Shown: piece after piece, positions 1 to 64,000 of the stretch
Position numbering within the stretch: the stretch's first letter is position 1
Layout of the letters: each line of letters starts with the position of its first letter
Source: Halomarina salina
GTDB taxonomy: Archaea > Halobacteriota > Halobacteria > Halobacteriales > Haloarculaceae
NCBI RefSeq assembly: GCF_023074835.1
Contig: NZ_JALLGW010000001.1
Location: forward strand, 558,001-622,000
Length of the DNA: 64,000 bases
Direction: 5' to 3'
Position numbers and translations under genes: made by a program
Notes under the pieces: generated by a model
What the model saw: only the letters and a program-made list of their open reading frames with translations
Database searches by the model: none
What the model was told of the DNA's origin: nothing

Positions 1-431
1 TCGACGTGCTCGGTCCACGGGTCGGCGGCGTCCTCGCCCTCGACCAGTTCCAGCGGGAGGCCGTCGGGGTCCTCGAACGGGAGGACGCGCTCGCCGAACC
101 GTTCGGTCGGCTCCTCGCGGGTGACGTCGTGCTCGTCGAGGCGGTCGGCCCAGAAGTCGAGCGACCCCTCCGGGATGCGGAAGGCGGTGACGCCGACCTG
201 CCCCGCACCGACGGTGCCGCTGGTCGCGCCGGCGAACGGGAAGAACGTCATGCTCGTTCCGGGCGACCCGCGGCTGTCGGCGTAGAACAGGTGGTACGTC
301 GATGGGTCGTCCTGGTTGACCGACCGCTTGACCAGTCGGAGGCCCAGCACGTCCGTGTAGAAGTCGTAGTTCCGCTTCGGGTCGCCAGCGACGGCGGTGA
401 CGTGGTGGATGCCGGGGATTCGTTCGGGCAT
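1..431 (-). CDS. VOC-family ring-cleaving dioxygenase, partial
   Basis: Cut by the left window edge: 143 amino-terminal residues are visible, starting at an ATG at 431. The opening IHHVTAVAGDP followed by DFYTDVLGLRLVKR is the first module of the vicinal oxygen chelate (glyoxalase) superfamily. The second His of IHHVT is the usual first metal ligand, and LPLELVEG near residue 130 supplies the matching Glu. With FYADSRGSPGTSMTFF in between, it looks like the ring-cleaving branch that opens hydroquinone-type rings using a divalent metal. The substrate cannot be told from sequence. A second VOC module should lie beyond the edge. No operon partner is visible, since the next gene on this strand starts over 700 bases upstream. 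Confidence 0.85.
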   Translation of the reverse strand, partial: MPERIPGIHHVTAVAGDPKRNYDFYTDVLGLRLVKRSVNQDDPSTYHLFYADSRGSPGTSMTFFPFAGATSGTVGAGQVGVTAFRIPEGSLDFWADRLDEHDVTREEPTERFGERVLPFEDPDGLPLELVEGEDAADPWTEHV

Positions 432-563
432 AGTAGTCGGTAGAACGCGGACGTACTTCAGTCGGCGCGGACGCGGGCGTCGGGTGGTGACACGAGTGTT
501 ACCGGGCGTGGCTGGTCGGCGCTGGGCGCTGGGCCGACGCTCCGCGTCCCGCTGGAGCGCCGT

Positions 564-1145
564 TCAGCGCCCCGACGCCTGCTCGCCCCGGAGCGTGAGA
601 CACGTACTGGAGAGTCGCGCGACGAGCCGGTCCTCCTCGTCGTGGACGTCGCACTCGACGAGGCCGACGGTCCGCCCGCCGGAGACGACGCGGCCGGTCG
701 CGGTCAGGCGGTCGTCCCACACCGGCCGGAGGTAGTTCACCTTCAGTTCCAGGGTCGTGAACGACTCGTCGGAGTCGAGCGTGCTGGCGTAGGCCGTCCC
801 CATCGCCGCGTCGCCCAGGTCGCAGAGGACGCCGCCGTGGAGCGTCCCCATCGGGTTGGCGTGTTCCGGTCCCGCCTCCAGGGTGAGACGGGATTCGCCG
901 CCGGCGACGTGGTCGACGTCGAAGCCCACCAGCGCCCCGATGGGTGGCGGTGGCGTCTCGCCGTCCGCGACGAGCGAGCCGTCGGGGTCGCGGAAGCCAC
1001 CGCCCTGGGTGAACGCGACCGACTCCGCGAGTTCGACCCGACGGAGCACCGCCTCGCGGGCCAGTTCCTCGGGGTGGTCGGTCACGTCCGTCAGTCGGTC
1101 GTACTCCTCGTCGCTGAGCGCCAGTTCGAGCGTTCGCTCGGCCAT
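564..1145 (-). CDS. PaaI-type hotdog-fold thioesterase
   Basis: 193 residues. The last 130 are a hotdog domain with the PaaI/YdiI signature MGTLHGGVLCDLGDAAMG (residues about 98-115), which holds the catalytic-loop HGG and the Asp of the central helix. Such enzymes hydrolyse acyl- or aryl-CoA thioesters in the cytoplasm. The first 70 residues are a separate helical segment (LELALSDEEYDRLTDV) not usual in PaaI proteins, ending in a Pro run (TPPPPIG). Its role is unknown. The start is the only good ATG; the next gene on the other strand begins 115 bases away. A second PaaI-type enzyme lies at 40966-41415. The physiological substrate is not predictable. Confidence 0.85.
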   Translation of the reverse strand: MAERTLELALSDEEYDRLTDVTDHPEELAREAVLRRVELAESVAFTQGGGFRDPDGSLVADGETPPPPIGALVGFDVDHVAGGESRLTLEAGPEHANPMGTLHGGVLCDLGDAAMGTAYASTLDSDESFTTLELKVNYLRPVWDDRLTATGRVVSGGRTVGLVECDVHDEEDRLVARLSSTCLTLRGEQASGR

Positions 1146-1260
1146 GTTCGCAGTGGCACCGGCGAGACGATATAGCTCCGTGTCAGCGCTGGTGACGCGA
1201 AGGCTATCTCCCCGTGTCGCCTACGAACGTCATGATCTGGACCAGTAGCGCGGAGGTCGC

Positions 1261-2613
1261 GTGGCAGTAGCCGACGACTCCTCGCCGGCCCCTCGGGACG
1301 GCCCGGACTCGCGACTGGTCGTGTTCACCCTCTGGCTGCTGGTGTTCGGCGTCGGCAGCCAGGCGATGCTCATCGCCCCCATCATCCCGCAGATAGCGAC
1401 GCAACTCGACGTCGACGAGGCGGCGCTCGGGACGCTCATCACCGCCTACAGCGTCGCCGTCGGCGCGTTCGCGCTCCTCGTCGGCCCCATCTCGGACCGA
1501 ATCGGTCGCCGGCCCGTCCTGCTCGCCGGGACGGGACTCATGACGGGCGCACTCGCACTGCACTGGCTGGCCGGGGACTTCCTCGGCCTGTTCGCCGTCC
1601 GCCTGCTGGCTGGCGTCGCCGGGGGCGTCCTCAACGGCGCGGCCATCGCCTACGTCGGCGACTACTTCCCGCCCGAACGCCGCGGGTGGGCCAACGGCTG
1701 GGTCATCAGCGGGTTCGCCGCCGGACAGATCGCTGGTATCCCCATCGGGACGCTCCTCGCGGCGGAGTTCGGCTTCCGCGCGCCGTTTCTCGCGTTCGCC
1801 GTCGCCACCCTGGTCGCGTTCGGCCTCGTCGTGGCGTTCCTGCCCGCGCCCGACGTGACGCTCGCCACCACTCGACTCACCGTCCGGTCGTTCGTCGGCG
1901 AGTACGCCGCGCTCCTCCGGCGACGGGAGATACTCGCCGCGACGCTCGTCTTCTTCCTCATGTTCGGCGGGTCGGCGCTGTACACCACGTTCCTCCCGAC
2001 GTGGCTGAGCGTCGAACTGCTCGTCGGGGCGGGAGCCATCGCGCTCCTGTTCCTGCTCGGCGGGTTGTCGAACGCCGTGGTCGGTCCAGTCGCGGGGAGC
2101 CTCTCGGACCAGCTCGGGCGCAAGCGCGTCATCCTCGTCGCCAGCGTCGGCATCGCCGTCGTCATGGCGCTCACGCCGGTCGCCGGTGCGGTGGGTGGGT
2201 TCGTCGCCGTCGCGGCCGTGTTCGTCGTCGTCATGGGGCTGTTCGCCTCGCGGGCGAGTTCGTTCACCACCCTCCTCACCGAACTCGCCGACGGGAACCA
2301 GCGAGGCTCGCTGATGAGCCTCACCGTCGGCGTCGGACAGGTCGGCACCGGCGTCGGCGGTGCGCTCGCGGGGACCGCTTACGCCGCCACGGGCTACCCC
2401 GCGAGCGCCGTCGCCGCGGGCGTCGTGATGGCGGTCATCACCGGCCTCATCTACGTCTACCTGCCCGCGACGGGACCGGGGACGGAGCGACGACCCGCCC
2501 CGACCGCCGAACCGCACTCGCCGCTCGACACCAGCGGCGACGGTCGGCCCGACGTCGCCTGCGACGCACTCTGTGGCCCGACCGCCGAGGGCGGGTACTC
2601 GGACGACGACTGA
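1261..2613 (+). CDS. MFS transporter (drug/metabolite efflux type)
   Basis: 450 residues with about twelve hydrophobic segments between residues 18 and 405. The MFS motif A is clear in the loop after segment 2 (GPISDRIGRRPVL, residues 75-87) and repeats in the second half (GSLSDQLGRKRVIL), as expected for a 6+6 transporter. The family moves small molecules across the cytoplasmic membrane by proton antiport, and this branch resembles DHA1 exporters. The last 45 residues are hydrophilic and acidic. GTG start; no ATG lies upstream in frame. The DJ-1-like gene follows on the same strand after 90 bases and may be co-transcribed. The substrate is unknown. Confidence 0.85.
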   Translation: MAVADDSSPAPRDGPDSRLVVFTLWLLVFGVGSQAMLIAPIIPQIATQLDVDEAALGTLITAYSVAVGAFALLVGPISDRIGRRPVLLAGTGLMTGALALHWLAGDFLGLFAVRLLAGVAGGVLNGAAIAYVGDYFPPERRGWANGWVISGFAAGQIAGIPIGTLLAAEFGFRAPFLAFAVATLVAFGLVVAFLPAPDVTLATTRLTVRSFVGEYAALLRRREILAATLVFFLMFGGSALYTTFLPTWLSVELLVGAGAIALLFLLGGLSNAVVGPVAGSLSDQLGRKRVILVASVGIAVVMALTPVAGAVGGFVAVAAVFVVVMGLFASRASSFTTLLTELADGNQRGSLMSLTVGVGQVGTGVGGALAGTAYAATGYPASAVAAGVVMAVITGLIYVYLPATGPGTERRPAPTAEPHSPLDTSGDGRPDVACDALCGPTAEGGYSDDD

Positions 2614-2703
2614 GACAGGTTGGCGGCTGGGCCACCTGCGCAAGACATCCGCGCAGGCTACCCGGGTACCAACAGCCATGTCCTCGCGTTCCCTCTCCTC
2701 GCT

Positions 2704-3279
2704 ATGGACGTGCAAATCGTGCTGTACGAGGGGTTCGACGAACTCGACGCCATCGGGCCGTTCGAGGTGTTCGCCAACGCGACGCGAGCGGGTGCCGACC
2801 TCCCGCCGACGCTCGTGACGCTGGACGACCGCGAGACGGTCACCGCGAGCCACGGCCTCCGAGTCGGTGTCGACGGCACCCTCTCGGACCCGGACCTCCT
2901 CGTGGTCCCCGGCGGCGGGTGGAACGACCGCTCCTCGGCGGGTGCGTGGGCGCAGGTCGAGCAGGGTGACCTGCCCGACGCCGTCGCCCGAATCGCTGAC
3001 ACCGACGCCATCGTCGCGTCGGTCTGCACCGGCGGGATGATTCTCGCTCACGCGGGCGTCCTCGACGGGCGACCCGCGGTCACCCACGGGGGCGCGCTGG
3101 ACGACCTGCGCGAGTTCGACGTGGACGTGCGCGAGGAACGGGTCGTCGACGACGGCGACGTGGTGACCGCTGGCGGCGTCACGTCGGGCATCGACCTCGC
3201 GTTGCACCTCGTCGAGCGGTTCGGTGGTACGGACGTCGCGGAGCAGGTGACGACGGAGATGGAGTACCGACGCCAGTAG
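2704..3279 (+). CDS. DJ-1/PfpI family protein
   Basis: 191 residues counted from the ATG at 2704; the frame stays open upstream but the homologous fold begins at MDVQIVLYEGFDELD. That opening plus the nucleophile elbow VASVCTGGMILAHAG (residues about 103-117) and the following THGG are typical of the DJ-1/PfpI/ThiJ superfamily in its AraC-N-like (isonitrile hydratase/YajL-like) branch. The Cys in VCTGG is the expected nucleophile and the Glu-like position FEVF sits early in the fold. Members act as chaperones/deglycases, hydratases or proteases, so the exact activity is open. It follows the MFS gene and precedes a regulator with its own promoter. Confidence 0.85.
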   Translation: MDVQIVLYEGFDELDAIGPFEVFANATRAGADLPPTLVTLDDRETVTASHGLRVGVDGTLSDPDLLVVPGGGWNDRSSAGAWAQVEQGDLPDAVARIADTDAIVASVCTGGMILAHAGVLDGRPAVTHGGALDDLREFDVDVREERVVDDGDVVTAGGVTSGIDLALHLVERFGGTDVAEQVTTEMEYRRQ

Positions 3280-3340
3280 TCTCGAATCGTCCGAGTTCTG
3301 GCGGAAGCGGACGACAGGCGGGGGAATGCGCTCGGCGGAC

Positions 3341-3350
3341 TACTTATACG
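3341..3350 (+). promoter_or_regulatory. TATA-box promoter for the winged-helix gene
   Basis: CTTATA lies about 27 bases before the ATG at 3373. This is the spacing of a haloarchaeal leaderless promoter, in which transcription starts at or next to the start codon. Confidence 0.5.
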
Positions 3351-3372
3351 GGGCGCTGGCCTACGCCGGGGC

Positions 3373-4344
3373 ATGACCGAGAGCGAGCGTGTCGACGCGG
3401 AGACGACCGCCGACGGACCAGACCCCAGCGAGGCGTTCGCGCCGCTGGGCAACGAGGTCCGGACGCGGACGCTCGCGGCCCTCCTCGACGACGGGGTGCC
3501 GACGCGACGGCGCTTCTCGGAGCTGTTCGAGGCCAGCGGCGCGGACACCTCCGCCGGGTTCGCCTACCACCTCCGGCAGTTGACCGGCCACTACCTCCGC
3601 GAGACCGACGAGGGGTACGCGCTCACCGACGCCGGGGTACGGATGGCCCGCGCCATCGCCTCCGGCACCTACACCGAGAGTGTCGACCGCGAACCCGTCC
3701 CGGTCGCCGACCCGTGCCCGTTCTGCGGGGCGGGCGGAGATGGGGCCGCGGCGGACGGCGAGGACGGCGAGGCCGCGGGTGACGGTCCCGGGCTCCGTGC
3801 CGGCGCACACGACAACACCGTCGCCATCACCTGCTCGGCGTGCGAGCAGACCGTCCTCTCGCTGGGGTTCCCGCCCGGCGGATTCCGTAGCCACGACGAC
3901 GACGCCCTCCCGCGGGCGCTCGACAGCCTCTACCGCCACCGCGTCGGGTTGCTCGCGGACGGCACCTGCCCGGAGTGCGGCGGGGCGAGTCGTGGCCGTA
4001 TCGAGTACACCGACGAGACAGACACCGGCGACGACCAGGGCGACGGCACGCCACTCACCCGCATCGACCTCTCGTGTTCGGCCTGCGGCTACGCCCTGCG
4101 CTGTCCGGTGACGCTGGCGGTGCTCGACCACCCGGCGGTCGTCTCGTTCTACCACGACCACGGCGTCGACCTGCGCGACCGGCCCATCTGGAACGTCGGC
4201 GAGGAGTGGGCCGAGCGGGTGCTGTCGGACGACCCGTGGTGCGTCCGGGTGGCGACGACGCTCGACGCCGAGACGCTGTCGGTGCTGGTCGGCGCGGACG
4301 GGACCGTCGTCGAGACGGACCGACAGACGCAGTCGGCGTCGTAG
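3373..4344 (+). CDS. Winged-helix regulator with zinc ribbons
   Basis: 323 residues. Residues about 20-85 form an ArsR-like winged helix (EAFAPLGNEVRTRTLAALLDDG, then FSELFEASG and YHLRQLTGHYLRE), a DNA-binding fold common in haloarchaeal regulators. Three Cys pairs follow: CPFC, CSAC and, after residue 195, CPEC, with a further CSAC near 238. They should bind two zinc ions in rubredoxin-like ribbons. The carboxy part (WNVGEEWAERVLSDDPW) resembles a domain often found in these proteins, which I recall as DUF7351. A Gly/Ala/Asp-rich linker sits near residue 120. It probably acts as a transcription factor in the cytoplasm; its targets are unknown. Confidence 0.75.
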   Translation: MTESERVDAETTADGPDPSEAFAPLGNEVRTRTLAALLDDGVPTRRRFSELFEASGADTSAGFAYHLRQLTGHYLRETDEGYALTDAGVRMARAIASGTYTESVDREPVPVADPCPFCGAGGDGAAADGEDGEAAGDGPGLRAGAHDNTVAITCSACEQTVLSLGFPPGGFRSHDDDALPRALDSLYRHRVGLLADGTCPECGGASRGRIEYTDETDTGDDQGDGTPLTRIDLSCSACGYALRCPVTLAVLDHPAVVSFYHDHGVDLRDRPIWNVGEEWAERVLSDDPWCVRVATTLDAETLSVLVGADGTVVETDRQTQSAS

Positions 4345-4515
4345 AGAGCCGACGAGAGCACCCAGCCAGTCGGTGAGCGGAGTCGAGAGACCGAGAACAC
4401 GGCCAGTTGCCGCCTAGCGCTTACGAAAGCAGTACCGTCCTTATCGATACGAGGTCCCGCCAACGAGCACTCCGACCGAGGAGGAGTCGTCTCCCAGTCG
4501 GCGAATCCGGACCGC

Positions 4516-5322
4516 TCAGAGGACGTCCTGCGTGATGCCGCCGTCTATCTTGACTGCCTCGCCGGTGATGTTGCGGTTCTTGGCGAAGAAGACCGCGAGA
4601 CGGCCCATATCTTCGGGCTTCTGGTCGCGGTGGAGCGGGATGGCACGCTGAATCGTGTCCTCGTACGCCTCACCGGTTCCGGGGGTGAGCACGTCGCGCC
4701 ACATCGGCGTGTCGACGATGCCGGGGCAGATGGCGTTGACCGTTACGTCGTCCTCGGCGAGTTCAAGCGAGAGCGTCTTCGTGAGTGCCATGACGGCGTG
4801 TTTCGACGCGGAGTAGTGGGCGATCCCCTCGGCGCCGATTTCGCCCGCTATCGAAGCGGTGTTGATGATGGTGCCGCCCTCTTTCAGATGTGGGATGGCC
4901 GCACGCGCGCAGAGGAACACCCCCTTCGTGTTGACGTCCATGACGGCGTCCCACTCGTCCTCGTCCAACTCTTCGACCGGCGAGTACGTGATGATACCCG
5001 CGTTGCTCACGAGGATGTCGAGCTTGCCGAACTCGTCGACGGTCGTCTCGACCATCTCCTCGACCTGTGCTGCGTCGGTGACGTCGCACTCGACGACGAG
5101 CGTCTCCGCCCCCAGGGACTCGAGGTCGGCGGCAAGGTCGGTAGCGTGCTCGTGGTTGTCCGGCTTCGCGTCGTCCCCGGCGGCGTCCTCCGAGACGCCG
5201 AGGTCGGCGATGGCGATATCACACCCGGCCTTCGCCAGTTCGCGCGTGATTCCTCCACCGATGTCGCCCGCTGCACCAGTGACGATCGCGACTGCCCCGT
5301 CCAGATTGCGCTCTTCTACCAT
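4516..5322 (-). CDS. SDR-family oxidoreductase
   Basis: 268 residues, the usual length of a classical short-chain dehydrogenase/reductase. Seen in order: the NAD(P)-binding TGAAGDIGGGI near residue 16, CDVTDA for the adenine pocket, NAG near residue 108, a catalytic Ser in NTASIAGE, and YSASKHAV giving the Tyr-x-x-x-Lys pair. It ends with the common ITGEAVKIDGG. An acidic insert (about residues 45-60, rich in Asp/Glu) lies after the second strand. The family oxidises or reduces an alcohol or ketone with NAD(P). Similarity is to glucose/3-oxoacyl-ACP type enzymes, but the substrate is not predictable. It stands alone on this strand. Confidence 0.85.
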   Translation of the reverse strand: MVEERNLDGAVAIVTGAAGDIGGGITRELAKAGCDIAIADLGVSEDAAGDDAKPDNHEHATDLAADLESLGAETLVVECDVTDAAQVEEMVETTVDEFGKLDILVSNAGIITYSPVEELDEDEWDAVMDVNTKGVFLCARAAIPHLKEGGTIINTASIAGEIGAEGIAHYSASKHAVMALTKTLSLELAEDDVTVNAICPGIVDTPMWRDVLTPGTGEAYEDTIQRAIPLHRDQKPEDMGRLAVFFAKNRNITGEAVKIDGGITQDVL

Positions 5323-5470
5323 ACCTCAACATCCGGTCGTGACGGGAGTCAAGGTGTGGCCTGCGAACGAGAGCCGGAGAGCGTGGGTCTGTCACCGACC
5401 GCGAGCGTGCCACTACGGGCACAAAGAAATATTATGTTGGCAACACAATCGCGTGGTACAATAGTCCCCC

Positions 5471-5806
5471 ATGAACCTCAAGCCACTCTTGAAACCGTTG
5501 CTCCTCCACACGGGTCTCCTCGCCCTCCTCACGGTCGGAGCGGTGTACCTCGCGACGCACTCCGGACTGTACATGCTCGCGTTAGCAGGGAGCGGGGTCG
5601 TGCTCGCGGCGCTCGGCGGCGGCGCGGCCGGGCAGACGAACTTCGGCTCGAACGCCGAAGAGGCCGAACTGGTGGCCGATGGCACGGGGTTCTTCCCCGA
5701 GGCGATTACGGATGGTTCACTCCGGTTCGTCCTCCTGTTCTACGGCGTCGGCGTCCTCGTGTGGAGCATCGTCGTGCTGTCCACGTTGGGCGACACGCTC
5801 GTCTGA
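5471..5806 (+). CDS. Small membrane protein, unknown function
   Basis: 111 residues with three likely membrane segments (about 10-28, 33-52 and 85-107) and a short soluble loop holding NAEEAELVADGTG. I recognise no family motif. An AT-rich box (AATATTAT, about 5428-5435) lies some 40 bases before the ATG and is a plausible promoter, so a short leader is expected. The gene stands alone; the SDR gene is divergent. It is probably a conserved haloarchaeal membrane protein. Confidence 0.65.
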   Translation: MNLKPLLKPLLLHTGLLALLTVGAVYLATHSGLYMLALAGSGVVLAALGGGAAGQTNFGSNAEEAELVADGTGFFPEAITDGSLRFVLLFYGVGVLVWSIVVLSTLGDTLV

Positions 5807-6064
5807 GCGGTCCGACGGCCCTCCCGCATCAATCCCATCGGCCACCTGACGACGACTGCAGCGGGGACCTGCGGGTGAACGCGACTGCGTCTGCCCGTGA
5901 GCGACCAGCTTCGTCGGCCACGACGACGGAGAACGCCCCACAGCGCACGTCGCTCGTTCGGCTCTGTCGATGGACGTAGAGCGTGAGTGTTTCAGAGTAC
6001 ATCGAAGATTCATCGAGACGTTCCGTACAGGTTCATTCCCTCCGTATTTCTGCCGTCCTGAGCA

Positions 6065-6493
6065 TCACTCTTCTACCAATAGCCGAATCTCTTCACCGAT
6101 TTCGATGCCAAACCCGTTTCGAAGCTGTTCTTCTCCGATAGAGAAGCGACGAGTGTGTTTGTCCTCATCGGACAGTGTGACTGTGAGTTCGTAGATTCCC
6201 TGTTCGTTGATATCTGGAGAGAGGACTTCTTTGCCGCCGTTCGCACCGACGTGGGCTGTCTGCCGAAACACCTGCTCCTGTTCGCTGGTGACGGTGAGAT
6301 TGACATCGAACGAAGTCTGACGACTGTTGATAACGACGATTTCGATGCGGTCGGTGCTATCAGCCGCCGTACGCGTAGACGCTCTATTCGCACTTGTGGT
6401 TCGATTTGACTGGTCCTCACGCATGGCGCACCCTCCGAGAGAAGCGAGTGTTGCGGTGCTGCTCAGTCGAACGAATCTGCGTCGGGAGGGCAT
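6065..6493 (-). CDS. Putative Tat-exported lipoprotein, GC-poorer gene
   Basis: 142 residues from the ATG at 6493; a GTG directly before it is less likely. The start is SRRRFVRLSSTATLASLGGC: a twin-arginine motif, hydrophobic stretch and lipobox LGGC, so export by Tat and lipid anchoring outside the cell is expected. A Thr/Ser/Asn-rich linker precedes a beta-rich domain (RIEIVVINSRQTSFDVNLTV) resembling the small immunoglobulin-like domains common in haloarchaeal lipoproteins. No enzymatic motif is seen. Codon use is clearly less GC-rich than in its neighbours, suggesting recent acquisition. It is flanked by gaps of more than 150 bases and appears to be a single-gene unit. Confidence 0.7.
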   Translation of the reverse strand: MPSRRRFVRLSSTATLASLGGCAMREDQSNRTTSANRASTRTAADSTDRIEIVVINSRQTSFDVNLTVTSEQEQVFRQTAHVGANGGKEVLSPDINEQGIYELTVTLSDEDKHTRRFSIGEEQLRNGFGIEIGEEIRLLVEE

Positions 6494-6657
6494 CACACAC
6501 CTCGAAAACCCGCGCGATCAAATACGTTCTGTGAAATGAGATGATGCGCTCGCGGCACGAGGCTATCGACTGACTCAGCGCCGCGTCCGACGTAGCCGAA
6601 GAGAGGCGCTCGCGCGAACGCGACCGAGAAGAGGTGTCGTACTGCGTGTCGAAGGCG

Positions 6658-7341
6658 TTACTCGTCCGTGTCGCGCGGCTCGAAGCCGTCCTTCGTGATG
6701 ACGGCGACGGTCGGGCGAGCGCCCTCGTCGTCGTCCTCGTCGGTCAACACGTCCTCGGCGAGGGCGACCGCGTCCTCGATACCCATCTCGGGGTCGTACT
6801 GCTCTTCGAGTTCCTCGCGGATGCGGTCGCTGCCGCCGCCGATGGCGGTCGCCTGCCACTCGATGGCCGTCCCCGATGGGTCGGTCTCGAACAGGCGCGG
6901 GTCGCCGTCGGCGTAGCCCGCGATGAGCAGCGCCGCGCCGTACGGCCGGGTGCCGCCGGACTGGGTGTACTCCTGGATGTGCTCGGATATCTCGGTCGTC
7001 AGCTGTTCGGTCGTGATGTACTCGCCGTAGCGCAGGCGCTCGACCTGTGCCGCGCGACGGGCGACGTCGACGAGTTGGCGGGCGTCGGCGACGTGACCCG
7101 CGCTGGCGACGCCGTGGAAGTCGTCGACCTTGTGCAGTTTCTCGACGCTGCGCTCTTCGAGCAGTGGCGAGCGGACGCGACGGGCGGCCGCCAGCACCAC
7201 GCCGTCGTTCGTCCGGATGCCGACGCTCGCGGAGCCCTGTTTCACGGCCTCGCGGGCGTACTCGACCTGGTAGAGCCGTCCGTCCGGCGAGAAGATGTTC
7301 GAGTTACGGTCGTACGCCTGCCGGTCGTTGTTCCCCATCAT
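6658..7341 (-). CDS. psmA: Proteasome alpha subunit
   Basis: 227 residues. The amino end YDRNSNIFSPDGRLYQVEYAREAVKQG is the alpha-subunit signature: the H0 helix and YQVEYA segment that form and gate the outer rings of the 20S core. Alpha subunits are not proteolytic but dock the regulatory ATPases (PAN/Cdc48). The acidic tail DEDDDEGARP is haloarchaeal. Two ATGs stand in tandem at the start; the first overlaps the psmB stop by four bases (ATGA), so the two subunits are translationally coupled in the order beta then alpha. The terminal EPRDTDE replaces the basic tail seen in some other archaea. Confidence 0.95.
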   Translation of the reverse strand: MMGNNDRQAYDRNSNIFSPDGRLYQVEYAREAVKQGSASVGIRTNDGVVLAAARRVRSPLLEERSVEKLHKVDDFHGVASAGHVADARQLVDVARRAAQVERLRYGEYITTEQLTTEISEHIQEYTQSGGTRPYGAALLIAGYADGDPRLFETDPSGTAIEWQATAIGGGSDRIREELEEQYDPEMGIEDAVALAEDVLTDEDDDEGARPTVAVITKDGFEPRDTDE

Positions 7342-7997
7342 GCGAGGACCTCCTCCGTGTCGTCGTAGCTGTCCTGGTGCACGCCGTCGGCAGTGATACG
7401 CGCGACAGTGATACCGTTTCCGGAGGCGGTGTCACGCTCGCTGGCGGCGGCGACGGCCTCCGCGGCGACCTCGACGGCCTCCTCGACGCTCATCTCGGGG
7501 TCGTAGAGGCGTTCGAGCGTCCCCGTCGCGACGGTCATCCCGCTGCCGCTGGCGGTGTAGTCGTCCTCCATCACGCCGCCCGCGCCGTCTATCGAGAAGA
7601 CCCGGGGCTCGCCGGCGTCCGCGTCGTCCTCGGGCGTTCCGGGCATGGTCGAGCGGTCGGAGTGGGGCAGGTCGACACCGCCGAGCAGTGGCTGGGCCTG
7701 CATCCCGCGGATGATGTTGGCGGCCGTCTGGGCCAGCGCGTCCATGCTCATCGGGCGGCCGCGCCGGGTCTCGTAGAGGTCGGCCTGGACGCGGAGTTGT
7801 CGGACGAAGCCCTGCCCGCCGCCGACTGACCCGGAGATGGTGACGGCCGCGCGGTCGTGGACCGGTTCGATCTTGATGGCGTTCTTGTTGGCGACGAACC
7901 GACCACCGAGGGAGGCGCGGCGGTCGGCCGCGAGGACGACGCCGTCGGTGGCCTTCAGCGCCACCGTCGTCGTCCCGGTCTTCAGCACGTTGTCCAT
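7338..7997 (-). CDS. psmB: Proteasome beta subunit
   Basis: 219 residues. A short propeptide (MDNVLKTG) precedes TTTVALKATDGVVLAADRR. Autocleavage between Gly8 and Thr9 should expose the catalytic threonine. The partner acidic residue (mature position 17, here Asp in AADRR) and the Lys of the NKNAIKI strand are present, as is the SGSG loop near residue 150 (TASGSGMTV). It forms the two inner rings of the 20S core and carries peptidase activity. It is the first gene of an operon with psmA; the propeptide is much shorter than the roughly 50 residues seen in some haloarchaeal beta subunits. A TATA box lies at leaderless distance. Confidence 0.95.
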   Translation of the reverse strand: MDNVLKTGTTTVALKATDGVVLAADRRASLGGRFVANKNAIKIEPVHDRAAVTISGSVGGGQGFVRQLRVQADLYETRRGRPMSMDALAQTAANIIRGMQAQPLLGGVDLPHSDRSTMPGTPEDDADAGEPRVFSIDGAGGVMEDDYTASGSGMTVATGTLERLYDPEMSVEEAVEVAAEAVAAASERDTASGNGITVARITADGVHQDSYDDTEEVLA

Positions 7998-8019
7998 ACT
8001 CTCACTGTGGGCGCTCGCC

Positions 8020-8026
8020 GGATAAG
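8020..8026 (-). promoter_or_regulatory. Promoter of psmB-psmA
   Basis: CTTATCC on the minus strand is centred about 26 bases before the psmB ATG (7997). This spacing fits a leaderless transcript for the proteasome operon. Confidence 0.5.
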
Positions 8027-8163
8027 TTCTCGCTAAAACGCTCTTTAGCTGGCTCCCTGACGGGCTGTCGGAGGGGCATCGCGTGCAGTGATTTCGACTC
8101 GCCGAGAGCCGACGGGAGCGACCGGGCGCAACCGCTTTCCCCCCACTCCTCGCTACGGACGGT

Positions 8164-9051
8164 ATGACCGACGCGCGCGGCGCTGACGACGCTCACAGCG
8201 CGGGGGGCACCGCCGAGGACGAGGCGAGCGACGGTCCCGCGCTCGCCGACCGGGAGTGGCGACTCATCCGCGAGGAGTCACTGCCCGGCCCGCTCTGCAT
8301 GGCCTACGACGCCGTCGCCGCGGAGACGGCCGCCGCGGGCGGCCCCCGGACCGTCCGCGTCTACCAGTGGTCGCCGTCGACGCTCTCGCTGGGCTACCGG
8401 AACGACCCGGAGGATATCGACTGGGCGTTCTGCGAACGCGAGGGCATCGACGTGGTGCGGCGACCGACCGGCGGTGGGGCCATCTACCACGACGAGTTCG
8501 GCGACATCTCCTACTCGACCATCGCGCCCGCGAGCGAACTACCCGGCGACCTGATGGAGACGTACGACCTGCTGTGTGAACCGCTCCTCACGGCCTGTGC
8601 CGAGATGGGCGTCCCCGCCGGGTTCGCCGAGGAGTCGTACCCCGAACTGTACGAACCCGCGTGTTACCTCAGGGAGCTCCACCCGGCCCACGACGTGGTG
8701 TACGAGGGCCGGAAGCTCTCGGGCAACGCCCAGTACCGCCGCCGCAACAGCGTCATCCAGCACGGGTCGCTCACCTTCTCTTCGTGCCCCGAACGCACCC
8801 TGCCGTGTTTCACCGACCCGAGCGTGGGTCCCGACGCGTTCCGCGAGCGCGTGACGGGCATCGACGAACACGCCGACCTCTCGCGAGAGGAGGCGGTCGA
8901 GACGCTCGAATCCGCGCTCGGCGCGTGGGCGGACGCAGAGGAGGGGTCGTGGACCGACGCCGAACACGAGCGAGCACGGGAGATCGCCCGCGAGAAGTTC
9001 GACAGCGACGCGTGGAACCGCGACCGCGTCGACCCGCTGGAACGAGCGTAG
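8164..9051 (+). CDS. lplA: Lipoate-protein ligase A family protein
   Basis: 295 residues. After about 30 acidic residues the LplA fold starts at REWRLIREE. The lipoyl-binding motif is intact (RRPTGGGAIYHD, residues about 99-110), and the catalytic Lys is found in GRKLSGNAQ (about residue 183), followed by the typical VIQHGSLTF. The family attaches lipoate or octanoate to lipoyl domains of 2-oxoacid dehydrogenases or glycine-cleavage H protein, in the cytoplasm. The carboxy-terminal region (AHERAREIAREKF type) is helical and resembles the accessory domain. A second, more divergent relative lies at 46623-47303. No lipoyl-domain gene is in the window. Confidence 0.88.
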   Translation: MTDARGADDAHSAGGTAEDEASDGPALADREWRLIREESLPGPLCMAYDAVAAETAAAGGPRTVRVYQWSPSTLSLGYRNDPEDIDWAFCEREGIDVVRRPTGGGAIYHDEFGDISYSTIAPASELPGDLMETYDLLCEPLLTACAEMGVPAGFAEESYPELYEPACYLRELHPAHDVVYEGRKLSGNAQYRRRNSVIQHGSLTFSSCPERTLPCFTDPSVGPDAFRERVTGIDEHADLSREEAVETLESALGAWADAEEGSWTDAEHERAREIAREKFDSDAWNRDRVDPLERA

Positions 9052-9202
9052 CGTCCCCGACCAGTCGAAGACTCCGTCGACTCGGCATCCGACCGCTGGA
9101 CGTGACCCGCGAGAGGTGTCCGCCGGATGCGGTCGAGCCAGCCCTAACCCTTTAGGGACGTGTCTTACCCAGCTGTGTGTTGGTCTTGAGTACAAGAACA
9201 CA

Positions 9203-9574
9203 ATGACATACGAAGTTTCAGCGGACACGGCACTCGCGCTTCTCGGGACGAAGACCCGGCGGCAGGTCGTCGCGCTCCTGCTCGAAGTCGACGAGACGTG
9301 GAGCGTAGAGGGGCTCGCGGCGGAACTCGTTCGACTGGACCCGGCTGTGGCTCCCGACGGCACCGACGCCGAGGCCCACACGGAGCGCGTCGCCACGCGG
9401 TTGTACCACTGCGCACTCCCGAAACTCGCCGACGCGGACGCCGTCGAGTTCGACAGCGAGGAGATGACGGTCGCTCCGGGGGAGCAACTCCCCAGGCTCG
9501 GGGCTCGTCTGGACGACCTGCTGGACCTCCCGAACACGGGCAGCGTGTCTATCGAGCCGACGGCCAGCGTCTGA
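9203..9574 (+). CDS. Haloarchaeal winged-helix protein (DUF7344-like)
   Basis: 123 residues from the ATG at 9203; the frame is open further upstream, but that part is not protein-like. VSADTALALLGTKTRRQVVALLLE followed by SVEGLAAELV is a winged-helix start. The later RVATRLYHCALPKLADADAVEFD and DLLDLPN match the haloarchaeal domain I recall as DUF7344, usually a small transcription regulator. It lies between lplA and nfo on the same strand, with 123 bases to nfo. A GTCTTAC heptamer lies about 40 bases before the start, the same word that is enriched before cdrS, but one copy alone may be chance. Confidence 0.7.
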   Translation: MTYEVSADTALALLGTKTRRQVVALLLEVDETWSVEGLAAELVRLDPAVAPDGTDAEAHTERVATRLYHCALPKLADADAVEFDSEEMTVAPGEQLPRLGARLDDLLDLPNTGSVSIEPTASV

Positions 9575-9697
9575 AGCGGTCGGTTCAGAGTCCCACGTGG
9601 CACGCAGCAGGTCCTCTCGACCGACGCCGTCGAGACGGTGGACGCAGCGGGTCACGTTCCGAAGTCACTATGTCCACAAACTCCTAGCGAGGAGCAT

Positions 9698-10534
9698 ATG
9701 CTCAGAGTCGGTGCACACACCTCCATCTCGGGTGGCGTGCAGAACGCGGTCGACGAACAGGTCGAACTCGGCGGGAACTGCGGGCAGATATTCACCCACT
9801 CGCCGCAGGTGTGGAAGCACACGCCCGCGGACGAGGAGGACGTCGAGGCGTTCCGTGCCCTGTCCGACGAGAACGACGTCGGCCCGTGGATGATCCACGC
9901 GTCGTACCTCGTCAACCTCTGTACCCCCAAGGACGACCTGCGCGAGAAGTCCATCGACTCGATGCAGCAGGAACTCGACGCCGCCGACCGACTCGGTGTC
10001 CCGTACGTCAACGTGCACCTCGGCGCGCACACCGGCGCGGGCGTCGACGGCGGCCTCGCCAACGCCGCCAGCGCGCTGGACGAACTCACCGTCCCCGAGG
10101 ACGTCACCATCCTCGTCGAGTCCGACGCGGGCAGCGGGACGAAACTCGGCGGCCAGTTCGAGCACCTCGCGCAGGTGCTCGACGACTGCAGCCACGATTT
10201 GGAGATTTGCGTCGACACCGCCCACGCGTGGGCGGCGGGCTACGACCTCTCGACGGCCAAGGGCGTCAAGGACACCCTCACCGAGTTCGACGACGTGGTC
10301 GGTCTCGACGACCTCGCGTACTTCCACCTCAACGACTCGAAACACGGCTGTGGTACCAACAAGGACGAGCACGCCCACATCGGCGAGGGCGAGATCGGCG
10401 TCGAGGGGTTCGAGACGCTCGTGAACGAGCCGCGGGTGCGTGACCGTCCGTTCGTGCTGGAGACGCCGACGGAGAACGGCAAGAGCTTCGCGTGGAACAT
10501 CGAGCGGGTACAGGAGTTGCGAGACGATTCGTGA
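9698..10534 (+). CDS. nfo: Endonuclease IV (AP endonuclease)
   Basis: 278 residues from the ATG at 9698. Family features in order: [11 protein letters not shown] (first zinc His), [27 protein letters not shown] (metal Glu), [13 protein letters not shown] and [24 protein letters not shown], giving the nine expected zinc ligands of the TIM-barrel Nfo family. It cuts DNA 5' of abasic sites in base-excision repair. The 3' end is peculiar: the last codons (GAC GAT TCG) and the TGA stop lie inside a perfect 12-base inverted repeat whose loop is the GAGCGAAGCGAG repeat, and this gene end is copied again about 150 bases downstream. The original carboxy terminus may therefore have been altered by the repeat. 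Confidence 0.93.
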
Positions 10535-10722
10535 GCGAAGCGAGCGAATCGTCTCGGGAAGACGAGCGGGGAGCGGCAGCGACCCGCGAGTTGCGGGATT
10601 CGGACTGAGCGAAGCGAAGGAGAATCCCGAGTGTTCGAACGGTGAGCAACGCGAACCGTGAGGAGTTGCGAGACGGCAAGTGACCGAAGGGAACGACCCG
10701 TCTCGGGAAGACGAGCGGGGAA
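10512..10722 (+). repeat. Duplicated nfo 3' end with GAGCGNAGCGAG hairpins
   Basis: Two related units at 10512-10572 and 10661-10722 both begin AGGAGTTGCGAGACG and end CGTCTCGGGAAGACGAGCGGGGA. In unit 1 the stem CGAGACGATTCG / CGAATCGTCTCG (12 bp, perfect) encloses a 13-base loop with GAGCGAAGCGAG. In unit 2 the stem is CGAGACGG / CCGTCTCG around GACCGAAGGGAAC. Between them lie GGGATTC / GAATCCC (10595-10628), again around GAGCGAAGCGAAG, and a short ACGGT / ACCGT pair. The stems differ but each still pairs. They could act as 3' hairpins for nfo. Confidence 0.8.
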
Positions 10723-10759
10723 CAAATCGCTAAGTGGCGAGCACCCGAACACCCCTGCC

Positions 10760-11134
10760 ATGCCCTCCGACTCGGAGTTCCCGTTCGCGGTGCTACTGGC
10801 CGCGGGCGTGTTCCTCGCCCTGCTCGCGCTCAGCGTCGGCCAGTTCGCAGCCCTCGTCGGTATCGGGACGCTGGCGTCCGCCGCGACGCTGGTCGCACTC
10901 CCGTTCCTCGTCGGGACGCTCGTCGCCGTCGCCATCCGGTCGCGTCTCGACTCGCGCCGACAGTGGGTACAGTTCGTCGGGGCGAGCGCGGTGTTGGCCG
11001 CGATGCTGGAGGTGACCGCCGTCGGCGTGGCCGCCCGCGGTGTCGACCAGTGGGACCTCGTCGGACTGGTCGTGGCGGTGGTGCTGGGCTACGCGTTGCT
11101 GCGCTACGACCTGCCGACCGGAACCGGCCGGTGA
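10760..11134 (+). CDS. Small membrane protein, unknown function
   Basis: 124 residues from the ATG at 10760. Four likely membrane segments (about 7-25, 30-55, 68-88 and 98-117) are joined by short loops, with the Arg-rich RSRLDSRRQW between segments 2 and 3. This layout is common among conserved haloarchaeal membrane proteins without known function. It starts directly after the nfo repeat region and ends 63 bases before a methyltransferase gene on the same strand. I recognise no functional residues. Confidence 0.6.
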   Translation: MPSDSEFPFAVLLAAGVFLALLALSVGQFAALVGIGTLASAATLVALPFLVGTLVAVAIRSRLDSRRQWVQFVGASAVLAAMLEVTAVGVAARGVDQWDLVGLVVAVVLGYALLRYDLPTGTGR

Positions 11135-11197
11135 CCAGCACCGACGACTGACCGCGGAACCACACCGTTTTGCCCCCCGCTCACACAGGACGAGCGA

Positions 11198-12040
11198 ATG
11201 CGCCGGTTCTCCGCCGACTACCTCGACGACACGCGACGCGGCATGTGGTCGCCCGGCGACCGCGAGGCGCTCGCTCCCCTCGACCTGGCCGAGCGGTCGG
11301 TCGTGCTGGACGTCGGCTGTGGCACCGGGAAGCTCTCGTCAGTGCTCGCCAGCGAGACGCCCGCCGACGCGCAGGTCGTCGGACTGGACCGCGACCCGGC
11401 GTTGCTCGCGGAGGTACCGGACCCCGTCCACCCGGTGCTCGCCGACGCGCTCTCCCTGCCCGTCGCGGACGCGCGGGCGGACCTCGTCGTCTGTCAGGCG
11501 CTGCTCATCAACCTCCCCGACCCGCTGGCGGCCGTCGAGGAGTTCCAGCGGGCCTCCTCGGACCTGGTCGCGGCGGTCGAACCCGACAACGCGGCGGTCA
11601 CCGTGGAGTCGAGCGTCGCGGCCGAGGAGCGCCTCACCGCCCGCGCTCGCGAGCGGTTCGTCGACGGCGTCCCGACGGACGTGACGCTCGGCGCGGCCCC
11701 CGACCTGTTCCGCGAGGCGGGGCTGGTCGACGTGGAGACGCGCAGACACGACCACGTTCGGACGGTCGAGCCGCCGTACGACGAGTCGGCGCTGGAGGGT
11801 GCCAAGCGGAAGGCGACCGCGTCGCGTCTCGACGACCAGCGCGAGACGCTGCTGGATGGTGGGATGAGCGAGGACGCGTTCGAGGCGCTCCGTCACGAGT
11901 GGCGGGAGATGGGCCGCGACGTGGTCGAGGCGATGACGGCGGGGACGTACCGGCGACGCGAGACGGTGCCGTTCTTCGTCACCGTCGGTCGCGTCCCGAC
12001 CGGCGAGGGCGACTCCGCGCCCGACTCCAGAGGAGCGTGA
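11198..12040 (+). CDS. Class I SAM-dependent methyltransferase
   Basis: 280 residues. The SAM-binding motif VVLDVGCGTGKLSSVLA (residues about 31-47) is followed by an acidic strand end (VVGLDRD) and the motif IV-like ADLVVCQALLINLPDPLAAV, in canonical Rossmann order. The carboxy half (residues 130-270) is largely helical and acidic, as in UbiE/BchM-like enzymes acting on small molecules. The acceptor is not predictable. The start is ATG with a short GC-rich leader. It may share a transcript with the small membrane protein upstream. The gene ends 60 bases before the convergent lipoprotein gene. Confidence 0.85.
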   Translation: MRRFSADYLDDTRRGMWSPGDREALAPLDLAERSVVLDVGCGTGKLSSVLASETPADAQVVGLDRDPALLAEVPDPVHPVLADALSLPVADARADLVVCQALLINLPDPLAAVEEFQRASSDLVAAVEPDNAAVTVESSVAAEERLTARARERFVDGVPTDVTLGAAPDLFREAGLVDVETRRHDHVRTVEPPYDESALEGAKRKATASRLDDQRETLLDGGMSEDAFEALRHEWREMGRDVVEAMTAGTYRRRETVPFFVTVGRVPTGEGDSAPDSRGA

Positions 12041-12099
12041 CGTGCAGGCCGGTGACCGACGCGACGGTGTTCGACGTGCTCGGCGAGGGGTACCGACCG

Positions 12100-12384
12100 T
12101 CAGGACGGTGGTCCGCTCAGGGCGTCGCCGCCCTCGCCCTCTTCCCCCTCGTCACCGCCGATACCGCCCCCGCCCTCCTCGTCGCCTTCGCCACCTTCGC
12201 CACCTTCGCCGCCCTCGCCGCCTTCGCCACCTTCGCCACCTTCGCCGCCCTCGCCGCCTTCACCGCCCTCCTCACCTTCGCCCCCGCCAGGGCCCGCACA
12301 GCCAGCGATGATGGTCAGTGCGGCGAGCGAGCCACCGCCCGCGGCGAGCAGTCGTCGTCGTGTCGTCCGAGTCTGGTCAGCCAT
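12100..12384 (-). CDS. Tat lipoprotein with (Gly-Gly-Glu)n repeat
   Basis: 94 residues from MADQTRTTRRRLLAAGGGSL; the frame is open five codons further but this start fits the Tat signal. Twin arginine RRR, a hydrophobic core and lipobox IIAGC predict export and lipid anchoring. Almost everything after the Cys is a Gly-Glu repeat, with about ten GGE units and then DEEGGGGIGGDEGEEG, and no folded domain. The DNA is an imperfect nine-base tandem repeat. It could be a surface-charge or linker protein, but a spurious frame is possible because low-complexity GC-rich DNA gives open frames easily. The convincing Tat-lipobox argues for a real gene. Confidence 0.55.
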   Translation of the reverse strand: MADQTRTTRRRLLAAGGGSLAALTIIAGCAGPGGGEGEEGGEGGEGGEGGEGGEGGEGGEGGEGGEGDEEGGGGIGGDEGEEGEGGDALSGPPS

Positions 12385-12506
12385 CGTCGCACACGACACC
12401 CGCCTCCGGGAAGAGCGTTGAGCCGTCGTATCGTGTCGCGAGGGGCGAGGGGAGCGCCGTCGGACGAAGCCCGCAGGTACAAGTCCCGGCCGGGAGACGG
12501 ACGACC

Positions 12507-13202
12507 ATGCACGTCAGACGGTTCGGCGAGGGGGACCGTGACCTCGTCCTCGTTCTCGGCTGGGGCAATCGCTTCCGACACGAGACGGTCCAGTGGCTCG
12601 TCGACCAGGTCGTCGACGAGGGCTATCGGGTCCACGGGTTCCAGCTACCGACCGTCGTGACCGACTTCCGGTCGCAGTGGCTCGACCCGGTCGCCGAGGC
12701 CGTCGAACCGCTCGACGAGTACCGCCTGCTCACCCACTCGACGGGCGGTCTCATCGGCGAGTTCCTCGACGACCCGACGTGGAAAGTCCACCTCAGCCCG
12801 TGGTGGGGGTTCCACGAACGCCTCGACAACCCGGTCGTGGAGTACCTGTCGAAGCTCCCCGTCTCGACGCCCATCCTCCCGTCACCCGCCGAGCGCGAGA
12901 TGCTCGGCGAGCTGGCGACGGACGAGCGCGTGGCCGACAGTCCGCGGGCCGCAGCGCCGACGTTCCTCCGGGAGGCGAGGTGGGCACAGCACCGGCTCCC
13001 GCCGTTCGACGCCGACCGGACGAGCGTCTTCTACACGCCGACGGACCAGGTGGTGAGCGCGTCGGCCATCGAGGAGCGGACGCCAGCCGAGAACCGCGTC
13101 GCGTACGAGGGCGGCCACGAGCTGTTCGCCTCCCCGTCACGCGATATCCACCTCGACGCCGTGCTCGCGTCGCTGGCGGACGGGCCGGCGGCGCTCCGCT
13201 GA
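12507..13202 (+). CDS. Alpha/beta-hydrolase-like protein
   Basis: 231 residues from the ATG at 12507. The fold begins with LVLVLGWGNRFRHETVQWLVDQV, and the nucleophile elbow is LLTHSTGGLIG (Ser near residue 75). The catalytic Asp is probably in the FYTPTDQVV segment near residue 175 and the His in YEGGHELFASP near 201. This is a complete alpha/beta-hydrolase triad in the usual order. The function is probably hydrolysis of an ester or similar small molecule in the cytoplasm, as there is no signal peptide. The lid region (WWGFHERLDNP) is Trp-rich. It is convergent with the next gene. Confidence 0.75.
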   Translation: MHVRRFGEGDRDLVLVLGWGNRFRHETVQWLVDQVVDEGYRVHGFQLPTVVTDFRSQWLDPVAEAVEPLDEYRLLTHSTGGLIGEFLDDPTWKVHLSPWWGFHERLDNPVVEYLSKLPVSTPILPSPAEREMLGELATDERVADSPRAAAPTFLREARWAQHRLPPFDADRTSVFYTPTDQVVSASAIEERTPAENRVAYEGGHELFASPSRDIHLDAVLASLADGPAALR

Positions 13203-13233
13203 CCGAGGGGCGGCCCGACAGTTGGGTGACGCG

Positions 13234-13887
13234 TCAGACCACGTCGCCGCGGACCGACGTCCCCTCCTGACGCTCGCGGTAGCGCTGGACGGCGGTCGCC
13301 GCCTCCTGCGCCTCGTCGTCGTCCATACCGAGCATCGCCAGGGCGTCCGGGAGCGTCGGGAGGACGAGGTCGCCCGCCCGGAGTTTGTCGAGGGTGTCCT
13401 GGCTGCGCGTGCCGTCGACCCAGAGACACGCGCCGCGCGGGTCGAGGATCTGCTCGTAGTCGCCGCGGGCCTGCGCACCATTCAGTCGCTGGGTGACGTT
13501 CGACTCGAACCCGCTGTTGCACACTTCGAGGTGGACCGGTTCGTCCTCGTCGAGCAGGTGGGCGGCGAGGCACTTCTCGGGGGCCGCGTGGCCGCTGTGG
13601 TTCGCCCGGACGTACTCGGGGAACTGCTCGGCCCACTCCGCGGAGACCGTCTTGCCGACGCCCTGCACGCCGTGGGCGTCGCGGAACTCGGCCTCGCGGT
13701 CGGCGTCCTTCCCGAACAGCAGGTCCTTCGTGACGTAGACGTCGAGGCGGTCGATGGGGTCGACGCCGAGCGTGATGTCCCCGTACACCCACACCTCGCG
13801 GACGGGGACGGGCATCGGGTCGTCGTCGACGGTGTCGAGCAGGCGCTCGACCCGGTCGACCGCCGCCGCGCGTGAGAACTCGTCCAT
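13234..13887 (-). CDS. Conserved haloarchaeal protein (DUF7095-like)
   Basis: 217 residues from the ATG at 13887; upstream in-frame sequence is not conserved-looking. VREVWVYGDITLGVDPIDRLDVYVTKDLL near residue 25 resembles the GxS/D-x-D region of nucleotidyltransferase-like folds, but I cannot prove catalysis. Later parts include APEKCLAAHLLDEDEPVHLEVCNSGFESNVTQRLNGAQARGDYEQILDPRGACLWVDG, with conserved Cys residues. I recall this as the haloarchaeal family DUF7095. Convergent with the hydrolase, 31 bases apart. No signal or membrane segment, so cytoplasmic. Function unknown. Confidence 0.65.
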   Translation of the reverse strand: MDEFSRAAAVDRVERLLDTVDDDPMPVPVREVWVYGDITLGVDPIDRLDVYVTKDLLFGKDADREAEFRDAHGVQGVGKTVSAEWAEQFPEYVRANHSGHAAPEKCLAAHLLDEDEPVHLEVCNSGFESNVTQRLNGAQARGDYEQILDPRGACLWVDGTRSQDTLDKLRAGDLVLPTLPDALAMLGMDDDEAQEAATAVQRYRERQEGTSVRGDVV

Positions 13888-14036
13888 ACCCCAGGTAGCG
13901 CGCGACGGCCGAAGTGGGTTTCTCTCGCCGACGGCAGCCTGCAACGAGCGACCGACGTACACGACGGCGAGAACGAGTCCGACGAACGGCCGACAGCCGT
14001 CAGCGAAACTGTCAGACGGCGCGGCTGAAAGCCACG

Positions 14037-14046
14037 AGATTTAAGT
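14037..14046 (+). promoter_or_regulatory. TATA-box promoter, leaderless
   Basis: GATTTAAG lies about 27 bases before the ATG at 14069, the spacing of a leaderless haloarchaeal promoter. Confidence 0.5.
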
Positions 14047-14068
14047 CCCAGATTACTAACGGGCGAGT

Positions 14069-14434
14069 ATGAACCCGGTCGTGGCGCAGGGGGTCAGCCT
14101 GGGTCCGGGCGTGTTCGGGGCCGGCGTCGTGTTCGGCCTCGTCGCGTTCGACCTGGCGGTGGCGACGAGCGCCGCCGCCGTCGGCCCCCCGGTGGTTCGG
14201 ACCATCACCGACTGGCGACTCCCCCAGCAGTGGCGCGAACGGCGCGACCGCTTCGCCCCGAGACCGCTCGACGCGTTCCTCCTCGCGGCCTGGGCGGCCG
14301 TGCTCGTGGAACTGCTCCGCTCGCGGCCGACCATCGCCGCGGGCGTCGCGGCGTTCTCCATCCTCATCACCCTCCTCGGCGCACTCGTGTTCCGGGCGTA
14401 CGACGCCCACGGCGGACGGGAACCCAGACTGTAG
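14069..14434 (+). CDS. Small membrane protein, unknown function
   Basis: 121 residues. Hydrophobic segments at about 12-40, 68-82 and 88-108 suggest two or three membrane passes, with a basic loop (WRLPQQWRERRDRFAPR) on the cytoplasmic side and another Arg-rich tail. No family motif is recognised. A clear TATA box at leaderless spacing supports a real gene. It ends 50 bases before ncsA on the same strand, so co-transcription with the thiolation enzyme is possible though ncsA may have its own start. Confidence 0.65.
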   Translation: MNPVVAQGVSLGPGVFGAGVVFGLVAFDLAVATSAAAVGPPVVRTITDWRLPQQWRERRDRFAPRPLDAFLLAAWAAVLVELLRSRPTIAAGVAAFSILITLLGALVFRAYDAHGGREPRL

Positions 14435-14484
14435 CGTCGCGGAGCGAACGCGGGGGTTATCCCGTTCGCCCCGCAACGCCGCCC

Positions 14485-15504
14485 ATGGACTGTGAGAAGT
14501 GTGGCGCACCGGCGGTGATGCACGCCGCCTACTCCGGACTGCATCTCTGCGAGTCGCACTTCTGTCGGTCGGTCGAGAAGCGCGTCCGGCGACGGGTGCG
14601 CGACGACAACCTCCTGCCGGACGACGCGACGCCCGAGGACCCTCAGACGTGGGTCGTCGGCCTCTCGGGCGGGAAGGACAGCGTCGTCCTCACGCAGATC
14701 CTCCACGAGACGTTCGCGGAGGATCCCCGCGTCGAACTCGTCGCGTTGACCATCCACGAGGGCATCGAGGGCTACCGCGACGAGTCCCTCGACGCCTGCC
14801 TCTCGCTGACCGACGACCTCGATATCCGTCACGAGGTGGTGAGCTACGAGGAGGAGTTCGGCCTCCGCATGGACGACGTGGCCCGCGAGGACCCCGAGGG
14901 GATGGCCCCCTGCGCGTACTGCGGCGTGTTCCGCCGGGACGTGCTCTCGCGGTACGCCGAGGCGCTGGACGCCGACAAACTGCTGACGGGCCACAACCTC
15001 GACGACGAGGCCCAGACCGCGCTGATGAACGTGTTCTCGGGTGACCTGCGCCAGATGGCGAAGCACTTCGACGCCTCCCTGGGCGGCTTTGAGGACCGGG
15101 GCGAGGAACACGCCGACGAGTTCGTGCCGCGGGCGAAACCGCTCCGCGACGTCCCCGAGAAGGAGGTGGCGCTGTACGCCCACCTCCGGGACCTACCGAC
15201 GCACATGGCCGAGTGCCCCCACTCCTCGGAGGCCTACCGCGGCGAGATTCAGGAACTGCTCCTGAACCTGGAGGAGAACCACCCCGGCACGCGCCACTCC
15301 ATCATGGCCGGGTACGAGGAGTTCGCCCGCATCGTCGCCGAGCAGTACCGCGGCGACGGCGACGGCCCGGACCTCGGGGAGTGCGAACGCTGTGGCGCGA
15401 CCACGACCCGCGACCTGTGTAGAAAGTGCGAACTCGTCGACGCGGTCCACGAGGCGGACGCGGGCGTCGAGACGGGCACGGACGCCGAAGTCGAGAGCGA
15501 CTGA
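14485..15504 (+). CDS. ncsA: tRNA 2-thiolation enzyme (NcsA/TtuA family)
   Basis: 339 residues from the ATG at 14485. The amino-terminal zinc finger (CEKC, then CESHFC) precedes the PP-loop ATP site LSGGKDSVVLT (residues 60-70). The catalytic CAYCGVFRR lies near residue 142, with GHNLDDEAQT after it. A carboxy-terminal zinc finger uses CERC and CRKC. These are the hallmarks of group II PP-loop tRNA thiolases (TtuA, Ncs6/CTU1). In Haloferax, NcsA makes the 2-thio group of tRNA wobble uridine using a ubiquitin-like SAMP as sulfur carrier. A second Cys for an Fe-S cluster is not obvious beyond the CAYC pair. No SAMP or UbaA gene is in the window. Confidence 0.88.
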   Translation: MDCEKCGAPAVMHAAYSGLHLCESHFCRSVEKRVRRRVRDDNLLPDDATPEDPQTWVVGLSGGKDSVVLTQILHETFAEDPRVELVALTIHEGIEGYRDESLDACLSLTDDLDIRHEVVSYEEEFGLRMDDVAREDPEGMAPCAYCGVFRRDVLSRYAEALDADKLLTGHNLDDEAQTALMNVFSGDLRQMAKHFDASLGGFEDRGEEHADEFVPRAKPLRDVPEKEVALYAHLRDLPTHMAECPHSSEAYRGEIQELLLNLEENHPGTRHSIMAGYEEFARIVAEQYRGDGDGPDLGECERCGATTTRDLCRKCELVDAVHEADAGVETGTDAEVESD

Positions 15505-15581
15505 CGGCGCACGTCCACCGGACAGAGACGCTCTCGTGGGGTTTCAGGCGTGTTTATCCCCTCCGCTATCCAACCAGTCGC

Positions 15582-16019
15582 GTGAATCACGTCGAGACGA
15601 GCGTCGACATCGACGCCCCGCCCGAGGCGGTGTGGGAGGTGCTGATGGACGTCGAGCGCTACGAGGAGTGGAACCCGTTCATGACCATCGAGAAGCGGCC
15701 GGTCGCCGGCGAGCGGGTGACCGTCCACCTGACGCCGCCCGGCAAACCGGCGGTGACGATGACGCCCGAGGTCCTCGTCGCCGACGGGCGCGAGTTGCGC
15801 TGGCGCGGTACACTCGGCGTAAACGGACTCTACGACGGGGAACACACGTTTACGCTCACCGAGCGACCCGACGGCAGGACACGACTCGTCCACGCCGAGC
15901 GGTTCTCGGGGGTGCTCGTCCGCCCCGTCAACTGGTGGCTGGGCGACTCGACCGAGCGCGGGTTCGTACAGATGAACGAGGCGCTGAAAGCGAGAGTGGA
16001 GTCGAGAGCGGTCGCCTGA
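15582..16019 (+). CDS. SRPBCC/START-like polyketide-cyclase family protein
   Basis: 145 residues from a GTG at 15582; the sequence before it is not conserved-looking and a TTTATCC box lies about 28 bases upstream. VNHVETSVDIDAPPEAVWEVLMDVERYEEWNPFM is the typical opening of SRPBCC domains, and the rest continues as an alternating beta-sheet with the long final helix (FVQMNEALKARVES). These proteins bind hydrophobic ligands in a deep cavity; some cyclise polyketides, many have no known role. It is convergent with ftsZ2, 51 bases away. Cytoplasmic; ligand unknown. Confidence 0.8.
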   Translation: MNHVETSVDIDAPPEAVWEVLMDVERYEEWNPFMTIEKRPVAGERVTVHLTPPGKPAVTMTPEVLVADGRELRWRGTLGVNGLYDGEHTFTLTERPDGRTRLVHAERFSGVLVRPVNWWLGDSTERGFVQMNEALKARVESRAVA

Positions 16020-16070
16020 GACCGAGCGCCGTCGCTCGACGGTGTGAGAACAGGTGGGAAGAAGTGGGGT

Positions 16071-17264
16071 CTATCGGATGACGTCGAGACCGTTGTTCTT
16101 CTCGACTTCGCTGCGCCCGCCGTCGGTCTCGCCGAAGTTGACCTCGCCGCCACCGGAGTTGAAGTCGTTCGACTGCGACGACGTCGCACCGCCACCGTTG
16201 ATGGCCTCGCGGGAGGCGTCGGCCTGCTTCTGGGTCGACGGTCCGAGGATCTGAGCAGACTGGACGCCCGTCATGATGGCCATGACGCGCACCTTGCCCT
16301 TGTACTCCTCCTGGATACGCGCGCCCCAGATGACGTTCGCGTCCGCTTCGAGCCGTTCGGTGATGTTCTGCGCGATGCCCTCGGCCTCTTTCAGCGTGAG
16401 GTCCGGGCCGCCGGTGATGTGGACGAGGCCGCCGGTCGCCCCGCGGTAGTCCACGTCCAGCAGCGGGTGGTTCATCGCGTCCTTGACCACTTCCTGGGTC
16501 TTGTTCTTGTCCTGTGTCTCGCCGACCAGCATGACGGCGACGCCGCCCTGACCCATTATCGCGGTCATGTCGGCGTAGTCGAGGTTGATGAGGCTCGGCT
16601 GGGTGATGGTCTCCGAGATGCCCTTGACGGTCTCGGCGATGATCTGGTCCATCACGGAGAACGCCTTGCCGATGGGCAGGTTCGGGACGTAGTCGAGCAA
16701 GCGGTTGTTGTCGAGGACGATGATGGAGTCCGCGGCGTTGCGGAGTTTCTCCAGCCCTTCCTCGGCCTTCACCGTGCGGGCGCGCTCGACGTTGAACGGC
16801 GTCGAGACCATCCCGACGACGATCGCGCCCTGCTCTTTGGCGATGTCGGCGACGACCGGTGCCGCACCGGTCCCCGTACCGCCACCCATGCCGGCGGTGA
16901 CGAACACGAGGTCCGCCTCGCCGAGCACGTCCTTGATGGTGCCCTGCGCCATCTCCGTGGCGCGTTCGCCCATCGACGGGTCGCCACCGGCACCCAGCCC
17001 CTGCGTGAGCGACTTGCCGACGAGTATCTTCGTGTCGGCCTCGATCATCTTGAGGTGCTGTTTGTCGGTGTTGATGGCGATGGTGTCAGCGCCGTCGACG
17101 CCGATGTTGTACAGGCGGTTGACGGTGTTGTTCCCCGCGCCACCGCAGCCGACGATGACGATGCGGGGGTCGCCGAACTCGTCGACGTCGTTCCCGCTCG
17201 AGTCAGAGCGTTTCTGTTGCTCTTTCTCGGCGTTTTCGAGCGCCGAGTTGACGATGTCCTGCAT
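16071..17264 (-). CDS. ftsZ2: Cell division GTPase FtsZ2
   Basis: 397 residues. The GTP-binding core has [10 protein letters not shown] (residues 37-46), the T4 tubulin signature GGGTGTG (127-133) and the T7 catalytic loop NLDYAD (227-232), so it should be an active GTPase. A flexible Ser/Gly/Asn-rich linker ends in the short conserved tail NGLDVIR, which marks haloarchaeal FtsZ2, the paralogue mainly needed for ring constriction in Haloferax. Its ATG abuts the cdrS stop (TGA ATG) with no gap, so the two are co-transcribed and coupled. The roughly 30-residue amino extension rich in Gln/Lys/Asp is also FtsZ2-like. No ftsZ1 lies in this window. Confidence 0.93.
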
Positions 17265-17438
17265 TCAGGCCCTCGCCCACGGCCGCTTCTTGTCGCGGCG
17301 CTCGGTGTTGTCTTCGTTGATCATGTCGCGAACGGCGGCACGAATCGCCTCGCTGCGATTCGGGTACTCCCCGGTCTCGACCATGCGCTCAACCTCCTCG
17401 ATCTGCTGCTTCGGAATCCGTAGTGTCACACGCTCCAT
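17265..17438 (-). CDS. cdrS: Ribbon-helix-helix regulator CdrS
   Basis: 57 residues from the ATG at 17438, which gives a canonical ribbon-helix-helix protein: strand ERVTLRIP, helix [12 protein letters not shown], then [16 protein letters not shown]. The long open frame upstream is leader DNA, not protein. It lies immediately before ftsZ2, and the arrangement matches the cdrS-ftsZ2 operon of Halobacterium and Haloferax, where CdrS is a global regulator of division and shape genes. The basic tail [11 protein letters not shown] may add DNA contacts. Regulation: a TTTTATTAC box about 150 bases upstream implies a roughly 125-base leader holding GTAAGAC repeats. Confidence 0.85.
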
Positions 17439-17455
17439 TTTGTCGTATTCCCCTG

Positions 17456-17616
17456 GTAAGACACCGAGCCGCGTGTCACGACGGCCCAGGGTCCGACACG
17501 GGGCAAACCGCAGTACGGCGCGGGCATACGCCCGCAACAACCCCGTGTAAGACGGTTGTCTTACGCAGGTGTTTGCATACATCGGGATGTAATAAAACTT
17601 TGGACAGTCGTAAGAC
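17456..17616 (-). promoter_or_regulatory. cdrS-ftsZ2 leader with GTAAGAC palindrome and half-sites
   Basis: A perfect inverted repeat GTAAGAC-GGTT-GTCTTAC lies at 17547-17564, with further single copies GTAAGAC at 17456-17462 and 17610-17616. A TATA-like TTTTATTAC (minus strand, about 17591-17598) sits between the outer site and the palindrome, placing the palindrome next to the likely transcription start. Short palindromes with extra half-sites are typical operators for ribbon-helix-helix dimers, and two such proteins, CdrS and CdrL, flank the site. Binding is inference. Confidence 0.65.
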
Positions 17617-17667
17617 GCTACCCCTCACACCAACGTAAACAGGGAGGAATTCCCGCGTCTACGGCGT

Positions 17668-18243
17668 TTACGAGCGCTCTAGCACGTCCGCCGCTGGCGT
17701 CCGACGACCGCAGCCCGGGCAGAACGCCCAGTCCGAGCGGAGTTCGTCGCCGCAGTCGCAGAACACCCGGTGTGTGGCCTTCTCGCCGCAGTTCGAGCAG
17801 TAGACGGCCGACTCGTCGAGCCCCGTCCCACAGCCAGAGCACTGTTTACGCCCCTGGTCCGTGTCAGACGCGCCGACGGACGCATTCTGGTCGCCGGTCG
17901 CGTCTGCCGCGTGCGTCTCGTCTTCCGACCGGGGAGCGGCGCGTTCGCCCTCGACAGTCACGTTTACGTTGATATCCTGTGGTGGCTGCGGCCGACGTGT
18001 CTGGCCAGCGCCCCGCGCGTCGAGTCGCTGTTCGAGCATCGCGTCGACGCGCTCGCGAACGAGCGCGTCGAGCGTGTCGTCGATGGTCGCCTCCAGAGTG
18101 GCCTCGGGGGCGCGAACGCTCTCCGCGGACACCTCGTCGAGATGTGCGCGAAGCGCCTCGCGCATCACCTCGCTCTTGGAGGCGTCACACGCCTCGAGGC
18201 GGTCGACGAGGTCGTCGTCCGCGCGGAACGTTATCTTGCTCAT
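17668..18243 (-). CDS. cdrL: RHH and zinc-ribbon regulator, CdrL-like
   Basis: 191 residues from the ATG at 18243. The amino end MSKITFRADDDLVDRLEACDASKSEVMREALRAHL is a ribbon-helix-helix DNA-binding domain. A helical segment (ERVDAMLEQRLDARG), a Pro/acidic linker and two zinc ribbons follow (CSGC with CSNC; CDC with CPGC). In Halobacterium a longer RHH protein, CdrL, encoded next to cdrS activates the cdrS-ftsZ2 operon. Position, domain layout and orientation agree with that here. A near copy of the operator word (TTCTTAC, 18280-18286) and a GATTAATAT box lie before its own start, so it may control itself. The naming rests on synteny. Confidence 0.72.
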   Translation of the reverse strand: MSKITFRADDDLVDRLEACDASKSEVMREALRAHLDEVSAESVRAPEATLEATIDDTLDALVRERVDAMLEQRLDARGAGQTRRPQPPQDINVNVTVEGERAAPRSEDETHAADATGDQNASVGASDTDQGRKQCSGCGTGLDESAVYCSNCGEKATHRVFCDCGDELRSDWAFCPGCGRRTPAADVLERS

Positions 18244-18357
18244 TCGATACGTTCGCTTACCCACGATTCCATATTAATCTTCTTACGCCCGTCATACGTG
18301 CCCCCGTCGCCCCGAAAGACAAGGATTAAATCCAGCCGTCTGCTGATTTCGGGTAGA

Positions 18358-18431
18358 CCGCTCTTAGCTCAGTCTGGCAGAGCAGTCGACTGTAGATCGA
18401 CTTGCCCCCCGTTCAAATCGGGGAGAGCGGA
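18358..18431 (+). tRNA. tRNA-Tyr (GUA)
   Basis: Acceptor stem CCGCTCT pairs with AGAGCGG, discriminator A. D arm GCTC / GAGC, anticodon stem GTCGA / TCGAC with loop CTGTAGA (anticodon GUA), T arm CCCCG-TTCAAAT-CGGGG. No intron and no encoded CCA. The last 22 bases are copied twice downstream. Confidence 0.97.
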
Positions 18432-18825
18432 CTTTTCCCGCGAACCACGCGAGGGAGCGAAGCGACCGAGCCAGTGAACGGCGAAAACGTCGTTCTCGAC
18501 CCGTTTGAAGAGACGAGACGCGCGCAGCGAAGCGAGCACGTCTCGGCGTATTCAAATCGGGGAGAGCGGACTGAACCTCATCACTCGTGAGCGGAGCGAG
18601 CGGCGACGAGTGTGAAGGACTCCTCGACCGATTTGTGCAGCGAGCGACCAGCGGGAGCGAGTGAGTTCAAATCGGGGAGAGCGGACTTCTTCGTGACCGA
18701 ACCGGGGAGCGAAGCGACTCGGACCGGTCAGCTCTCCTCGACTGTGGTCCACTCTATCACCCACCAAACGCCGCGTACACGCTTCGTGTGGCTTTTCTGT
18801 CTTCCGCGACGACGCATTGGCCATC
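18432..18825 (+). repeat. tRNA-Tyr tail copies and GAGCGNAGCGAG hairpins
   Basis: No gene is seen in this stretch. The tRNA 3' end TTCAAATCGGGGAGAGCGGA recurs exactly at 18551-18570 and 18667-18686. Between and after the copies lie GAGCGAAGCGAC/GAGC words in hairpins: CGAGACG (18514-18520) with CGTCTCG (18539-18545), and CACTCGT (18582-18588) with ACGAGTG (18606-18612). The tail copies cannot form a tRNA. They may be old attachment-site remnants or duplications driven by the repeats. The region ends at the nadE start. Confidence 0.85.
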
Positions 18826-19680
18826 ATGGCGAGTCTCCACCAGCAGACACGAGACGAGATCCGACCCATCGACCTCCGGTACTCCGACGAGGAGCTCGGT
18901 GCACAGGTCGACGACCTCACCGAGTTCATCCGGGAGCGAGTCGACGCGGCGGCTGTCGACGGCGCGCTCGTCGCCCTCTCGGGCGGCGTCGACAGCACGA
19001 CCGTCGCGCATCTGGCGGTCGAGGCGCTCGGAGCCGACTCGGTCCACGGCCTCCTGCTCCCGAAGGCGGTCAACACCGACGAGAACATGAGCGACGCCGA
19101 ACGGGTCGCACAGGACCTCGGCATCACCTACGACGTGCTCGAGATCGACGACGCAGTCGACGAACTGCTGGAGACGTACGACGCCGGGTCCGACAGCGAC
19201 TCCGAGGGCCGCTGGGAGGGCCGGTACGTCGGCAACACGAGCGCCCGCGTGCGGATGACGCTCAACTACCTCGTCGCGAACTACGAGAACAAGCTCGTCG
19301 TCGGGACGGGCAACCGCGCCGAACTCGCCACCGGCTACGTGACGAAGTACGGCGACGGCGGCGTCGACTGCAACCCGCTGGGCAACCTGTACAAACAGCA
19401 GGTCCGACAGGTCGCCGCCTACCTCGGCGTCGACGAGTCGCTCGTCCAGAAGACGCCGACCGGCGGGATGGTCGACTACGACACCGACGAGGAGGAGTTC
19501 GGCGTCGACTACGACACGCTCGACGCGATTCTCGCGCTCCACGTCGACGGTGGCGTCCCGGCCGCGGCGACCGCTCGTCTCACCGGCTCCTCGCTCGACG
19601 AGGTGGAGTACATCGTCGAGATGCACGAGGACAGCGAACACAAGCGGACGCCGCCGACGGTGCCCGAGCCGCGTTCCTGA
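18826..19680 (+). CDS. nadE: NAD+ synthetase
   Basis: 284 residues from the ATG at 18826, preferred over a TTG nine bases earlier. The ATP-pyrophosphatase P-loop is ALSGGVDSTTV (residues 50-60). GLLLPKAVNTDENMSDAERVAQDLGI, GNTSARVRMTLNYLVAN and VVGTGNRAELATGYVTKYGDGGVDCNPLGNLYK-type segments are diagnostic for NadE. There is no glutaminase domain, so it should be the ammonia-using form that adenylates and amidates nicotinate adenine dinucleotide to NAD. Nicotinate phosphoribosyltransferase (34826) and nicotinamidase (39693) in the same window supply earlier salvage steps. It stands between two repeat-rich tRNA regions. Confidence 0.94.
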   Translation: MASLHQQTRDEIRPIDLRYSDEELGAQVDDLTEFIRERVDAAAVDGALVALSGGVDSTTVAHLAVEALGADSVHGLLLPKAVNTDENMSDAERVAQDLGITYDVLEIDDAVDELLETYDAGSDSDSEGRWEGRYVGNTSARVRMTLNYLVANYENKLVVGTGNRAELATGYVTKYGDGGVDCNPLGNLYKQQVRQVAAYLGVDESLVQKTPTGGMVDYDTDEEEFGVDYDTLDAILALHVDGGVPAAATARLTGSSLDEVEYIVEMHEDSEHKRTPPTVPEPRS

Positions 19681-19775
19681 GACGGGAGACGGCGCCGAGC
19701 GACTGCCGACCGACACCGACCGACGACGGCTGACCCGAACCTACAACTAAGGGACACCCCCGCGCACGAGGCCAC

Positions 19776-20246
19776 ATGTACGACCGAATCCTCGTCCCCG
19801 TCGACGGAAGCGACATCGCGTACGCGGCCGCCGACCACGCGTTCGACCTGGCGACGGCCGTCGACGCGGAAGTGCACGTCATCTTCGTCGTCGACGAGAG
19901 TATCGAGAAGATGCTGCTGTCGACCCACAGCATGCGAACCGTGCTGGAGTCGTTGCGCGAACGCGGAGAGGAGGTGCTCGACACCGTCGAAGAACGCGCC
20001 GACACGGCGGGCGTGTCGGTGACGACCGAACTCGGTCACGCGGTGCAGGTCCACGAGGCCATCGTCGACTACTGCGACGAGCACGACGTCGACCTCGTCG
20101 TGATGGGCACCAGCGGTCGGGAGGGCTTCGACCACCTCGTCGGGAGCACGACCGAGCGGGTGCTGATGGCCTCCTCGATACCCGTCCTCGCCGTCTCTCC
20201 GGAGGGCGTCCTCGACGGGCCCGCCGGCGAATCCGACGGCGAGTGA
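19776..20246 (+). CDS. Universal stress protein (UspA family)
   Basis: 156 residues, a single Usp domain. MYDRILVPVDGSDIAYAAADHAFDLA opens it; VVMGTSGREGFDHLVGSTTERVLMASSIPVLAVSP closes it with the ATP-binding G-x-x-G-x(9)-G-S/T pattern, so it is of the nucleotide-binding type. Usp proteins are small soluble dimers linked to stress tolerance. A TATA-like box (AACTAAGG) lies some 30 bases upstream. It is monocistronic, 95 bases after nadE, and followed by tRNA-Phe. Three more Usp-like genes are at 57-59 kb. Confidence 0.9.
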   Translation: MYDRILVPVDGSDIAYAAADHAFDLATAVDAEVHVIFVVDESIEKMLLSTHSMRTVLESLRERGEEVLDTVEERADTAGVSVTTELGHAVQVHEAIVDYCDEHDVDLVVMGTSGREGFDHLVGSTTERVLMASSIPVLAVSPEGVLDGPAGESDGE

Positions 20247-20299
20247 CGCCGGCCGTTTCGAAACGCTTTTTCAGGTCCTCGGCTTCGGTGGGTATGCGA

Positions 20300-20373
20300 G
20301 CCGCCTTAGCTCAGACTGGGAGAGCACTCGACTGAAGATCGAGCTGTCCCCGGTTCAAATCCGGGAGGCGGCA
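20300..20373 (+). tRNA. tRNA-Phe (GAA)
   Basis: Acceptor GCCGCCT pairs with AGGCGGC, discriminator A. Anticodon stem CTCGA / TCGAG with loop CTGAAGA (anticodon GAA). T arm CCCGG-TTCAAAT-CCGGG. No intron, CCA not encoded. Its tail is copied imperfectly about 120 bases downstream. Confidence 0.97.
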
Positions 20374-20808
20374 CTTCTGTGATTTCACACCGACGAGCGA
20401 AGCGAGTCGCGTTGAAATCCAGAGTGAAACCCATGCGGATTTGAAGCAGCGAGCGACCGAAGGGAGCGAGTGGGGTTCACAATCCGGGAGGCGGCAGACG
20501 TCTGCTGCCGACAACGCGAACGAGTAGTGCGAGGTCGGAAGACGACCTCGGTAGCGAACGGCCAAGCCGTGAGCGGAGCGAGTGAACCGTCGCCAGCGAA
20601 TCTGCTCCCGACCGAGTCTGTACGAGACCAGACACGCGCAGCGAAGCGAGCACGTCCGGGCGTGGTTCGGACTCAAGGGAAGCCACGGTCGTTCTCCCGA
20701 AGACTCCGCGTCCGCCCGAGATTCCGACTCGGTCGTAACCTTCCCGAAAACACACCAAACAAGCTACAGAAAGCCCAAATACGCGCTCGTGGATGGTTCA
20801 GAGAACAG
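20374..20808 (+). repeat. tRNA-Phe tail copy and GAGCGNAGCGAG hairpin block
   Basis: No convincing gene is seen in these 435 bases; the open frame running through is made of repeat. A hairpin GATTTCA (20381-20387) / TGAAATC (20413-20419) encloses CGAC-GAGCGAAGCGA-GTCG. The tRNA tail returns at 20474-20496 as GGTTCACAATCCGGGAGGCGGCA, with one extra C. More GAGCGGAGCGAG and CAGCGAAGCGAGCAC words follow to about 20655. The last 100 bases before 20809 probably hold the promoter of the next gene. Confidence 0.8.
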
Positions 20809-21750
20809 ATGTACTCGGTGTCCAGTATCGCGAACGCGATACGTAACCCGCGGGTGGTGTGCGAGGAGGCGAACCTCCTCTACCAGCACGGGTTCGGCTT
20901 CCGCGAGACGGCCGCCCACAACGAGAACGGCGTCGACATCCTCTCGGAGGACTGGGACAACCTCGTCATCCTCGACGCGTGCCGGTACGACACGTTCCGG
21001 GACCTCGCCTCGGAGTTGCCGGGGACGCTGACGAAGGCGGAGTCGAAGGCCTCCGCGACGAACCTGTTCCTCCGAGCGAACTTCACGGACGAGGAGCTCC
21101 ACGACACCGTCTACGTCACGGCGAACCCGCAGCTGTACCGTATCGAGAACGGGGTCTACGACGTCGAGCCGATACACGTCGAGTTCCACGACCAGATCGA
21201 CGTCTGGCAGGACCAGTGGCACGACGAGTACCGGACCGTGATGCCGGAGGTGGTGACGGAGGCGGCGCTCGACGCCGCCGAGCGGTACCCGAACAAGCGG
21301 CTCATCGTCCACTACCTCCAGCCCCACGCGCCGTACATCGGGGAGACGGGAGTCGAACACCTCCCGACCGACTACCTGGACTTCTGGGGGTCGTTCAACG
21401 ACGGCGAGATCGACGTCCCGCTGGAGACGGCGAAGCAGGCGTACCGCGAGAACGTCGAGGTCGTCCTCCCGCACGTCTCGACGCTGCTCGCCGAGTTCGA
21501 CGGGAAGACCGTCGTGACCGCCGACCACGGCGAGTTGCTGGGGGAACGCGACTCGCCGATTCCCATCCGGCGATACGGCCACCCCGCGTACGCGAACGTG
21601 CCCGCGCTCCTCGAAGTGCCGTGGCTGGAGTACGAGACCGAGACTCGCCCGGACATCGTCGCCGAAGCGCCCGAACAGGCAGCGAGCCGCGGCGGCCCCG
21701 ATTCGGACGTGGTCAGAGAGCGACTCCAGGACCTGGGGTACGCGGAGTAG
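20809..21750 (+). CDS. Sulfatase/alkaline-phosphatase-like protein
   Basis: 313 residues from the ATG at 20809; upstream in-frame sequence is repeat-derived and left out. LVILDACRYDTFRDLA near residue 47 is the metal-binding Asp-x-x-R opening of the alkaline phosphatase superfamily, and VTADHGELLGE near 240 supplies the second Asp-His metal site, with YGHP after it. No signal peptide is seen, so it is likely cytoplasmic or membrane-facing. Such proteins in haloarchaea often sit in glycan or surface polymer loci and may move sulfate or phosphate groups, but no glycosyltransferase is nearby. Its position after a tRNA with repeats suggests an insertion hot spot. Confidence 0.75.
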   Translation: MYSVSSIANAIRNPRVVCEEANLLYQHGFGFRETAAHNENGVDILSEDWDNLVILDACRYDTFRDLASELPGTLTKAESKASATNLFLRANFTDEELHDTVYVTANPQLYRIENGVYDVEPIHVEFHDQIDVWQDQWHDEYRTVMPEVVTEAALDAAERYPNKRLIVHYLQPHAPYIGETGVEHLPTDYLDFWGSFNDGEIDVPLETAKQAYRENVEVVLPHVSTLLAEFDGKTVVTADHGELLGERDSPIPIRRYGHPAYANVPALLEVPWLEYETETRPDIVAEAPEQAASRGGPDSDVVRERLQDLGYAE

Positions 21751-21864
21751 CCACGCGGGAGCGCCGAGGGTGACGGCTGCTGGAGGAACGCGCGGTCCTC
21801 GGAGGAAGGCCACGTCTGCCGGGGGACCAACACTCTTGACCCGCGGTATCGAGGCTCTACCGAC

Positions 21865-22293
21865 ATGACCGACGACGCTCCCGACGACCGGACTCGATTC
21901 GAGCGGCCGCTGTGTTACGTGATGGGACTGCTCTACGTAATCGCGGGCGTGTTGCACTTCGTCGCACCGAAGGTGTACGCCCGCATCGTACCCCCCCAGT
22001 TTCCCCGGCCGGTCGCCCTCGTCTACCTCTCGGGCGTCGCGGAGATCGTCCTCGGCGTCGGCGTGCTGGTCCGGCGAACGCGCCAGCGCTCCGCCTGGGG
22101 CGTGATGGCGCTGCTGGTCGCCGTGTTCCCGGCGAACGTCTACATGGCGACCAACGACCTCGCGAGCGGGGCCGTCCCCGACCGGTACGGGAGCGTCGCT
22201 CGACTGGCCGCGTGGGTACGGCTCCCGCTCCAGGGTGTACTGCTGTTCTGGGCCTGGTTGTACACGCGCCCGCTCCCAGAATCTTCCGGGTGA
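21865..22293 (+). CDS. DoxX-family membrane protein
   Basis: 142 residues with four membrane segments. YVMGLLYVIAGVLHFVAPKVYARIVPP and LVYLSGVAEIVLGVGVLV are the DoxX-type core (GxxHF...P in the first part, SGxxEI in segment 2). DoxX-like proteins are small quinone- or redox-associated membrane proteins, often of unknown role. Here it is a single gene 114 bases after the sulfatase-like gene. No partner subunit (DoxD, thiosulfate oxidation) is nearby, so the link with respiration is only by family. Confidence 0.82.
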   Translation: MTDDAPDDRTRFERPLCYVMGLLYVIAGVLHFVAPKVYARIVPPQFPRPVALVYLSGVAEIVLGVGVLVRRTRQRSAWGVMALLVAVFPANVYMATNDLASGAVPDRYGSVARLAAWVRLPLQGVLLFWAWLYTRPLPESSG

Positions 22294-22370
22294 GCCACCG
22301 AGGACCGCCACGAACGGTCACGAGAGCCGACGCGTCGACGGTACAGCCATGATACCACGACCCGCGGAAG

Positions 22371-22404
22371 TCTTATCACCGGAAGGCCGTTCCAGTTAGA
22401 GGTA
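22371..22404 (+). promoter_or_regulatory. Promoter and ribosome-binding site of the csp pair
   Basis: TCTTATC (22371-22377) is a TATA-like box about 30 bases before the first csp ATG, and AGAGGT directly before the ATG is a possible Shine-Dalgarno sequence, so a short leader is expected. Confidence 0.45.
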
Positions 22405-22599
22405 ATGGCGAAAGGCAGCGTTGACTTCTTCAACGACACTGGCGGCTACGGTTTCATCGAGACGGACGACGCGGACGAGGACGTTTTCTTCCACATGGAA
22501 GACGTCGGCGGCCCGGACCTCGAAGAGGGACAGGAAGTGGAGTTCGACATCGAGCAGGCCGACAAGGGCCCGCGCGCGACCAACGTCACCCGACTCTAA
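22405..22599 (+). CDS. cspA: Cold-shock domain protein, copy 1
   Basis: 64 residues, one cold-shock (OB-fold) domain. The RNP1 motif is GGYGFIET and RNP2 is DVFFHMED, both intact; [11 protein letters not shown] replaces the bacterial WFNxxKGFGF. It should bind single-stranded RNA or DNA and act as an RNA chaperone. The protein is much more acidic than bacterial CspA (about ten Asp and eight Glu). It is followed after two bases by a second gene that differs at only three residues (Ser5, Asp22, Ala23 here), so the pair is a tandem duplication and probably one transcript. Confidence 0.94.
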
Positions 22600-22601
22600 T
22601 C

Positions 22602-22796
22602 ATGGCGAAAGGCAAAGTCGACTTCTTCAACGACACGGGCGGCTACGGCTTCATCGAGACCGACGAGGAGGACGAGGACGTCTTCTTCCACATGGAAGAC
22701 GTCGGCGGTCCGGACCTCGAAGAGGGTCAGGAAGTCGAGTTCGACATCGAACAGGCAGACAAGGGTCCGCGCGCGACCAACGTCACCCGCCTGTAA
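22602..22796 (+). CDS. cspA: Cold-shock domain protein, copy 2
   Basis: 64 residues, almost identical to the gene just before it (Lys5, Glu22, Glu23 instead of Ser, Asp, Ala). All RNA-binding residues are kept. Although the proteins are nearly the same, many synonymous third positions differ, so the duplication is not very recent and the protein is under strong constraint. Separation from copy 1 is TAA-TC-ATG, so translation is likely coupled. After the stop, AT-richer sequence with a TATTTTTACC run near 22834 could end transcription. Confidence 0.94.
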
Positions 22797-22997
22797 GACG
22801 CGTCGTTCTCGAACGACGAACCACGATTCTCGGTATTTTTACCCGGCGAAGAGCGACGGCGCCGAGCGTTCGTCGCCGAACTGACGGGTCGAGGACCCTC
22901 GATACAGTCTCGACGGCCGCGACCGGACGGTCCGAACGCCGACCGACGGGCGTCTGACTGAGATTGATAACCCTCGACACTGAAGCGTCCCATCCGA

Positions 22998-23390
22998 ATG
23001 GGAGCACAGCATCGGGACGCCTCCTCGCTCGAACAGCAGTTCAGTCCGACGGTGGCGAGGAGCGTCCAGACGACGTGGCGAGCGGTCGTCCGGCACGTCC
23101 GCACGCTGTTGGTCGGCCTCTCGCCCGTCCACTACGAACCGGGGGACATGCGCAGGGAGTACCGCTGGACGCGGGCGGCCATCGTCGGTGCGGCGACGAG
23201 TCTCGGCGTCGCCTTCGCCGTGCGGTCGGTGCTGACGGGGCTGTTCGTCGCGTTCTTCTCGCCGGGGCTGTCGCTGGTGACGCTGTTCAACGTCGCGCTG
23301 ACCGTCGCCGTCGTCGGCGGGATGGCCGGCGTCGCGGCGGTCCGCGCGGCCGACTTCACGCGGTTCAGACGGCAGCGACGGCGGTTGTGA
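22998..23390 (+). CDS. Small membrane protein, unknown function
   Basis: 130 residues. A polar amino half (about 55 residues with VARSVQTTWRAVVRHVR) precedes two long hydrophobic stretches (about 58-88 and 92-116) and a basic tail FRRQRRRL. It has no recognised motif. A TTGATAACC box about 30 bases upstream could be its promoter. It ends 27 bases before the convergent aldo/keto reductase gene. Confidence 0.6.
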   Translation: MGAQHRDASSLEQQFSPTVARSVQTTWRAVVRHVRTLLVGLSPVHYEPGDMRREYRWTRAAIVGAATSLGVAFAVRSVLTGLFVAFFSPGLSLVTLFNVALTVAVVGGMAGVAAVRAADFTRFRRQRRRL

Positions 23391-23417
23391 GCGGCCCCGC
23401 TACGACGGGCCGACGCC

Positions 23418-24257
23418 TCACTCGCTGAGCCGGTTGTACTCGTCGTCGGTGAGCTCCAGCGACGACGCGCCGACGTTCTCTTCGAGGTGGTCGACGCTGG
23501 AGGTGCCGGGGATGGGCAGGGTCACGTCCGAGTGGTGGAGCAGCCACGCCAGCGCCACCTGCATCCGGGAGGCGTCGTGGGCGTCGACGACCTCGTCGAG
23601 CACCTCGCCCTTCTCGCCGAGGTCGCCCGCGCCGACGGGGAAGTACGGAATGAACCCGATGCCGTACTCCTCGCAGGCGTCGAGGACGTCCTGATGCTCG
23701 CGGTTGCCGACGTTGAAGTTGTTCTGGACGGTCGCCACCTCGACGTGGTCGCGGGCCGTCTCCAGCTGGTCGACCGAGACGTTCGAGAGGCCGACGTGCC
23801 GGACGAGACCGTCGTCCTTCAGTTCGCCGAACGTCGTCACCGACTCCTCGAAGTCGGTGTCGGGGTCGGGTCGGTGGAACTGGTAGAGGTCGATGGTGTC
23901 GGTCCGGAGGCGGTCGAGCGAGCAGAGCACCTGGTTGCGGATGTAGTCCGGGTCGCCGTGGGGGAGCCAGTCGCCGTCGCGGTTGCGGAGGAGACCGGCC
24001 TTCGTCGCGACGACGGCCTCGGCGGGTTCGAGCGTCTCGCCGATGAGTCGCTCGCTGACGCCGGGGCCGTAGGAGTCGGCGGTGTCGATGAAGTCGACGC
24101 CGAGGTCGACCGCCCGTTCGAGGACGTTCTGCGCCGCCTCCTCGTCGTCGGGCGCTCCGATGATGTCGTCGCCGCAGAGTCGCATCGCGCCGAAGCCGAG
24201 TCGGTGGACCGTCAACTCGCCGCCGATGTCGAACGTGCCGCTCTCGTTTGCAGTCAT
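23418..24257 (-). CDS. Aldo/keto reductase
   Basis: 279 residues from the ATG at 24257. The (beta/alpha)8 family features are present: LGFGAMRL near the start, FIDTADSYG (catalytic Asp and Tyr), VATKAGL (Lys), and YQFHRPDP (His). WLLHHSDVTLPIPGTSSVDHLEENV near the end is the NADPH-binding strand. It resembles the AKR group that reduces small aldehydes or ketones using NAD(P)H. The substrate is unknown. Convergent with the membrane protein gene; the 48 in-frame codons upstream are rejected because they are basic, unlike haloarchaeal proteins. Confidence 0.88.
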   Translation of the reverse strand: MTANESGTFDIGGELTVHRLGFGAMRLCGDDIIGAPDDEEAAQNVLERAVDLGVDFIDTADSYGPGVSERLIGETLEPAEAVVATKAGLLRNRDGDWLPHGDPDYIRNQVLCSLDRLRTDTIDLYQFHRPDPDTDFEESVTTFGELKDDGLVRHVGLSNVSVDQLETARDHVEVATVQNNFNVGNREHQDVLDACEEYGIGFIPYFPVGAGDLGEKGEVLDEVVDAHDASRMQVALAWLLHHSDVTLPIPGTSSVDHLEENVGASSLELTDDEYNRLSE

Positions 24258-24428
24258 CACCCCACCTCCGTCCCGACGCCCGAAAGCCGTTGGCGCAGGG
24301 GCAACGACGACCGCGAGTCGACGAGCCGAGACGGTCGTTCGTCGCGGCGTGACTCTGTCGCGGCGTGAGACTCCCACGGCGTGGGAATCGGAGACACCCA
24401 CTTATCCGTCCGCGACCTCTCGACGAGT

Positions 24429-24617
24429 ATGACCGAGACCGCAGCGTTCGTACTCACGCTCGTCGGCGGCGGCGCACTCGCGGGTGTGACCGTGGCCGGT
24501 ATCGTCCTGATGAAACGCGTCCTCGCCCCGAACCCACCGGTAGCGCCAGAGTCCGAGACCGTCGTCGAGAGCGTACCGGACGACGACTCGGCCCGGTCCG
24601 AGCGAGGGGCTGTCTAG
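24429..24617 (+). CDS. Small single-span membrane protein
   Basis: 62 residues from the ATG at 24429. One membrane segment (FVLTLVGGGALAGVTVAGIVLM, written here only as residues about 6-27) is followed by an acidic tail with SVPDDDSARSE. A CTTATCC box about 28 bases before the ATG supports leaderless expression and this start over an in-frame ATG 48 bases earlier. Function unknown. Confidence 0.6.
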   Translation: MTETAAFVLTLVGGGALAGVTVAGIVLMKRVLAPNPPVAPESETVVESVPDDDSARSERGAV

Positions 24618-24686
24618 GGGCGCGGTGTCTAAGGCGTTTAACCACACACCGAGGGCACGGGAACGTATTATGAGACTAGTCCGCGA

Positions 24687-24694
24687 GTTTATAT
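24687..24694 (+). promoter_or_regulatory. Promoter of the small zinc-ribbon gene
   Basis: GTTTATAT is centred about 27 bases before the ATG at 24718, giving an expected leaderless mRNA. It is among the clearest TATA boxes of the window. Confidence 0.55.
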
Positions 24695-24717
24695 GCTCGT
24701 AGCGGCCGGATTCGGGT

Positions 24718-24879
24718 ATGTCCACGACGCTCCAGCGCCCACGTGACCCGACCGACGACACGGACGCCGACTCGCTCGCCACCGACGCGACCGACTGCCC
24801 GGACTGCGGTGAGTCGGTCGTCGACGGCCAGGGCCTCGTCGCCTGCACCGACTGCCACTGGACCGGCATCTACGCGTAA
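24718..24879 (+). CDS. Zinc-ribbon micro-protein
   Basis: 53 residues. A disordered acidic half is followed by CPDC at residues 28-31 and CTDC at 44-47, the four ligands of a single zinc ribbon, and the protein ends TGIYA. Haloarchaea have many such very small two-CPXC proteins, and some Haloferax members influence swarming and biofilm formation. The TATA box at leaderless distance and acidic composition support expression. Not overlapping any other gene; the MFS gene converges 29 bases later. The partner (protein or nucleic acid) is unknown. Confidence 0.7.
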   Translation: MSTTLQRPRDPTDDTDADSLATDATDCPDCGESVVDGQGLVACTDCHWTGIYA

Positions 24880-24908
24880 GACGACCGCACCTCACGTCTC
24901 CGCGGCCG

Positions 24909-26108
24909 TCACCCACGACCACCCGCCAGTCTCCTCGATTCCGGTCGTCGTCGAAGCCTGAGCATCGCTAGCGTCCCGACCACCGGACCGACGGCGAGCG
25001 GTGCGAACGCCCACCGCCAGCCGACGGCCTCGGCGACGAGCGGTGTCAGCTGGATGGAGACGGTCGTGACGAGGAAGCCCACTGCGGTCTGGAGCGTCAG
25101 CGCCGTCCCGACGTACTGGGGCTCGGCCAGTTCGGTGAGCGCCGTCGAGAACTGCGCGGAGTCGGCGACGATGGTCCCGCCCCAGACGACGAGGAACGCG
25201 ACGAGTGCGACGAGCGGCGCGTCGAACAGCGCTCCCGCGGCGAGACAGGCCGTCCCCGAGACGACCATACTCGCGCTCGTCACCGTGGTTCGGCCTACGT
25301 CGTCCGCGACGACGCCGGCCACGACCGCACCGAGCGCCCCCACGCCGATGGTGAGGAAGGCGAGGCCGGAGGCGAGTCGCGCGTTCCCGACGGACCCACT
25401 CGCAGCGAGGTACGCGGGAATCCACGTCCAGACGGCGTACAGCTCCCACATGTGCCCGAAGTAGCCGAGGTTCGCCAGCACCGCGGGCCGGTTGCCGAGC
25501 AGTCTGCGGACCGCTCGCGGGTCGAACGGTGCCGTCGGAGCCTGGTAGGGCCCCTGTTCGACCTGGAGCGCGAGCAGTCCGCCGACGACCGCGAGCAGCG
25601 CGGCACCGAGCAGGACGGCCCGCGGGCGGCCGACGCCACCGACCGCGCGGAGGAGGTGCGGGAGCGCCGACCCGACGGTGAGCGCGCCGACGAGCGTCCC
25701 GATGGCGAACCCGCGGCGGTCCCGGAACCAGCCAGCGACGAGTTTCATCCCCGGTGGGTAGACGCCTGCGAGGGCGACGCCCGTCAGGAACCGCAGGGCG
25801 ATGGCCGGGAGCGCCGCGTCGACGAACAGCGCGATGGCGACGGTGGTGGCCGCGCCGAGCCAGGCCGAGACGGCGACGAGCACGCGCGGTCTGAACGTGT
25901 CGGACAGCGTGAGGAGGGCGCTGAGGAGGGCACCGACGACGAATCCGACCTGCACGGCGCTGGTGAGCCACGCTCGCTCGACCGCCGAGAGGTCCCACTC
26001 CGCGGCGAGGTCGGGTGCGACGGCGGTCGCGCTGAACCACAGCGCCATGACGAACAGTTCGGCGGTCGCCAGCAACCCGAGCGCCCGCCACTTCCGGTCG
26101 AGAGCCAC
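24909..26108 (-). CDS. MFS transporter
   Basis: 399 residues from a GTG at 26108, chosen because the first membrane segment begins about ten residues later and upstream in-frame sequence is strongly basic and overlaps the next gene. About twelve membrane segments. MALWFSATAVAPDL early and GVYPPGMKLVAGWFRDRRGFAIG after segment 4 resemble the nitrate/cyanate (CynX/NarK-like) branch. The A motif is degenerate (LSDTFRPRVLV). It would carry an anion or small metabolite; the substrate is unknown. The neighbouring 79-residue gene lies 71 bases upstream on the same strand. Confidence 0.82.
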   Translation of the reverse strand: MALDRKWRALGLLATAELFVMALWFSATAVAPDLAAEWDLSAVERAWLTSAVQVGFVVGALLSALLTLSDTFRPRVLVAVSAWLGAATTVAIALFVDAALPAIALRFLTGVALAGVYPPGMKLVAGWFRDRRGFAIGTLVGALTVGSALPHLLRAVGGVGRPRAVLLGAALLAVVGGLLALQVEQGPYQAPTAPFDPRAVRRLLGNRPAVLANLGYFGHMWELYAVWTWIPAYLAASGSVGNARLASGLAFLTIGVGALGAVVAGVVADDVGRTTVTSASMVVSGTACLAAGALFDAPLVALVAFLVVWGGTIVADSAQFSTALTELAEPQYVGTALTLQTAVGFLVTTVSIQLTPLVAEAVGWRWAFAPLAVGPVVGTLAMLRLRRRPESRRLAGGRG

Positions 26109-26179
26109 GGCTACCGTTGGACGGACGAGGAGAAAAGGCGAGTGCGGGGCGGAGCGGACCCGGTCGTGGCGGTGGCGAC

Positions 26180-26419
26180 CTACTCCCAGAGAATCTCGGT
26201 GCCGCCCTCGTGGCCGTGTATCTCCTGCACTTCGCGGATGTTGTCGTAGATGTTGAGGCTGCCGACGTCGGTGGTCCACGCGACGACGCACTTCCCGTTG
26301 GGCGGCGGGAACTGGACGCCGTAGGCGACGACGCCGGTGCCGGAGACGCCGGTCTCGTCCTCGCTGCGGTACAGCGCGAACTTGCGGAACCGCGGGTTCT
26401 GCGAGAAGGGGTCGGGCAT
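26180..26419 (-). CDS. Conserved small haloarchaeal protein
   Basis: 79 residues from MPDPFSQNPRFRKFALYRSE. It looks like a small beta-rich domain (VSGTGVVAYGVQFPPPNGKCVVAW) ending with a helix (NIYDNIREVQEIHGHEGGTEILWE). There are no catalytic motifs known to me. It lies between the DyP-like lipoprotein gene (23 bases upstream) and the MFS gene on the same strand. Composition is less acidic than average. Function unknown. Confidence 0.65.
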   Translation of the reverse strand: MPDPFSQNPRFRKFALYRSEDETGVSGTGVVAYGVQFPPPNGKCVVAWTTDVGSLNIYDNIREVQEIHGHEGGTEILWE

Positions 26420-26442
26420 ACCTCGTGGTTCGTGGCGACGGG

Positions 26443-27750
26443 TTACTGTGTTTCGCTCCCGGTCGGCGTCGGCAGCGAGCGCAACTCGCGGGGCGGAATC
26501 AGGAAGTTGCCGCGGTTGCGGACGAAGATGTACTCCAGGATGCCGTTGTTCACCCGCTGGCGGACGGCCGGGGTCGCCTGCGTCGCGTCCTCGCCGTTCA
26601 TCGCGGTGCGGACCTCCTCGAACGTCGAGATGCCGCGCTGGAGCGACGGGAAGTGGAGGCTGGCCACGTCGTCGTCGGTGGACTCGAAGTGTCGCCGGAG
26701 CAGGCGGACGTTCCCCTCGTCGTCGCGGTTCGCGCGGGCCGCCTTCTGGGCGTGGCCGACCCGGCCGTACTCCTTCGCGTCCTCGACGACGCTGTCGAGG
26801 AACTGGTCGATACCGCTGTCGTCTTCGAGGTTCTCGCCGACGCCCTCGACGAGGTTCTGGTCGCCGTGCTGCGGGCTGAACATCTCCATCACGCGCTCGT
26901 CGAACTCCTGTTCGACGTACCAGTCGTCGAGTCGCTGGCGGATGTTGGCGACGTGCTTCGTCGTCCCGCCCGCGAACGGCCCCTCGTCGAGGGCGACGTA
27001 GTCCTCCGTCGCCTGGTTCTGCTGGAACCCGGCGGCGAACCCCATGAACAGCGGCGACTCCTCCGGGATGGGGTTGTCCTCCGGGACGCCGTTCAACTGC
27101 GTCTCCTCGGCCTTCTGATGGGGGAGGCCGGGACCGACGAACCCCGTCCGACGGTCGTCGAGGTCGAGCACGTCGGTCAGCGCCGTCTCGACGGTCACGC
27201 CGTTGGCCTCCTCGACCTCCCCCCGCAGCGCTTCCTCGGCTTCGAGGAGGACGTCGGCCCGGTCGCTGACGAGGTGGAGCAGCGCGTCCTGCGTGTCGAG
27301 CGTCGGCTGTTCGAACGCCGAGAGGCGACGCGGCGGGAGCAGGTCGACGCTCTCGGGCAGCGACTCGTCGAACCGGTCGAAGTACGACGGCGAGTAGCCG
27401 ACGGAGTAGACGAGCCCCTCGTTCGAGCGTTCGTAGGCACGGTCGAGCGTCGACAGCGCCGTCTCGACGCCCTGCCGTGCGTCGGCGTCGGGCGGACCGT
27501 CGCTCGGGAGCGTCAGGTACCACAGCACCTGGTGTTCCGGGAGGAGGTCGTTGCCGTGCTCGTCGTGGCGGATACGGTCGTTCCACGCGAACTGGCGGCG
27601 CGGGAGCGACGCGGGGTCGGTGCCGGTCGGGACGGGCTCACGGTCGTCGCCACGGCCGACGACGTCGAGACACGCCGACAGCGCGCTCGCACCGCCGAGC
27701 GCGACGACGCCCTTGAGGAACTCACGGCGCGGCAGGTCTCCCGAGACCAT
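26443..27750 (-). CDS. Tat-exported lipoprotein, DyP-peroxidase-like
   Basis: 435 residues. PRREFLKGVVALGGASALSAC is a Tat signal with lipobox LSAC. The body aligns by eye with dye-decolorizing peroxidases: FMGFAAGFQQN in place of GFxDG, GGTTKHVANIRQRLDDWY in place of the GGSYxVxRRI..WE block, GHAQKAARANRDDEGNVRLLRRHF like the proximal His region, and FEEVRTAMN...EYIFVRNRGNFLIPP at the end. The proximal heme His could be present in GHAQ, but the distal Asp of GFxDG is Ala. I recall the family as haloarchaeal DUF7405. It is the middle of a same-strand group with a PGF-CTERM protein. Heme binding and activity are inference. Confidence 0.65.
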   Translation of the reverse strand: MVSGDLPRREFLKGVVALGGASALSACLDVVGRGDDREPVPTGTDPASLPRRQFAWNDRIRHDEHGNDLLPEHQVLWYLTLPSDGPPDADARQGVETALSTLDRAYERSNEGLVYSVGYSPSYFDRFDESLPESVDLLPPRRLSAFEQPTLDTQDALLHLVSDRADVLLEAEEALRGEVEEANGVTVETALTDVLDLDDRRTGFVGPGLPHQKAEETQLNGVPEDNPIPEESPLFMGFAAGFQQNQATEDYVALDEGPFAGGTTKHVANIRQRLDDWYVEQEFDERVMEMFSPQHGDQNLVEGVGENLEDDSGIDQFLDSVVEDAKEYGRVGHAQKAARANRDDEGNVRLLRRHFESTDDDVASLHFPSLQRGISTFEEVRTAMNGEDATQATPAVRQRVNNGILEYIFVRNRGNFLIPPRELRSLPTPTGSETQ

Positions 27751-27833
27751 CAGCGACGCACCCCCTGGAGGAGCGACCAGCGAGAACGGACCATGACGGG
27801 CCTAGCCGACTCGCGAGAAAGGCCCTTTCGGTG

Positions 27834-28847
27834 TCAGCGGCGGTTTCGAGAGCCGAACCAGACGAGGGGGACGAGCGCGACCAGGGCCGTCAGGGCGGCG
27901 ACGACGCCGAACCCCGGCCCGACGCCGCCGGAGTCGGTCGACCCATTCTGTGCTGCGGCCGAGGGAGTGCCAGCGGTCGGTGACGATTCGCCCGCGGTCG
28001 GCGACGAGTCCCCTCCCGCCGCCGTCTCGTCGGGCGTGTTGATGCTGGGCGGCGTCGGTGTGTTCGCCCCCGAGTCGGTCCCGTTCGCCCCGCTCTCGGC
28101 GACGGTCACCGGAAGCACCGTCTGGACCGGCACCTCGCCGGCGAGTATCGGTCGGTCGGCGTCGCCCAGCGTCCCGTCGCCGTCGTCGCGGTACAGTTGC
28201 GTCCGGACGGTGAACGACCCCGACTGCGACGCGACGTACGAGGCGTTCAGGTCGACGGTGACGTCCTCGTGCGTGCCCGCAGGGAGGGCGCGCGTGCCGA
28301 CCACCGCGTCCGTCTCGTCGTCGCGGACGACCAGCAGCCCGTCCTCGGGGAGCGTCGCTCGGCCGACCGAGAGGGCGGAGCTGGCCGTCGACTGGCCGAG
28401 GTAGCCACGTCCGGTGACGAGGGCGGCCTCGCCCTTGCCGACCGCGATGCGCTCGGCGACTGGCTCGTCGAACAGCGTGAACACCGGGTCGTCGGCGTCG
28501 TACTTGCCGTCGCCGTCGGTGGCGTGGAGCGCGACCCACACCGTCCGGTTCTCGCCCCAGTCCCGCCAGGCGTCGTCGTCGACGGCCACCTCGACGTTGC
28601 GCTGCATGCCTCTGGCGGCGAGTCGGGTCGACCCGAGCGCCTCGCCGAGTTCGCCGCCGTCGTCCGCGTGGACCACCAGGTGTGCTGGCTGGGAGGCGAA
28701 GACGGACTCGACGACGACGCTCCCCTCGGCCGACACCTGGCTGGTCGCCGTGAGGTGGTTCGAGTGGGCGCTGACCGGGAACGGGACCGTCGCCAGGACG
28801 AGGAGACAGCAGCAGGCGAGGACCGCGGTGGAGGGCGGGCGGCGCAT
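27834..28847 (-). CDS. PGF-CTERM surface protein with DUF7282-like repeats
   Basis: 337 residues. A Sec signal peptide (about 1-27, ending VSAHS) is followed by two similar beta-rich repeats (about 38-150 and 165-245; compare GSVVVESVFASQPAHLVVHAD with EDGLLVVRDDETDAVV), resembling DUF7282. A Thr/Ser/Pro-rich stretch with repeated SPTAGE comes next, then the tripartite tail GPGFGV, a hydrophobic segment and a basic end SRNRR. This is a PGF-CTERM sorting signal, processed by archaeosortase ArtA and lipid-modified, so the protein is cell-surface anchored. It is encoded 83 bases upstream of the DyP-like lipoprotein on the same strand, suggesting an exported pair. Confidence 0.8.
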   Translation of the reverse strand: MRRPPSTAVLACCCLLVLATVPFPVSAHSNHLTATSQVSAEGSVVVESVFASQPAHLVVHADDGGELGEALGSTRLAARGMQRNVEVAVDDDAWRDWGENRTVWVALHATDGDGKYDADDPVFTLFDEPVAERIAVGKGEAALVTGRGYLGQSTASSALSVGRATLPEDGLLVVRDDETDAVVGTRALPAGTHEDVTVDLNASYVASQSGSFTVRTQLYRDDGDGTLGDADRPILAGEVPVQTVLPVTVAESGANGTDSGANTPTPPSINTPDETAAGGDSSPTAGESSPTAGTPSAAAQNGSTDSGGVGPGFGVVAALTALVALVPLVWFGSRNRR

Positions 28848-28962
28848 GGTCGGCCTACGCGAGCGGTCGGAAAATGACTACCGGGTCGCGTTCGGCTCAC
28901 CGGAGCACGTTCAGGCGAGAGTCACGTCCGTGCGACCGAGCCACCTCACCCTGCTCGTCGAG

Positions 28963-30006
28963 TCAGTCGTCGGCCGTCGCTCCGGTCTCTCGGAGCGCTT
29001 CGGGAGGACCGCCCGGCAGTCGGTCGCGGTCGTGGGGCGCGAGGAAGTCGTGGTCCGGGCCGACGGCGACGATGCGCTTCGGGTTGACGTCCTCGTGCGT
29101 CGTGTAGTAGTGTTCGCGGATGTGCTCCATGTCCACCGTGTCGGCGACGCCGGGCAACTGGTACAGTTCGCACAGGTAGTTCCAGAGGTTCGGGTACTCG
29201 GCTATCTTCCGCACGTTGCACTTGAAGTGCGTGTGGTAGACGTCGTCGAAGCGGACGAGCGTCGTGAACATCGCGATATCGGCCTCCGTGAGCACGTCGC
29301 CCGCGAGGTAGCGCTGTTCGCCCAGCACCTCCTCCCAGCGGTCCAGCGCGTCGAACAGGTCGCCGACCGCGCGCTCGTAGGCCGCCTGCGTCTCGGCGAA
29401 TCCCGCCCGGTAGACGCCGTTGTTGATGGGGTCGTATATCTCCTCGATGGCCCGGTCCACGTCGTCGCGGTGGCCCTCGGGGTAGAGGTCGACGTCACGC
29501 GTCGCCAGGTCGTCGAACGCGACGTCGAGCATCCGCATGACCTCCTCGGACTCGTTGTTGACGATGGTCTCCTCCTGCTTGTCCCACAGCACCGGCACCG
29601 ACACGCGCCCGGTGTAGTTCGGGTCCGCCGCGACGTACGCCTCGCGCAGGTAGTCGAAGCCGTTGACCGAGTCCTCCGTACAGCCCTCCTTCTCGGGCGT
29701 GAACTGCCAGCCGTCGTCGTCGCGGTACGGGTCGACGACGTCCACCGAGACGGCGTCCTCCAGTCCCTTCAGCGCCCGCGTGACGAGCGTCCGGTGCGCC
29801 CACGGGCAGGCGTAGGAGACGTAGAGGTGGTACCGACCGGATTCGATGGGGAACTCGGCGTCCGGGTCGGGGGCCTCACCATCCTTCACCTGCTCGCCGC
29901 CGACCCAGTTCCTGAAGCTGGTCTCGTCGCGGTCGAACTCGCCGTCGTCGTCGGCCAGTTCGTACGCGTCGGTGCGCCACTCGCCGTCGACGAACATGTT
30001 GACCAT
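28963..30006 (-). CDS. Glutathione-transferase-like reductase (YqjG/ECM4 type)
   Basis: 347 residues from the ATG at 30006; the frame runs on through rpl10e on the opposite strand, which is shadow. YHLYVSYACPWAHRTLVTRAL carries the catalytic Cys (residue 67) of glutathionyl-hydroquinone reductases (Xi-class GST), followed by VPVLWDKQEETIVNNES (thiol-binding cis-Pro and ES) and the carboxy-terminal helical domain (LTEADIAMFTTLVRFDDVY). Haloarchaea use gamma-glutamylcysteine rather than glutathione, so this is probably its thiol. The enzyme would reduce thiol conjugates of quinones in the cytoplasm. Divergent from rpl10e. Confidence 0.88.
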   Translation of the reverse strand: MVNMFVDGEWRTDAYELADDDGEFDRDETSFRNWVGGEQVKDGEAPDPDAEFPIESGRYHLYVSYACPWAHRTLVTRALKGLEDAVSVDVVDPYRDDDGWQFTPEKEGCTEDSVNGFDYLREAYVAADPNYTGRVSVPVLWDKQEETIVNNESEEVMRMLDVAFDDLATRDVDLYPEGHRDDVDRAIEEIYDPINNGVYRAGFAETQAAYERAVGDLFDALDRWEEVLGEQRYLAGDVLTEADIAMFTTLVRFDDVYHTHFKCNVRKIAEYPNLWNYLCELYQLPGVADTVDMEHIREHYYTTHEDVNPKRIVAVGPDHDFLAPHDRDRLPGGPPEALRETGATADD

Positions 30007-30130
30007 GTACCGAGTTAGGGGCTGGACGGGAATAGGCACACAGGTGACACCGACGTCACCGGGCGATAGCAGTGTGACGAAGATGGAGCGATAGCCGGCC
30101 AAACAGAAAACGGAACACCAGCGGTCGCAG

Positions 30131-30280
30131 CCGCGAGCGAACGCAGTGAGCGAGCGGGCCAAGGAGCCCCCGAAGGGGGCGACGCCGGTTTTTAGTCCAG
30201 GTTTTGCCAGCGAGCCGTGCGGTGACCGCCGAGCGCTAGCGAGGCGTGTCACCGCACCGCGAGCGCAGCAAAAAGTGGGT
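30131..30280. repeat. Structured repeat element, copy 1
   Basis: The unit starts CGAGCGAACGCAGTGAGCGA, passes a GCCCCC/GGGGGC hairpin and reaches GGTTTTTAGTCCAGGTTTT. Outer stem TTTTGC (30202-30207) pairs with GCAAAA (30268-30273); inner stem GTGCGGTGAC (30217-30226) pairs perfectly with GTCACCGCAC (30248-30257). The second copy at 34255-34424 keeps loop words but changes both stems with compensation. It lies between the divergent GST-like and rpl10e genes. It may be a non-coding RNA, a regulatory leader or a mobile repeat; no protein frame is supported. Confidence 0.75.
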
Positions 30281-30286
30281 TCGAAG

Positions 30287-30294
30287 GCTTTAAC
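30287..30294 (+). promoter_or_regulatory. Promoter of rpl10e
   Basis: GCTTTAAC lies about 31 bases before the rpl10e ATG and just after repeat element copy 1. A very short leader is expected. Confidence 0.45.
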
Positions 30295-30321
30295 CCCGAA
30301 CTGCTCCTCGCTACTCGTAAT

Positions 30322-30852
30322 ATGTCCGATAAACCTGCCTCGATGTACCGGGACATCGACAAGCCGCCATACACCCGGCGAGAGTACATTACGGGGATTC
30401 CCGGCTCGAAGATCGCCCAGCACAAGATGGGCGACATCGAGGCCGACCCCGACGACTACCCGGTCCAGATCAGCCTCATCGTCGAAGAGTCCGTCCAGCT
30501 TCGACACGGCTCGCTGGAGGCCTCGCGCCTCTCGGCGAACCGCCACCTCATCAAGGAGCTGGGCGAGAAGAACTACAAGATGATCCTCCGGAAGTTCCCC
30601 CACCAGGTGCTCCGGGAGAACAAGCAGGCGACCGGCGCGGGTGCGGACCGTGTCTCCGACGGGATGCGCCAGTCGTTCGGGAAGATCGTCGGCACCGCAG
30701 CGCGCGTCCACGAGGGCGAACAGCTGTTCACCGCGTGGTGTACGCCCGATCAGGCGCCCGTCGTCAAGGACGCCTTCCGCCGCGCGTACAACAAGATCAC
30801 GCCGCCGTGCCGCATCAAGGTCGAACGCGGCGAGGAACTCCTCGTCTCGTAG
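30322..30852 (+). CDS. rpl10e: 50S ribosomal protein L10e (uL16)
   Basis: 176 residues, the normal archaeal length. [31 protein letters not shown] and [43 protein letters not shown] are diagnostic of L10e, the archaeal/eukaryotic equivalent of L16, which sits next to the peptidyl-transferase centre and helps to position tRNA. The loop between these segments (residues about 95-125) is the functional P-site loop and is intact. It is monocistronic with its own promoter, as in other haloarchaea. Confidence 0.96.
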
Positions 30853-30992
30853 AGGCTGCGACACCTCCTCGCTCCCGGGCGCCGAAGGACCGCTGGCTTC
30901 GTACTACGACCCCACTCTCTCCCCGTTCTCCACCCGTCGAGCGGTCGCTCCGTTCCGAACCTCTTTGAGTGAGAGCGGCCAACTCCGGAGCG

Positions 30993-31145
30993 ATGGGAAG
31001 TCACGTGCGATCCGAGGAACTCGCTTCCGTCAGGTCAGAACGGAAACCGGAACCGCTCGGGACGTTTCTCTCCGGTCACTACGCAGGGGAAGCTATCGAA
31101 CCGGTCGAAGAGGCTCGACGACTTCGACGGCGCGAACACGAATGA
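30993..31145 (+). CDS. VapB-like antitoxin remnant (by position)
   Basis: 50 residues, too short to be found easily: MGSHVRSEELASVRSERKPE, then LGTFLSGHYAGEAIEPVEEA and a basic-acidic end. Its TGA stop overlaps the next ATG by four bases (ATGA), the coupling typical of toxin-antitoxin pairs, and the next frame begins like a PIN-domain toxin. The sequence has the charged helix-rich look of small haloarchaeal antitoxins, but I cannot assign an AbrB or RHH fold. If the toxin is lost it may be kept by chance or act on other loci. Confidence 0.45.
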   Translation: MGSHVRSEELASVRSERKPEPLGTFLSGHYAGEAIEPVEEARRLRRREHE

Positions 31146-31189
31146 GGCTCGTCGTCGACACGGACGTCCTCGTCACGGTGCTCGTGTAG
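31142..31189 (+). pseudogene. Truncated PIN-domain (VapC-like) toxin, 15 codons left
   Basis: MRLVVDTDVLVTVLV then a stop. This is exactly the first strand and catalytic-Asp segment of PIN-domain RNases (hydrophobic run, DT, hydrophobic run), but about 110 residues of the normal protein are missing. The start overlaps the antitoxin-like gene and the stop directly abuts the ATG of the ATP-grasp gene (TAG ATG), as if a deletion had fused the locus to that gene. Too short to be active. Chance similarity is possible. Confidence 0.5.
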
Positions 31190-32056
31190 ATGCTCCGCCT
31201 CGCAGTCTGCACCGATGCAGAGACCCTCGCCCGTATCCGCGACCCGCTGGCCGAGCGAGATATCCAGGTCGAGTACGTCCGGCCCGACGAGCGGACGTTC
31301 GCGCTCGGCGACGACCCGACCGACCTCGGCGCGTTCGACGTGGGACTGGTCTACCCCACTCGACTCGCGGAGGGTGGCGTCGTCGACGCGGTGCTCGACG
31401 TACCGTGGGTGAACGACCGCGAGGCGGTGCTGCGCTCCCGGCACAAGGGTGAGGCGCTGGCCCGCCTCGCTCGCGCCGGGGTGTCCGTTCCCGAGTCGGT
31501 GGTCGTCTCGAACCCGACCGACGACGGAGCGCTCCGCGAGGCGTTCGAGCGGTTCGACGCTCCCGTCGTGGTCAAGCCGAACTCGACGACGCGGGGGACG
31601 GGCGTCACGAAAGTCCACGACGTGGACTCCTTCCTCGGCGTCACCGACTACCTCTCGCTGGTCCACGACTACCGCGCGACCGGCGACAAGTCCTTTCTCG
31701 TCCAGGAGTACCTGCCCGATGCGACCGACTACCGGGCGATGGTGGTCGACGGCGACTGCGTCGGCGCGGTCGAACGTCGCCTGCCCGACGAGGCACGCGA
31801 GGCGGGACAGTGGAAGCACAACGTCCACCGGGGGGCGCGGGCCGAGGGCGTCTCGCTCCCCGACGACCTGCGACGGGTCGCTGAGGACGCCGCGGCGGCG
31901 CTCGACGTGGACTATCTCGGCGTGGACCTCCTCGTGACCGACGACCGGGTCGTCGTCGGCGAGACGAACGCCCGGCCGACCGTCGACGACGAGACGAAGT
32001 ACGACGACGGGTTCTACGACGACCTCGCGGCGCTGGTTCGCTCGCGCGTGACGTGA
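31190..32056 (+). CDS. RimK-like ATP-grasp ligase
   Basis: 288 residues. An amino-terminal pre-ATP-grasp domain (LRLAVCTDAETLARIRDPLAERDIQV) leads to the ATP-grasp core: RSRHKGEALARLARAGVSVPESVVV, VVKPNSTTRGTGVTKV (P-loop-like Lys), FLVQEYLPD and VVVGETNARPTVDD (metal-binding Glu and Asn). This is closest to RimK/LysX-type enzymes that join an amino acid to a carboxylate through an acyl phosphate. The substrate is unknown; RimK itself adds Glu to ribosomal protein S6 in bacteria. No ATP-dependent zinc protease partner lies beside it. The ATG abuts the stop of the truncated PIN gene, so it may be expressed from the toxin-antitoxin promoter. Confidence 0.8.
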   Translation: MLRLAVCTDAETLARIRDPLAERDIQVEYVRPDERTFALGDDPTDLGAFDVGLVYPTRLAEGGVVDAVLDVPWVNDREAVLRSRHKGEALARLARAGVSVPESVVVSNPTDDGALREAFERFDAPVVVKPNSTTRGTGVTKVHDVDSFLGVTDYLSLVHDYRATGDKSFLVQEYLPDATDYRAMVVDGDCVGAVERRLPDEAREAGQWKHNVHRGARAEGVSLPDDLRRVAEDAAAALDVDYLGVDLLVTDDRVVVGETNARPTVDDETKYDDGFYDDLAALVRSRVT

Positions 32057-32084
32057 AGCGGTCTCGGGTCGACGACCGCGAGCG

Positions 32085-32975
32085 TCAGCCCTCGACGACG
32101 CCGACGTAGAGCAACAGCAGCGCGAACAGTCCGACGACGGCGGCGAGGTACCAGCCGTAGACGCCGCCAGTGAGCACGACAGCCGCGCCACAGACTACGA
32201 GCAGGCAGAAACCGAGCGCACTCGCGGCGAGTCGGACCTGCGGGTTCGACCGCCGACCGCCGGGGTCGGGGTCGTCGGGGTCGGTGGCAGTGGCGTCGAA
32301 GACGGCCGCCGCGTCGGCCGCGTGTTCGGTCGGCACCGGAATCCAGCGTGGGTTCGAGAGCGACCCGGGACGGCGTGGGTAGCGCAACCGGAACACCACG
32401 AACGGGCCGAGCCGAGTACGTTCGTACCCCGAGAACCCGTCGAACGACTGCGCGACGGACGCCGGTTCGACGACGTACGTCCGGCTCGACGGGTCGAGCC
32501 TGGCCTCGGTGGAGACGAAAGCGACGACGACCGCCGCACCGAACCCGACGGCGATGAGCGCCGGGGCAGCCGGGAACCACAGGTACGCCGCGATGGCCAC
32601 GACGAGCGCGCCAGGTGTGGCGACGGCGAACCGGGAGCGGCGTGTCGACGGGTGACGACGGCGCTCCAGCCTACGCACCTCGGTGTCGAAGAGGTACAGC
32701 GCGCCGACTGGCGAGAGGACGACGCGGAGCGTTCCGAACGCGACTGCGAGGACGAACACGACTAACGCGCCGGGAGAGAGACCACCGGTGAGGACCGACC
32801 CCAGTATCGCGAGCGTCGCCAGCGCGACCAGGACGACGACCGTCGCGGCGCTCGCCAGCGCGGTCCGGACGAGCGCGACCCACCGCAGCCAGCGTACCGT
32901 CGTCGGGTCGTACTGCCACTCGACGGGCGGTGGCGTCGACGTAGCTGGAGGGTCGTCCGTCCGGGGGGAGGGCAT
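32085..32975 (-). CDS. Multi-pass membrane protein, unknown function
   Basis: 296 residues from the ATG at 32975; a GTG just before it is the alternative. About six membrane segments in three pairs (about 38-62 and 68-90; 118-135 and 138-155; 250-268 and 272-293). A soluble region of about 90 residues between pairs 2 and 3 (SSRTYVVEPASVAQSFDGFSGYERTRLGPFVVFRLRYP) looks like a beta-rich domain resembling a PH-like fold. No signature motif. Convergent with the ATP-grasp gene, 28 bases apart. Likely conserved in haloarchaea. Confidence 0.65.
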   Translation of the reverse strand: MPSPRTDDPPATSTPPPVEWQYDPTTVRWLRWVALVRTALASAATVVVLVALATLAILGSVLTGGLSPGALVVFVLAVAFGTLRVVLSPVGALYLFDTEVRRLERRRHPSTRRSRFAVATPGALVVAIAAYLWFPAAPALIAVGFGAAVVVAFVSTEARLDPSSRTYVVEPASVAQSFDGFSGYERTRLGPFVVFRLRYPRRPGSLSNPRWIPVPTEHAADAAAVFDATATDPDDPDPGGRRSNPQVRLAASALGFCLLVVCGAAVVLTGGVYGWYLAAVVGLFALLLLYVGVVEG

Positions 32976-33013
32976 CACCGGTGGTTAGCAGGACGACACG
33001 AAAAGCGTCGGGG

Positions 33014-34141
33014 TCAGCGCCACCACTCGGTGCGGCGCTCGGCGGCGGAGGTCGTCTCCCGGAGCGGTTCGGGGTACTCCGCGTCGCTATCGAGGCTCAG
33101 GCCGCGGCCGACCCACCGGGCGACGTGCCAGGCGACGGCCTCGGTGTCGAGGTTCGCGATGGTGACCTCCAGTTTCGAGTACGTCTCCAGTCGGCCGTCG
33201 CCGTCGGGGTCGTACCCCTCCACCCGACCGCACGACCCACGGCGGGTCCCACACTGCAGGTCGTCCGCGAACCGGACCACGACGTCCGCCCGGCCGGGGT
33301 CGTCGACCCGGACGAACGAGACGTTCTCGGGGACGGTCCCCTCGGCGCCGTCCTCGAAGTAGCCGAGTGCGGCGGCCACCTGGCGCTCGGTCGCCTGCCG
33401 GTCGTCGGCGTCGCCGTAGTCGACGTACACCGAGAGCGTCGAGTGGTTCCACGCGAGTTCGCGGTCGGTCGCGTCGGTCTTCGGCTGGGTCGTGAGCATC
33501 GTCTCGCCCGCCATCACCTCGCTGGGTTCGTCGTCGTGGCCGAGTCCCAGCGTGTGACCGAGTTCGTGTTCGAGGACGAGCGTCGTCGAGTTCGCGTCGA
33601 AGCCCGTCTTGATGCGCACGACTGCGGGCCGGTCGACCGGACCGCGGGTGATGTACGGCGCACAGCCAGCGACGTGCTGTTCGCGCCCGCAGTCGCGGAT
33701 GTCGTCGACGAACTGCACCACGAGGTCCGCGTCGCTGGTGTCGCTATCCTCGTCCAGCAGTCGGTAGTCGACGGCGTAGCCCGCGTAGTGGCGCGAGTTC
33801 GCCTCCCAGAAGTCGAGCGCGTCGCGGACGGCCGGGCGGACGTCGCGGCCGGCCGAGACGTTCGCGTCGTCGACGGCGACGGTCAGCGTCTCCTCGTCGT
33901 ACGGGTTGTCGACGGCGGGGACGGGCGTCGACCCGTCGTTCCACGCGGCGTCCCGCACGTCCCGTTCCTCGCCGTCGCCGTCGGAGCCGTCGTCCGGCGT
34001 CGAGCCGGTTCGCGGCGGTTGGGTGGCGTCACCGGGCGTCTCCACGTCACCCTCGCCCGGTTCGGGGAGGGAGACGGGAGCCGAACAGCCCGCGACGACG
34101 ATACACAGGAGGACGGCGAGAACGGCGACCCGTGTTCTCAT
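33014..34141 (-). CDS. Matrixin-like zinc metalloprotease lipoprotein, tandem domain
   Basis: 375 residues. A lipobox signal (LLCIVVAGC, Cys19) and an acidic linker are followed by a metzincin domain whose zinc site HELGHTLGLGH (residues 192-202) is complete; the Met-turn is likely EVM near residue 209. A second copy of the domain follows (about 235-360): FADDLQCGTRRGSCGRVEGY parallels DDIRDCGREQHVAGCAPYI, but its metal motif has decayed to HVARWVGRGLS. The first copy should be an extracellular lipid-anchored protease, the second an inactive copy. Target unknown. The gene is transcribed alone; upstream lie the structured repeat and rnpB. Confidence 0.8.
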   Translation of the reverse strand: MRTRVAVLAVLLCIVVAGCSAPVSLPEPGEGDVETPGDATQPPRTGSTPDDGSDGDGEERDVRDAAWNDGSTPVPAVDNPYDEETLTVAVDDANVSAGRDVRPAVRDALDFWEANSRHYAGYAVDYRLLDEDSDTSDADLVVQFVDDIRDCGREQHVAGCAPYITRGPVDRPAVVRIKTGFDANSTTLVLEHELGHTLGLGHDDEPSEVMAGETMLTTQPKTDATDRELAWNHSTLSVYVDYGDADDRQATERQVAAALGYFEDGAEGTVPENVSFVRVDDPGRADVVVRFADDLQCGTRRGSCGRVEGYDPDGDGRLETYSKLEVTIANLDTEAVAWHVARWVGRGLSLDSDAEYPEPLRETTSAAERRTEWWR

Positions 34142-34254
34142 CTACACCGTATACAGGTAGGAACGGGATGACCCTTGTGGCCTGAAGGTTAGTCCGGATG
34201 ACGTGTCGGAGACCGGGCGACGAGGCAGGGCAGCGGTATCACCAGCGCACTCGG

Positions 34255-34424
34255 TGCGAGCGAACGAAGTGAGCGAGCGGGCCACGGAACCTTCGAGGAC
34301 GCGAGTGAAACGAGCGTTCGAGGAGGTGACTCCGGTTTTTAGTCCAGGTTTTACCAGTGAGTCGGCTGGTGGCCGCCGGGCAACGTGAGGCGTGCTACCA
34401 GCCCGCGAGCGCAGTAAAACGTGG
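34255..34424. repeat. Structured repeat element, copy 2
   Basis: It starts CGAGCGAACGAAGTGAGCGA and again reaches GGTTTTTAGTCCAGGTTTT. Outer stem TTTTAC (34349-34354) pairs with GTAAAA (34414-34419); inner stem GGCTGGT (34364-34370) pairs with ACCAGCC (34397-34403). Compared with copy 1 the outer G-C pair has become A-T and the inner stem is rewritten, while GAGGCGTG and GCGAGCGCAG are unchanged. On the minus strand it begins directly at the 3' end of rnpB. It could be a 3' processing or terminator structure or an inserted repeat. Confidence 0.75.
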
Positions 34425-34425
34425 C

Positions 34426-34779
34426 GGGCTGCGAGCCGTAAGCCCCCTTCTGTTCTGACCGGCATTCGGCTGAGCGCCCGCGACAGGCCGACCGTGCTGG
34501 TCGTCTGCCGGGCTACCTTGACGTCGCGGGCTTGCACCGGCGAGGGTTCGCCGTTCCATCCGTTCTCTCCGTTCTTCCCTCGGCGGGTCGACTCGCTTCC
34601 CTCGCGGGTCGCTTCTCGCGCCTCATGGGTCCCGGAGAGGGGTCTCGTTTCTGTTCCATAGCCGACGGTCTCCCGTCCCGGGCGTGTGCCCGGTCGCCTG
34701 CCCGGCCGGTGGGGGGACTTTCCTCGTTTGCGTCACGTGGCGAACCACGCGCGCCACGGTGGCCGGTCACTCGCTGCCC
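34426..34779 (-). ncRNA. rnpB: RNase P RNA
   Basis: About 354 bases. Read on the minus strand, CR-I GAGGAAAGTCCCCCCAC (near 34709-34725), CR-IV CGGTGCAAGCCC (34528-34539) and CR-V AACAGAAGGGGGCTTAC (34438-34454) are all present. P1 closes as GGGCAGCGAG at the 5' end with CTCGCAGCCC at the 3' end (one A-A mismatch), which sets the ends. It is the catalytic RNA that cuts 5' leaders from tRNA precursors, in archaea of type A. It follows the nicotinate phosphoribosyltransferase gene by 46 bases but a CTTAGG box at about 34805 may be its own promoter. Protein-like frames across it are shadows. Confidence 0.92.
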
Positions 34780-34825
34780 AGACGTACCTAACCCACAGCG
34801 TGGCCTAAGTCGTTCGGTTAGTCGA

Positions 34826-35971
34826 CTACTCGGTCCCGGTGGCGAACCCGACTCGCTCGGCGTCCCTCGCGGCACGCTCGGCGGCCGCGTCGACGTCGAA
34901 GTCGGCGACCACCTCGCCGTCGCGGACCAGCGGTTCGAGCAGCGACTCGGCGTCCTCGGGGGCGTCGTCGTCCGCCGGCAGGACGAGGTGCTCGCCGTCG
35001 GCGGTGCGGTAGACGGCCTTCGGACCCGGCAGTTTCCCGCGTTTCGCTCCCCGCTCGCCCGCCACCTCGACGATGTCCAGCGCGAAGTCGATGGGGTCGG
35101 CGTTCGAGACGAACCCGCCGACGCCGAACCCGTCGGCCACGTCGCGTAGTTCGCGGAGTTCGTCGGGGCCGAGGCCGCCCGAGCAGAACACCTCGACGTC
35201 GTCGTAGCCCGCGTCGTCGAGTTTCCAGCGCACCTCGCGGACGATGTGGCGGAAGTCGCCGCGACGGGAGCCGGTGGTGTCGAGACGGACGCCGTCCAGG
35301 TCGATGGTCTCGGCCGCTCTGAGGGACTCGTCGGTCTCGTCGGTGTAGGTGTCGCAGAGCGCGATTCGCGGGGTCCCCTCGGGCGACGCCTCGTCGAACG
35401 CCGTCCACGCCGCCTCTTGCTCGCCGGGGCCGAAGCAGATGACCAGCGCGTGGGGCATCGTCCCCGACGCCTCCCGGTCCAGATGTTCGCCCGCAGCGAC
35501 GTGCGAGAAGCCGTCGAACCCGCCGACGAGCGCCGAGCGCTCTATCATCGTCGCGATGGCCGGGTGGACGTGGCGCGCACCGAAGGAGAGCAGCGAGGAG
35601 TCGGGGGCCGCGCGACGCGCTTCGAGGGCGCTCGTCGCGACGCCGGAGGCGTGCGAGAGGAACCCCAGCAGGGACGTCTCGTAGCGCGCGAAGTCGGTGT
35701 AGGTGCCCTCGATGCGCATGACGGGGCCGCCGTCGAACAGCGTCCCCTCCGGGATGGCGTCGACGTCGACCGGGAGGCCCGAGAGCAGTTCGGCGGCGTT
35801 CTCGACCCCGGTGAACAGTTCGAACTCGCCGTCGGGGAACTGGTCGGCCGTCACTTCCGCGACGACGTGCGGGTCCCGGTCGGCGTGACGGAGGGCGGCG
35901 ACGGTCCGGTCGAAGTAGGCGTCGGTCGCCGTCCCCTCGCGGATGGCCTCCGCGGAGACGATGTCGAACAT
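34826..35971 (-). CDS. pncB: Nicotinate phosphoribosyltransferase
   Basis: 381 residues from the ATG at 35971; 65 in-frame codons upstream are basic and rejected. The family markers are DAYFDRTVAALR near the start, the substrate loop LSFGARHVHPA near residue 155, VRLDTTGSRRGDF (PRPP-binding Asp and phosphate loop) near 265 and EVFCSGGLGPDEL near 292. It converts nicotinic acid and PRPP to nicotinate mononucleotide, an NAD salvage step feeding NadE. Nicotinamidase lies 3.7 kb away and nadE 16 kb away. The length and lack of an amino-terminal domain match the archaeal type. Confidence 0.92.
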   Translation of the reverse strand: MFDIVSAEAIREGTATDAYFDRTVAALRHADRDPHVVAEVTADQFPDGEFELFTGVENAAELLSGLPVDVDAIPEGTLFDGGPVMRIEGTYTDFARYETSLLGFLSHASGVATSALEARRAAPDSSLLSFGARHVHPAIATMIERSALVGGFDGFSHVAAGEHLDREASGTMPHALVICFGPGEQEAAWTAFDEASPEGTPRIALCDTYTDETDESLRAAETIDLDGVRLDTTGSRRGDFRHIVREVRWKLDDAGYDDVEVFCSGGLGPDELRELRDVADGFGVGGFVSNADPIDFALDIVEVAGERGAKRGKLPGPKAVYRTADGEHLVLPADDDAPEDAESLLEPLVRDGEVVADFDVDAAAERAARDAERVGFATGTE

Positions 35972-36135
35972 GGATACCCCGAGGTACACGTCAAGTACGC
36001 AAAAAGCGGGCGGGTCGCGGGTCGCTGACGATGGCGACGCGAATCGCGTCAGCACCGAGGCGACAGGGCGTTTCGGCTCCGACGGTCGAGTCTCGGGACG
36101 AGCAGTCCGGGCGGGGACACCGACGAGAGGAAACC

Positions 36136-36142
36136 GTATAAG
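36136..36142 (+). promoter_or_regulatory. Leaderless promoter
   Basis: GTATAAG lies about 27 bases before the ATG at 36165. Confidence 0.5.
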
Positions 36143-36164
36143 CGAAAGAGATAGAGTATCCAAC

Positions 36165-36551
36165 ATGAATGGATCCCTCTACGATCGGTCGACCATCGTG
36201 ACCGTTCTCTGCACGCTCGGTGTGCTCGTCGTGATGCGCCGGGCGCTGGAGCGATTCGTCGGGGGCGAGCCACTCGGCGACGAGCTATCGATGCTCGTCG
36301 TCGGGACGCTCGTCCTGGTGTCGATAGCCGGATTCCGGGTCGCGGACTGGACGAAGGGGAACGGCCACCTCACCGACAGACAGGACAGAGTTGCACTCCT
36401 GTCGCTGCTCGGCGTCGTCATCGGCGGGTGCGTGGCCGTGCTCTACTACCTCCCCCACGCCCCCGAGGCGATCGGGGTGCTCATCGTCGCCGTTCCGGGG
36501 GCGCTGATACTCCTCCGCGACACGTTCTCCGGAAGAGCGCCGAGCAGGTGA
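36165..36551 (+). CDS. Membrane protein, four segments, unknown function
   Basis: 128 residues from the ATG at 36165, supported by a TATAAG box at leaderless distance. Hydrophobic segments at about 10-25, 42-56, 75-93 and 98-115 are separated by polar loops (DWTKGNGHLTDRQDR). Arg residues in the first loop and tail suggest the ends are cytoplasmic. I recognise no family. It is convergent with the Hvo_1808-like gene, 76 bases apart. Confidence 0.65.
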   Translation: MNGSLYDRSTIVTVLCTLGVLVVMRRALERFVGGEPLGDELSMLVVGTLVLVSIAGFRVADWTKGNGHLTDRQDRVALLSLLGVVIGGCVAVLYYLPHAPEAIGVLIVAVPGALILLRDTFSGRAPSR

Positions 36552-36627
36552 CCGAGGGAGCGTAGCGGCTCGAAGAGACGGCTCTTCCACACGTCACCCA
36601 TGACGGCCGCTGGTAGGACTAGCCGAC

Positions 36628-37929
36628 TCACCCGCTCCCGTGGACCGCGTCCAGGTCGGCGCGCGTCGGCGCGTTGACGACGGTGACCGTCGCGCCGTCG
36701 CGCGTCACCCGGAAGGCGTCGGCGTACGGTCCGGACGGGACGACGTAGACGTCGCCAGCGGGACGCGTCGCGTTCTTCGAGGTCAGGAGGTCGCGATACG
36801 CGCCCACGAACTCGCGGGCGTCGCCCTCGGAGTCCCACGCCAGTCGCCAGACGTAAGCGCTCTCGCCCGTCTCCGCGTTCCGGTAGGGGACGAGCTGGTC
36901 GCCGGCCCAGCCCGTCGAGGCGGGGTGGGAGTAGTCGTACCGCTGGTGGTCCTCCAGCACGCCGTTCGTCTGGAGCATGGTGTAGACGCCCACCTCGCCG
37001 AGTCGGTCGGTCGGCGGGTCGCGGCCGAGGCGCGTCCAGTCGTCGGCCGACTCGTCGGCGACGGTCACGTCGGCGACCGGTTCGTCGGGGTAGCGTGCGG
37101 GGTGGATGGTCTGTTCGGTGCTGTCGGGGAACTGTTCGTACGCGTCGTTCACCGCCTCCCAGCCGCCCCGGTCGTGGATGGCGCGGACGAACGCCGGGCC
37201 GTCGACGTACGGCTGGATGATGGCCTGGTAGATGCCGCGGTTGAACGACCCCGGCGCGTCGGGACCGTCGGGCCGGGCGAGGCAGTCCCACTCGCTCTCG
37301 CAGCGCTCGCTGTACAGCGACTCGACGTAGTTGGCGTCGCCCTCGACGAGGCCCTCGCGGGCGCGCGACCCGTCGAACGTCGGCGTGCGCGGCCCGAACC
37401 CGAGGTGCTGGTCCTGCAGCGCGTGGAGCAGTTCGTGAGCGAGCGTCCGGGTGTCGAGCGTCGGCGTCTCGCTGTCGCTGACGATGACGATGCGCCCGTT
37501 CGAGTAGAAGCCGACGACCGAGTCGCCGAAGACGGTGTCGTAGGCGGCGGTGGCGTCCGCGTCCTCGCCGACGGTGAACAGCGCCTCCCAGCGCTGGTTG
37601 ACCAGAGCGCGTTCGCCCGCTCCGGGCGTCCCGGCGTCGCCCGACTGGTACTCCTCGCGGGTCACCAGTTCGACCGTCACCGTCTCCTCGAACTCCAGCC
37701 CGCGAACCTCCTCGACACGGGCCATCGTCCGGGCGAGCACCGCGTCGCGTTCGCTCGCGTTGAGGCCGTCGCCCGTCGTCACCGGGAGCGAGTCGGTGGC
37801 GTTGTAGCCCGCCTCGTAGCCCAGCCCCTCGTTCGGGTCGGGCGTCGACGGCCCGATGCTCGGGAGCGAACAGCCGGCGAGGACGGACAGGACGACGAGG
37901 ACCGCACAGCAGACTGCGGGGCGTCGCAT
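36628..37929 (-). CDS. Hvo_1808-family surface lipoprotein with HExxH
   Basis: 433 residues. The lipobox LSVLAGC (Cys20) predicts lipid anchoring; unlike its neighbour it has no PGF-CTERM tail. The family layout is GLGYEAGYNATDSLPV, NASERDAVLARTMARVEEVRGLEFEE, then LAHELLHALQDQH near residue 162, which is a zincin-type HExxH. LVEGDANYVESLYSERC and PAFVRAIHDRGGWEAVNDAY follow, with conserved Cys residues. Its closest relative is the next upstream gene, so the pair arose by duplication. It may be a surface metallopeptidase, although no activity is shown for the family. Confidence 0.8.
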   Translation of the reverse strand: MRRPAVCCAVLVVLSVLAGCSLPSIGPSTPDPNEGLGYEAGYNATDSLPVTTGDGLNASERDAVLARTMARVEEVRGLEFEETVTVELVTREEYQSGDAGTPGAGERALVNQRWEALFTVGEDADATAAYDTVFGDSVVGFYSNGRIVIVSDSETPTLDTRTLAHELLHALQDQHLGFGPRTPTFDGSRAREGLVEGDANYVESLYSERCESEWDCLARPDGPDAPGSFNRGIYQAIIQPYVDGPAFVRAIHDRGGWEAVNDAYEQFPDSTEQTIHPARYPDEPVADVTVADESADDWTRLGRDPPTDRLGEVGVYTMLQTNGVLEDHQRYDYSHPASTGWAGDQLVPYRNAETGESAYVWRLAWDSEGDAREFVGAYRDLLTSKNATRPAGDVYVVPSGPYADAFRVTRDGATVTVVNAPTRADLDAVHGSG

Positions 37930-37932
37930 GCG

Positions 37933-39612
37933 TTACTCGCGTCGGGCGAGCGCCGCGACGGTCAGCAGGGCGAGCACCGCGACGACGACGCCGAAGCCGG
38001 GACCGGAGCCGTCGGAGGAGTCGGTGGTCGTGACGGCGTCAGCCGTCCCGTTCTCGCCACCCTCGCTCGTGTCACCGTCGGTGCCGTTACTCGTCGTGTC
38101 GGTGCCGTTCTGCACCGCCTGGACCGTGATGGAACTGTCGACGCCCGAGAGGTCGTCGACGGTCGGCGCGTTGACGATGGTCGTCGTGTTCCCGTCGACG
38201 GTGACGTGGAACGCGTCGGCGAAGCCGCCGTCTTCGACGACCCACGTGTTCTGGCCGGCCTGGGTCGCCCCCTCGTACTGGAGGAGGAGCTGGTAGCCCT
38301 CACGGAACTCCTGGGCCTCCTCGGGGGAGTCCCAGTGCATCTTCCAGACGTAGCCCGTCTCGTTGGTCGACGCCGAGTCCTCGGTGACGTACGGCAGGAG
38401 CTTGTCGCCGTCCCAGCCGCTCGTCCACGGCTGTTCGTACTTCAGGGGGTCGAACGAGTCGACCTGGTTCGACCCGTTCAGGTTGTAGATGTCGCGGGGA
38501 CCGAGCAGCCCGCCGGTGAACTGCGTCTCGAACGAGGGAGCCATGAACATCGCGGCGAGGCCGGCCTCGCCGAACTCCGCGTAGTCGACGCTCCCCTCCA
38601 GGTCGAGGACGTTCCACTGCTCGTTCGACCGGTCGGTGATGTTGACCTGCGTCGGCGCGTCCTGCTCGTACTTCTCGGGGTGGATGGTCTGCTCGGTCGA
38701 GGCGGGCGGGTTCTCGTAGATGGCGTTGACCGCCTCCCAGCCACCGCTCTCGTGGATGGCGCGGACGAACGCCGGGCCGTCGCTGTACGGCTGGTAGATG
38801 GTCAGGTAGAGCCCCCAGCTCGGCGGGGCCTGGCTCGCGCCGGAGCCGTTCGAACTCCCCGCCGTATCGGTGAGACAGTTGCCCCAGCCGTTCTGGGTGT
38901 CCTCGGGGGAGCCACACCGCTGTTCGTAGAGGTAGTCGACGTAGTTGCCGTCACCCTCGAGGATACCGTCGATAGCGTTGTGCTGCTCGCGGGTCGACTG
39001 GTCGAACGACTCGATGTCGAACTGCTGGTCCTGCAGCGCGTGGAACAGCTCCTGGGAGAGCGTCACCTCGTTCAACTGCGGGGACTCGCTGTTCTCCGAG
39101 ACGACGACGATGCGGTCCTCGGTGGGGCTGTAGTAGCCGCCGACCGTCGCCCCCTGGTTCGCCTGCTGGACGGAGACGGCGTCTGTGGACTCGTTGACCA
39201 TGAACATCGCCTCGTACTTCACGTTCTGGTGGAGACGGTCCTTCGCGGAGGTGTTGCTCGACCGCTGGTTCGTCTCCTCCTGAAGCTCTTCGCGGGTGTA
39301 GATCTCGACCGGAACGTCCTGTTCGAACTCCAGCTGGCGGACCTCCTCGACGCGGGCCATCGCCCGCGCGACGACGGCGTCGAGTTCACCGTCGTCGAGG
39401 CCGTCGCTCGGGTCCACGTCGATGCTCTCGTTGTACCAGTAACCGTTCTCCCAGCCGAGGACGTCGGAGTCGGGGTCGGAGGGCGCTCCGTCTTGGACCG
39501 AGTCGGAGGCCACGTCGCTCGTGGGGACCGAATCGGGGGTGGCGAGCGCCGTCGCGGGTGCCAGCACCGTGAGCACCGCGAGGGCGACCGCCAGCAGTGC
39601 AGGGCGTCGCAT
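37933..39612 (-). CDS. Hvo_1808-family surface protein with PGF-CTERM tail
   Basis: 559 residues from the ATG at 39612. A Sec signal peptide ends near residue 25 (TALATPDS). The body parallels the downstream gene (VVARAMARVEEVRQLEFEQDV, PAFVRAIHESGGWEAVNAIY), but the metal motif reads LSQELFHALQDQQ, so the first His of HExxH is Gln. An Asn/Thr/Gly-rich glycosylation-like linker then leads to GSGPGFGV, a membrane segment and a basic end, the ArtA-processed PGF-CTERM signal. Only three bases separate it from the next gene, so the two are one operon. Probable structural surface protein or inactive enzyme. Confidence 0.8.
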   Translation of the reverse strand: MRRPALLAVALAVLTVLAPATALATPDSVPTSDVASDSVQDGAPSDPDSDVLGWENGYWYNESIDVDPSDGLDDGELDAVVARAMARVEEVRQLEFEQDVPVEIYTREELQEETNQRSSNTSAKDRLHQNVKYEAMFMVNESTDAVSVQQANQGATVGGYYSPTEDRIVVVSENSESPQLNEVTLSQELFHALQDQQFDIESFDQSTREQHNAIDGILEGDGNYVDYLYEQRCGSPEDTQNGWGNCLTDTAGSSNGSGASQAPPSWGLYLTIYQPYSDGPAFVRAIHESGGWEAVNAIYENPPASTEQTIHPEKYEQDAPTQVNITDRSNEQWNVLDLEGSVDYAEFGEAGLAAMFMAPSFETQFTGGLLGPRDIYNLNGSNQVDSFDPLKYEQPWTSGWDGDKLLPYVTEDSASTNETGYVWKMHWDSPEEAQEFREGYQLLLQYEGATQAGQNTWVVEDGGFADAFHVTVDGNTTTIVNAPTVDDLSGVDSSITVQAVQNGTDTTSNGTDGDTSEGGENGTADAVTTTDSSDGSGPGFGVVVAVLALLTVAALARRE

Positions 39613-39692
39613 ACCACTGGTACACCGGGCCACACAATGAAACCCCTGTTGTCGACGTGACGGTTTTTTCGCCCCGGTCCGTACACCCGGGC

Positions 39693-40265
39693 ATGGAACT
39701 CGACCCCACCTCGACGGCGGTGGTCGTCGTCGACATGCAGAACGGCTTCTGTCACCCCGACGGAACCCTCTACGCGCCCGGTAGCGAGGAGGCGCTCGAC
39801 CCCGTCACCGGCGTCGTCGACCGGGTCCGCGAGGCGGGCGGCCGCGTCGTCTACACCCGCGACGTCCACCCGCCGGAGCAGTTCGACGGCAACCACTACT
39901 ACGACGAGTTCGACCGCTGGGGCGAACACGTCGTCGAGGGGACCTGGGAGGCCGACCTGCACGAGGACCTCGACGTCCGCGAGGACGACCACATCGTCGA
40001 GAAACACACCTACGACGCGTTCTACGAGACGGAACTGGAGGGCTGGCTCCGGGCGCACGGCGTCGACGACCTGCTGCTCTGCGGGACGCTGGCGAACGTC
40101 TGCGTCCTCCACACCGCCGGGAGCGCGGGACTTCGGGACTTCCGCCCGCTGCTCGTCGAGGACGCCATCGGTGCGCTCGAACCCGACCACCGGGAGTACG
40201 CGCTGGACCACGCCGACTGGCTGTTCGGCGAGGTGGTGACGCTGGACGACGGGACCTTCGACTGA
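39693..40265 (+). CDS. pncA: Nicotinamidase-like cysteine hydrolase
   Basis: 190 residues from the ATG at 39693. TAVVVVDMQNGFCHPDG gives the catalytic Asp and first substrate loop, VEKHTYDAFYET the Lys, and LLCGTLANVCVLHTA the nucleophilic Cys: the triad of the isochorismatase-like cysteine hydrolases. The spacing and DVHPPEQFDGNHYYDEFDRWGEH segment favour nicotinamidase, which turns nicotinamide into nicotinic acid for the phosphoribosyltransferase encoded nearby. A GGTTTTTTCG box at leaderless distance is the likely promoter. Isochorismatase activity is the alternative. Confidence 0.8.
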   Translation: MELDPTSTAVVVVDMQNGFCHPDGTLYAPGSEEALDPVTGVVDRVREAGGRVVYTRDVHPPEQFDGNHYYDEFDRWGEHVVEGTWEADLHEDLDVREDDHIVEKHTYDAFYETELEGWLRAHGVDDLLLCGTLANVCVLHTAGSAGLRDFRPLLVEDAIGALEPDHREYALDHADWLFGEVVTLDDGTFD

Positions 40266-40295
40266 CGGCGGCGCGTGTGATGCCGGGGGAGCGCG

Positions 40296-40919
40296 TCAGC
40301 AGACGCTGTAGGTCATCCCGAACCCGTCCTCCGGCGAGACGTAGACCAGCACGGTGCCGTAGCAGGTGGTGGTCCGGATGGTCATCCGTTCCGTCCTCCC
40401 CTCGTACGTCGCGGTGACGGTGAGACGACGGTCGCCCGCCAGGTCGAGCGACTCGACGTTGAACACCTCGCGCTCGGCGTGCGCGGCGACGGTGTACGTC
40501 TCGGCGTGGTAGACGGTACCTTCGTCGGTCTCCTCTTCCCGCGGTTCCTCGACGGTGATGACGACCGACGTCTCCGCATTCGTGCGGTTCTCGACGACTA
40601 TCGGGTGGTCGTAGCTCACCTCGTTCGTCGGGTAGACCGTGTCCGTGGGGTCGCCGTCGGTCGGTCGAGGGCGGGAGTCTTCCTTCGGGGTCGGGGTCCG
40701 GGCTGTGGAGGGAGTGTCCTCGATGGGCGGTTCCGTCGTCGGGAGTCCGGTCGTCCCGTCGGGTGTGTCTGTCGAGGACGTGCCGCGGTCAGTCGTCCCG
40801 TCCCCGCCACCGCCGGTCGAGTCGTCGAGACAGCCAGCGACGGTGACGGTTGCGAGACTGGCGGCGGCGGTTCGGAGGAGACGGCGGCGCGAGGGGCCTG
40901 TCGGACGTTTGGGGGCCAT
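40296..40919 (-). CDS. Tat-exported lipoprotein, Ig-like
   Basis: 207 residues. SRRRLLRTAAASLATVTVAGC is a twin-arginine signal with lipobox VAGC (Cys30). A long Thr/Gly/Pro-rich linker (about 31-95) leads to a beta-rich domain (HPIVVENRTNAETSVVITVEEP) that ends with a Cys pair (CYGTV, YSVC) probably joined by a disulfide. This design is common in haloarchaeal surface lipoproteins of unknown ligand. It is convergent with pncA (30 bases) and stands alone on its strand. Confidence 0.75.
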   Translation of the reverse strand: MAPKRPTGPSRRRLLRTAAASLATVTVAGCLDDSTGGGGDGTTDRGTSSTDTPDGTTGLPTTEPPIEDTPSTARTPTPKEDSRPRPTDGDPTDTVYPTNEVSYDHPIVVENRTNAETSVVITVEEPREEETDEGTVYHAETYTVAAHAEREVFNVESLDLAGDRRLTVTATYEGRTERMTIRTTTCYGTVLVYVSPEDGFGMTYSVC

Positions 40920-40965
40920 ACGCCACCTGTCAGCGCGAACGCCCTAAGAGCCGTGAAGGGTCAAG

Positions 40966-41415
40966 TCAGCCCTGAAACAGTCGGTACGCCCCCTGTCCGA
41001 CCGCGACGGGCTTCACACCCTGGTCGGGCACGTCGCTCGTCACCGTCACCTGACTGACGCCGACGGACCCGCCGGTGCGGATGACCTCGGCGGTGGCGGT
41101 CATGTCCCCCGCGGCGCGCCGGAGGTAGTTGACGTTGAGGTTGATGGTGGCGACGCCGCCGTGGATGGGGTCGTCGAGCGAGGGGCGGTGGGCGATGCCG
41201 CCGGCGGTGTCGATGAGCGTCGCGGCGATGCCGCCGTGCATGGTCGGCGGCGACGTCGGGTTGGTGAGTTTCTCGTCGAACGGCACCGAGAGCACGATGT
41301 GGTCGTAGGCGAACTCCTCGACGGTGGTCCCCAACCAGGAGAGGTAGCCGTGTTCCGATTCGATGAACTGCTGGAGCGCCTCCAGCGCCCCCGGCGGCAG
41401 GTTGTCCTCGGTCAT
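40966..41415 (-). CDS. PaaI-type hotdog-fold thioesterase
   Basis: 149 residues from the ATG at 41415. The hotdog signature TMHGGIAATLIDTAGGIAH (near residue 56) holds the HGG catalytic loop and the Asp of the central helix; LNVNYLRRAAGDMTATAEV continues the sheet. Without the amino-terminal extension of the paralogue at 564-1145, it is a standard single-domain acyl-CoA thioesterase. It is the last gene of a same-strand block starting at halocyanin. The substrate is unknown. Confidence 0.85.
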   Translation of the reverse strand: MTEDNLPPGALEALQQFIESEHGYLSWLGTTVEEFAYDHIVLSVPFDEKLTNPTSPPTMHGGIAATLIDTAGGIAHRPSLDDPIHGGVATINLNVNYLRRAAGDMTATAEVIRTGGSVGVSQVTVTSDVPDQGVKPVAVGQGAYRLFQG

Positions 41416-41462
41416 ACGACCTCTCGACCCGGTGACCGTTTGTAGGCAGCGGTCGAACGAGG

Positions 41463-41909
41463 TCAGCGGTCGGGGAGCCGACTTCTGATGCGCGGGACGA
41501 ACGGACCACTCGCCACGCGGTAGCCGACGAGTGCGGGGACCAGCGCAACAACCCAGAACAGCAGGACGAACAGGAGGTCCGTCGCCGAGACGAGGTGTGC
41601 CAGCGGGTCGGCGACGTTCAGTGCGAGCACGAGTTCGTAGACGACCGGAATCAGGGCGACCAGCGCGGCGAGGGCGTACAGTCCGAACGCGACCACGCTG
41701 CGACGGGTGCCCCGACTGTAGAACAGTGCGCCGAAGCCGACGGCGGCGAGGACGAACGTGACGGTCCGCGGCAGGACGTCCGCGAGGAGCCACGCCGCGA
41801 ACGCGCCGAGGATGAGGGCGAACACGACGACCAGACCCGTCGTGACGGCGTCGTGGGAGCGGTCGAACAGCGACCCGACACGGTCGCGAATGGCGTCACT
41901 CGTCGACAT
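41463..41909 (-). CDS. Small membrane protein, unknown function
   Basis: 148 residues from the ATG at 41909; the A of its ATG is shared with the stop of the NosD-like gene (TGATG), so translation is coupled. Four membrane segments (about 22-43, 47-62, 70-95 and 108-128) and a basic tail (IRSRLPDR). The coupling suggests a role linked to the exported beta-helix protein, for example as a membrane anchor. No motif is recognised. Confidence 0.7.
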   Translation of the reverse strand: MSTSDAIRDRVGSLFDRSHDAVTTGLVVVFALILGAFAAWLLADVLPRTVTFVLAAVGFGALFYSRGTRRSVVAFGLYALAALVALIPVVYELVLALNVADPLAHLVSATDLLFVLLFWVVALVPALVGYRVASGPFVPRIRSRLPDR

Positions 41910-43192
41910 CACTCCTCACCTCGTGGAACGGCCTCGCGCGGTGGCGCGTCGCGCGCGTTCGGCATGCGCTCCAGTTCGTCGAACGGGGGTTCGGGGGCGG
42001 TGCGCCAGTCGCCGCGCGGCGCGCCGCCCGCGTCGAGTTGCGAGAACTGCTCGAACAGCACCATCGTCACCCACGGGTCGCCGCCGAGGATGCGCGTCCC
42101 GCCGTTCAGCCCGCCGGGACGGGCGGTGTCCGCGGTGTTGTCCTCGAAGACGTTGTCGCCGTCCTGTGGCGCGCCGACGGCGAGGTCCGCGCGTCCCGAC
42201 CCGGAGACGTCGTTGCCGACGAAGCGGTTCCCGCGCGGCGGGTAGAGGTTGTCGTCGAGCATCGGGACGGCGACGATGCCGAAGTTGGCGTGGTCGCGGA
42301 CGGTGTTGCCGACCACCTCGTTGTTCACCCCGCCCGCGACGTTGATGCCCGTGCCGAACGCGGCGTAGCCGAACGCCTCGTCGGGAGCCTCGGCGTTGTC
42401 GTTCGACTCGACGAGGTTGTTCTCGATGCGGGCGCTGTCCTGTGGCGGGTTCGCCTCGCTATCGAGGGAGTTCGGGACGATGCCGCCCATGTTGTTCCGC
42501 CAGACGGAGTCCCTGACCGTGAGGTAGCCCCCGGCGTTCGTCCCGGAGTAGCCGATGGCGTTGTGCTCGGAGCGGACGTTCTCGATGACCGCGTGGCAGG
42601 GTTTGCACTGGCCGATGTAGAACCCCGAGTCGGTGTGGCCCGAGGCGTAGCAGTGGTCGTAGCGACCGTGCTGGCTGGCGATGTTGTAGATGCCGTACAC
42701 CCGGTTGTTGTACGCGGTGAGGTACGACCCGCGCCACCCCGACACCGAGGACCAGAAGAAGCCGTTGCGGACGTAGTGGCGGGCGGTGAGGTTCTCGACG
42801 ACCACGTCGTCGACGGTGGCGAGGACGCCGTCCTCGCGCTTGAACTCGCCGTCGAGGATCACCCCGTTGCGGTCCGTCCCCCGGATGGTGAGCCGCGGCG
42901 TGTCGGTCACCTCGACGGCCTCGGGGTAGACGCCCGGTTCGACCAGCACGAGGTCCTCCGGGTCGGCCGCCTCGACGGCGGCCTGGATGGTGTCGTACTG
43001 GCCCGGCACCTCGTGGACGGTGTAGTCCTCGTACGCCCGTGGCTCGCCGCGCGGTGGCTGCCCCGCCGGGAGCCCGCCGTCGTCCGACTGCGAGGTGGCC
43101 CTACCGACGAGGTGCTCGCCCGCGAGTCCCGCCGCGCCGACGGTACCCGCTGCGCCCATCGCTCGGAGGACGTCACGGCGTCGATGCGTCAC
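41909..43192 (-). CDS. Tat-exported NosD-like beta-helix protein
   Basis: 427 residues. RRRDVLRAMGAAGTVGAAGLAG is a Tat signal without lipobox Cys. From about residue 60 (GQYDTIQAAVEAADPEDLVLVEPGVYPEAVEV) it is a right-handed parallel beta-helix: repeated N-x-V and G-x-N turns through ARIENNLVESND, NEVVGNTVRDHANFGI and NRFVGNDVSGSG. Such folds occur in NosD (copper delivery to N2O reductase), pectate lyases and C5-epimerases. The halocyanin gene directly upstream and the P19-like gene beyond it favour a metal-related or surface role, but no nos gene is seen. Confidence 0.8.
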   Translation of the reverse strand: MTHRRRDVLRAMGAAGTVGAAGLAGEHLVGRATSQSDDGGLPAGQPPRGEPRAYEDYTVHEVPGQYDTIQAAVEAADPEDLVLVEPGVYPEAVEVTDTPRLTIRGTDRNGVILDGEFKREDGVLATVDDVVVENLTARHYVRNGFFWSSVSGWRGSYLTAYNNRVYGIYNIASQHGRYDHCYASGHTDSGFYIGQCKPCHAVIENVRSEHNAIGYSGTNAGGYLTVRDSVWRNNMGGIVPNSLDSEANPPQDSARIENNLVESNDNAEAPDEAFGYAAFGTGINVAGGVNNEVVGNTVRDHANFGIVAVPMLDDNLYPPRGNRFVGNDVSGSGRADLAVGAPQDGDNVFEDNTADTARPGGLNGGTRILGGDPWVTMVLFEQFSQLDAGGAPRGDWRTAPEPPFDELERMPNARDAPPREAVPRGEE

Positions 43193-43272
43193 GGTTCACC
43201 CCTGTCACGTGGAAACATGACACTACCCTTGGACTACCTCGGCTTAACCGCTCCGCCCGTAGACCTGCCTCG

Positions 43273-43785
43273 TCAGCGACCGTGCGACGCGGCGGTCGTC
43301 GACTCCTCGACGACGGTGACGCCGCCCTTCATGCCCTGGTTCTGGTGGGGGACGCAGTAGTACGGGAACGTCCCCGCCTCGTCGAACGTGTGCTCGAACG
43401 TCGAGCCCTGCTTCTGGTAGTAGTCGCTGAGGAACGCGCCGTCGTCTTCTTTGACGTTGTGGCTCCCGCCTCGACCGACCCACTCCCAGACGACGGTGGT
43501 GCCGGGACTGACCTCGATAGCTGCCGGGGCGAACGCGAGGCCGTCGTCGGCCCCGACCTCCACCGTCGTCCGGTCGGTGCCGGTGCGGTCGACGAACCCG
43601 TCGTAGTTGTCGACGCCGTCGAACCAGCTACCGTACCCGTCCGGGCCGTCGCCGCCACCGCCGCCGTCGTTCAGACACCCGGCACCGACGGCCAGCGTTC
43701 CGGCGACTGTCGCGACGAACGCGCGGCGACTCGTCCGCCCCGCCGCGTCGGAGTGGGCCGCGTCCGGGACCTGTGGAGGCTGCAC
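43273..43785 (-). CDS. Halocyanin (blue copper lipoprotein)
   Basis: 170 residues from a GTG at 43785; another GTG four codons earlier is possible. TSRRAFVATVAGTLAVGAGC is a Tat signal with lipobox. After a Gly-rich linker the cupredoxin domain has all type 1 copper ligands: His in GGSHNVKE, Cys and His in YYCVPHQNQ and Met in QGMKGG. Halocyanins are membrane-anchored electron carriers facing outward. It heads a same-strand block with the NosD-like protein, and shares a 33-base divergent promoter with the P19-like gene. Confidence 0.92.
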   Translation of the reverse strand: MQPPQVPDAAHSDAAGRTSRRAFVATVAGTLAVGAGCLNDGGGGGDGPDGYGSWFDGVDNYDGFVDRTGTDRTTVEVGADDGLAFAPAAIEVSPGTTVVWEWVGRGGSHNVKEDDGAFLSDYYQKQGSTFEHTFDEAGTFPYYCVPHQNQGMKGGVTVVEESTTAASHGR

Positions 43786-43818
43786 AACCCATATCACCGA
43801 CAGCCGCCCCTTAACTGT
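43786..43818. promoter_or_regulatory. Compact divergent promoter
   Basis: Only 33 bases separate the halocyanin start (minus) from the P19-like start (plus). CATATC on the plus strand lies about 26 bases before the plus-strand ATG, and GTTAAG on the minus strand lies about 26 bases before the minus-strand GTG. Both genes therefore look leaderless with overlapping promoters, so binding of transcription factors would affect both. Confidence 0.5.
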
Positions 43819-44892
43819 ATGCGCCGCCGGACGTTCCTCGCCGCGACGAGCGGGGCCGTGCTCGCCTCGGCCGGCTGTCTCGGCCGGGGGGCAGACGCCG
43901 ACTACACCCCGCCCCCGCGCGTCGAGAACCCACCGTCCGGCGTCTACCGGCCGACCGCCAGCGTCGCGTCGGCGCTCGTCGACACCGCCGACGCGGGGCC
44001 GTTCCGGCTGGCCCTCCTCTACAGCTATCCCACGCGGTTCTGGGAGGTCGTCGGCGAGCAGACGTACCTCCGCGACGCGGCCGACGACGACTCGGTCCAC
44101 CTGATGGCGCTGGCGTGGGACCCCGAGACGGGCGTCGTCTTCCCCGAGGTGGGCCTGACGGTCGAGGTCGCCCACGCGGAGGGCGGCGACGGACACGAAC
44201 CGGGCGACCTGGTCGCCGAGGAGGCCGTCTACGCGATGCTCTCGCAGGGGCTCGGCTTCCACTACGGCGACAACGTCGCGCTCCCCGGCGACGGCACGTA
44301 CGCCGTCACCGTCGCCGTCGGCGGGCTGCAGGTCCGCCGGACGGGCGCGTTCGCCGGCCGGTTCGGAACTCCGGCGAGCCACACGTTCACCGTCGAGTAC
44401 GCCCGCGAGGAGCGAGACGAACTCGCGACCCGCGAGCAGACGGACGCCGGGGAGCCGGGTGCCGTCGCGCCGCTGGTCGACCTCCCCGTACCGACCGCCG
44501 TCGCCCCCGACGGCGACTCGTCGTGGACCGACCTCGGCCGGACGACCGTCGCGGACGCGGTGTTCGTCGCGCGACTGCTGGAGGGCGACGCCGCCGCACG
44601 GTTCGACACCGAGCGCTACCTGGCGCTCACGGTCCGGACGCCGTACAACCGACTCCTCCTCCCGGCGATGGGCCTCCGCCTTCGGGTGGTCCGCGAGGGG
44701 GCGACGGCGTTCGAGGAGATTCTGACGCGCACGATGGACCCGGCGCTTCACTACCACTACGGCACCGCGATTCCGGCGCTCGAACCCGCAGACGAACTGG
44801 TGGTCGAGACGATGACGCCGCCGCAGGTCGCCCGCCACGACGGCTACGAGACCGCGTTTCTGGATATCGCCGACGCCCGCCTGACCGTGTAG
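43819..44892 (+). CDS. P19/Tp34-like metal-binding lipoprotein
   Basis: 357 residues. MRRRTFLAATSGAVLASAGC is a Tat signal with lipobox SAGC. The body has two similar beta-sandwich halves: FRLALLYSYPTRFW...GVVFPEVGLTVEV...HYGDNVALPGDGTYAVTVAVG, and VRTPYNRLLLPAMGLRLRVV...LHYHYGTAIPALEPADELVVE. The pattern of Pro-Met-Gly-Leu-x-Val and His-Tyr-His-Tyr-Gly resembles Tp34/P19 iron or copper transport proteins. I recall the haloarchaeal family as DUF7350. It is divergent from halocyanin, in line with metal supply to or stress in the envelope. Metal identity is unknown. Confidence 0.65.
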   Translation: MRRRTFLAATSGAVLASAGCLGRGADADYTPPPRVENPPSGVYRPTASVASALVDTADAGPFRLALLYSYPTRFWEVVGEQTYLRDAADDDSVHLMALAWDPETGVVFPEVGLTVEVAHAEGGDGHEPGDLVAEEAVYAMLSQGLGFHYGDNVALPGDGTYAVTVAVGGLQVRRTGAFAGRFGTPASHTFTVEYAREERDELATREQTDAGEPGAVAPLVDLPVPTAVAPDGDSSWTDLGRTTVADAVFVARLLEGDAAARFDTERYLALTVRTPYNRLLLPAMGLRLRVVREGATAFEEILTRTMDPALHYHYGTAIPALEPADELVVETMTPPQVARHDGYETAFLDIADARLTV

Positions 44893-45161
44893 TAGGGGCC
44901 GTGGCCACGTCGTTCGTGTGTATTGGTGGCACTGGACGCTGGCTACAGGTGTCACCCCCGTCCGACGCGGGAACCGATAGACGTAGCCGTCAGACTGGTT
45001 CTCGCGGGGGGGTTCCGACTAACTGCGACGGACGGGACGACGACCCCGACCCAATCATCACCGTCGGACCGGCCGCCGCGACCAGTTCTTGCCACCCTTT
45101 TCGCTCCCGTTCCGCTCGACGACCACAGGTTGACGCCGACGGCACCACAGCGTGTAGTCGA

Positions 45162-45602
45162 ATGACCGACGACGGCCCCGAGTACGACGTGGACTTCCGC
45201 GAACATCCCGAGCAGTACGACATCGGCCGCGGCGAAGAAGGCGTGTTCAAGGTCGAACCCTACAAGTCCGAACTCCTCCCGCTCTGGGGGTACACCGACC
45301 GCGAGACGGCGGACGAGGCCGGCGAGGCCATCTACGAGCAGTTCCGTGCGTACCGCGACCGCGAGGAGTTCGTCGGGATGGACATGGCCCGCAAGTACCT
45401 CCAGATGGGCTACACTCGCTCGATGCGCTACGCGCGCTACCCGGGCGGGCAGAAGTACGAGGATGGAGAAGAGCGCGACCCGGAACACTGGGCCGACCAC
45501 GACAAGCGCGAGGCGGCACTCGTCTACGAGGTCTGGTGGGGGAGGGTGAGAGCGGACGACCGGTACCAGGAACTGAAGGAGCGATACCGGGACTCCGACT
45601 GA
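45162..45602 (+). CDS. DUF4385 family protein
   Basis: 146 residues from the ATG at 45162. Typical family pattern: DVDFREHPEQYDIGRGEEGVFKVEPYKSELLPLW, then FVGMDMARKYLQMGYTRSMRYARYPGGQKY and a Trp-rich end. DUF4385 proteins occur in bacteria and archaea, are small and cytoplasmic, and have no known activity. The 270 bases before it hold no gene that I can support. A TGTAGTC element lies near 45154, but no strong TATA box is seen. Convergent with the M23-like gene, seven bases apart. Confidence 0.82.
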   Translation: MTDDGPEYDVDFREHPEQYDIGRGEEGVFKVEPYKSELLPLWGYTDRETADEAGEAIYEQFRAYRDREEFVGMDMARKYLQMGYTRSMRYARYPGGQKYEDGEERDPEHWADHDKREAALVYEVWWGRVRADDRYQELKERYRDSD

Positions 45603-45609
45603 CGACGCC

Positions 45610-46491
45610 TCACCCCAGTACGGTCGGGTCGTGGGTCGGGTCCAGCGTCACCTCGACGTCGTCACCGACCGCGAACGCGTGGTCCGGGCAGACGACCTTC
45701 GCGCCGAACCCCGCGTCGCGGGCGAGGAACAGCGAGAGACCGGTGGCTCGCTCGCCGTTCGCGAACACGGCGAGGTCGTTCCAGATTACGTCGCGGCCCG
45801 ACGCGACGCCCACCTCCTGCCCGAACAGCGTCACCGGGCCGTCGCTCGCACCGTGCGCACCGCCGCCCGGATAGTGGACGAGGCCGCCGTCGAGGACCCG
45901 GCCCTCGCCCGAGGCGACGCCAGCCAGCCGACCCGGGTCGGGGTGGGCGGGCGCGTCGAGGACGACGTACGTCTCGCCCGTCTCGCGGACGCGGCCCGTC
46001 CCGTCCCAGTCGAGGGCCAGCGGGTCGGTCCCGAGGGCGATGGGCACCGACCCCGAGGCGCGGTACGGGTTCGCGTCGGGCGGCCGGAAGCCGAGGTGGA
46101 CGTGGTTGTCGACCCACGGCGCGAAGAACCCCGCGCGGACGAGCGTCCCGAGCGAGTCGCCGACGGCGACGTGGTCGCCCGCCGCGACGCTCGGCTCGAC
46201 GTGGAGCAGCCGGGCGACGGTGCCCGGCGGGGCGTCGACGGGCGAGTCGTCGTCGAGTTCGACCAGAATCAGGTGGTCCTCCTCGACGGCGTACGGCTTC
46301 GGTGGTGCGCGCACCGACCGCGTGTCGAGCACCTCGCCCGAGACGGGCGAGGGCGCGCCGGTCGCTCGTTCGGGACCCACCTCAGGATACAGGTCGATCG
46401 CACAGCCCGCGTCGTGGGCGACGTACGGCGAGTTGTACAGCGACAGCCGCGGGTAGCGTTCCAGCACCGACTCGGGCAGCGTCACCGCCAT
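45610..46491 (-). CDS. M23/LytM-like domain protein without signal peptide
   Basis: 293 residues from the ATG at 46491. AHDAGCAIDLYPE gives the His and Asp of a LytM/M23 zinc site, SPVSGEVLDT opens the barrel, AAGDHVAVGDSLGTLV is lipoyl-like, and WVDNHVHLGFRPPD supplies the H-x-H. All four metal-site elements therefore seem present. Its remaining 140 residues are beta-rich with ALFGQEVGV-type segments. Archaea lack murein and there is no export signal, so peptidoglycan is not its target; a structural or other peptidase role is open. Conserved in haloarchaea as far as I recall. Confidence 0.65.
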   Translation of the reverse strand: MAVTLPESVLERYPRLSLYNSPYVAHDAGCAIDLYPEVGPERATGAPSPVSGEVLDTRSVRAPPKPYAVEEDHLILVELDDDSPVDAPPGTVARLLHVEPSVAAGDHVAVGDSLGTLVRAGFFAPWVDNHVHLGFRPPDANPYRASGSVPIALGTDPLALDWDGTGRVRETGETYVVLDAPAHPDPGRLAGVASGEGRVLDGGLVHYPGGGAHGASDGPVTLFGQEVGVASGRDVIWNDLAVFANGERATGLSLFLARDAGFGAKVVCPDHAFAVGDDVEVTLDPTHDPTVLG

Positions 46492-46622
46492 TGCGCGTGC
46501 TTCGGGCCGTGGCGGGTTAGCCACGTCGGAACCCACGTGACGTCGACGGAACGCAACCACGGCGCGACGGCGAACCGACCGACGAGCGGACGACTTTACC
46601 GCCCACCGACCCAATCCGGCCC

Positions 46623-47303
46623 ATGCGCGTACTCCGCGGCCGGGCCGACGACCCGGCGGCCGACCGGGCGGTGACGCGGGCGCTCGTCGAGGACGCCCGC
46701 GACGACGGCGAGGCGGCGGTCCGGGTGTGGACGCCCCACCGACAGGTCGCGTTCGGGCGACGCGACACCCACGCCGAGGGCTACGAGTCGGCCCGCGCGG
46801 CGGCGACCGACCGCGGCTTCCCGCCGCTCGAACGGAGCGTCGGCGGGCGGGCGGTGGCGTACACCGGCGAGACCGTCGCGTTCGCTCGCGTGACGCCCAT
46901 CGAGGACGAGCGCGTCGGCATCGACGCACGCTACGAGGCCGCCGAACGCGACCTGCTGGCGGCGCTCGACTCGCTGGGCGTCGACGCCCGGCCCGGCGAA
47001 CCGCCCGACTCGTTCTGCCCGGGGAGCCACTCGCTCCAGGCCGAGGGGAAGGTCGTGGGCCTCGCCCAGCGCGTCCAGCGCGGCGTCGCCACGACGGCGG
47101 GTATCTGCGTCGTCGCCGAGCACGAAGCCATCGCCGAGGTGCTCGACGCGGTGTACGGAGCGCTCGACCACCCGTTCGACCCGGCGAGCGTCGGGAGCGT
47201 CGCGCGGGCTGGTGGGCCGAACGACCCCGACGCGGTCGTCTCGGCCATCGAGGACGCCCTCGTCGGTGACGGCGAGCGTCGCGTCGAACGCCTCGACGCC
47301 TGA
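46623..47303 (+). CDS. Divergent LplA-like acyltransferase family protein
   Basis: 226 residues. The fold is LplA-like (TPHRQVAFGRRDTHAEGYESARAAATDRG, then EGKVVGLAQRVQRGVATTAGICVV), but the acyl-binding motif is ERSVGGRAVAYTG instead of RRxGGGAVxHD, and the Lys motif is EGKVVGLAQ. The catalytic-type Lys may still be present. It could be an octanoyl- or lipoate-transferring enzyme with changed specificity, since the motif-intact paralogue is at 8164-9051. It is divergent from the M23-like gene and 81 bases before pyrC on the same strand. Confidence 0.75.
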   Translation: MRVLRGRADDPAADRAVTRALVEDARDDGEAAVRVWTPHRQVAFGRRDTHAEGYESARAAATDRGFPPLERSVGGRAVAYTGETVAFARVTPIEDERVGIDARYEAAERDLLAALDSLGVDARPGEPPDSFCPGSHSLQAEGKVVGLAQRVQRGVATTAGICVVAEHEAIAEVLDAVYGALDHPFDPASVGSVARAGGPNDPDAVVSAIEDALVGDGERRVERLDA

Positions 47304-47384
47304 GCGGACGGATACCTCGGAGAAGTAACCCCCGCGAATCGGTCGAACAGACAGGATTACGGACCGTGCCGTCCGACGAGGGGT

Positions 47385-48719
47385 ATGCTCATCAGGGACG
47401 CCCAGTTCGCGGACGGTCGAACCCGCGACGTCCGGGTGCGCGACGGGCGCATCGTCACGGTCGGTCGCAACCTGCAGGAGAACGACTCGCGGGTGGTCGA
47501 GGCCAACGGGAACCTCCTGTTGCCGGGCGTCGTCGACGTCCACGTCCACTTCCGGGAGCCGGGCCACTCGCACAAGGAGACCTGGGCGACCGGCTCTCGA
47601 AGCGCCGCCGCGGGTGGCGTCACCACCGTCGTCGACCAGCCCAACACCGACCCGCCGACGACGACCGGCGCGGCGTTCGACGAGAAGGCGAACCTCGCCG
47701 CGAAGTCGCTCGTCGACTACGGCCTCAACGGCGGCGTCACACCCGACTGGGACCCCGACTCGCTGTTCGAACGCCCGCTGTTCGCGCTCGGCGAGGTGTT
47801 CCTCGCGGACTCCACCGGCGACATGGGCATCGACGCCGACCTGTTCCGCGACGCCCTCGGACGCGCCCGCGACGCCGGCGTGCCCGTCACCGTCCACGCC
47901 GAGGACGCCGACCTGTTCGACGAGAGCGTGCTTCCACGAAGCACGAATGCGAGCGGGGAGCGAAGCGACCCGCGAGCGGCCCGCAGCCGAGAGGACGCCG
48001 ACGCCTGGAGCGCGTTCCGCACCGCCGACGCCGAGATAGCGGCGGTCGAGCGCGCCTGTTCGGTCGCCGAGGACGTCGGGACCTCGATCCACGTCGCTCA
48101 CACCTCCACCCCGGAGGCGGTCGACCACGCTCGTAGCGCGGGGATGACCTGCGAGGTGACGCCACACCACCTGTATCTCTCGCGGGACGACTACGACGAC
48201 CTTGGGACGTTCGGGCGGATGAACCCCCCGCTACGGAGCGAGGAGCGCCGCGCGGCGCTGTTCGACCGCCTCGCCGACGGCACCGTCGACATGGTCGCCA
48301 CGGACCACGCGCCACACACCCGCGAGGAGAAGGACGCGAGCGTCTGGGACGCGCCGAGCGGCGTCCCCGGCGTCGAGACCGCCCTGCCCCTCCTGCTGGA
48401 GTCCGTCCGGCGGGGCGACCTGAGCTACGAACGCGTGCGCGACGTGACCGCCCGGAACCCGGCGCGGGTGTTCGGGCTCGACCGCAAGGGCCGCATCCAC
48501 GAGGGGTACGACGCCGACCTGGTGCTCGTCGACCCGGAGGATAGCCGGGAGATTCGCGGTGCGGACCTCCACTCGAACTGCGACTGGACGCCGTTCGAGG
48601 GGAAGCGAGGGGTGTTCCCGAAGTGGACGATGCTCCGCGGCGAGTTCGTCTACGAGCGCGGCGAGGACGGCGGCGAGGAGCGCTTCGGCGAGGCGAGCGG
48701 GCGGAACGTGCGTGAGTAA
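47385..48719 (+). CDS. pyrC: Dihydroorotase
   Basis: 444 residues, an amidohydrolase TIM barrel. VDVHVHFREPGHSHKE (metal His at 53 and 55), GGVTTVVDQPNTDPPT, VTVHAEDADL, IHVAHTSTPEAV and VATDHAPHTREEK (catalytic Asp) give the full class I dihydroorotase set. It closes carbamoyl-aspartate to dihydroorotate in pyrimidine synthesis. Between residues about 183 and 203 it carries extra sequence (LPRSTNASGERSDPRAARSRE) whose DNA contains GAGCGGGGAGCGAAGCGACCCGC-type repeat; this looks like an in-frame repeat insertion just after HAEDADLFDE. The rest of the enzyme seems intact. Confidence 0.94.
   Translation: MLIRDAQFADGRTRDVRVRDGRIVTVGRNLQENDSRVVEANGNLLLPGVVDVHVHFREPGHSHKETWATGSRSAAAGGVTTVVDQPNTDPPTTTGAAFDEKANLAAKSLVDYGLNGGVTPDWDPDSLFERPLFALGEVFLADSTGDMGIDADLFRDALGRARDAGVPVTVHAEDADLFDESVLPRSTNASGERSDPRAARSREDADAWSAFRTADAEIAAVERACSVAEDVGTSIHVAHTSTPEAVDHARSAGMTCEVTPHHLYLSRDDYDDLGTFGRMNPPLRSEERRAALFDRLADGTVDMVATDHAPHTREEKDASVWDAPSGVPGVETALPLLLESVRRGDLSYERVRDVTARNPARVFGLDRKGRIHEGYDADLVLVDPEDSREIRGADLHSNCDWTPFEGKRGVFPKWTMLRGEFVYERGEDGGEERFGEASGRNVRE
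47931..47995 (+). repeat. GAGCGNAGCGAG repeat inside pyrC
   Basis: GCGGG (47953-47957) and CCCGC (47969-47973) enclose GAGCGAAGCGA, the same loop seen after nfo and the tRNAs. The inserted bases keep the pyrC frame and contain no stop. Confidence 0.7.
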
Positions 48720-48736
48720 CAGTCCGTCGCCGCGTT

Positions 48737-49114
48737 TCAGAGCGCCGTGAGGACGCTCCCGAGGACGGCGACGGCGGCCATCGAGCCAGCGCCAGCACCT
48801 GCGACGCGAGCCATCGCACGGCGCGAGTCCGCTTCCGACCAGTCCGACGCCGTGTCGCGGAGTCGCTGTGCCGACTCGACGCTCTCGCCGAGCAACACCG
48901 ACCCCGACCACCCGAGCGTCCCGAAGCCGAAGACGAGCGCACCGAGTGCGAACGCCGTCGTACTCGCACCACGAGGGTCGTCACTCGTGGCGAGAAGCGC
49001 GAGGTAGAGCACTGCCCCGAGGACCGCCCCGACGACCGCACTTCCGGCGAGCAGTCGGGCGCTGGCCCGGAGATACTGCCGAAGCGCGTCGGTCGAGTCG
49101 AGCGGGTCGGCCAC
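48737..49114 (-). CDS. Small membrane protein after the peptide ABC operon
   Basis: 125 residues from a GTG at 49114, one base after the TGA of the dppC-like gene, so it is probably the last gene of that operon. Three membrane segments (about 20-40, 52-72 and 102-122) flank a soluble stretch SVESAQRLRDTASDWSEADS. A longer start overlapping dppC is possible but less likely. Function unknown; conservation next to peptide transporters would be needed to link it to transport. Confidence 0.65.
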   Translation of the reverse strand: MADPLDSTDALRQYLRASARLLAGSAVVGAVLGAVLYLALLATSDDPRGASTTAFALGALVFGFGTLGWSGSVLLGESVESAQRLRDTASDWSEADSRRAMARVAGAGAGSMAAVAVLGSVLTAL

Positions 49115-49115
49115 G

Positions 49116-50069
49116 TCAGTCGACGGTCTCGCGCATCCGCGGGTCGAGCGCGTCACGCATCCCGTCGCCGAGCAGGTTGAACCCGAGGACGGTCACGGCG
49201 AGGAACAACCCGGGGAAGAACGACAGCCACCACTTGCCGGTGAGCAGGCCGTTCTCGACACCCTGTGCGAGCATGATACCCCACGAGGGCGTCCCCGGTT
49301 CCGCACCGAACCCGAGGAACGACAGCGCGGCGAGGTCGATGATGGCCAGCCCGAAGTTCAGTGTCGACTGGACGGTGACGGGCGCGAGGCAGTTCGGCAG
49401 GACGTGCTTGACGAGCACGCGCGGGTCGGTCGCCCCGAGCGCGACCGTCGCGTCGACGTACTCGTCTTCGAGCACCTTCAGCGCCGCGCCACGGACGACC
49501 CGGGCGAACCGGGGCGTGTAGACGAGCGTGAGGGCGATGACCGCCTTCCAGAGACCCGCGCCGAAGATGGCGACGAGCGCCAGTGCGAGCAGGAGGGAGG
49601 GGAACGCGAGGAACACGTCCATCGTCCGCATGATGACGTTGTCCGTCACGTCGCCGTAGTACGCCGCGAGGATGCCGAGACCGACGCCGAGCAGCGTCGA
49701 GAGACCGACGGTGATGGTGCCGAACTTCAGCGCCAGCCACGCGCCGTACAGCGTCCGCTTGTAGATGTCGCGGGCGGCGGAGTCCGTCCCGAAGATGTCC
49801 GTCAGCAGCCCTTCACCGGCGAGTGCCCCCGGTGGAGCCTTGTTCTGGGCCGACCCGAGCCGGGAGCCGGTGATGGCGCTCAGGTCCGCGCCGAACGGCC
49901 CGGCGACGAACAGGCGAGCGTACAGCGCCGTCACCACCATCCCGACGATGATGACGATGCCGGCGACGGCGAGGCGATTCGAGAGTAGCTGTGAGAGGAA
50001 CGGCGAGGCGCGGAGGCGGTCGAGGAACCCCCGCGAGTCCGCCGTCCTCGTCTGGGTTTCGGCTGCCAT
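49116..50069 (-). CDS. dppC: Peptide/nickel ABC transporter permease (DppC type)
   Basis: 317 residues, six membrane segments. The amino segment (SQLLSNRLAVAGIVIIVGMV) and the EAA loop (GAALKVLEDEYVDATVALGATDPRVLVKHVLPNC) are standard for the second inner-membrane subunit of the DppBC/OppBC family. A mid-protein insert LSAITGSRLGSAQNKAPPG precedes FGTDSAARDIYKRTLYGAW, also typical. It pairs with the DppB-type protein to form the channel. The start overlaps the dppB stop by one base (TAATG). Specificity (peptide, nickel or sugar) is not decided by sequence. Confidence 0.9.
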   Translation of the reverse strand: MAAETQTRTADSRGFLDRLRASPFLSQLLSNRLAVAGIVIIVGMVVTALYARLFVAGPFGADLSAITGSRLGSAQNKAPPGALAGEGLLTDIFGTDSAARDIYKRTLYGAWLALKFGTITVGLSTLLGVGLGILAAYYGDVTDNVIMRTMDVFLAFPSLLLALALVAIFGAGLWKAVIALTLVYTPRFARVVRGAALKVLEDEYVDATVALGATDPRVLVKHVLPNCLAPVTVQSTLNFGLAIIDLAALSFLGFGAEPGTPSWGIMLAQGVENGLLTGKWWLSFFPGLFLAVTVLGFNLLGDGMRDALDPRMRETVD

Positions 50070-51112
50070 TACTGTTGGATACGTGGGTCGAGGTAGCTGT
50101 AGGTGATGTCGACGCCGAGGTTCACGAGCGTGAACAGCAGCGCGAACGTCAGGACGGTGCCCTGCACGAGCGGGTAGTCGGTCGCCCCGATGGCGCTGAC
50201 GAGCATCGTCCCGATACCGCCGATACCGAAGATGGTCTCGGTGAGGACGGCCCCGCCGAGGAGCGTCCCGAACTGGATGCCGATGACGGTGATGACCGGG
50301 ATGAGCGCGTTCCGGAAGCCGTGTTTCATCACCGTTATCTTCGCGCCCTGGCCCTTCGCGCGAGCCGTCCGCATGTAGTCCTGTCTGACCACTTCGAGCA
50401 TCGACGAGCGCATCATCCGCGACAGCAGCGCCATCGAGTAGATGCCGATGACCGCCGCCGGCAGGAACATGTGCTGGACCGCGGAGACGAACGCCTCCCA
50501 GTTCCCCAGCAGGATGGTGTCGACGGTGACCATCCCCGTCAACGGCAGTTCCGTGCCGAGCAGCGTCCACGTCTCGGGCAGGAAGAACTGCGTGCCGATG
50601 CGGCCGCTCGTCGGCAGCCACCCGAGCGTGGTCGCGAACAGCAAGATGAGCAACGGCCCGCTCCAGAAGATGGGGACGGAGATGCCGGCGAGCGCCCCGA
50701 CCCGCGTCAGGTGGTCGGTGACCGTGTCCTGTTTCACCGCCGAGAGCACGCCCAGCGGGATGCCGAACAGGATGCCGAGCACCTGTCCGTACAGGGCGAG
50801 TTCGATGGTGACGGGCAGTCGGTCGACGAGCACCTCACGAACCGGCGTCCCCTTCGCGATCTGGTAGGAGTTGCCGAAGTCGAACTGGATGGCGTCGCCG
50901 AGGAACCGGACGTACTGGACCCAGATGGGGTCGTTCAACCCCAGTTCGGTGCGGACCTGCTGGACCTGCGCCGTCGACGCTCGCTGGCCGACGATGACCT
51001 TCGCCGGGTCGCCGGGCGCGAGGTGCAGGATGGCGAACACGAGTGTCGCGACCCCGAACAGGACGGGGATCAACAGGAGGAGGCGTTGCAGTACGAACCG
51101 CTTAGATACCAT
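50069..51112 (-). CDS. dppB: Peptide/nickel ABC transporter permease (DppB type)
   Basis: 347 residues with six membrane segments. RFVLQRLLLLIPVLFGVATLVFAILHLAPGDPAKVIVGQRAS is the classic DppB opening, and the cytoplasmic EAA loop is MLEVVRQDYMRTARAKGQG. It forms the membrane channel with DppC and receives ATP-driven force from the fused ATPase encoded upstream. It follows the binding-protein gene by 39 bases and overlaps dppC by one base. Confidence 0.92.
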   Translation of the reverse strand: MVSKRFVLQRLLLLIPVLFGVATLVFAILHLAPGDPAKVIVGQRASTAQVQQVRTELGLNDPIWVQYVRFLGDAIQFDFGNSYQIAKGTPVREVLVDRLPVTIELALYGQVLGILFGIPLGVLSAVKQDTVTDHLTRVGALAGISVPIFWSGPLLILLFATTLGWLPTSGRIGTQFFLPETWTLLGTELPLTGMVTVDTILLGNWEAFVSAVQHMFLPAAVIGIYSMALLSRMMRSSMLEVVRQDYMRTARAKGQGAKITVMKHGFRNALIPVITVIGIQFGTLLGGAVLTETIFGIGGIGTMLVSAIGATDYPLVQGTVLTFALLFTLVNLGVDITYSYLDPRIQQ

Positions 51113-51151
51113 TGTGTAACGTGATGAGAGTGAGTCGGTGGTGAGCCGGTA

Positions 51152-52906
51152 CTAGTTCAGCTGGACCGTGTTGAGGTACGGCCCGCCGACGGAGCTGACG
51201 GTGTAGCTGTCCGACGCGACCGCCTGGTTGACGCCACGGAGCGTCTTCGCGTAGTCGATGAACACCCACGGTGCCTCGTCGTGGGCGATCTTCGCGGCGT
51301 CCTGATACAGCGACTTGCGCTGGGCTTCGTCGTAGGTGGACTGGCCCTCCTCGACGAGGTCCATGTAGTCGCTGTTGGCCCACGCCGAGACGCTGAGGGT
51401 GTTGTACCCCTCGGTGTCGAAGCTGACCCAGTCCTGATCTTCCGGAATCTCGCTGCGGTTGACCTGCGGGTGGAGCAGCGCGTAGAAGAAGTTGTCCGGG
51501 TCGGCGTTGTCGGTGTACCAGCCGAGGAAACACGCGTCGTGTTTGCCCTGGTCGGTGTAGTCGAGGTACGAGGAGAACGTCGAGAACTGGTTGATGCTCA
51601 CCTCCAGCCCGACGTCGGCGAGGTCGGATTTGACCTGCTGGGCCGTGTTGACCGGCGACGGGTTGTACCCACGGGGGTTCGAGAACGTCGCGAGTTCGAA
51701 GGAGAAACCGGTCTGACCGGCCTCCTCGAGCAGCGACTGCGCCTTCTCCTTGTCCTGTGGGTACGGGTCGAGACTCTCGTTGTACCCCAGCACGTTCGGC
51801 GGGATGGGCTGGTCGGCCTGCGAGGCGAAGCCCTCGTAGATCTGGTCGACGATGGCCTTCGTGTTGATGGCGTAGCTGATGGCCTGGCGGACCTTCGTGT
51901 TACGGAACGCCTCGAAGCGGTCCATGTTGAACGCCATGTACCCGATGTTGATGCCGTCCTTCTCGGCGAGCGTCGCACTGTTTGCGTTCTGAATCTGCTG
52001 GGACGCCTGCGCACCGATGCCGTCGATGATGTGCGAGTCGCCGTTGAGCACCGACTGTGCGCGCGTCGAGTTGTCCGGGATGGTGTCGAAGATGACCTGT
52101 TCGACGTACGGGCCGTCCCCCCAGTACTCGCCGTTGCGCGTCAACTGGACGCGCTGGTTCGAGGAGTCCATCTGCTCGAAGGTGAACGGACCGGTCCCGA
52201 TGGGGTTGCTCCCGAGTTCGACCTGACTCGCGGGGTCCGCACCCAGCTCCTCGATCTGCTTCTTCGAGAGGACGGAGGAGGCGAACATCGCCAGGTTCCG
52301 CAGGAAGGGAGCGTACTTCTGGGTGAGTTCGAGTTCGAGGTTGTAGTCGTCTTTCGCGTTGACCGAGTCGATCCAGTCGCCCAGGGTGAACGGCCCGTAC
52401 CCCGAGGCGTTCTCGGTGCCGAGGTAGTACTCGTACTCCTCGTCGACGAACCGGCGGAACGTGGCCTCGAAGTCCGCGGCGGTGAACTCCGCGCCGCTGT
52501 GGAACGTGACGCCTTCGCGGAGTTTGAGGGTGGCCGTCGTCCCCTCCAGGTCGTACTCCGTCGCCAACCCGGCTTCGAGTTCGCCGCCGCCACCGGGGAC
52601 GAACTGGATGAGCTGGTTGAACACCTGGTTGGTGACCTTCGCGACTTCGCCGCTGGTCGTCTGCTGTGGGTCGTAGTTCGTCGGGTGGTCACCGCGCGAG
52701 TAGACGAGCGAGCCGCTGGGGTCGACGTCCTCGCCACCACCGCCGTCGCCGGAGCCGTTGCCGCCGCCGTCGCCGTCGCCGTCACCGGAGCCGTTGCCGT
52801 CGTCACCGCCGCCGTCACCACCGAGACAGCCAGCGACGGTGGCGGCCGCCGCCGTACTGCCGGCTACTTTGAGAAACGTACGTCTATCGGTGTCATCATC
52901 GACCAT
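51152..52906 (-). CDS. dppA: Peptide-type ABC substrate-binding lipoprotein
   Basis: 584 residues from the ATG at 52906. DRRTFLKVAGSTAAAATVAGC is a Tat signal with lipobox VAGC. A Gly/Asp-rich linker of about 30 residues follows, with repeated GDGGG units. The solute-binding family 5 fold then begins at GSLVYSRGDHPTNYDPQQT and runs through TLKLREGVTFHSGAEFTAADFEATFRR to PWVFIDYAKTLRGV. It captures the substrate outside the cell for the DppBC channel; family 5 proteins bind peptides, nickel or oligosaccharides. Folding before Tat export is the common haloarchaeal route. Upstream in the operon lies the fused ATPase. Confidence 0.9.
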   Translation of the reverse strand: MVDDDTDRRTFLKVAGSTAAAATVAGCLGGDGGGDDGNGSGDGDGDGGGNGSGDGGGGEDVDPSGSLVYSRGDHPTNYDPQQTTSGEVAKVTNQVFNQLIQFVPGGGGELEAGLATEYDLEGTTATLKLREGVTFHSGAEFTAADFEATFRRFVDEEYEYYLGTENASGYGPFTLGDWIDSVNAKDDYNLELELTQKYAPFLRNLAMFASSVLSKKQIEELGADPASQVELGSNPIGTGPFTFEQMDSSNQRVQLTRNGEYWGDGPYVEQVIFDTIPDNSTRAQSVLNGDSHIIDGIGAQASQQIQNANSATLAEKDGINIGYMAFNMDRFEAFRNTKVRQAISYAINTKAIVDQIYEGFASQADQPIPPNVLGYNESLDPYPQDKEKAQSLLEEAGQTGFSFELATFSNPRGYNPSPVNTAQQVKSDLADVGLEVSINQFSTFSSYLDYTDQGKHDACFLGWYTDNADPDNFFYALLHPQVNRSEIPEDQDWVSFDTEGYNTLSVSAWANSDYMDLVEEGQSTYDEAQRKSLYQDAAKIAHDEAPWVFIDYAKTLRGVNQAVASDSYTVSSVGGPYLNTVQLN

Positions 52907-52971
52907 ACCACACACGGCACATCGTGACTGATAACTCTGCCGGAGTCTGGAAGCGGAAATTAAGCCACAGT

Positions 52972-55605
<2,634 letters not shown>

Positions 55606-55709
55606 ATCCGGCAATGAACGAACGGGAGTAAAGGCGTTTTGGGAGTCCACTGCACGGGTCTGACCCACACATGAGTAACGCGTTTACGTCGCCGGACGCC
55701 ACGGCGAGT

Positions 55710-56228
55710 ATGAACCAGCCACCCGACGGGGAGCGAGACCACCCCCTCGACGGCGTCGCCGACCACTGGGAGGCGGTCATCGACGACATGGCCACGACCG
55801 CCGAGCAGTTGCGCGAGGCGGGTGCCGACGTGGTCGAACTCCACCCCGGAGACATCACGCCGCTCCCGGCACTCGGTGGGTTCGACGTGCTCGTGCCCGA
55901 CGGAGAGTTCGACGCACTTCGCGACGTCGTCGCCGACGCCACGCTCTCGGAGACGGACGTGTTCCAGGCCGAAGCCGCCGGCGTCGTCTTCACCGTCGCG
56001 GTCCTCGCCGCGTCCGACGGGTCCGCGGCGGTCTGCTGTCCGCTGTACTACGACCGCGCCGACGAGGAGGTGACTGCCCTCCACCGGGACGTCACCGACG
56101 ACGGGCCGCTCCGCGTGTTCGTCCGGACGCTGTCGAACGACGAGGCGGTCGGCCTCACGTTCGACGACCCGAGCGTGTTCTTCGACGACACCGAACGGTC
56201 GAGCGACGACCCAGAAGAGACGGCGTGA
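55710..56228 (+). CDS. Conserved haloarchaeal protein (DUF7529-like)
   Basis: 172 residues from the ATG at 55710; an in-frame ATG 39 bases earlier would overlap the divergent promoter, and a GTTTACG box lies about 26 bases before 55710. GVADHWEAVIDDMATTAEQLREAGADVVELHPGDITPL is helical, followed by a beta-rich part (FDVLVPDGEFDAL, VFTVAVLAASDGSAAVCCPLYY). It ends in an acidic tail. I recall it as DUF7529. Convergent with the DUF5806-like gene. Cytoplasmic, function unknown. Confidence 0.65.
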   Translation: MNQPPDGERDHPLDGVADHWEAVIDDMATTAEQLREAGADVVELHPGDITPLPALGGFDVLVPDGEFDALRDVVADATLSETDVFQAEAAGVVFTVAVLAASDGSAAVCCPLYYDRADEEVTALHRDVTDDGPLRVFVRTLSNDEAVGLTFDDPSVFFDDTERSSDDPEETA

Positions 56229-56247
56229 GCCGCGACGACGACTCCGC

Positions 56248-57033
56248 TCAGTTCTCGGCGTCCTCCTCGTCCCGCATCTCGGCGCTCGCCGCCCGCACCT
56301 CGCGCATCACGCTGGAGATGCGCTCTTCGGCCTCCAGTTCCTCCTCGACGCTCAGGTCGACGCCCTCCACTTCGAGGAGGAACTTCGCCACCTCCGTCGA
56401 CTCGTACATCACGTCGTCGAGTTCCTCGGCGGTGAAGAAGTCGCACATCGCGCCGTAGAGGAACGTCGCACCCGCCTTCCGAATCTTGTCCTCGAACGCA
56501 GAGCGCGCCTGATTGACCGCCTGCGGCGTGTAGGTGTCCTCCATGAACGGGACGAGTTCCGGTAAGTTCTCGCCGATCTTCGTCATCTCGACGCCCGTCT
56601 CGGTGCGGAAGTCGGAGCAGAGTCGCGCGATGGCCCACTCGCGGGCCGTGATGTAGGTGCGGTCGCGCAGGAACTTGTTGGCCCGGTCGTACGTCGCGCC
56701 GTCTATCTTCTTGAACCGCGCGTACTTCTGGACGTCTTCGGGGATGTCCCGCTCCTCCTCGACCGCCTCCGGGTCGGGGACGCCGGGTTGTGGCGCTTCG
56801 ACCTCCGCAGCGGTCGGCTCCCGTTCCGCTGGTTCTCGGTCGGTCCGGTCGTCCGTCGAGTCGACCTGCTCGCTCGTCGGTGCTGGCTCGTCCGCCGACT
56901 CGGCCGGGTCGTCCGCCGGGCGGTCCTGCTCGTCGGTGTCCGACTCGGTCGGTCCCGTCGCGTCGACCGGGTCCGACTCCTCGGCCGCGTCGGGGTCGGA
57001 TTCGGGGACGCCGTCGGGCGACTCCTCGCTCAT
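56248..57033 (-). CDS. Conserved haloarchaeal protein (DUF5806-like)
   Basis: 261 residues. The first 85 are disordered and highly acidic (EESDPVDATGPTESDTDEQD and similar). The rest is a helical domain with RDIPEDVQKYARFKKIDGATYDRANKFLRDRTYITAREWAIARLCSDFRTETGVEMTKIGENLPELVPFMEDTYTPQAV-like conserved blocks and two Cys. I recall the family as DUF5806, restricted to haloarchaea. The helix pattern looks like a DNA- or protein-binding module, but no function is known. Convergent with the gene at 55710. Confidence 0.7.
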   Translation of the reverse strand: MSEESPDGVPESDPDAAEESDPVDATGPTESDTDEQDRPADDPAESADEPAPTSEQVDSTDDRTDREPAEREPTAAEVEAPQPGVPDPEAVEEERDIPEDVQKYARFKKIDGATYDRANKFLRDRTYITAREWAIARLCSDFRTETGVEMTKIGENLPELVPFMEDTYTPQAVNQARSAFEDKIRKAGATFLYGAMCDFFTAEELDDVMYESTEVAKFLLEVEGVDLSVEEELEAEERISSVMREVRAASAEMRDEEDAEN

Positions 57034-57223
57034 GTCACGTTCTGGTCGGTGGGGGTGTAAGAGGGTGTCGGCGTCGGCCGCCGACGAGCACCCCGTTCCG
57101 ACGTTGGACGCGGAAACAATCGTCCCCCAGCGATGGCTCAGAGCGTCCGTCGACGGCCACAGTTCATCTGGGAGACAGTTTCGCGCCGGGAGGCTTTTGC
57201 CACCCGAGGGCTACGGGAGACGT

Positions 57224-57592
57224 ATGCGAACGCTCGTGGGCATCGGTGGCAGCGACGACTCCCTGCGGGCGCTCTCGGCCGCGCTGGACCGGGCGCGGGA
57301 GGCGGGCGACGACGTGACGGTGGCCGTCGTCGAGAACCCCGACTCCTCGCTGTCGGTCGAGGAGGTCGAACGACGCGCTCACGAGCAACTCGACGAGCGC
57401 GAGCTGGACGCGTCCGTGCGCATCCTCCGGGGGCACCCCGGCAGCCGCCTCATCGAGGTCGCCGACGGCGAGGGGTTCGACCGCATCGTCCTCGGCGGCG
57501 GCGAGACCAGTCCGCTCGGGAAGATAAACATCGGGAGCATCGCCGAGTTCGTCCTGCTCAACGCGAACACCTCGGTCACGCTCATCCGATGA
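57224..57592 (+). CDS. Usp-like protein overlapping a GNAT gene
   Basis: 122 residues. MRTLVGIGGSDDSLRALSAALDRAREAGDDVTVAVVENP and the final FDRIVLGGGETSPLGKINIGSIAEFVLLNANTSVTLIR show a UspA fold. The nucleotide loop GGGETSPLGKINIGS keeps the G-x-x-G...GS pattern loosely. It is shorter than usual. Its stop overlaps the ATG of the acetyltransferase (ATGA), so they are translated together and may act in one process. Ligand unknown. Confidence 0.8.
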   Translation: MRTLVGIGGSDDSLRALSAALDRAREAGDDVTVAVVENPDSSLSVEEVERRAHEQLDERELDASVRILRGHPGSRLIEVADGEGFDRIVLGGGETSPLGKINIGSIAEFVLLNANTSVTLIR

Positions 57593-58128
57593 CGCCCGAC
57601 CGCATCTACCCCGAGGAACCCGTCGACCGGTTCGAGCGACCGCCCATCTCGTTCGAGGACCGCGACGGCCGCCCGGTGACGGTCCGGGACTACGAGACGA
57701 CCGACGAGGCGTTCGAGTCGCTCGTCGAGATGTACGTCGCCTTCGACCCCGAGGACCGGGCGCAGGGCATCCCGCCGTCGGGCGAGCAGCAGGTCCGGGA
57801 CTGGCTGGGGAACATCCTCGTCGACGACTGCACCAACGTCGTCGCCGTCGTCCCCGACGGTCGGTGTATCGGCCACGCGACGCTCGTCCCCGACGGGTCG
57901 GGAGCCTACGAACTCGCCATCTTCGTCCTCGCCGCGTACCAGGGCGCGGGCATCGGGACGCACCTCATCGAGGCGTTGCTCGGAGCGGGGCAGGAAGCCG
58001 GCATCGAGAAGGTGTGGCTCACCGTCGAGCGCTGGAACCACCCGGCGGTGGCGCTCTACCGGAAGGTCGGCTTCGAGGCCGCCAGCACCGAGAGCTTCGA
58101 GATGGAGATGTCGGTTCGGCTGGGGTGA
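57589..58128 (+). CDS. GNAT-family N-acetyltransferase
   Basis: 179 residues. VTVRDYETTDEAFESLVEMYVAFDPEDRAQGIPP starts a GNAT domain, and AYELAIFVLAAYQGAGIGTHLIEALLGAGQEAGIEKVWLTVERWNHPAVALYRKVGFEA contains the acetyl-CoA loop QGAGIG and the final NxxAxxLYxKxGF pattern. It would transfer an acetyl group to an amine on a small molecule or protein terminus. Coupled to the Usp-like gene upstream by a four-base overlap. Confidence 0.88.
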   Translation: MTPDRIYPEEPVDRFERPPISFEDRDGRPVTVRDYETTDEAFESLVEMYVAFDPEDRAQGIPPSGEQQVRDWLGNILVDDCTNVVAVVPDGRCIGHATLVPDGSGAYELAIFVLAAYQGAGIGTHLIEALLGAGQEAGIEKVWLTVERWNHPAVALYRKVGFEAASTESFEMEMSVRLG

Positions 58129-58156
58129 GCGGCGACGGTCGACCGGTCGCGGAGAG

Positions 58157-58537
58157 TCAGACCGACAGCACCGGCTGTTTCGCGTACTGGAGGACGTAGC
58201 CCGCCGCTTTCCCGAGGAGTTCGGAGGGCTGTTCTCGGGGGATGACGATGAAGTCCGCGCCGACGTCCTCGCTCGCGTCGAGGACGACGCTGCCGGGGTG
58301 GTGGGTGAGCGCCGAGGTGGTGAACCCGTACGCCGAGGAGTGACGGACGGGCACGTCGCCTGTGAGCATCTCGGTCGCCACCATCATCTCCTCGGTGTGG
58401 CTCTCGTCGTCCCGGTCGAGGATGTACAGCGCGTGCACGCCGCCGTCGTAGCGTTCGGCGACCGCGACGGCCACCTCGACGGCGCGCGACGACAGCGGGC
58501 TCCCATCGACCGGAACGAGCACCGTCTCCACGTCCAT
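58157..58537 (-). CDS. Universal stress protein (UspA family)
   Basis: 126 residues from the ATG at 58537. VETVLVPVDGSPLSSRAVEVAVAVAERYDG is the Usp start; GADFIVIPREQPSELLGKAAGYVLQYAKQPVLSV is the end. The usual G-x-x-G-x(9)-G-S/T is altered to PREQPSELLGKAAG, so nucleotide binding may be lost or changed. It is convergent with the GNAT gene and divergent from the next Usp gene, giving three Usp genes within 2 kb. Confidence 0.8.
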   Translation of the reverse strand: MDVETVLVPVDGSPLSSRAVEVAVAVAERYDGGVHALYILDRDDESHTEEMMVATEMLTGDVPVRHSSAYGFTTSALTHHPGSVVLDASEDVGADFIVIPREQPSELLGKAAGYVLQYAKQPVLSV

Positions 58538-58688
58538 ACCGACCCCTCCGCGAGCGAGAGCAAAAACCCTCGGGGAACGCTGCCACGCAGACGACGGACC
58601 GCTCGGAACCCGCCCGGACCACCGAGCAGTCGGGACTGCTCGCGCCGCGACCATCGGTTATTAGCCGTCGCACCGCACAGGGTCGGGT

Positions 58689-59141
58689 ATGTTCGAGACG
58701 GTCGTCATCGCGACCGACGTCAGCCCCAGCGCGGAGCGTGCGGTCACGGCCGCCGTCGACCTCGCCGACCGGTTCGACGCGGGCGTGCACGTCCTCTCGG
58801 TCGTCGAGGGCGACGACGCCAACCACGAGCAGCACGTCCGAACGGAACTGGCCCGCCTCGCCGGGACCTTCGGCCGGCCGGTGACGACGGCCGTCCGCCA
58901 CGGCGACCCGGGAACGGTCGTCCTCGACTACGTCGACCGCGTCGGGGCGGACCTCGTCGCGACCGGGACCCGCGGACGCGACAGTCCGTACTCCTACCAC
59001 CTCGGGAGCGTCGCCGAGCGCATCGCCCACGACTCACCGGTGCCGGTGTTGACGGTGCGACAGTTGGAGGTGGGAGATTCGGAGCGAGTGACCGAAGAGA
59101 ACGAGCGAGAATCTCCGAACGCCGAGCGGCGAACGAAGTGA
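58689..59141 (+). CDS. UspA-family protein with repeat-derived tail
   Basis: 150 residues. The Usp domain spans about 1-127: MFETVVIATDVSPSAERAVTAAVDLADRFDAGVHVLSVVEG to ADLVATGTRGRDSPYSYHLGSVAERIAHDSPVPVLTVRQ, with an intact nucleotide loop GTRGRDSPYSYHLGSVAER. The last 23 residues (VGDSERVTEENERESPNAER and TK) are not Usp-like: their DNA is the GAGCGNAGCGAG hairpin repeat (GGAGATTC / GAATCTCC), and the stop TGA lies in the next hairpin's loop. The original stop was probably just after the Usp domain. Confidence 0.85.
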   Translation: MFETVVIATDVSPSAERAVTAAVDLADRFDAGVHVLSVVEGDDANHEQHVRTELARLAGTFGRPVTTAVRHGDPGTVVLDYVDRVGADLVATGTRGRDSPYSYHLGSVAERIAHDSPVPVLTVRQLEVGDSERVTEENERESPNAERRTK

Positions 59142-59360
59142 GCCGCGAGAGGCTGGGGGATTCGGAGGGAGCGCGCGGTTCGGACTGAGTGCGTGGCTCG
59201 GAACGAGCGCAAGCGAGTGAGAGCCACGGTAGTGCGAACGGTGAGCGTAGCGAGCCGTGAGCAACGAGCGAAAGCGAGCGAAGGAGAACCGCGAAGACGC
59301 GAACGGGGACCGGAGTGACCCGTGAGCGCGCAGGGAACGAACGGGAATCCCCCACTGCCG
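59073..59360 (+). repeat. GAGCGNAGCGAG hairpin cluster after uspA
   Basis: Stems seen: GGAGATTC (59073-59080) / GAATCTCC (59109-59116); GCGGC (59126-59130) / GCCGC (59142-59146); GTGGCTC (59193-59199) / GAGCCAC (59221-59227); and ACGG / CCGT around GTGAGCGTAGCGAG (about 59238-59258). Loops contain GAACGAAGTGAG, GAGCGCAAGCGAGTGAG and GAGCGTAGCGAG. No gene is supported between 59142 and 59399. Confidence 0.8.
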
Positions 59361-59399
59361 AACCACGCCCTTCATCCCGATGGCCCCGCTCTCACGGGC

Positions 59400-60536
59400 A
59401 TGGACGAGACGCTCATCGACAGCGACACCCTTCCGCTCTCCCGGAAATCCATCCTCCCGGGGGCCGGCTTCTTCACCCCCGACCGCGAGGGACCGAGCGA
59501 GGGGCGCATCGCCCGTCTCGAACGGGCCGAGACGGTCGTCGTGGCCGACGGCGACGCCGACGGCCTCGGCTGCGTCGCGCTCATCCGCGAAGCACGCGAG
59601 GACCCGCGCCTGCCCGTCTCGGTCGACGACGACGAGATCGAGTACGAGGGGACCGTGCCGGTCGTCCCCACCTCGCCCCACCGACTCTCCGAGGCGCTGG
59701 AACAGGTCGTCGATTACACCCCGGCGGGCGTCAAGGTGTTCGTCTGCGACCTCTGTCCCGACCGAGAGGGCGACGTCGAACCGCTGGCCGACCTCGTCGA
59801 CCACGCCTCCTCGGTGTCGTGGTTCGACCACCACCAGTGGGACGAGGACCTCGCGGCGCTGGTCCGGGCGGCCGACGTGGACCTCGTCGTCGGCGAGTCC
59901 GACGAGGAGTGCACGACCGACGTGACCCTCCGCAGTCTCGACCACGAGTTCGACGACCAGTACCGGGACCTCGCGGCGGTGACGCGCGACCACGACCTGT
60001 GGCTCCGCGAGGACCCCCGCTCGGACGACCTGGCGGACTTCGCGTACTGGGCGTACTACGAACTGTACGTCGAGACGGTCCGCGAACACGGCGCGGACCT
60101 GCCCGAGGAGGCCGAGCGCTACCTCGAAGAGCGCCGCATCGAGAAGCAGGCGCTCATCGACCAGGCCGTCGAACGCGCCGAGATGCACACCATCGACGGC
60201 GTCGTCGTCGCCGCCACCTACGGCCGCTGTTCGCAGAACGAGGTCTGCGAGACGCTCCGCGAACGCGGCGCGGACGCCGCCGTCGTCGTCAAACCCTCCG
60301 GTAGCGCCTCCATCCGCGGGAGCGACGGGTTCGAGCGCTGTCACGAGGTCGCCGGACAGGTCAACGGCGGCGGCCACCCGAAGGCGGCGGGCTGTAAACC
60401 GGACATCTACGACGACATGCTCGACTACGCCCACCACTGGACGACCCGCGGCGCGGTGGCGACGCAGGTCATCCTCGACGCGTTCAGGAACCTGCCGGAC
60501 GTGGACGACGAGGAAGGCGTCGATACGGAACGCTAG
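59400..60536 (+). CDS. DHH-family phosphoesterase (RecJ-like)
   Basis: 378 residues from the ATG at 59400; 26 upstream in-frame codons are repeat-derived. VVVADGDADGLGCVAL (DxD of motif I) and VSWFDHHQWDED (DHH, motif III) form the Mn2+ site. The carboxy-terminal DHHA1 domain has VVVKPSGSASIRGSDGFERCHEVAGQVNGGGHPKAAG, the phosphate-binding GGGH. These enzymes remove nucleotides from single-stranded DNA or short RNA (RecJ, nanoRNase, GAN-like). Haloarchaea have several; which one this is cannot be told. Single gene. Confidence 0.88.
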   Translation: MDETLIDSDTLPLSRKSILPGAGFFTPDREGPSEGRIARLERAETVVVADGDADGLGCVALIREAREDPRLPVSVDDDEIEYEGTVPVVPTSPHRLSEALEQVVDYTPAGVKVFVCDLCPDREGDVEPLADLVDHASSVSWFDHHQWDEDLAALVRAADVDLVVGESDEECTTDVTLRSLDHEFDDQYRDLAAVTRDHDLWLREDPRSDDLADFAYWAYYELYVETVREHGADLPEEAERYLEERRIEKQALIDQAVERAEMHTIDGVVVAATYGRCSQNEVCETLRERGADAAVVVKPSGSASIRGSDGFERCHEVAGQVNGGGHPKAAGCKPDIYDDMLDYAHHWTTRGAVATQVILDAFRNLPDVDDEEGVDTER

Positions 60537-60751
60537 TCGGGCCGACTGCGCTCGCCGAAGCGTCGTCTCTCAGTCGTACGGGTGAACAGCAGCGCACCAG
60601 AGCGGGGGGCGACGCGGCCGGTCCCGGCGTCGGTCTGCTCCGTCTTTCCGAGATTCTCGTTCACTCGCTGGCGCTCGCTCACTTCGGAAGACTCGCTGCC
60701 GCTCGTCTTCCGTGCTCCCGCTCGTTTCACTCGCGGGAACTCCGAATCTCG

Positions 60752-61183
60752 CTACTCCTCGACGACCCAGCGGTCGGAGTACGACGTCCCGCAGGAACAG
60801 GCGGCGTAGGCGTGGACCACGTCGCCGTGTTCGTAGAGGCCGCCCACCTCCTCGTTCTGCTCCTCGGCGAACGCGAACAGGAACTCGACCGCGTGGTCGG
60901 CCTCGGGTTCGTCGGGGTGGGCGCTCGGACAGTCCCCACCGGTCAACTCTGGGTCGATGTCGCCGTCGGTGTCCATCGCGGACCCCGCGAACTCCATCGG
61001 GTCGATGCCCGTCGCACTCTCGAACGCCGAGCGTCCCTGGTCGCCGGGGAGTACCAGCACGACGCCGTCGTCGACCGACTCGCCGTGCCCGCCCAGGGCG
61101 TCGAGGTCGACGTCACCCGCGACGTAGATGACGACGTCGTCGGTTCGCTCGCCGTGCAGGAACTCGCGTCGTGGCGCGTCCAT
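60752..61183 (-). CDS. Conserved haloarchaeal protein (DUF5807-like)
   Basis: 143 residues from the ATG at 61183. MDAPRREFLHGERTDDVVIYVAGDVDLDALGGHGESVDDG is an alternating fold, followed by acidic helix segments and a CSCGTSYSD motif that could bind zinc. I recall the family as DUF5807. It lies at the 3' end of a same-strand group (this gene, DUF7112-like, rps6e). The 215 bases between it and the DHH gene hold GAGCG-type repeat words but no gene. Confidence 0.65.
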   Translation of the reverse strand: MDAPRREFLHGERTDDVVIYVAGDVDLDALGGHGESVDDGVVLVLPGDQGRSAFESATGIDPMEFAGSAMDTDGDIDPELTGGDCPSAHPDEPEADHAVEFLFAFAEEQNEEVGGLYEHGDVVHAYAACSCGTSYSDRWVVEE

Positions 61184-61286
61184 GCTCCGGCGGAGGTGGG
61201 CGGGAGGGAAAAGCGGCGCTGTTCTCGTGGCCGAAGCGAGTCGAGGCCACCGAGGCGAGCGATGTGATGTGACTGACGACCGCGAC

Positions 61287-61709
61287 TCAGCCGTCGAGGT
61301 CGTTCGCGATGTTCGAGAGGGAGTCGTTCGGGGAGTCGACGGGCGTGTAGACGGCGCGCTCGCCGGGGGCACGGACGCCGTAGAGACCCTCGTCGACCGC
61401 GTCGAAGTGGACCGACCGGCCGAAGTCGAGGCCGTTGTCCTCGGCCCACGCGACGAGGTGGTTCTCGCCCTCGCGTTCGCGGGCCATCCGGGCGTTGTCG
61501 TAGGCACCGCGTATCTCGACGGTGCCGTCGACGGCCTCCTCGATGGTGGTGTGGTAGGTTGTGCCGTCGAGGACGAGACGCACGGGGCCCTCCGGGGCCG
61601 CGACGTCGTCGGGGAGAACGAGTTTCGGGCGACTGGTGCGGCCCGAGCGCTCCAGTTTGGCGCGCTGGGTCACGACCGACGCGTGGTCGTGGGAGATACG
61701 GTCGGCCAC
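61287..61709 (-). CDS. Conserved haloarchaeal protein (DUF7112-like)
   Basis: 140 residues. VVTQRAKLERSGRTSRPKLVLPDDVAAPEGPVRLVLDG opens a beta-rich fold resembling small RNA-binding barrels, continuing YHTTIEEAVDGTVEIRGAYDNARMARERE. I recall it as DUF7112. It is four bases downstream of rps6e on the same strand, so both are likely in one transcript, suggesting a translation-related role by context only. No metal or catalytic motif. Confidence 0.7.
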   Translation of the reverse strand: MADRISHDHASVVTQRAKLERSGRTSRPKLVLPDDVAAPEGPVRLVLDGTTYHTTIEEAVDGTVEIRGAYDNARMAREREGENHLVAWAEDNGLDFGRSVHFDAVDEGLYGVRAPGERAVYTPVDSPNDSLSNIANDLDG

Positions 61710-61713
61710 TGCG

Positions 61714-62130
61714 TTACTCGTCGTCGTCGCTCTCGTCGCCCTCGTCCGATTCGAGGCCCAGCAGGTCCGCGACGGACTCGCTGCCGCGGTCGGCTATCTT
61801 CGCGTTGATCTGTCGGGTCTCCTCGCCCACCTCGCTCCCGCGGACGGTGACGCGCTTGCGCTCGCCGTCGCGCTGGGGCTTGTAGCCGACGCCGCCGGTC
61901 AGGAGGACGCGCTTGATGCCCGGTCCCGCGACGTCGGGGCGCATCGGTCGGCCCGCGTTGTCGGAGCCGCCGGTCAACTCGACGGTGTAGCCCTCCAGGC
62001 CGACGGCACTACCGTCGACCTCCTCACCGAGCGAGCGCCCGATGAATCGGTTCGCGTCCTGTCCATCCACGTCGAACTGGTGTGTCGTGCCGTCCTCGGG
62101 GTCGGCGACGACGACTTGAAACTCGGCCAT
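61714..62130 (-). CDS. rps6e: 30S ribosomal protein S6e
   Basis: 138 residues from the ATG at 62130. [39 protein letters not shown] and [21 protein letters not shown]...[25 protein letters not shown] are diagnostic for S6e, a small-subunit protein shared with eukaryotes. The acidic tail is haloarchaeal. A CCTTTTGAC box lies about 28 bases before the ATG, giving a leaderless promoter for rps6e and the two genes behind it. Confidence 0.96.
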
Positions 62131-62221
62131 ACGGTGGCAAAACCGACGCGTAGTCAAAAGGGTACTGAAACGACCCTCCGCGGGGAGAAAGGGAGATGAA
62201 CCGTGCTAGCGTACATGACGT

Positions 62222-62524
62222 GTGAACAGGTATCCAGCTACCGCGTACGACGACGCATCCTACCAGGCAGACGCGGCCGTGGTCGCGGCCGCCGTGGGCG
62301 ACTTCGGGGCGGCCAGCGACCACGTCCGGTCGGCGTTCGCCGCCCTCCGGTCGTCGCCGTACACGGACCACGTCGAGGCGGTCCACCGTCTGGGTGTCGA
62401 CGCGGCGGGCGCACTCGCGGCCCCCGACGCCGACCGCGACCGCGTCGTGGCGCTCCTCGAAACCTTCCGGACCGCGGTCGAGCGGTGTCACGAACGAGCG
62501 GTGGCCGACGTCAGGGCACGCTGA
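62222..62524 (+). CDS. Small helical protein, unknown function
   Basis: 100 residues from a GTG start. An amphipathic three-helix pattern (SYQADAAVVAAAVGDFGAASDHVRSAFAALR; HVEAVHRLGVDAAGALAAPDADRDRVVALLETFRTAVERCHERA) with a Cys-His near the end. It has no recognised family. It is divergent from rps6e and may share the control region 62131-62221. The GTG start is the only one that keeps the whole helix set. Confidence 0.6.
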   Translation: MNRYPATAYDDASYQADAAVVAAAVGDFGAASDHVRSAFAALRSSPYTDHVEAVHRLGVDAAGALAAPDADRDRVVALLETFRTAVERCHERAVADVRAR

Positions 62525-62701
62525 GCCGGGCGGACCAGCGAATCGACGAATCGGCGATTCGAATTCGGCCCCTCCGCGACTTCCGACCCGTCGGCAGGGA
62601 CGCTCCGAGCCGACGGTTTGCTATGTATTGCCTCACCGAACGGCCACCACTACGTGCGTAGCTGTAACACCCGTGACCGAGCGGCCGCTCTCCACGAGCG
62701 A

Positions 62702-63034
62702 ATGCGTACCGAACAGCCGACCTCCCAGCCGACGTACGACGGTGCCGCCTACGCTATCGACGAGGCCCACCAGCACGCCACCGACGACGAGGCGTGGGAC
62801 GCCGTGGGTGACCTCGCCCACGACGCCCTCGAACAGGTGAGCACCGCCCCCTACCCCCACCTCGTCGACCGCCTCCACCGGCAGGCGACCGACGTCGTCC
62901 TCTCGTGCAAGCGCGACCCGGTCGACGACAGCCACGTCCTCGCCCGACTGGACCAGATGCAGACCACCCTCGCGGAGATGCAGGCGCTGGCCATCGCCGG
63001 GACGACGATGCTCCCCGACGAGTTCGACGACTGA
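62702..63034 (+). CDS. Small helical protein, unknown function
   Basis: 110 residues from the ATG at 62702. Two long helices rich in Asp and His (AYAIDEAHQHATDDEAWDAVGDLAHDALEQV and LHRQATDVVLSCKRDPVDDSHVLARLDQMQTTLAEMQALAIAGTTM). The style resembles the gene upstream, so these may be related helical proteins. Nothing else is seen in the 177 bases before it. Function unknown. Confidence 0.6.
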   Translation: MRTEQPTSQPTYDGAAYAIDEAHQHATDDEAWDAVGDLAHDALEQVSTAPYPHLVDRLHRQATDVVLSCKRDPVDDSHVLARLDQMQTTLAEMQALAIAGTTMLPDEFDD

Positions 63035-63120
63035 GCCCGACCGACACGACGACGGGACGGGGAGTGACGACGACCGCCGCAACGCCGAGGGCTATTGCGC
63101 TCCCGCCCCTCGACTCCCGC

Positions 63121-63441
63121 ATGCCACCCGCACCGGACGACCGACCACGTGACGCCGACCAGCGCGGAGACGACCCGTCGTTCCCCGAGGCGCTCGCGTC
63201 GGCGTTCGACGCCACCGACGCCGAGATTCGGGTCGTCGCCAGGCAGGCGCAGGACCTCGCCGACTCGGGGCGCTACCGGGCCGACACCAGCCACGAGTTG
63301 ACTCCCGGCGTCGTCGTGACCGAACTCGGCGACGCGCCCGACGACGGCCTCCCGTCGAAGTGGAACTGGTGGGTCGGGGCGCTCGACCTCGCGTACGGCG
63401 ACTACGCCGAGTTCCGCATCCAGGCCTACCGGTCCGAGTGA
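63121..63441 (+). CDS. Small conserved-looking haloarchaeal protein
   Basis: 106 residues from the ATG at 63121. Acidic amino end, then AEIRVVARQAQDLADSGRYRADTSHELTPGVVVTELGDAPDDGLPSKWNWWVGALDLAYGDYAEFRIQAYRSE. The Trp-rich and Tyr-rich end suggests a small beta-helix fold. No family recognised. It precedes the beta-CASP nuclease gene on the same strand, 77 bases apart, but co-transcription is not certain. Confidence 0.65.
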   Translation: MPPAPDDRPRDADQRGDDPSFPEALASAFDATDAEIRVVARQAQDLADSGRYRADTSHELTPGVVVTELGDAPDDGLPSKWNWWVGALDLAYGDYAEFRIQAYRSE

Positions 63442-63518
63442 CCGTCGGGGAACGGACCGGGCAAGGGGAGTGTCGAGGACCGACGGAGCCAAACCGCTCG
63501 CACCGGTAGCGACGCGCA

Positions 63519-64000
63519 GTGAACCTGGAGTTCCTCGGCGGTGCGGGCGAGATCGGCCGGAGCGCCCTCCTCGTCGACGACTCGCTCCTGCTCGACTACG
63601 GGATGGCGAGCACGACCCCGCCGTCGTACCCGGTCGGTCGCGTCTCGCCCGAGGCGGTGGTCGTCACCCACGGTCACCTCGACCACGTCGGCGCGCTCCC
63701 CGCGCTCATGTCCGGGACCGACCGCCCCGAGGTCCACTGGACGCCGCCGACCCGCGAGTTCGCGCTGACGCTCGCCCGCGACACGCTGAAGCTCCACGGC
63801 AACACGCCGCGCTGTCCGTTCACGGAGACGGACGTGCAGCGCCTGACCCAGGAGTCCCACACCCACGGCTACGGTGAGTCCTTCGACGCGGCGGGCTACG
63901 AGGTGACCTTCTCCAACGCGGGGCACATCCCCGGGAGCGCACACGCGCTGGTGACGGGCCGCGAGGGGACGCGACTGCTCTACACCGGCGACTTCCACAC
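63519..64000 (+). CDS. MBL-fold beta-CASP nuclease, partial
   Basis: 160 residues visible from a GTG at 63519 before the right window edge. The metallo-beta-lactamase metal site VVVTHGHLDHVGALP gives HxHxDH, preceded by LEFLGGAGEIGRSALLVDD, the typical opening, and followed by FSNAGHIPGSAHALV and LLYTGDFH with the third-site His and Asp. This matches archaeal beta-CASP ribonucleases (aCPSF2/RNase J-like), which mature or degrade RNA ends. The beta-CASP cap and helicase-side domains are beyond the edge. Confidence 0.9.
   Translation, partial: MNLEFLGGAGEIGRSALLVDDSLLLDYGMASTTPPSYPVGRVSPEAVVVTHGHLDHVGALPALMSGTDRPEVHWTPPTREFALTLARDTLKLHGNTPRCPFTETDVQRLTQESHTHGYGESFDAAGYEVTFSNAGHIPGSAHALVTGREGTRLLYTGDFH

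Follow-up and report, generated by a model that had tools for sequence, protein, structure and literature searches.

Two hairpin-forming elements lie in a 64,000-nt stretch of the Halomarina salina genome (the window), one between two divergent genes and the other against the 3' end of rnpB. Each element consists of a core, which is preceded by two further hairpins, and the limits of the cores were refined to 30189-30278 and 34336-34424. The core common to both copies reads TTTTTAGT-NN-AGG-TTTTT-stem-AAAAA-x-GT-N'N', in which the dinucleotide NN pairs with N'N'. The features of the locus are as follows.

28963..30006, minus strand: glutathione-S-transferase-like gene (ORF; start ATG at 30006 by reading)
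30131..30157, plus strand: upstream hairpin of copy 1, CCGCGAGCGAACGCAGTGAGCGAGCGG, read directly from the sequence
30166..30180, plus strand: second hairpin of copy 1, GCCCCC-GAA-GGGGGC, identical in loci L004 and L005
30189..30278, plus strand: core element, copy 1, TTTTTAGT-CC-AGGTTTTGC-stem-GCAAAAAGT-GG; outer pair NN 30197-30198 with N'N' 30277-30278
30322..30852, plus strand: rpl10e-like gene (176-aa ORF)
33014..34141, minus strand: metalloprotease-like gene (HELGHTLGLGH; 375-aa ORF), downstream of copy 2 on the minus strand
34254..34281, plus strand: upstream hairpin of copy 2, GTGCGAGCGAACGAAGTGAGCGAGCGGG
34286..34331, plus strand: second hairpin of copy 2, AACCTTCGAGGACGCGAG...GTTCGAGGAGGTGACT
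34336..34424, plus strand: core element, copy 2, TTTTTAGT-CC-AGGTTTTAC-stem-GTAAAACGT-GG; outer pair NN 34344-34345 with N'N' 34423-34424
34427..34778, minus strand: rnpB, archaeal RNase P RNA (Rfam RF00373, 141.9 bits)

An earlier note, made from the sequence alone, had described two elements with common blocks here; both were found where it placed them, with the quoted blocks present, and TTTTTAGTCCAGGTTTT matches twice in the window at up to 3 mismatches and 0.00 times in dinucleotide shuffles. The stem rewrites that it reported are correct: TTTTGC/GCAAAA in one copy is TTTTAC/GTAAAA in the other, and the inner stem is also rewritten. It had overlooked the pair formed by CC, directly before AGG, and GG, which closes the core. 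The neighborhood of copy 1 was likewise as described, with the glutathione-S-transferase-like gene transcribed away from it on one side and, on the other, the rpl10e-like gene, named as in that first reading, whose start codon is 43 nt from the end of the copy. The N'N' of copy 2, which was said to sit at the rnpB 3' end, lies 2 nt from that end as defined by the Rfam match.

The outer pair covaries throughout the archaeal copies. At sites that were not selected on the partner dinucleotide, a complementary dinucleotide was present in 46 of the 48 archaeal sites with the 3' motif (11 NN types) versus none of 6 bacterial sites, and in none of 63 bacterial chance matches. NN pairs with N'N' in all 33 haloarchaeal copies retrieved by the 5' motif alone, and in 54/54 copies, with 20 two-sided changes, of the alignment behind our covariance model, whose copies were partly chosen for pairing. 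Moreover, 12 copies of the long type carry two-sided compensatory changes at 13 of 26 pairs, and every pair is broken or gapped in at most one sequence. The T and A tracts of the core are invariant.

These further copies strongly support the claim that the folded form is what is conserved, with a preference for the plus strand. For the two window copies, folding against shuffles gave z scores of -4.6 and -3.2 on the plus strand and weaker scores of -3.6 and -0.9 on the minus strand. With RNA parameters, 90% of 70 copies fold better as the plus strand, as do 64 of 67 with DNA parameters; G-U pairs are retained on this strand.

A covariance-model search of haloarchaea, which the earlier note had suggested, located the core in 176 of the 195 sampled Halobacteriales genomes; the Halomarina salina genome holds 9 strict copies and about 26 by the model. 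Many healthy relatives have few copies or none. Within genus g48, G162 has 20 copies and G184 has 13, against none in G111. Exact short forms were also matched in ANME-1-type archaea, Micrarchaeota, other DPANN and one Nitrosotalea MAG, and AT-rich archaea carry minimal forms of 37 nt. IMG/VR returned 6 exact matches; three of them, in contigs that are nearly identical, include the complete element and its partner, and the remaining three were set aside as chance. The plasmid collection gave one weak match, in Natronococcus occultus.

The placement of the core follows gene boundaries. Of 65 haloarchaeal copies, 38 have their N'N' end between -2 and +7 nt from the stop codon of the gene that they abut, versus 0.34 expected, in statistics based on loci rather than whole genomes; the opposite side of the core is flush with a stop codon in none of the 65. 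Copies are also flush with rnpB and tRNA 3' ends, and at all three kinds of site they run in the sense direction of the adjoining gene. In other haloarchaeal copies, a start codon follows at a distance of about 40 nt.

The copies differ from site to site in ways that suggest mobility. Those of the Halomarina salina genome are 80-90% identical over about 165 nt and stop at N'N', which is exactly the right end of the copies. In this genome the upstream hairpin CCGCGAGCGAACGCAGTGAGCGAGCGG recurs together with the core in type-4 copies over that length, while in one pair of copies the similarity, 93%, is confined to the core and the upstream hairpins are unrelated. The glnA site has no copy in 3 of 8 Halomarina genomes, and one Halococcus site is occupied in G038 but empty in G105, G134, G120 and G112. 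The rpl10e site holds a copy in 7 of 8 genomes, one of which has a subfamily type that differs from that of its congeners. In one ANME-type family, 35-nt subfamilies recur at many sites. Nearly identical recent copies with clean base-resolution empty sites were not found in haloarchaea; between species, intergenic sequences have diverged too far. No target-site duplication was visible at the orthologous sites compared; at one locus (L025) the copy is flanked on each side by a duplicated gene end of 53 bp. Neither a transposon with matching ends, as the parent of a MITE would be, nor a composite transposon built on the core was seen.

Our preferred reading, which we hold with about even confidence, is that the element belongs to a new family of strand-specific mobile hairpin repeats, very small and transposase-free, that extends across archaea. 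The earlier note had offered a mobile non-autonomous hairpin as one of two readings, and this one fits best: presence and absence at orthologous loci, subfamily swaps, interspersed sharp-ended copies and the recurrent ANME-type subfamilies all point to it. On this reading, the repeat is tolerated at transcription boundaries and probably helps to mark them. The core is a hairpin specific to one strand, in which the lower stem is A/T and the 3' half of the outer pair NN/N'N' is also the end of the element; this pairing may mark that end, much like the guide and cleavage sites of IS200/IS605 and REP elements. Movement would proceed as single-stranded nucleic acid, through a host or trans-acting enzyme. 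The element settles flush with the 3' ends of genes for proteins or stable RNAs, at upstream promoter edges or within tRNA and rRNA genes, where splicing of a bulge-helix-bulge (BHB) intron could remove it. With T-tracts on both strands, it could act from the outset as a bidirectional archaeal terminator, which would make an insertion at the end of a gene harmless or useful and hence retained.

Several observations weigh against a mobile repeat, among them the lack of recent copies with clean empty sites in haloarchaea. Long-term persistence at the rpl10e site with compensatory change also suits a host function, and ordinary transposition does not account for the precise flush placement. No mobilizing enzyme was identified, and Y1 transposases (PF01797) are missing from copy-rich carriers. 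The PF01797 searches detected no Y1 transposase in G038 (99% complete, >25 copies), G002, G004, G007 and several Micrarchaeota, where ancient loss is possible, and no RAYT-type Y1 protein in the copy-rich genomes examined.

It is possible, if rather unlikely, that the core is instead a host-encoded bidirectional transcription terminator or insulator, whose T-tracts (TTTTTAGTNNAGGTTTTT on the plus strand and N'N'AC-TTTTT on the minus strand) stop RNA polymerase from either side while the hairpin pairing holds them in register. Archaeal RNA polymerase halts at T stretches; in Haloferax volcanii, insertion of T5C led to 95% termination in vivo (PMC7237163). Such a signal is needed where the core is flush, behind stop codons, rnpB and tRNAs and ahead of promoters. 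Like archaeal intrinsic terminators, the core places T5 tracts close behind gene 3' ends, on both strands; the invariance of its T and A tracts fits this role, as do the terminator-like hairpins before the first T-tract of the plus strand. However, termination requires neither a covarying end dinucleotide nor fixed AGT, AGG and GT, and known T-tract terminators lack the fixed, covarying AGT-NN-AGG...GT-N'N' frame of the core. Moreover, the hairpin order is T-stem-A, the opposite of the usual A-stem-T, many healthy relatives do with few or no copies, and copies within tRNA and 16S genes would do harm as terminators.

Those latter copies come from Micrarchaeota, where most of 14 strict copies in the phylum sample read as inside or against stable RNA genes. 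This was verified for tRNA-Gly, -Ala, -Asp and -Arg and for 16S rRNA, the introns being at canonical and T-loop positions and in 16S rRNA. ARAGORN recovered all four tRNAs once the copy was removed, and the 16S rRNA model spans the inserted copy. The 16S copy, GGCG-AAA-ACAC...GTGT-CGCT-GAA, was read by eye as a full predicted BHB, whose removal leaves GGCGAAAGCG. In these cases the Micrarchaeota copies interrupt stable RNA genes that are intact after their removal, as BHB introns do.

These copies invite two readings. The first, which is speculative and in our judgment unlikely, is an archaeal 'introner': a tiny hairpin that would need no dedicated transposase, spread via RNA or single-stranded DNA, make BHB introns in tRNA and rRNA genes and elsewhere settle at transcript ends with its own T-tracts as a new terminator. 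If true, it would account for the origin of archaeal tRNA and rRNA introns. The second, which we find a little harder to credit, makes the core the center of a mobile BHB intron that, excised and circular, spreads via RNA by reverse splicing and then reverse transcription, so that haloarchaeal gene-end copies would have arisen by insertion into the untranslated ends of transcripts. The verified tRNA and 16S cases, the full BHB of the latter and the sense orientation at stop-codon, rnpB and tRNA 3' sites argue for such an intron. Against it, haloarchaeal copies lie outside genes, some of them upstream of promoters, where a sense orientation is not evident, and intron RNA would be minus strand although folding favors the plus strand. 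Archaeal BHB introns of tRNA and rRNA genes are defined by a splice motif and not by a common internal sequence, whereas the core is one internal hairpin across genes, phyla and non-intron sites.

That the elements are degenerate IS200/IS605 transposon ends, like the PATEs of Haloquadratum walsbyi, is very doubtful. Haloarchaeal PATEs are short, transposase-free, heterogeneous in sequence and palindromic near their ends, without obvious target duplication, and are favored targets of other, smaller repeats (PMC3119063), and TTCAC often precedes the upstream hairpins just as it terminates many TnpB right ends. PATE ends, however, derive from IS605 transposons with TnpA/TnpB, and the core was present in none of 24 TnpB 3' flanks, many of which end in GTAGTTCAC; identity to a known transposon end, which the earlier note had named as grounds against its proposal, was therefore not observed in these flanks. 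The core also has a covarying terminal dinucleotide and occurs in genomes without Y1 transposase, copy-rich ones included. Model matches near TnpB/TnpA genes are few, and those inspected lie in ordinary intergenic places. Searching 40 TnpA/TnpB loci gave 4 significant matches, three of them in L381; these were rejected as TnpB-transposon ends, all three being intergenic on inspection. Two copies at that locus occupy the interval between a sufS-like and a sufU-like gene, and the second is 44 nt upstream of a start codon.

The other reading of the earlier note, a structured non-coding RNA class with its own function, is highly improbable: extensive covariation, the plus-strand preference and the G-U pairs kept on that strand suit it, but Rfam gave no match at gathering or permissive thresholds, neighboring genes fix the positions, no consistent promoter was seen, types swap at one locus, and AT-rich archaea carry forms of only 37 nt.

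The core sequence was not found printed in any archaeal context in the open literature, and searches on archaeal REPs, SMR/PATE and tRNA intron mobility surfaced only PMC3119063 and general papers. The family seems to have escaped description despite an unmistakable covarying end and its presence in most sampled haloarchaeal genomes, ANME-1-type archaea, DPANN and a Thaumarchaeota MAG. If mobile, it would be a widespread archaeal selfish element; if functional, it would define an archaeal transcription-boundary signal. Its presence in tRNA and 16S introns offers a direct handle on archaeal intron origins.

Bacterial REP/BIME elements, which are associated with RAYT (TnpA-REP), are intergenic hairpins, often past stop codons and sometimes arranged as inverted pairs, and they conserve a short sequence at the foot of the hairpin. 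The core is likewise an interspersed extragenic palindromic repeat that often follows stop codons; however, it is archaeal, its copy-rich genomes lack a RAYT-like Y1 protein, and its conserved part is different and longer. SMRs of Haloquadratum resemble it in their size of about 80-110 bp, lack of transposase, patchy distribution and unexplained mobilization, but their terminal inverted repeats are unrelated to transposons and they target other mobile elements (PMC3119063), whereas the core sits at gene boundaries, abutting host genes. Two nested inserts, X and Y, are closer to SMRs than the core is.

The earlier note had placed two structured elements correctly, and the blocks it quoted align between both copies. 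Both elements fold better than their dinucleotide shuffles, most clearly on the plus strand. Within the window, the 17-mer TTTTTAGTCCAGGTTTT is present at two places; shuffled sequences never contain it.

Core copies in the window and the adjoining RNA gene
30189..30278, plus strand, core copy 1
34336..34424, plus strand, core copy 2
34427-34778, minus strand, rnpB (Rfam match)

Copy 1 does lie between divergent genes near rpl10e, its end standing 43 nt ahead of that gene's start codon. Given the position of rnpB, copy 2 stops 2 nt short of the 3' end of that gene. Neither element matched an Rfam family at curated or permissive thresholds in the search that found rnpB.

With up to two mismatches, the 17-mer has 9 matches in the window's genome (reversed control, 0). 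All nine copies share the scheme TTTTTAGT-NN-AGG-TTTTT-(variable stem)-AAAAA-x-GT-N'N', wherein NN is CC, GC or GG and the terminal N'N' is complementary every time. The complementary N'N' was likewise in place in 33 of 33 copies gathered from this and related genomes via the 5' motif alone. Scanning TTTTTAGTNNAGGTTTTT across 85,000 species returned at least 116 stretches. Among the matches listed, AAAA[ACG]GT lay at most 92 nt away in 48 of 56 archaeal occurrences; the complement of NN came next in 46 of these 48 (11 NN types), and NN itself, uncomplemented, in none. The 63 bacterial occurrences among the matches listed, with the 3' motif in 6 and a complementary N'N' in none, serve as an internal negative control for this pairing.

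Twelve long-type copies showed two-sided changes at 13 of 26 pairs; at most one sequence breaks or gaps any given pair, and one-sided changes give G-U on the plus strand. In a 54-sequence alignment, for which the N'N' partner was partly a selection criterion, NN was paired in 54/54 and showed 20 two-sided changes; next to the T-tract the paired columns switched between G-C and C-G. The inner stem is of several types, with purine-rich internal loops. Under RNA parameters 90% of 70 copies fold better on the plus strand, and under DNA parameters 64 of 67 do.

Among the matches listed, carriers comprise Halococcus, Halomarina, Halorientalis, ANME-1/Methanophagales, Micrarchaeota, Diapherotrites, Aenigmatarchaeota, Nanoarchaeota, Woesearchaeota and one Nitrosotalea MAG. 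A covariance model built from the 54 sequences (E up to 0.01; E-values rough) detected the core in 176 of 195 Halobacteriales genomes and 60 of 67 genera, with about 26 copies in the window's genome; per-genome counts are floors, many genomes having at least 25. The same search found no copies in several Halobacteriales genomes of 98-99% completeness. Two 99%-complete haloarchaeal genomes, G111 and G190, have no copies and almost no candidates; congeners of G111 (G162, G184) carry 13-20, a good contrast for tracing the core's mover. A strict short-form pattern occurred in 38 of 393 genomes of one phylum, 37 of them in family f22, which is probably ANME-1 judging from its named loci, at up to 24 places per genome (reversed control, zero). 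Three near-identical IMG/VR viral contigs (L357, L359, L360; 39, 47 and 31 kb; GC about 0.41) hold a complete core with its partner, suggesting that archaeal viruses may carry it.

Orthologous sites in eight Halomarina genomes were found via gene flanks and then read; G004, of the window's genus, matches Halomarina halobia PSR21 at identical coordinates. At the rpl10e site the core is present in seven genomes and missing from one MAG; the G001 copy is of an internal type unlike the others, and another insert splits the G002 copy. The glnA site is empty in three of the eight. Between one convergent Halococcus gene pair lies a long core-containing block in G038 and a short core-free gap in G105, G134, G120 and G112. 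Halococcus (g25) is a copy-rich genus, in which G134 and G120 match contigs of H. morrhuae and H. thailandensis. Type-4 copies of the window's genome are 80-90% alike across about 165 nt, ending at N'N'; L295 and L314 (the places of L006 and L009) are 93% alike in the core only, their upstream hairpins being unrelated. In the ANME-type family, many sites share identical 35-nt versions, in which NN is linked to the loop (CA with ACCGAAGGT; AA with GCTTGC or GCGAAGC). Gain and loss, type replacement and recurring versions are properties of a repeat being copied about.

Several arrangements were seen besides. Three short-form cores stand in tandem in an ANME-type genome (G473:C78:1734-1851; period 43 nt). 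On ANME-1-type contigs L095, L103, L111 and L154, the core follows a second copy (ACACTTTTTC...GAAAACCTGTGCTAAAAG) that is inverted and slightly degenerate, so that the two form a BIME-like head-to-head pair; such pairs are flanked by other hairpin repeats (AAAGCTTTTC...GAAAAGCTTTACCAA). At L025 (G015; reverse, about 1396-1640), the last ~53 bp of a siroheme-decarboxylase-like gene, including the stop codon, form a direct repeat either side of the element, as though the gene end had been duplicated when it arrived.

We regard mobility, with T-tracts tolerated or useful, as the most likely reading, held with even confidence. The core would move as a strand-specific hairpin, which would account for structure, gain, loss and replacement, introns and patchy spread; in its NN/N'N' pair the core resembles the guide/cleavage-site pairing of single-strand transposons.

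T stretches terminate transcription in haloarchaea (T5C, 95% in vivo; PMC7237163) and the core carries such tracts on each strand where genes end, so that a boundary function is plausible. A host terminator or insulator ranks second and is rather unlikely; spread through introns we consider quite improbable.

Placement was scored with heuristic gene calls (ORFs of at least 70 codons with third-position GC support). In 38 of 65 haloarchaeal copies N'N' falls between -2 and +7 nt of the right-hand gene's stop codon, whereas random placement within those loci gave a mean of 0.34 and a maximum of 2 over 100 draws. In these 65, the TTTTT side was never flush with a stop codon. Of the remaining copies that have a recognised neighbour, most stop 39-44 nt ahead of a start codon, which in leaderless haloarchaeal genes is the promoter's upstream edge. 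No other feature of the core is as unusual as this precision; part of it goes unpredicted by simple transposition, and likewise by simple termination.

Loci by placement or accompanying module
39-44 nt before a start codon: L001, L021, L024, L031, L036, L084, L318, one copy in L381
Adjoining a tRNA 3' end: L086, L104
Adjoining a tRNA 5' end: L080
Second Halococcus module: L026, L032, L036, L039-L043, L050, L065, L072, L084, L118, L150, L155

This second conserved module, CCTGGTGGATGAAGGGCGAG-hairpin-CGAGGGCTTCGGCGGTGCTGTGCGG with purine-rich internal loops, precedes the core by about 100-200 nt.

In a Micrarchaeota phylum sample, 14 strict copies were present in 7 of 196 genomes, N'N' being complementary in 14/14.

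Verified copies inside Micrarchaeota RNA genes
L403/L058, L407: tRNA-Gly; Rfam tRNA spans the copy, recovered by ARAGORN once the copy is removed
L085 (its own locus): tRNA-Asp; verified after copy removal
L405/L145: tRNA-Arg; verified after copy removal
L398/L122: tRNA-Ala; about 0.4 kb intron, element at its start
L402, 810-2425: 16S rRNA; core within a short intron after GGCGAAA

Read by eye, most other strict copies appear to be tRNA D-loop or T-loop insertions, and GGCG-AAA-ACAC...GTGT-CGCT-GAA around the 16S copy reads as a putative bulge-helix-bulge, and taking the intron out would restore GGCGAAAGCG. Two more core-like copies lie beyond the tRNA-Ala 3' end at L122/L398.

G038 and other carriers lack Y1 transposases, and a TnpB-element end was rejected as the source because the TnpB elements inspected (24 3' flanks) end differently. 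Among described elements, those closest to the core are the PATEs and SMRs of Haloquadratum (PMC3119063), of which PATE membership was rejected on the transposon-end and transposase tests. The supplementary sequence tables of that paper may contain a match, which would make the core less new.

Two further two-hairpin inserts of roughly 55-60 nt, X and Y, which resemble Haloquadratum SMRs, were seen within the core or next to it in genomes independent of one another.

Inserts associated with the core
Insert X, CATTGYGAGACGC...GCGTCTCRCAGGCTCCCAG...CTGGGAG: L201, L226, L248, L256, L277, L333, L336
Insert Y, GCCAGAAATC...GATTTCTGGC-TGCTAACC-AGAACGG...CCGTTCTGGTGAT: L222, L215, L327, L332

Insert X often sits exactly between GTCC and AG; both enter the core at or near GTCC/AG, much as SMRs enter PATE palindromes (PMC3119063).
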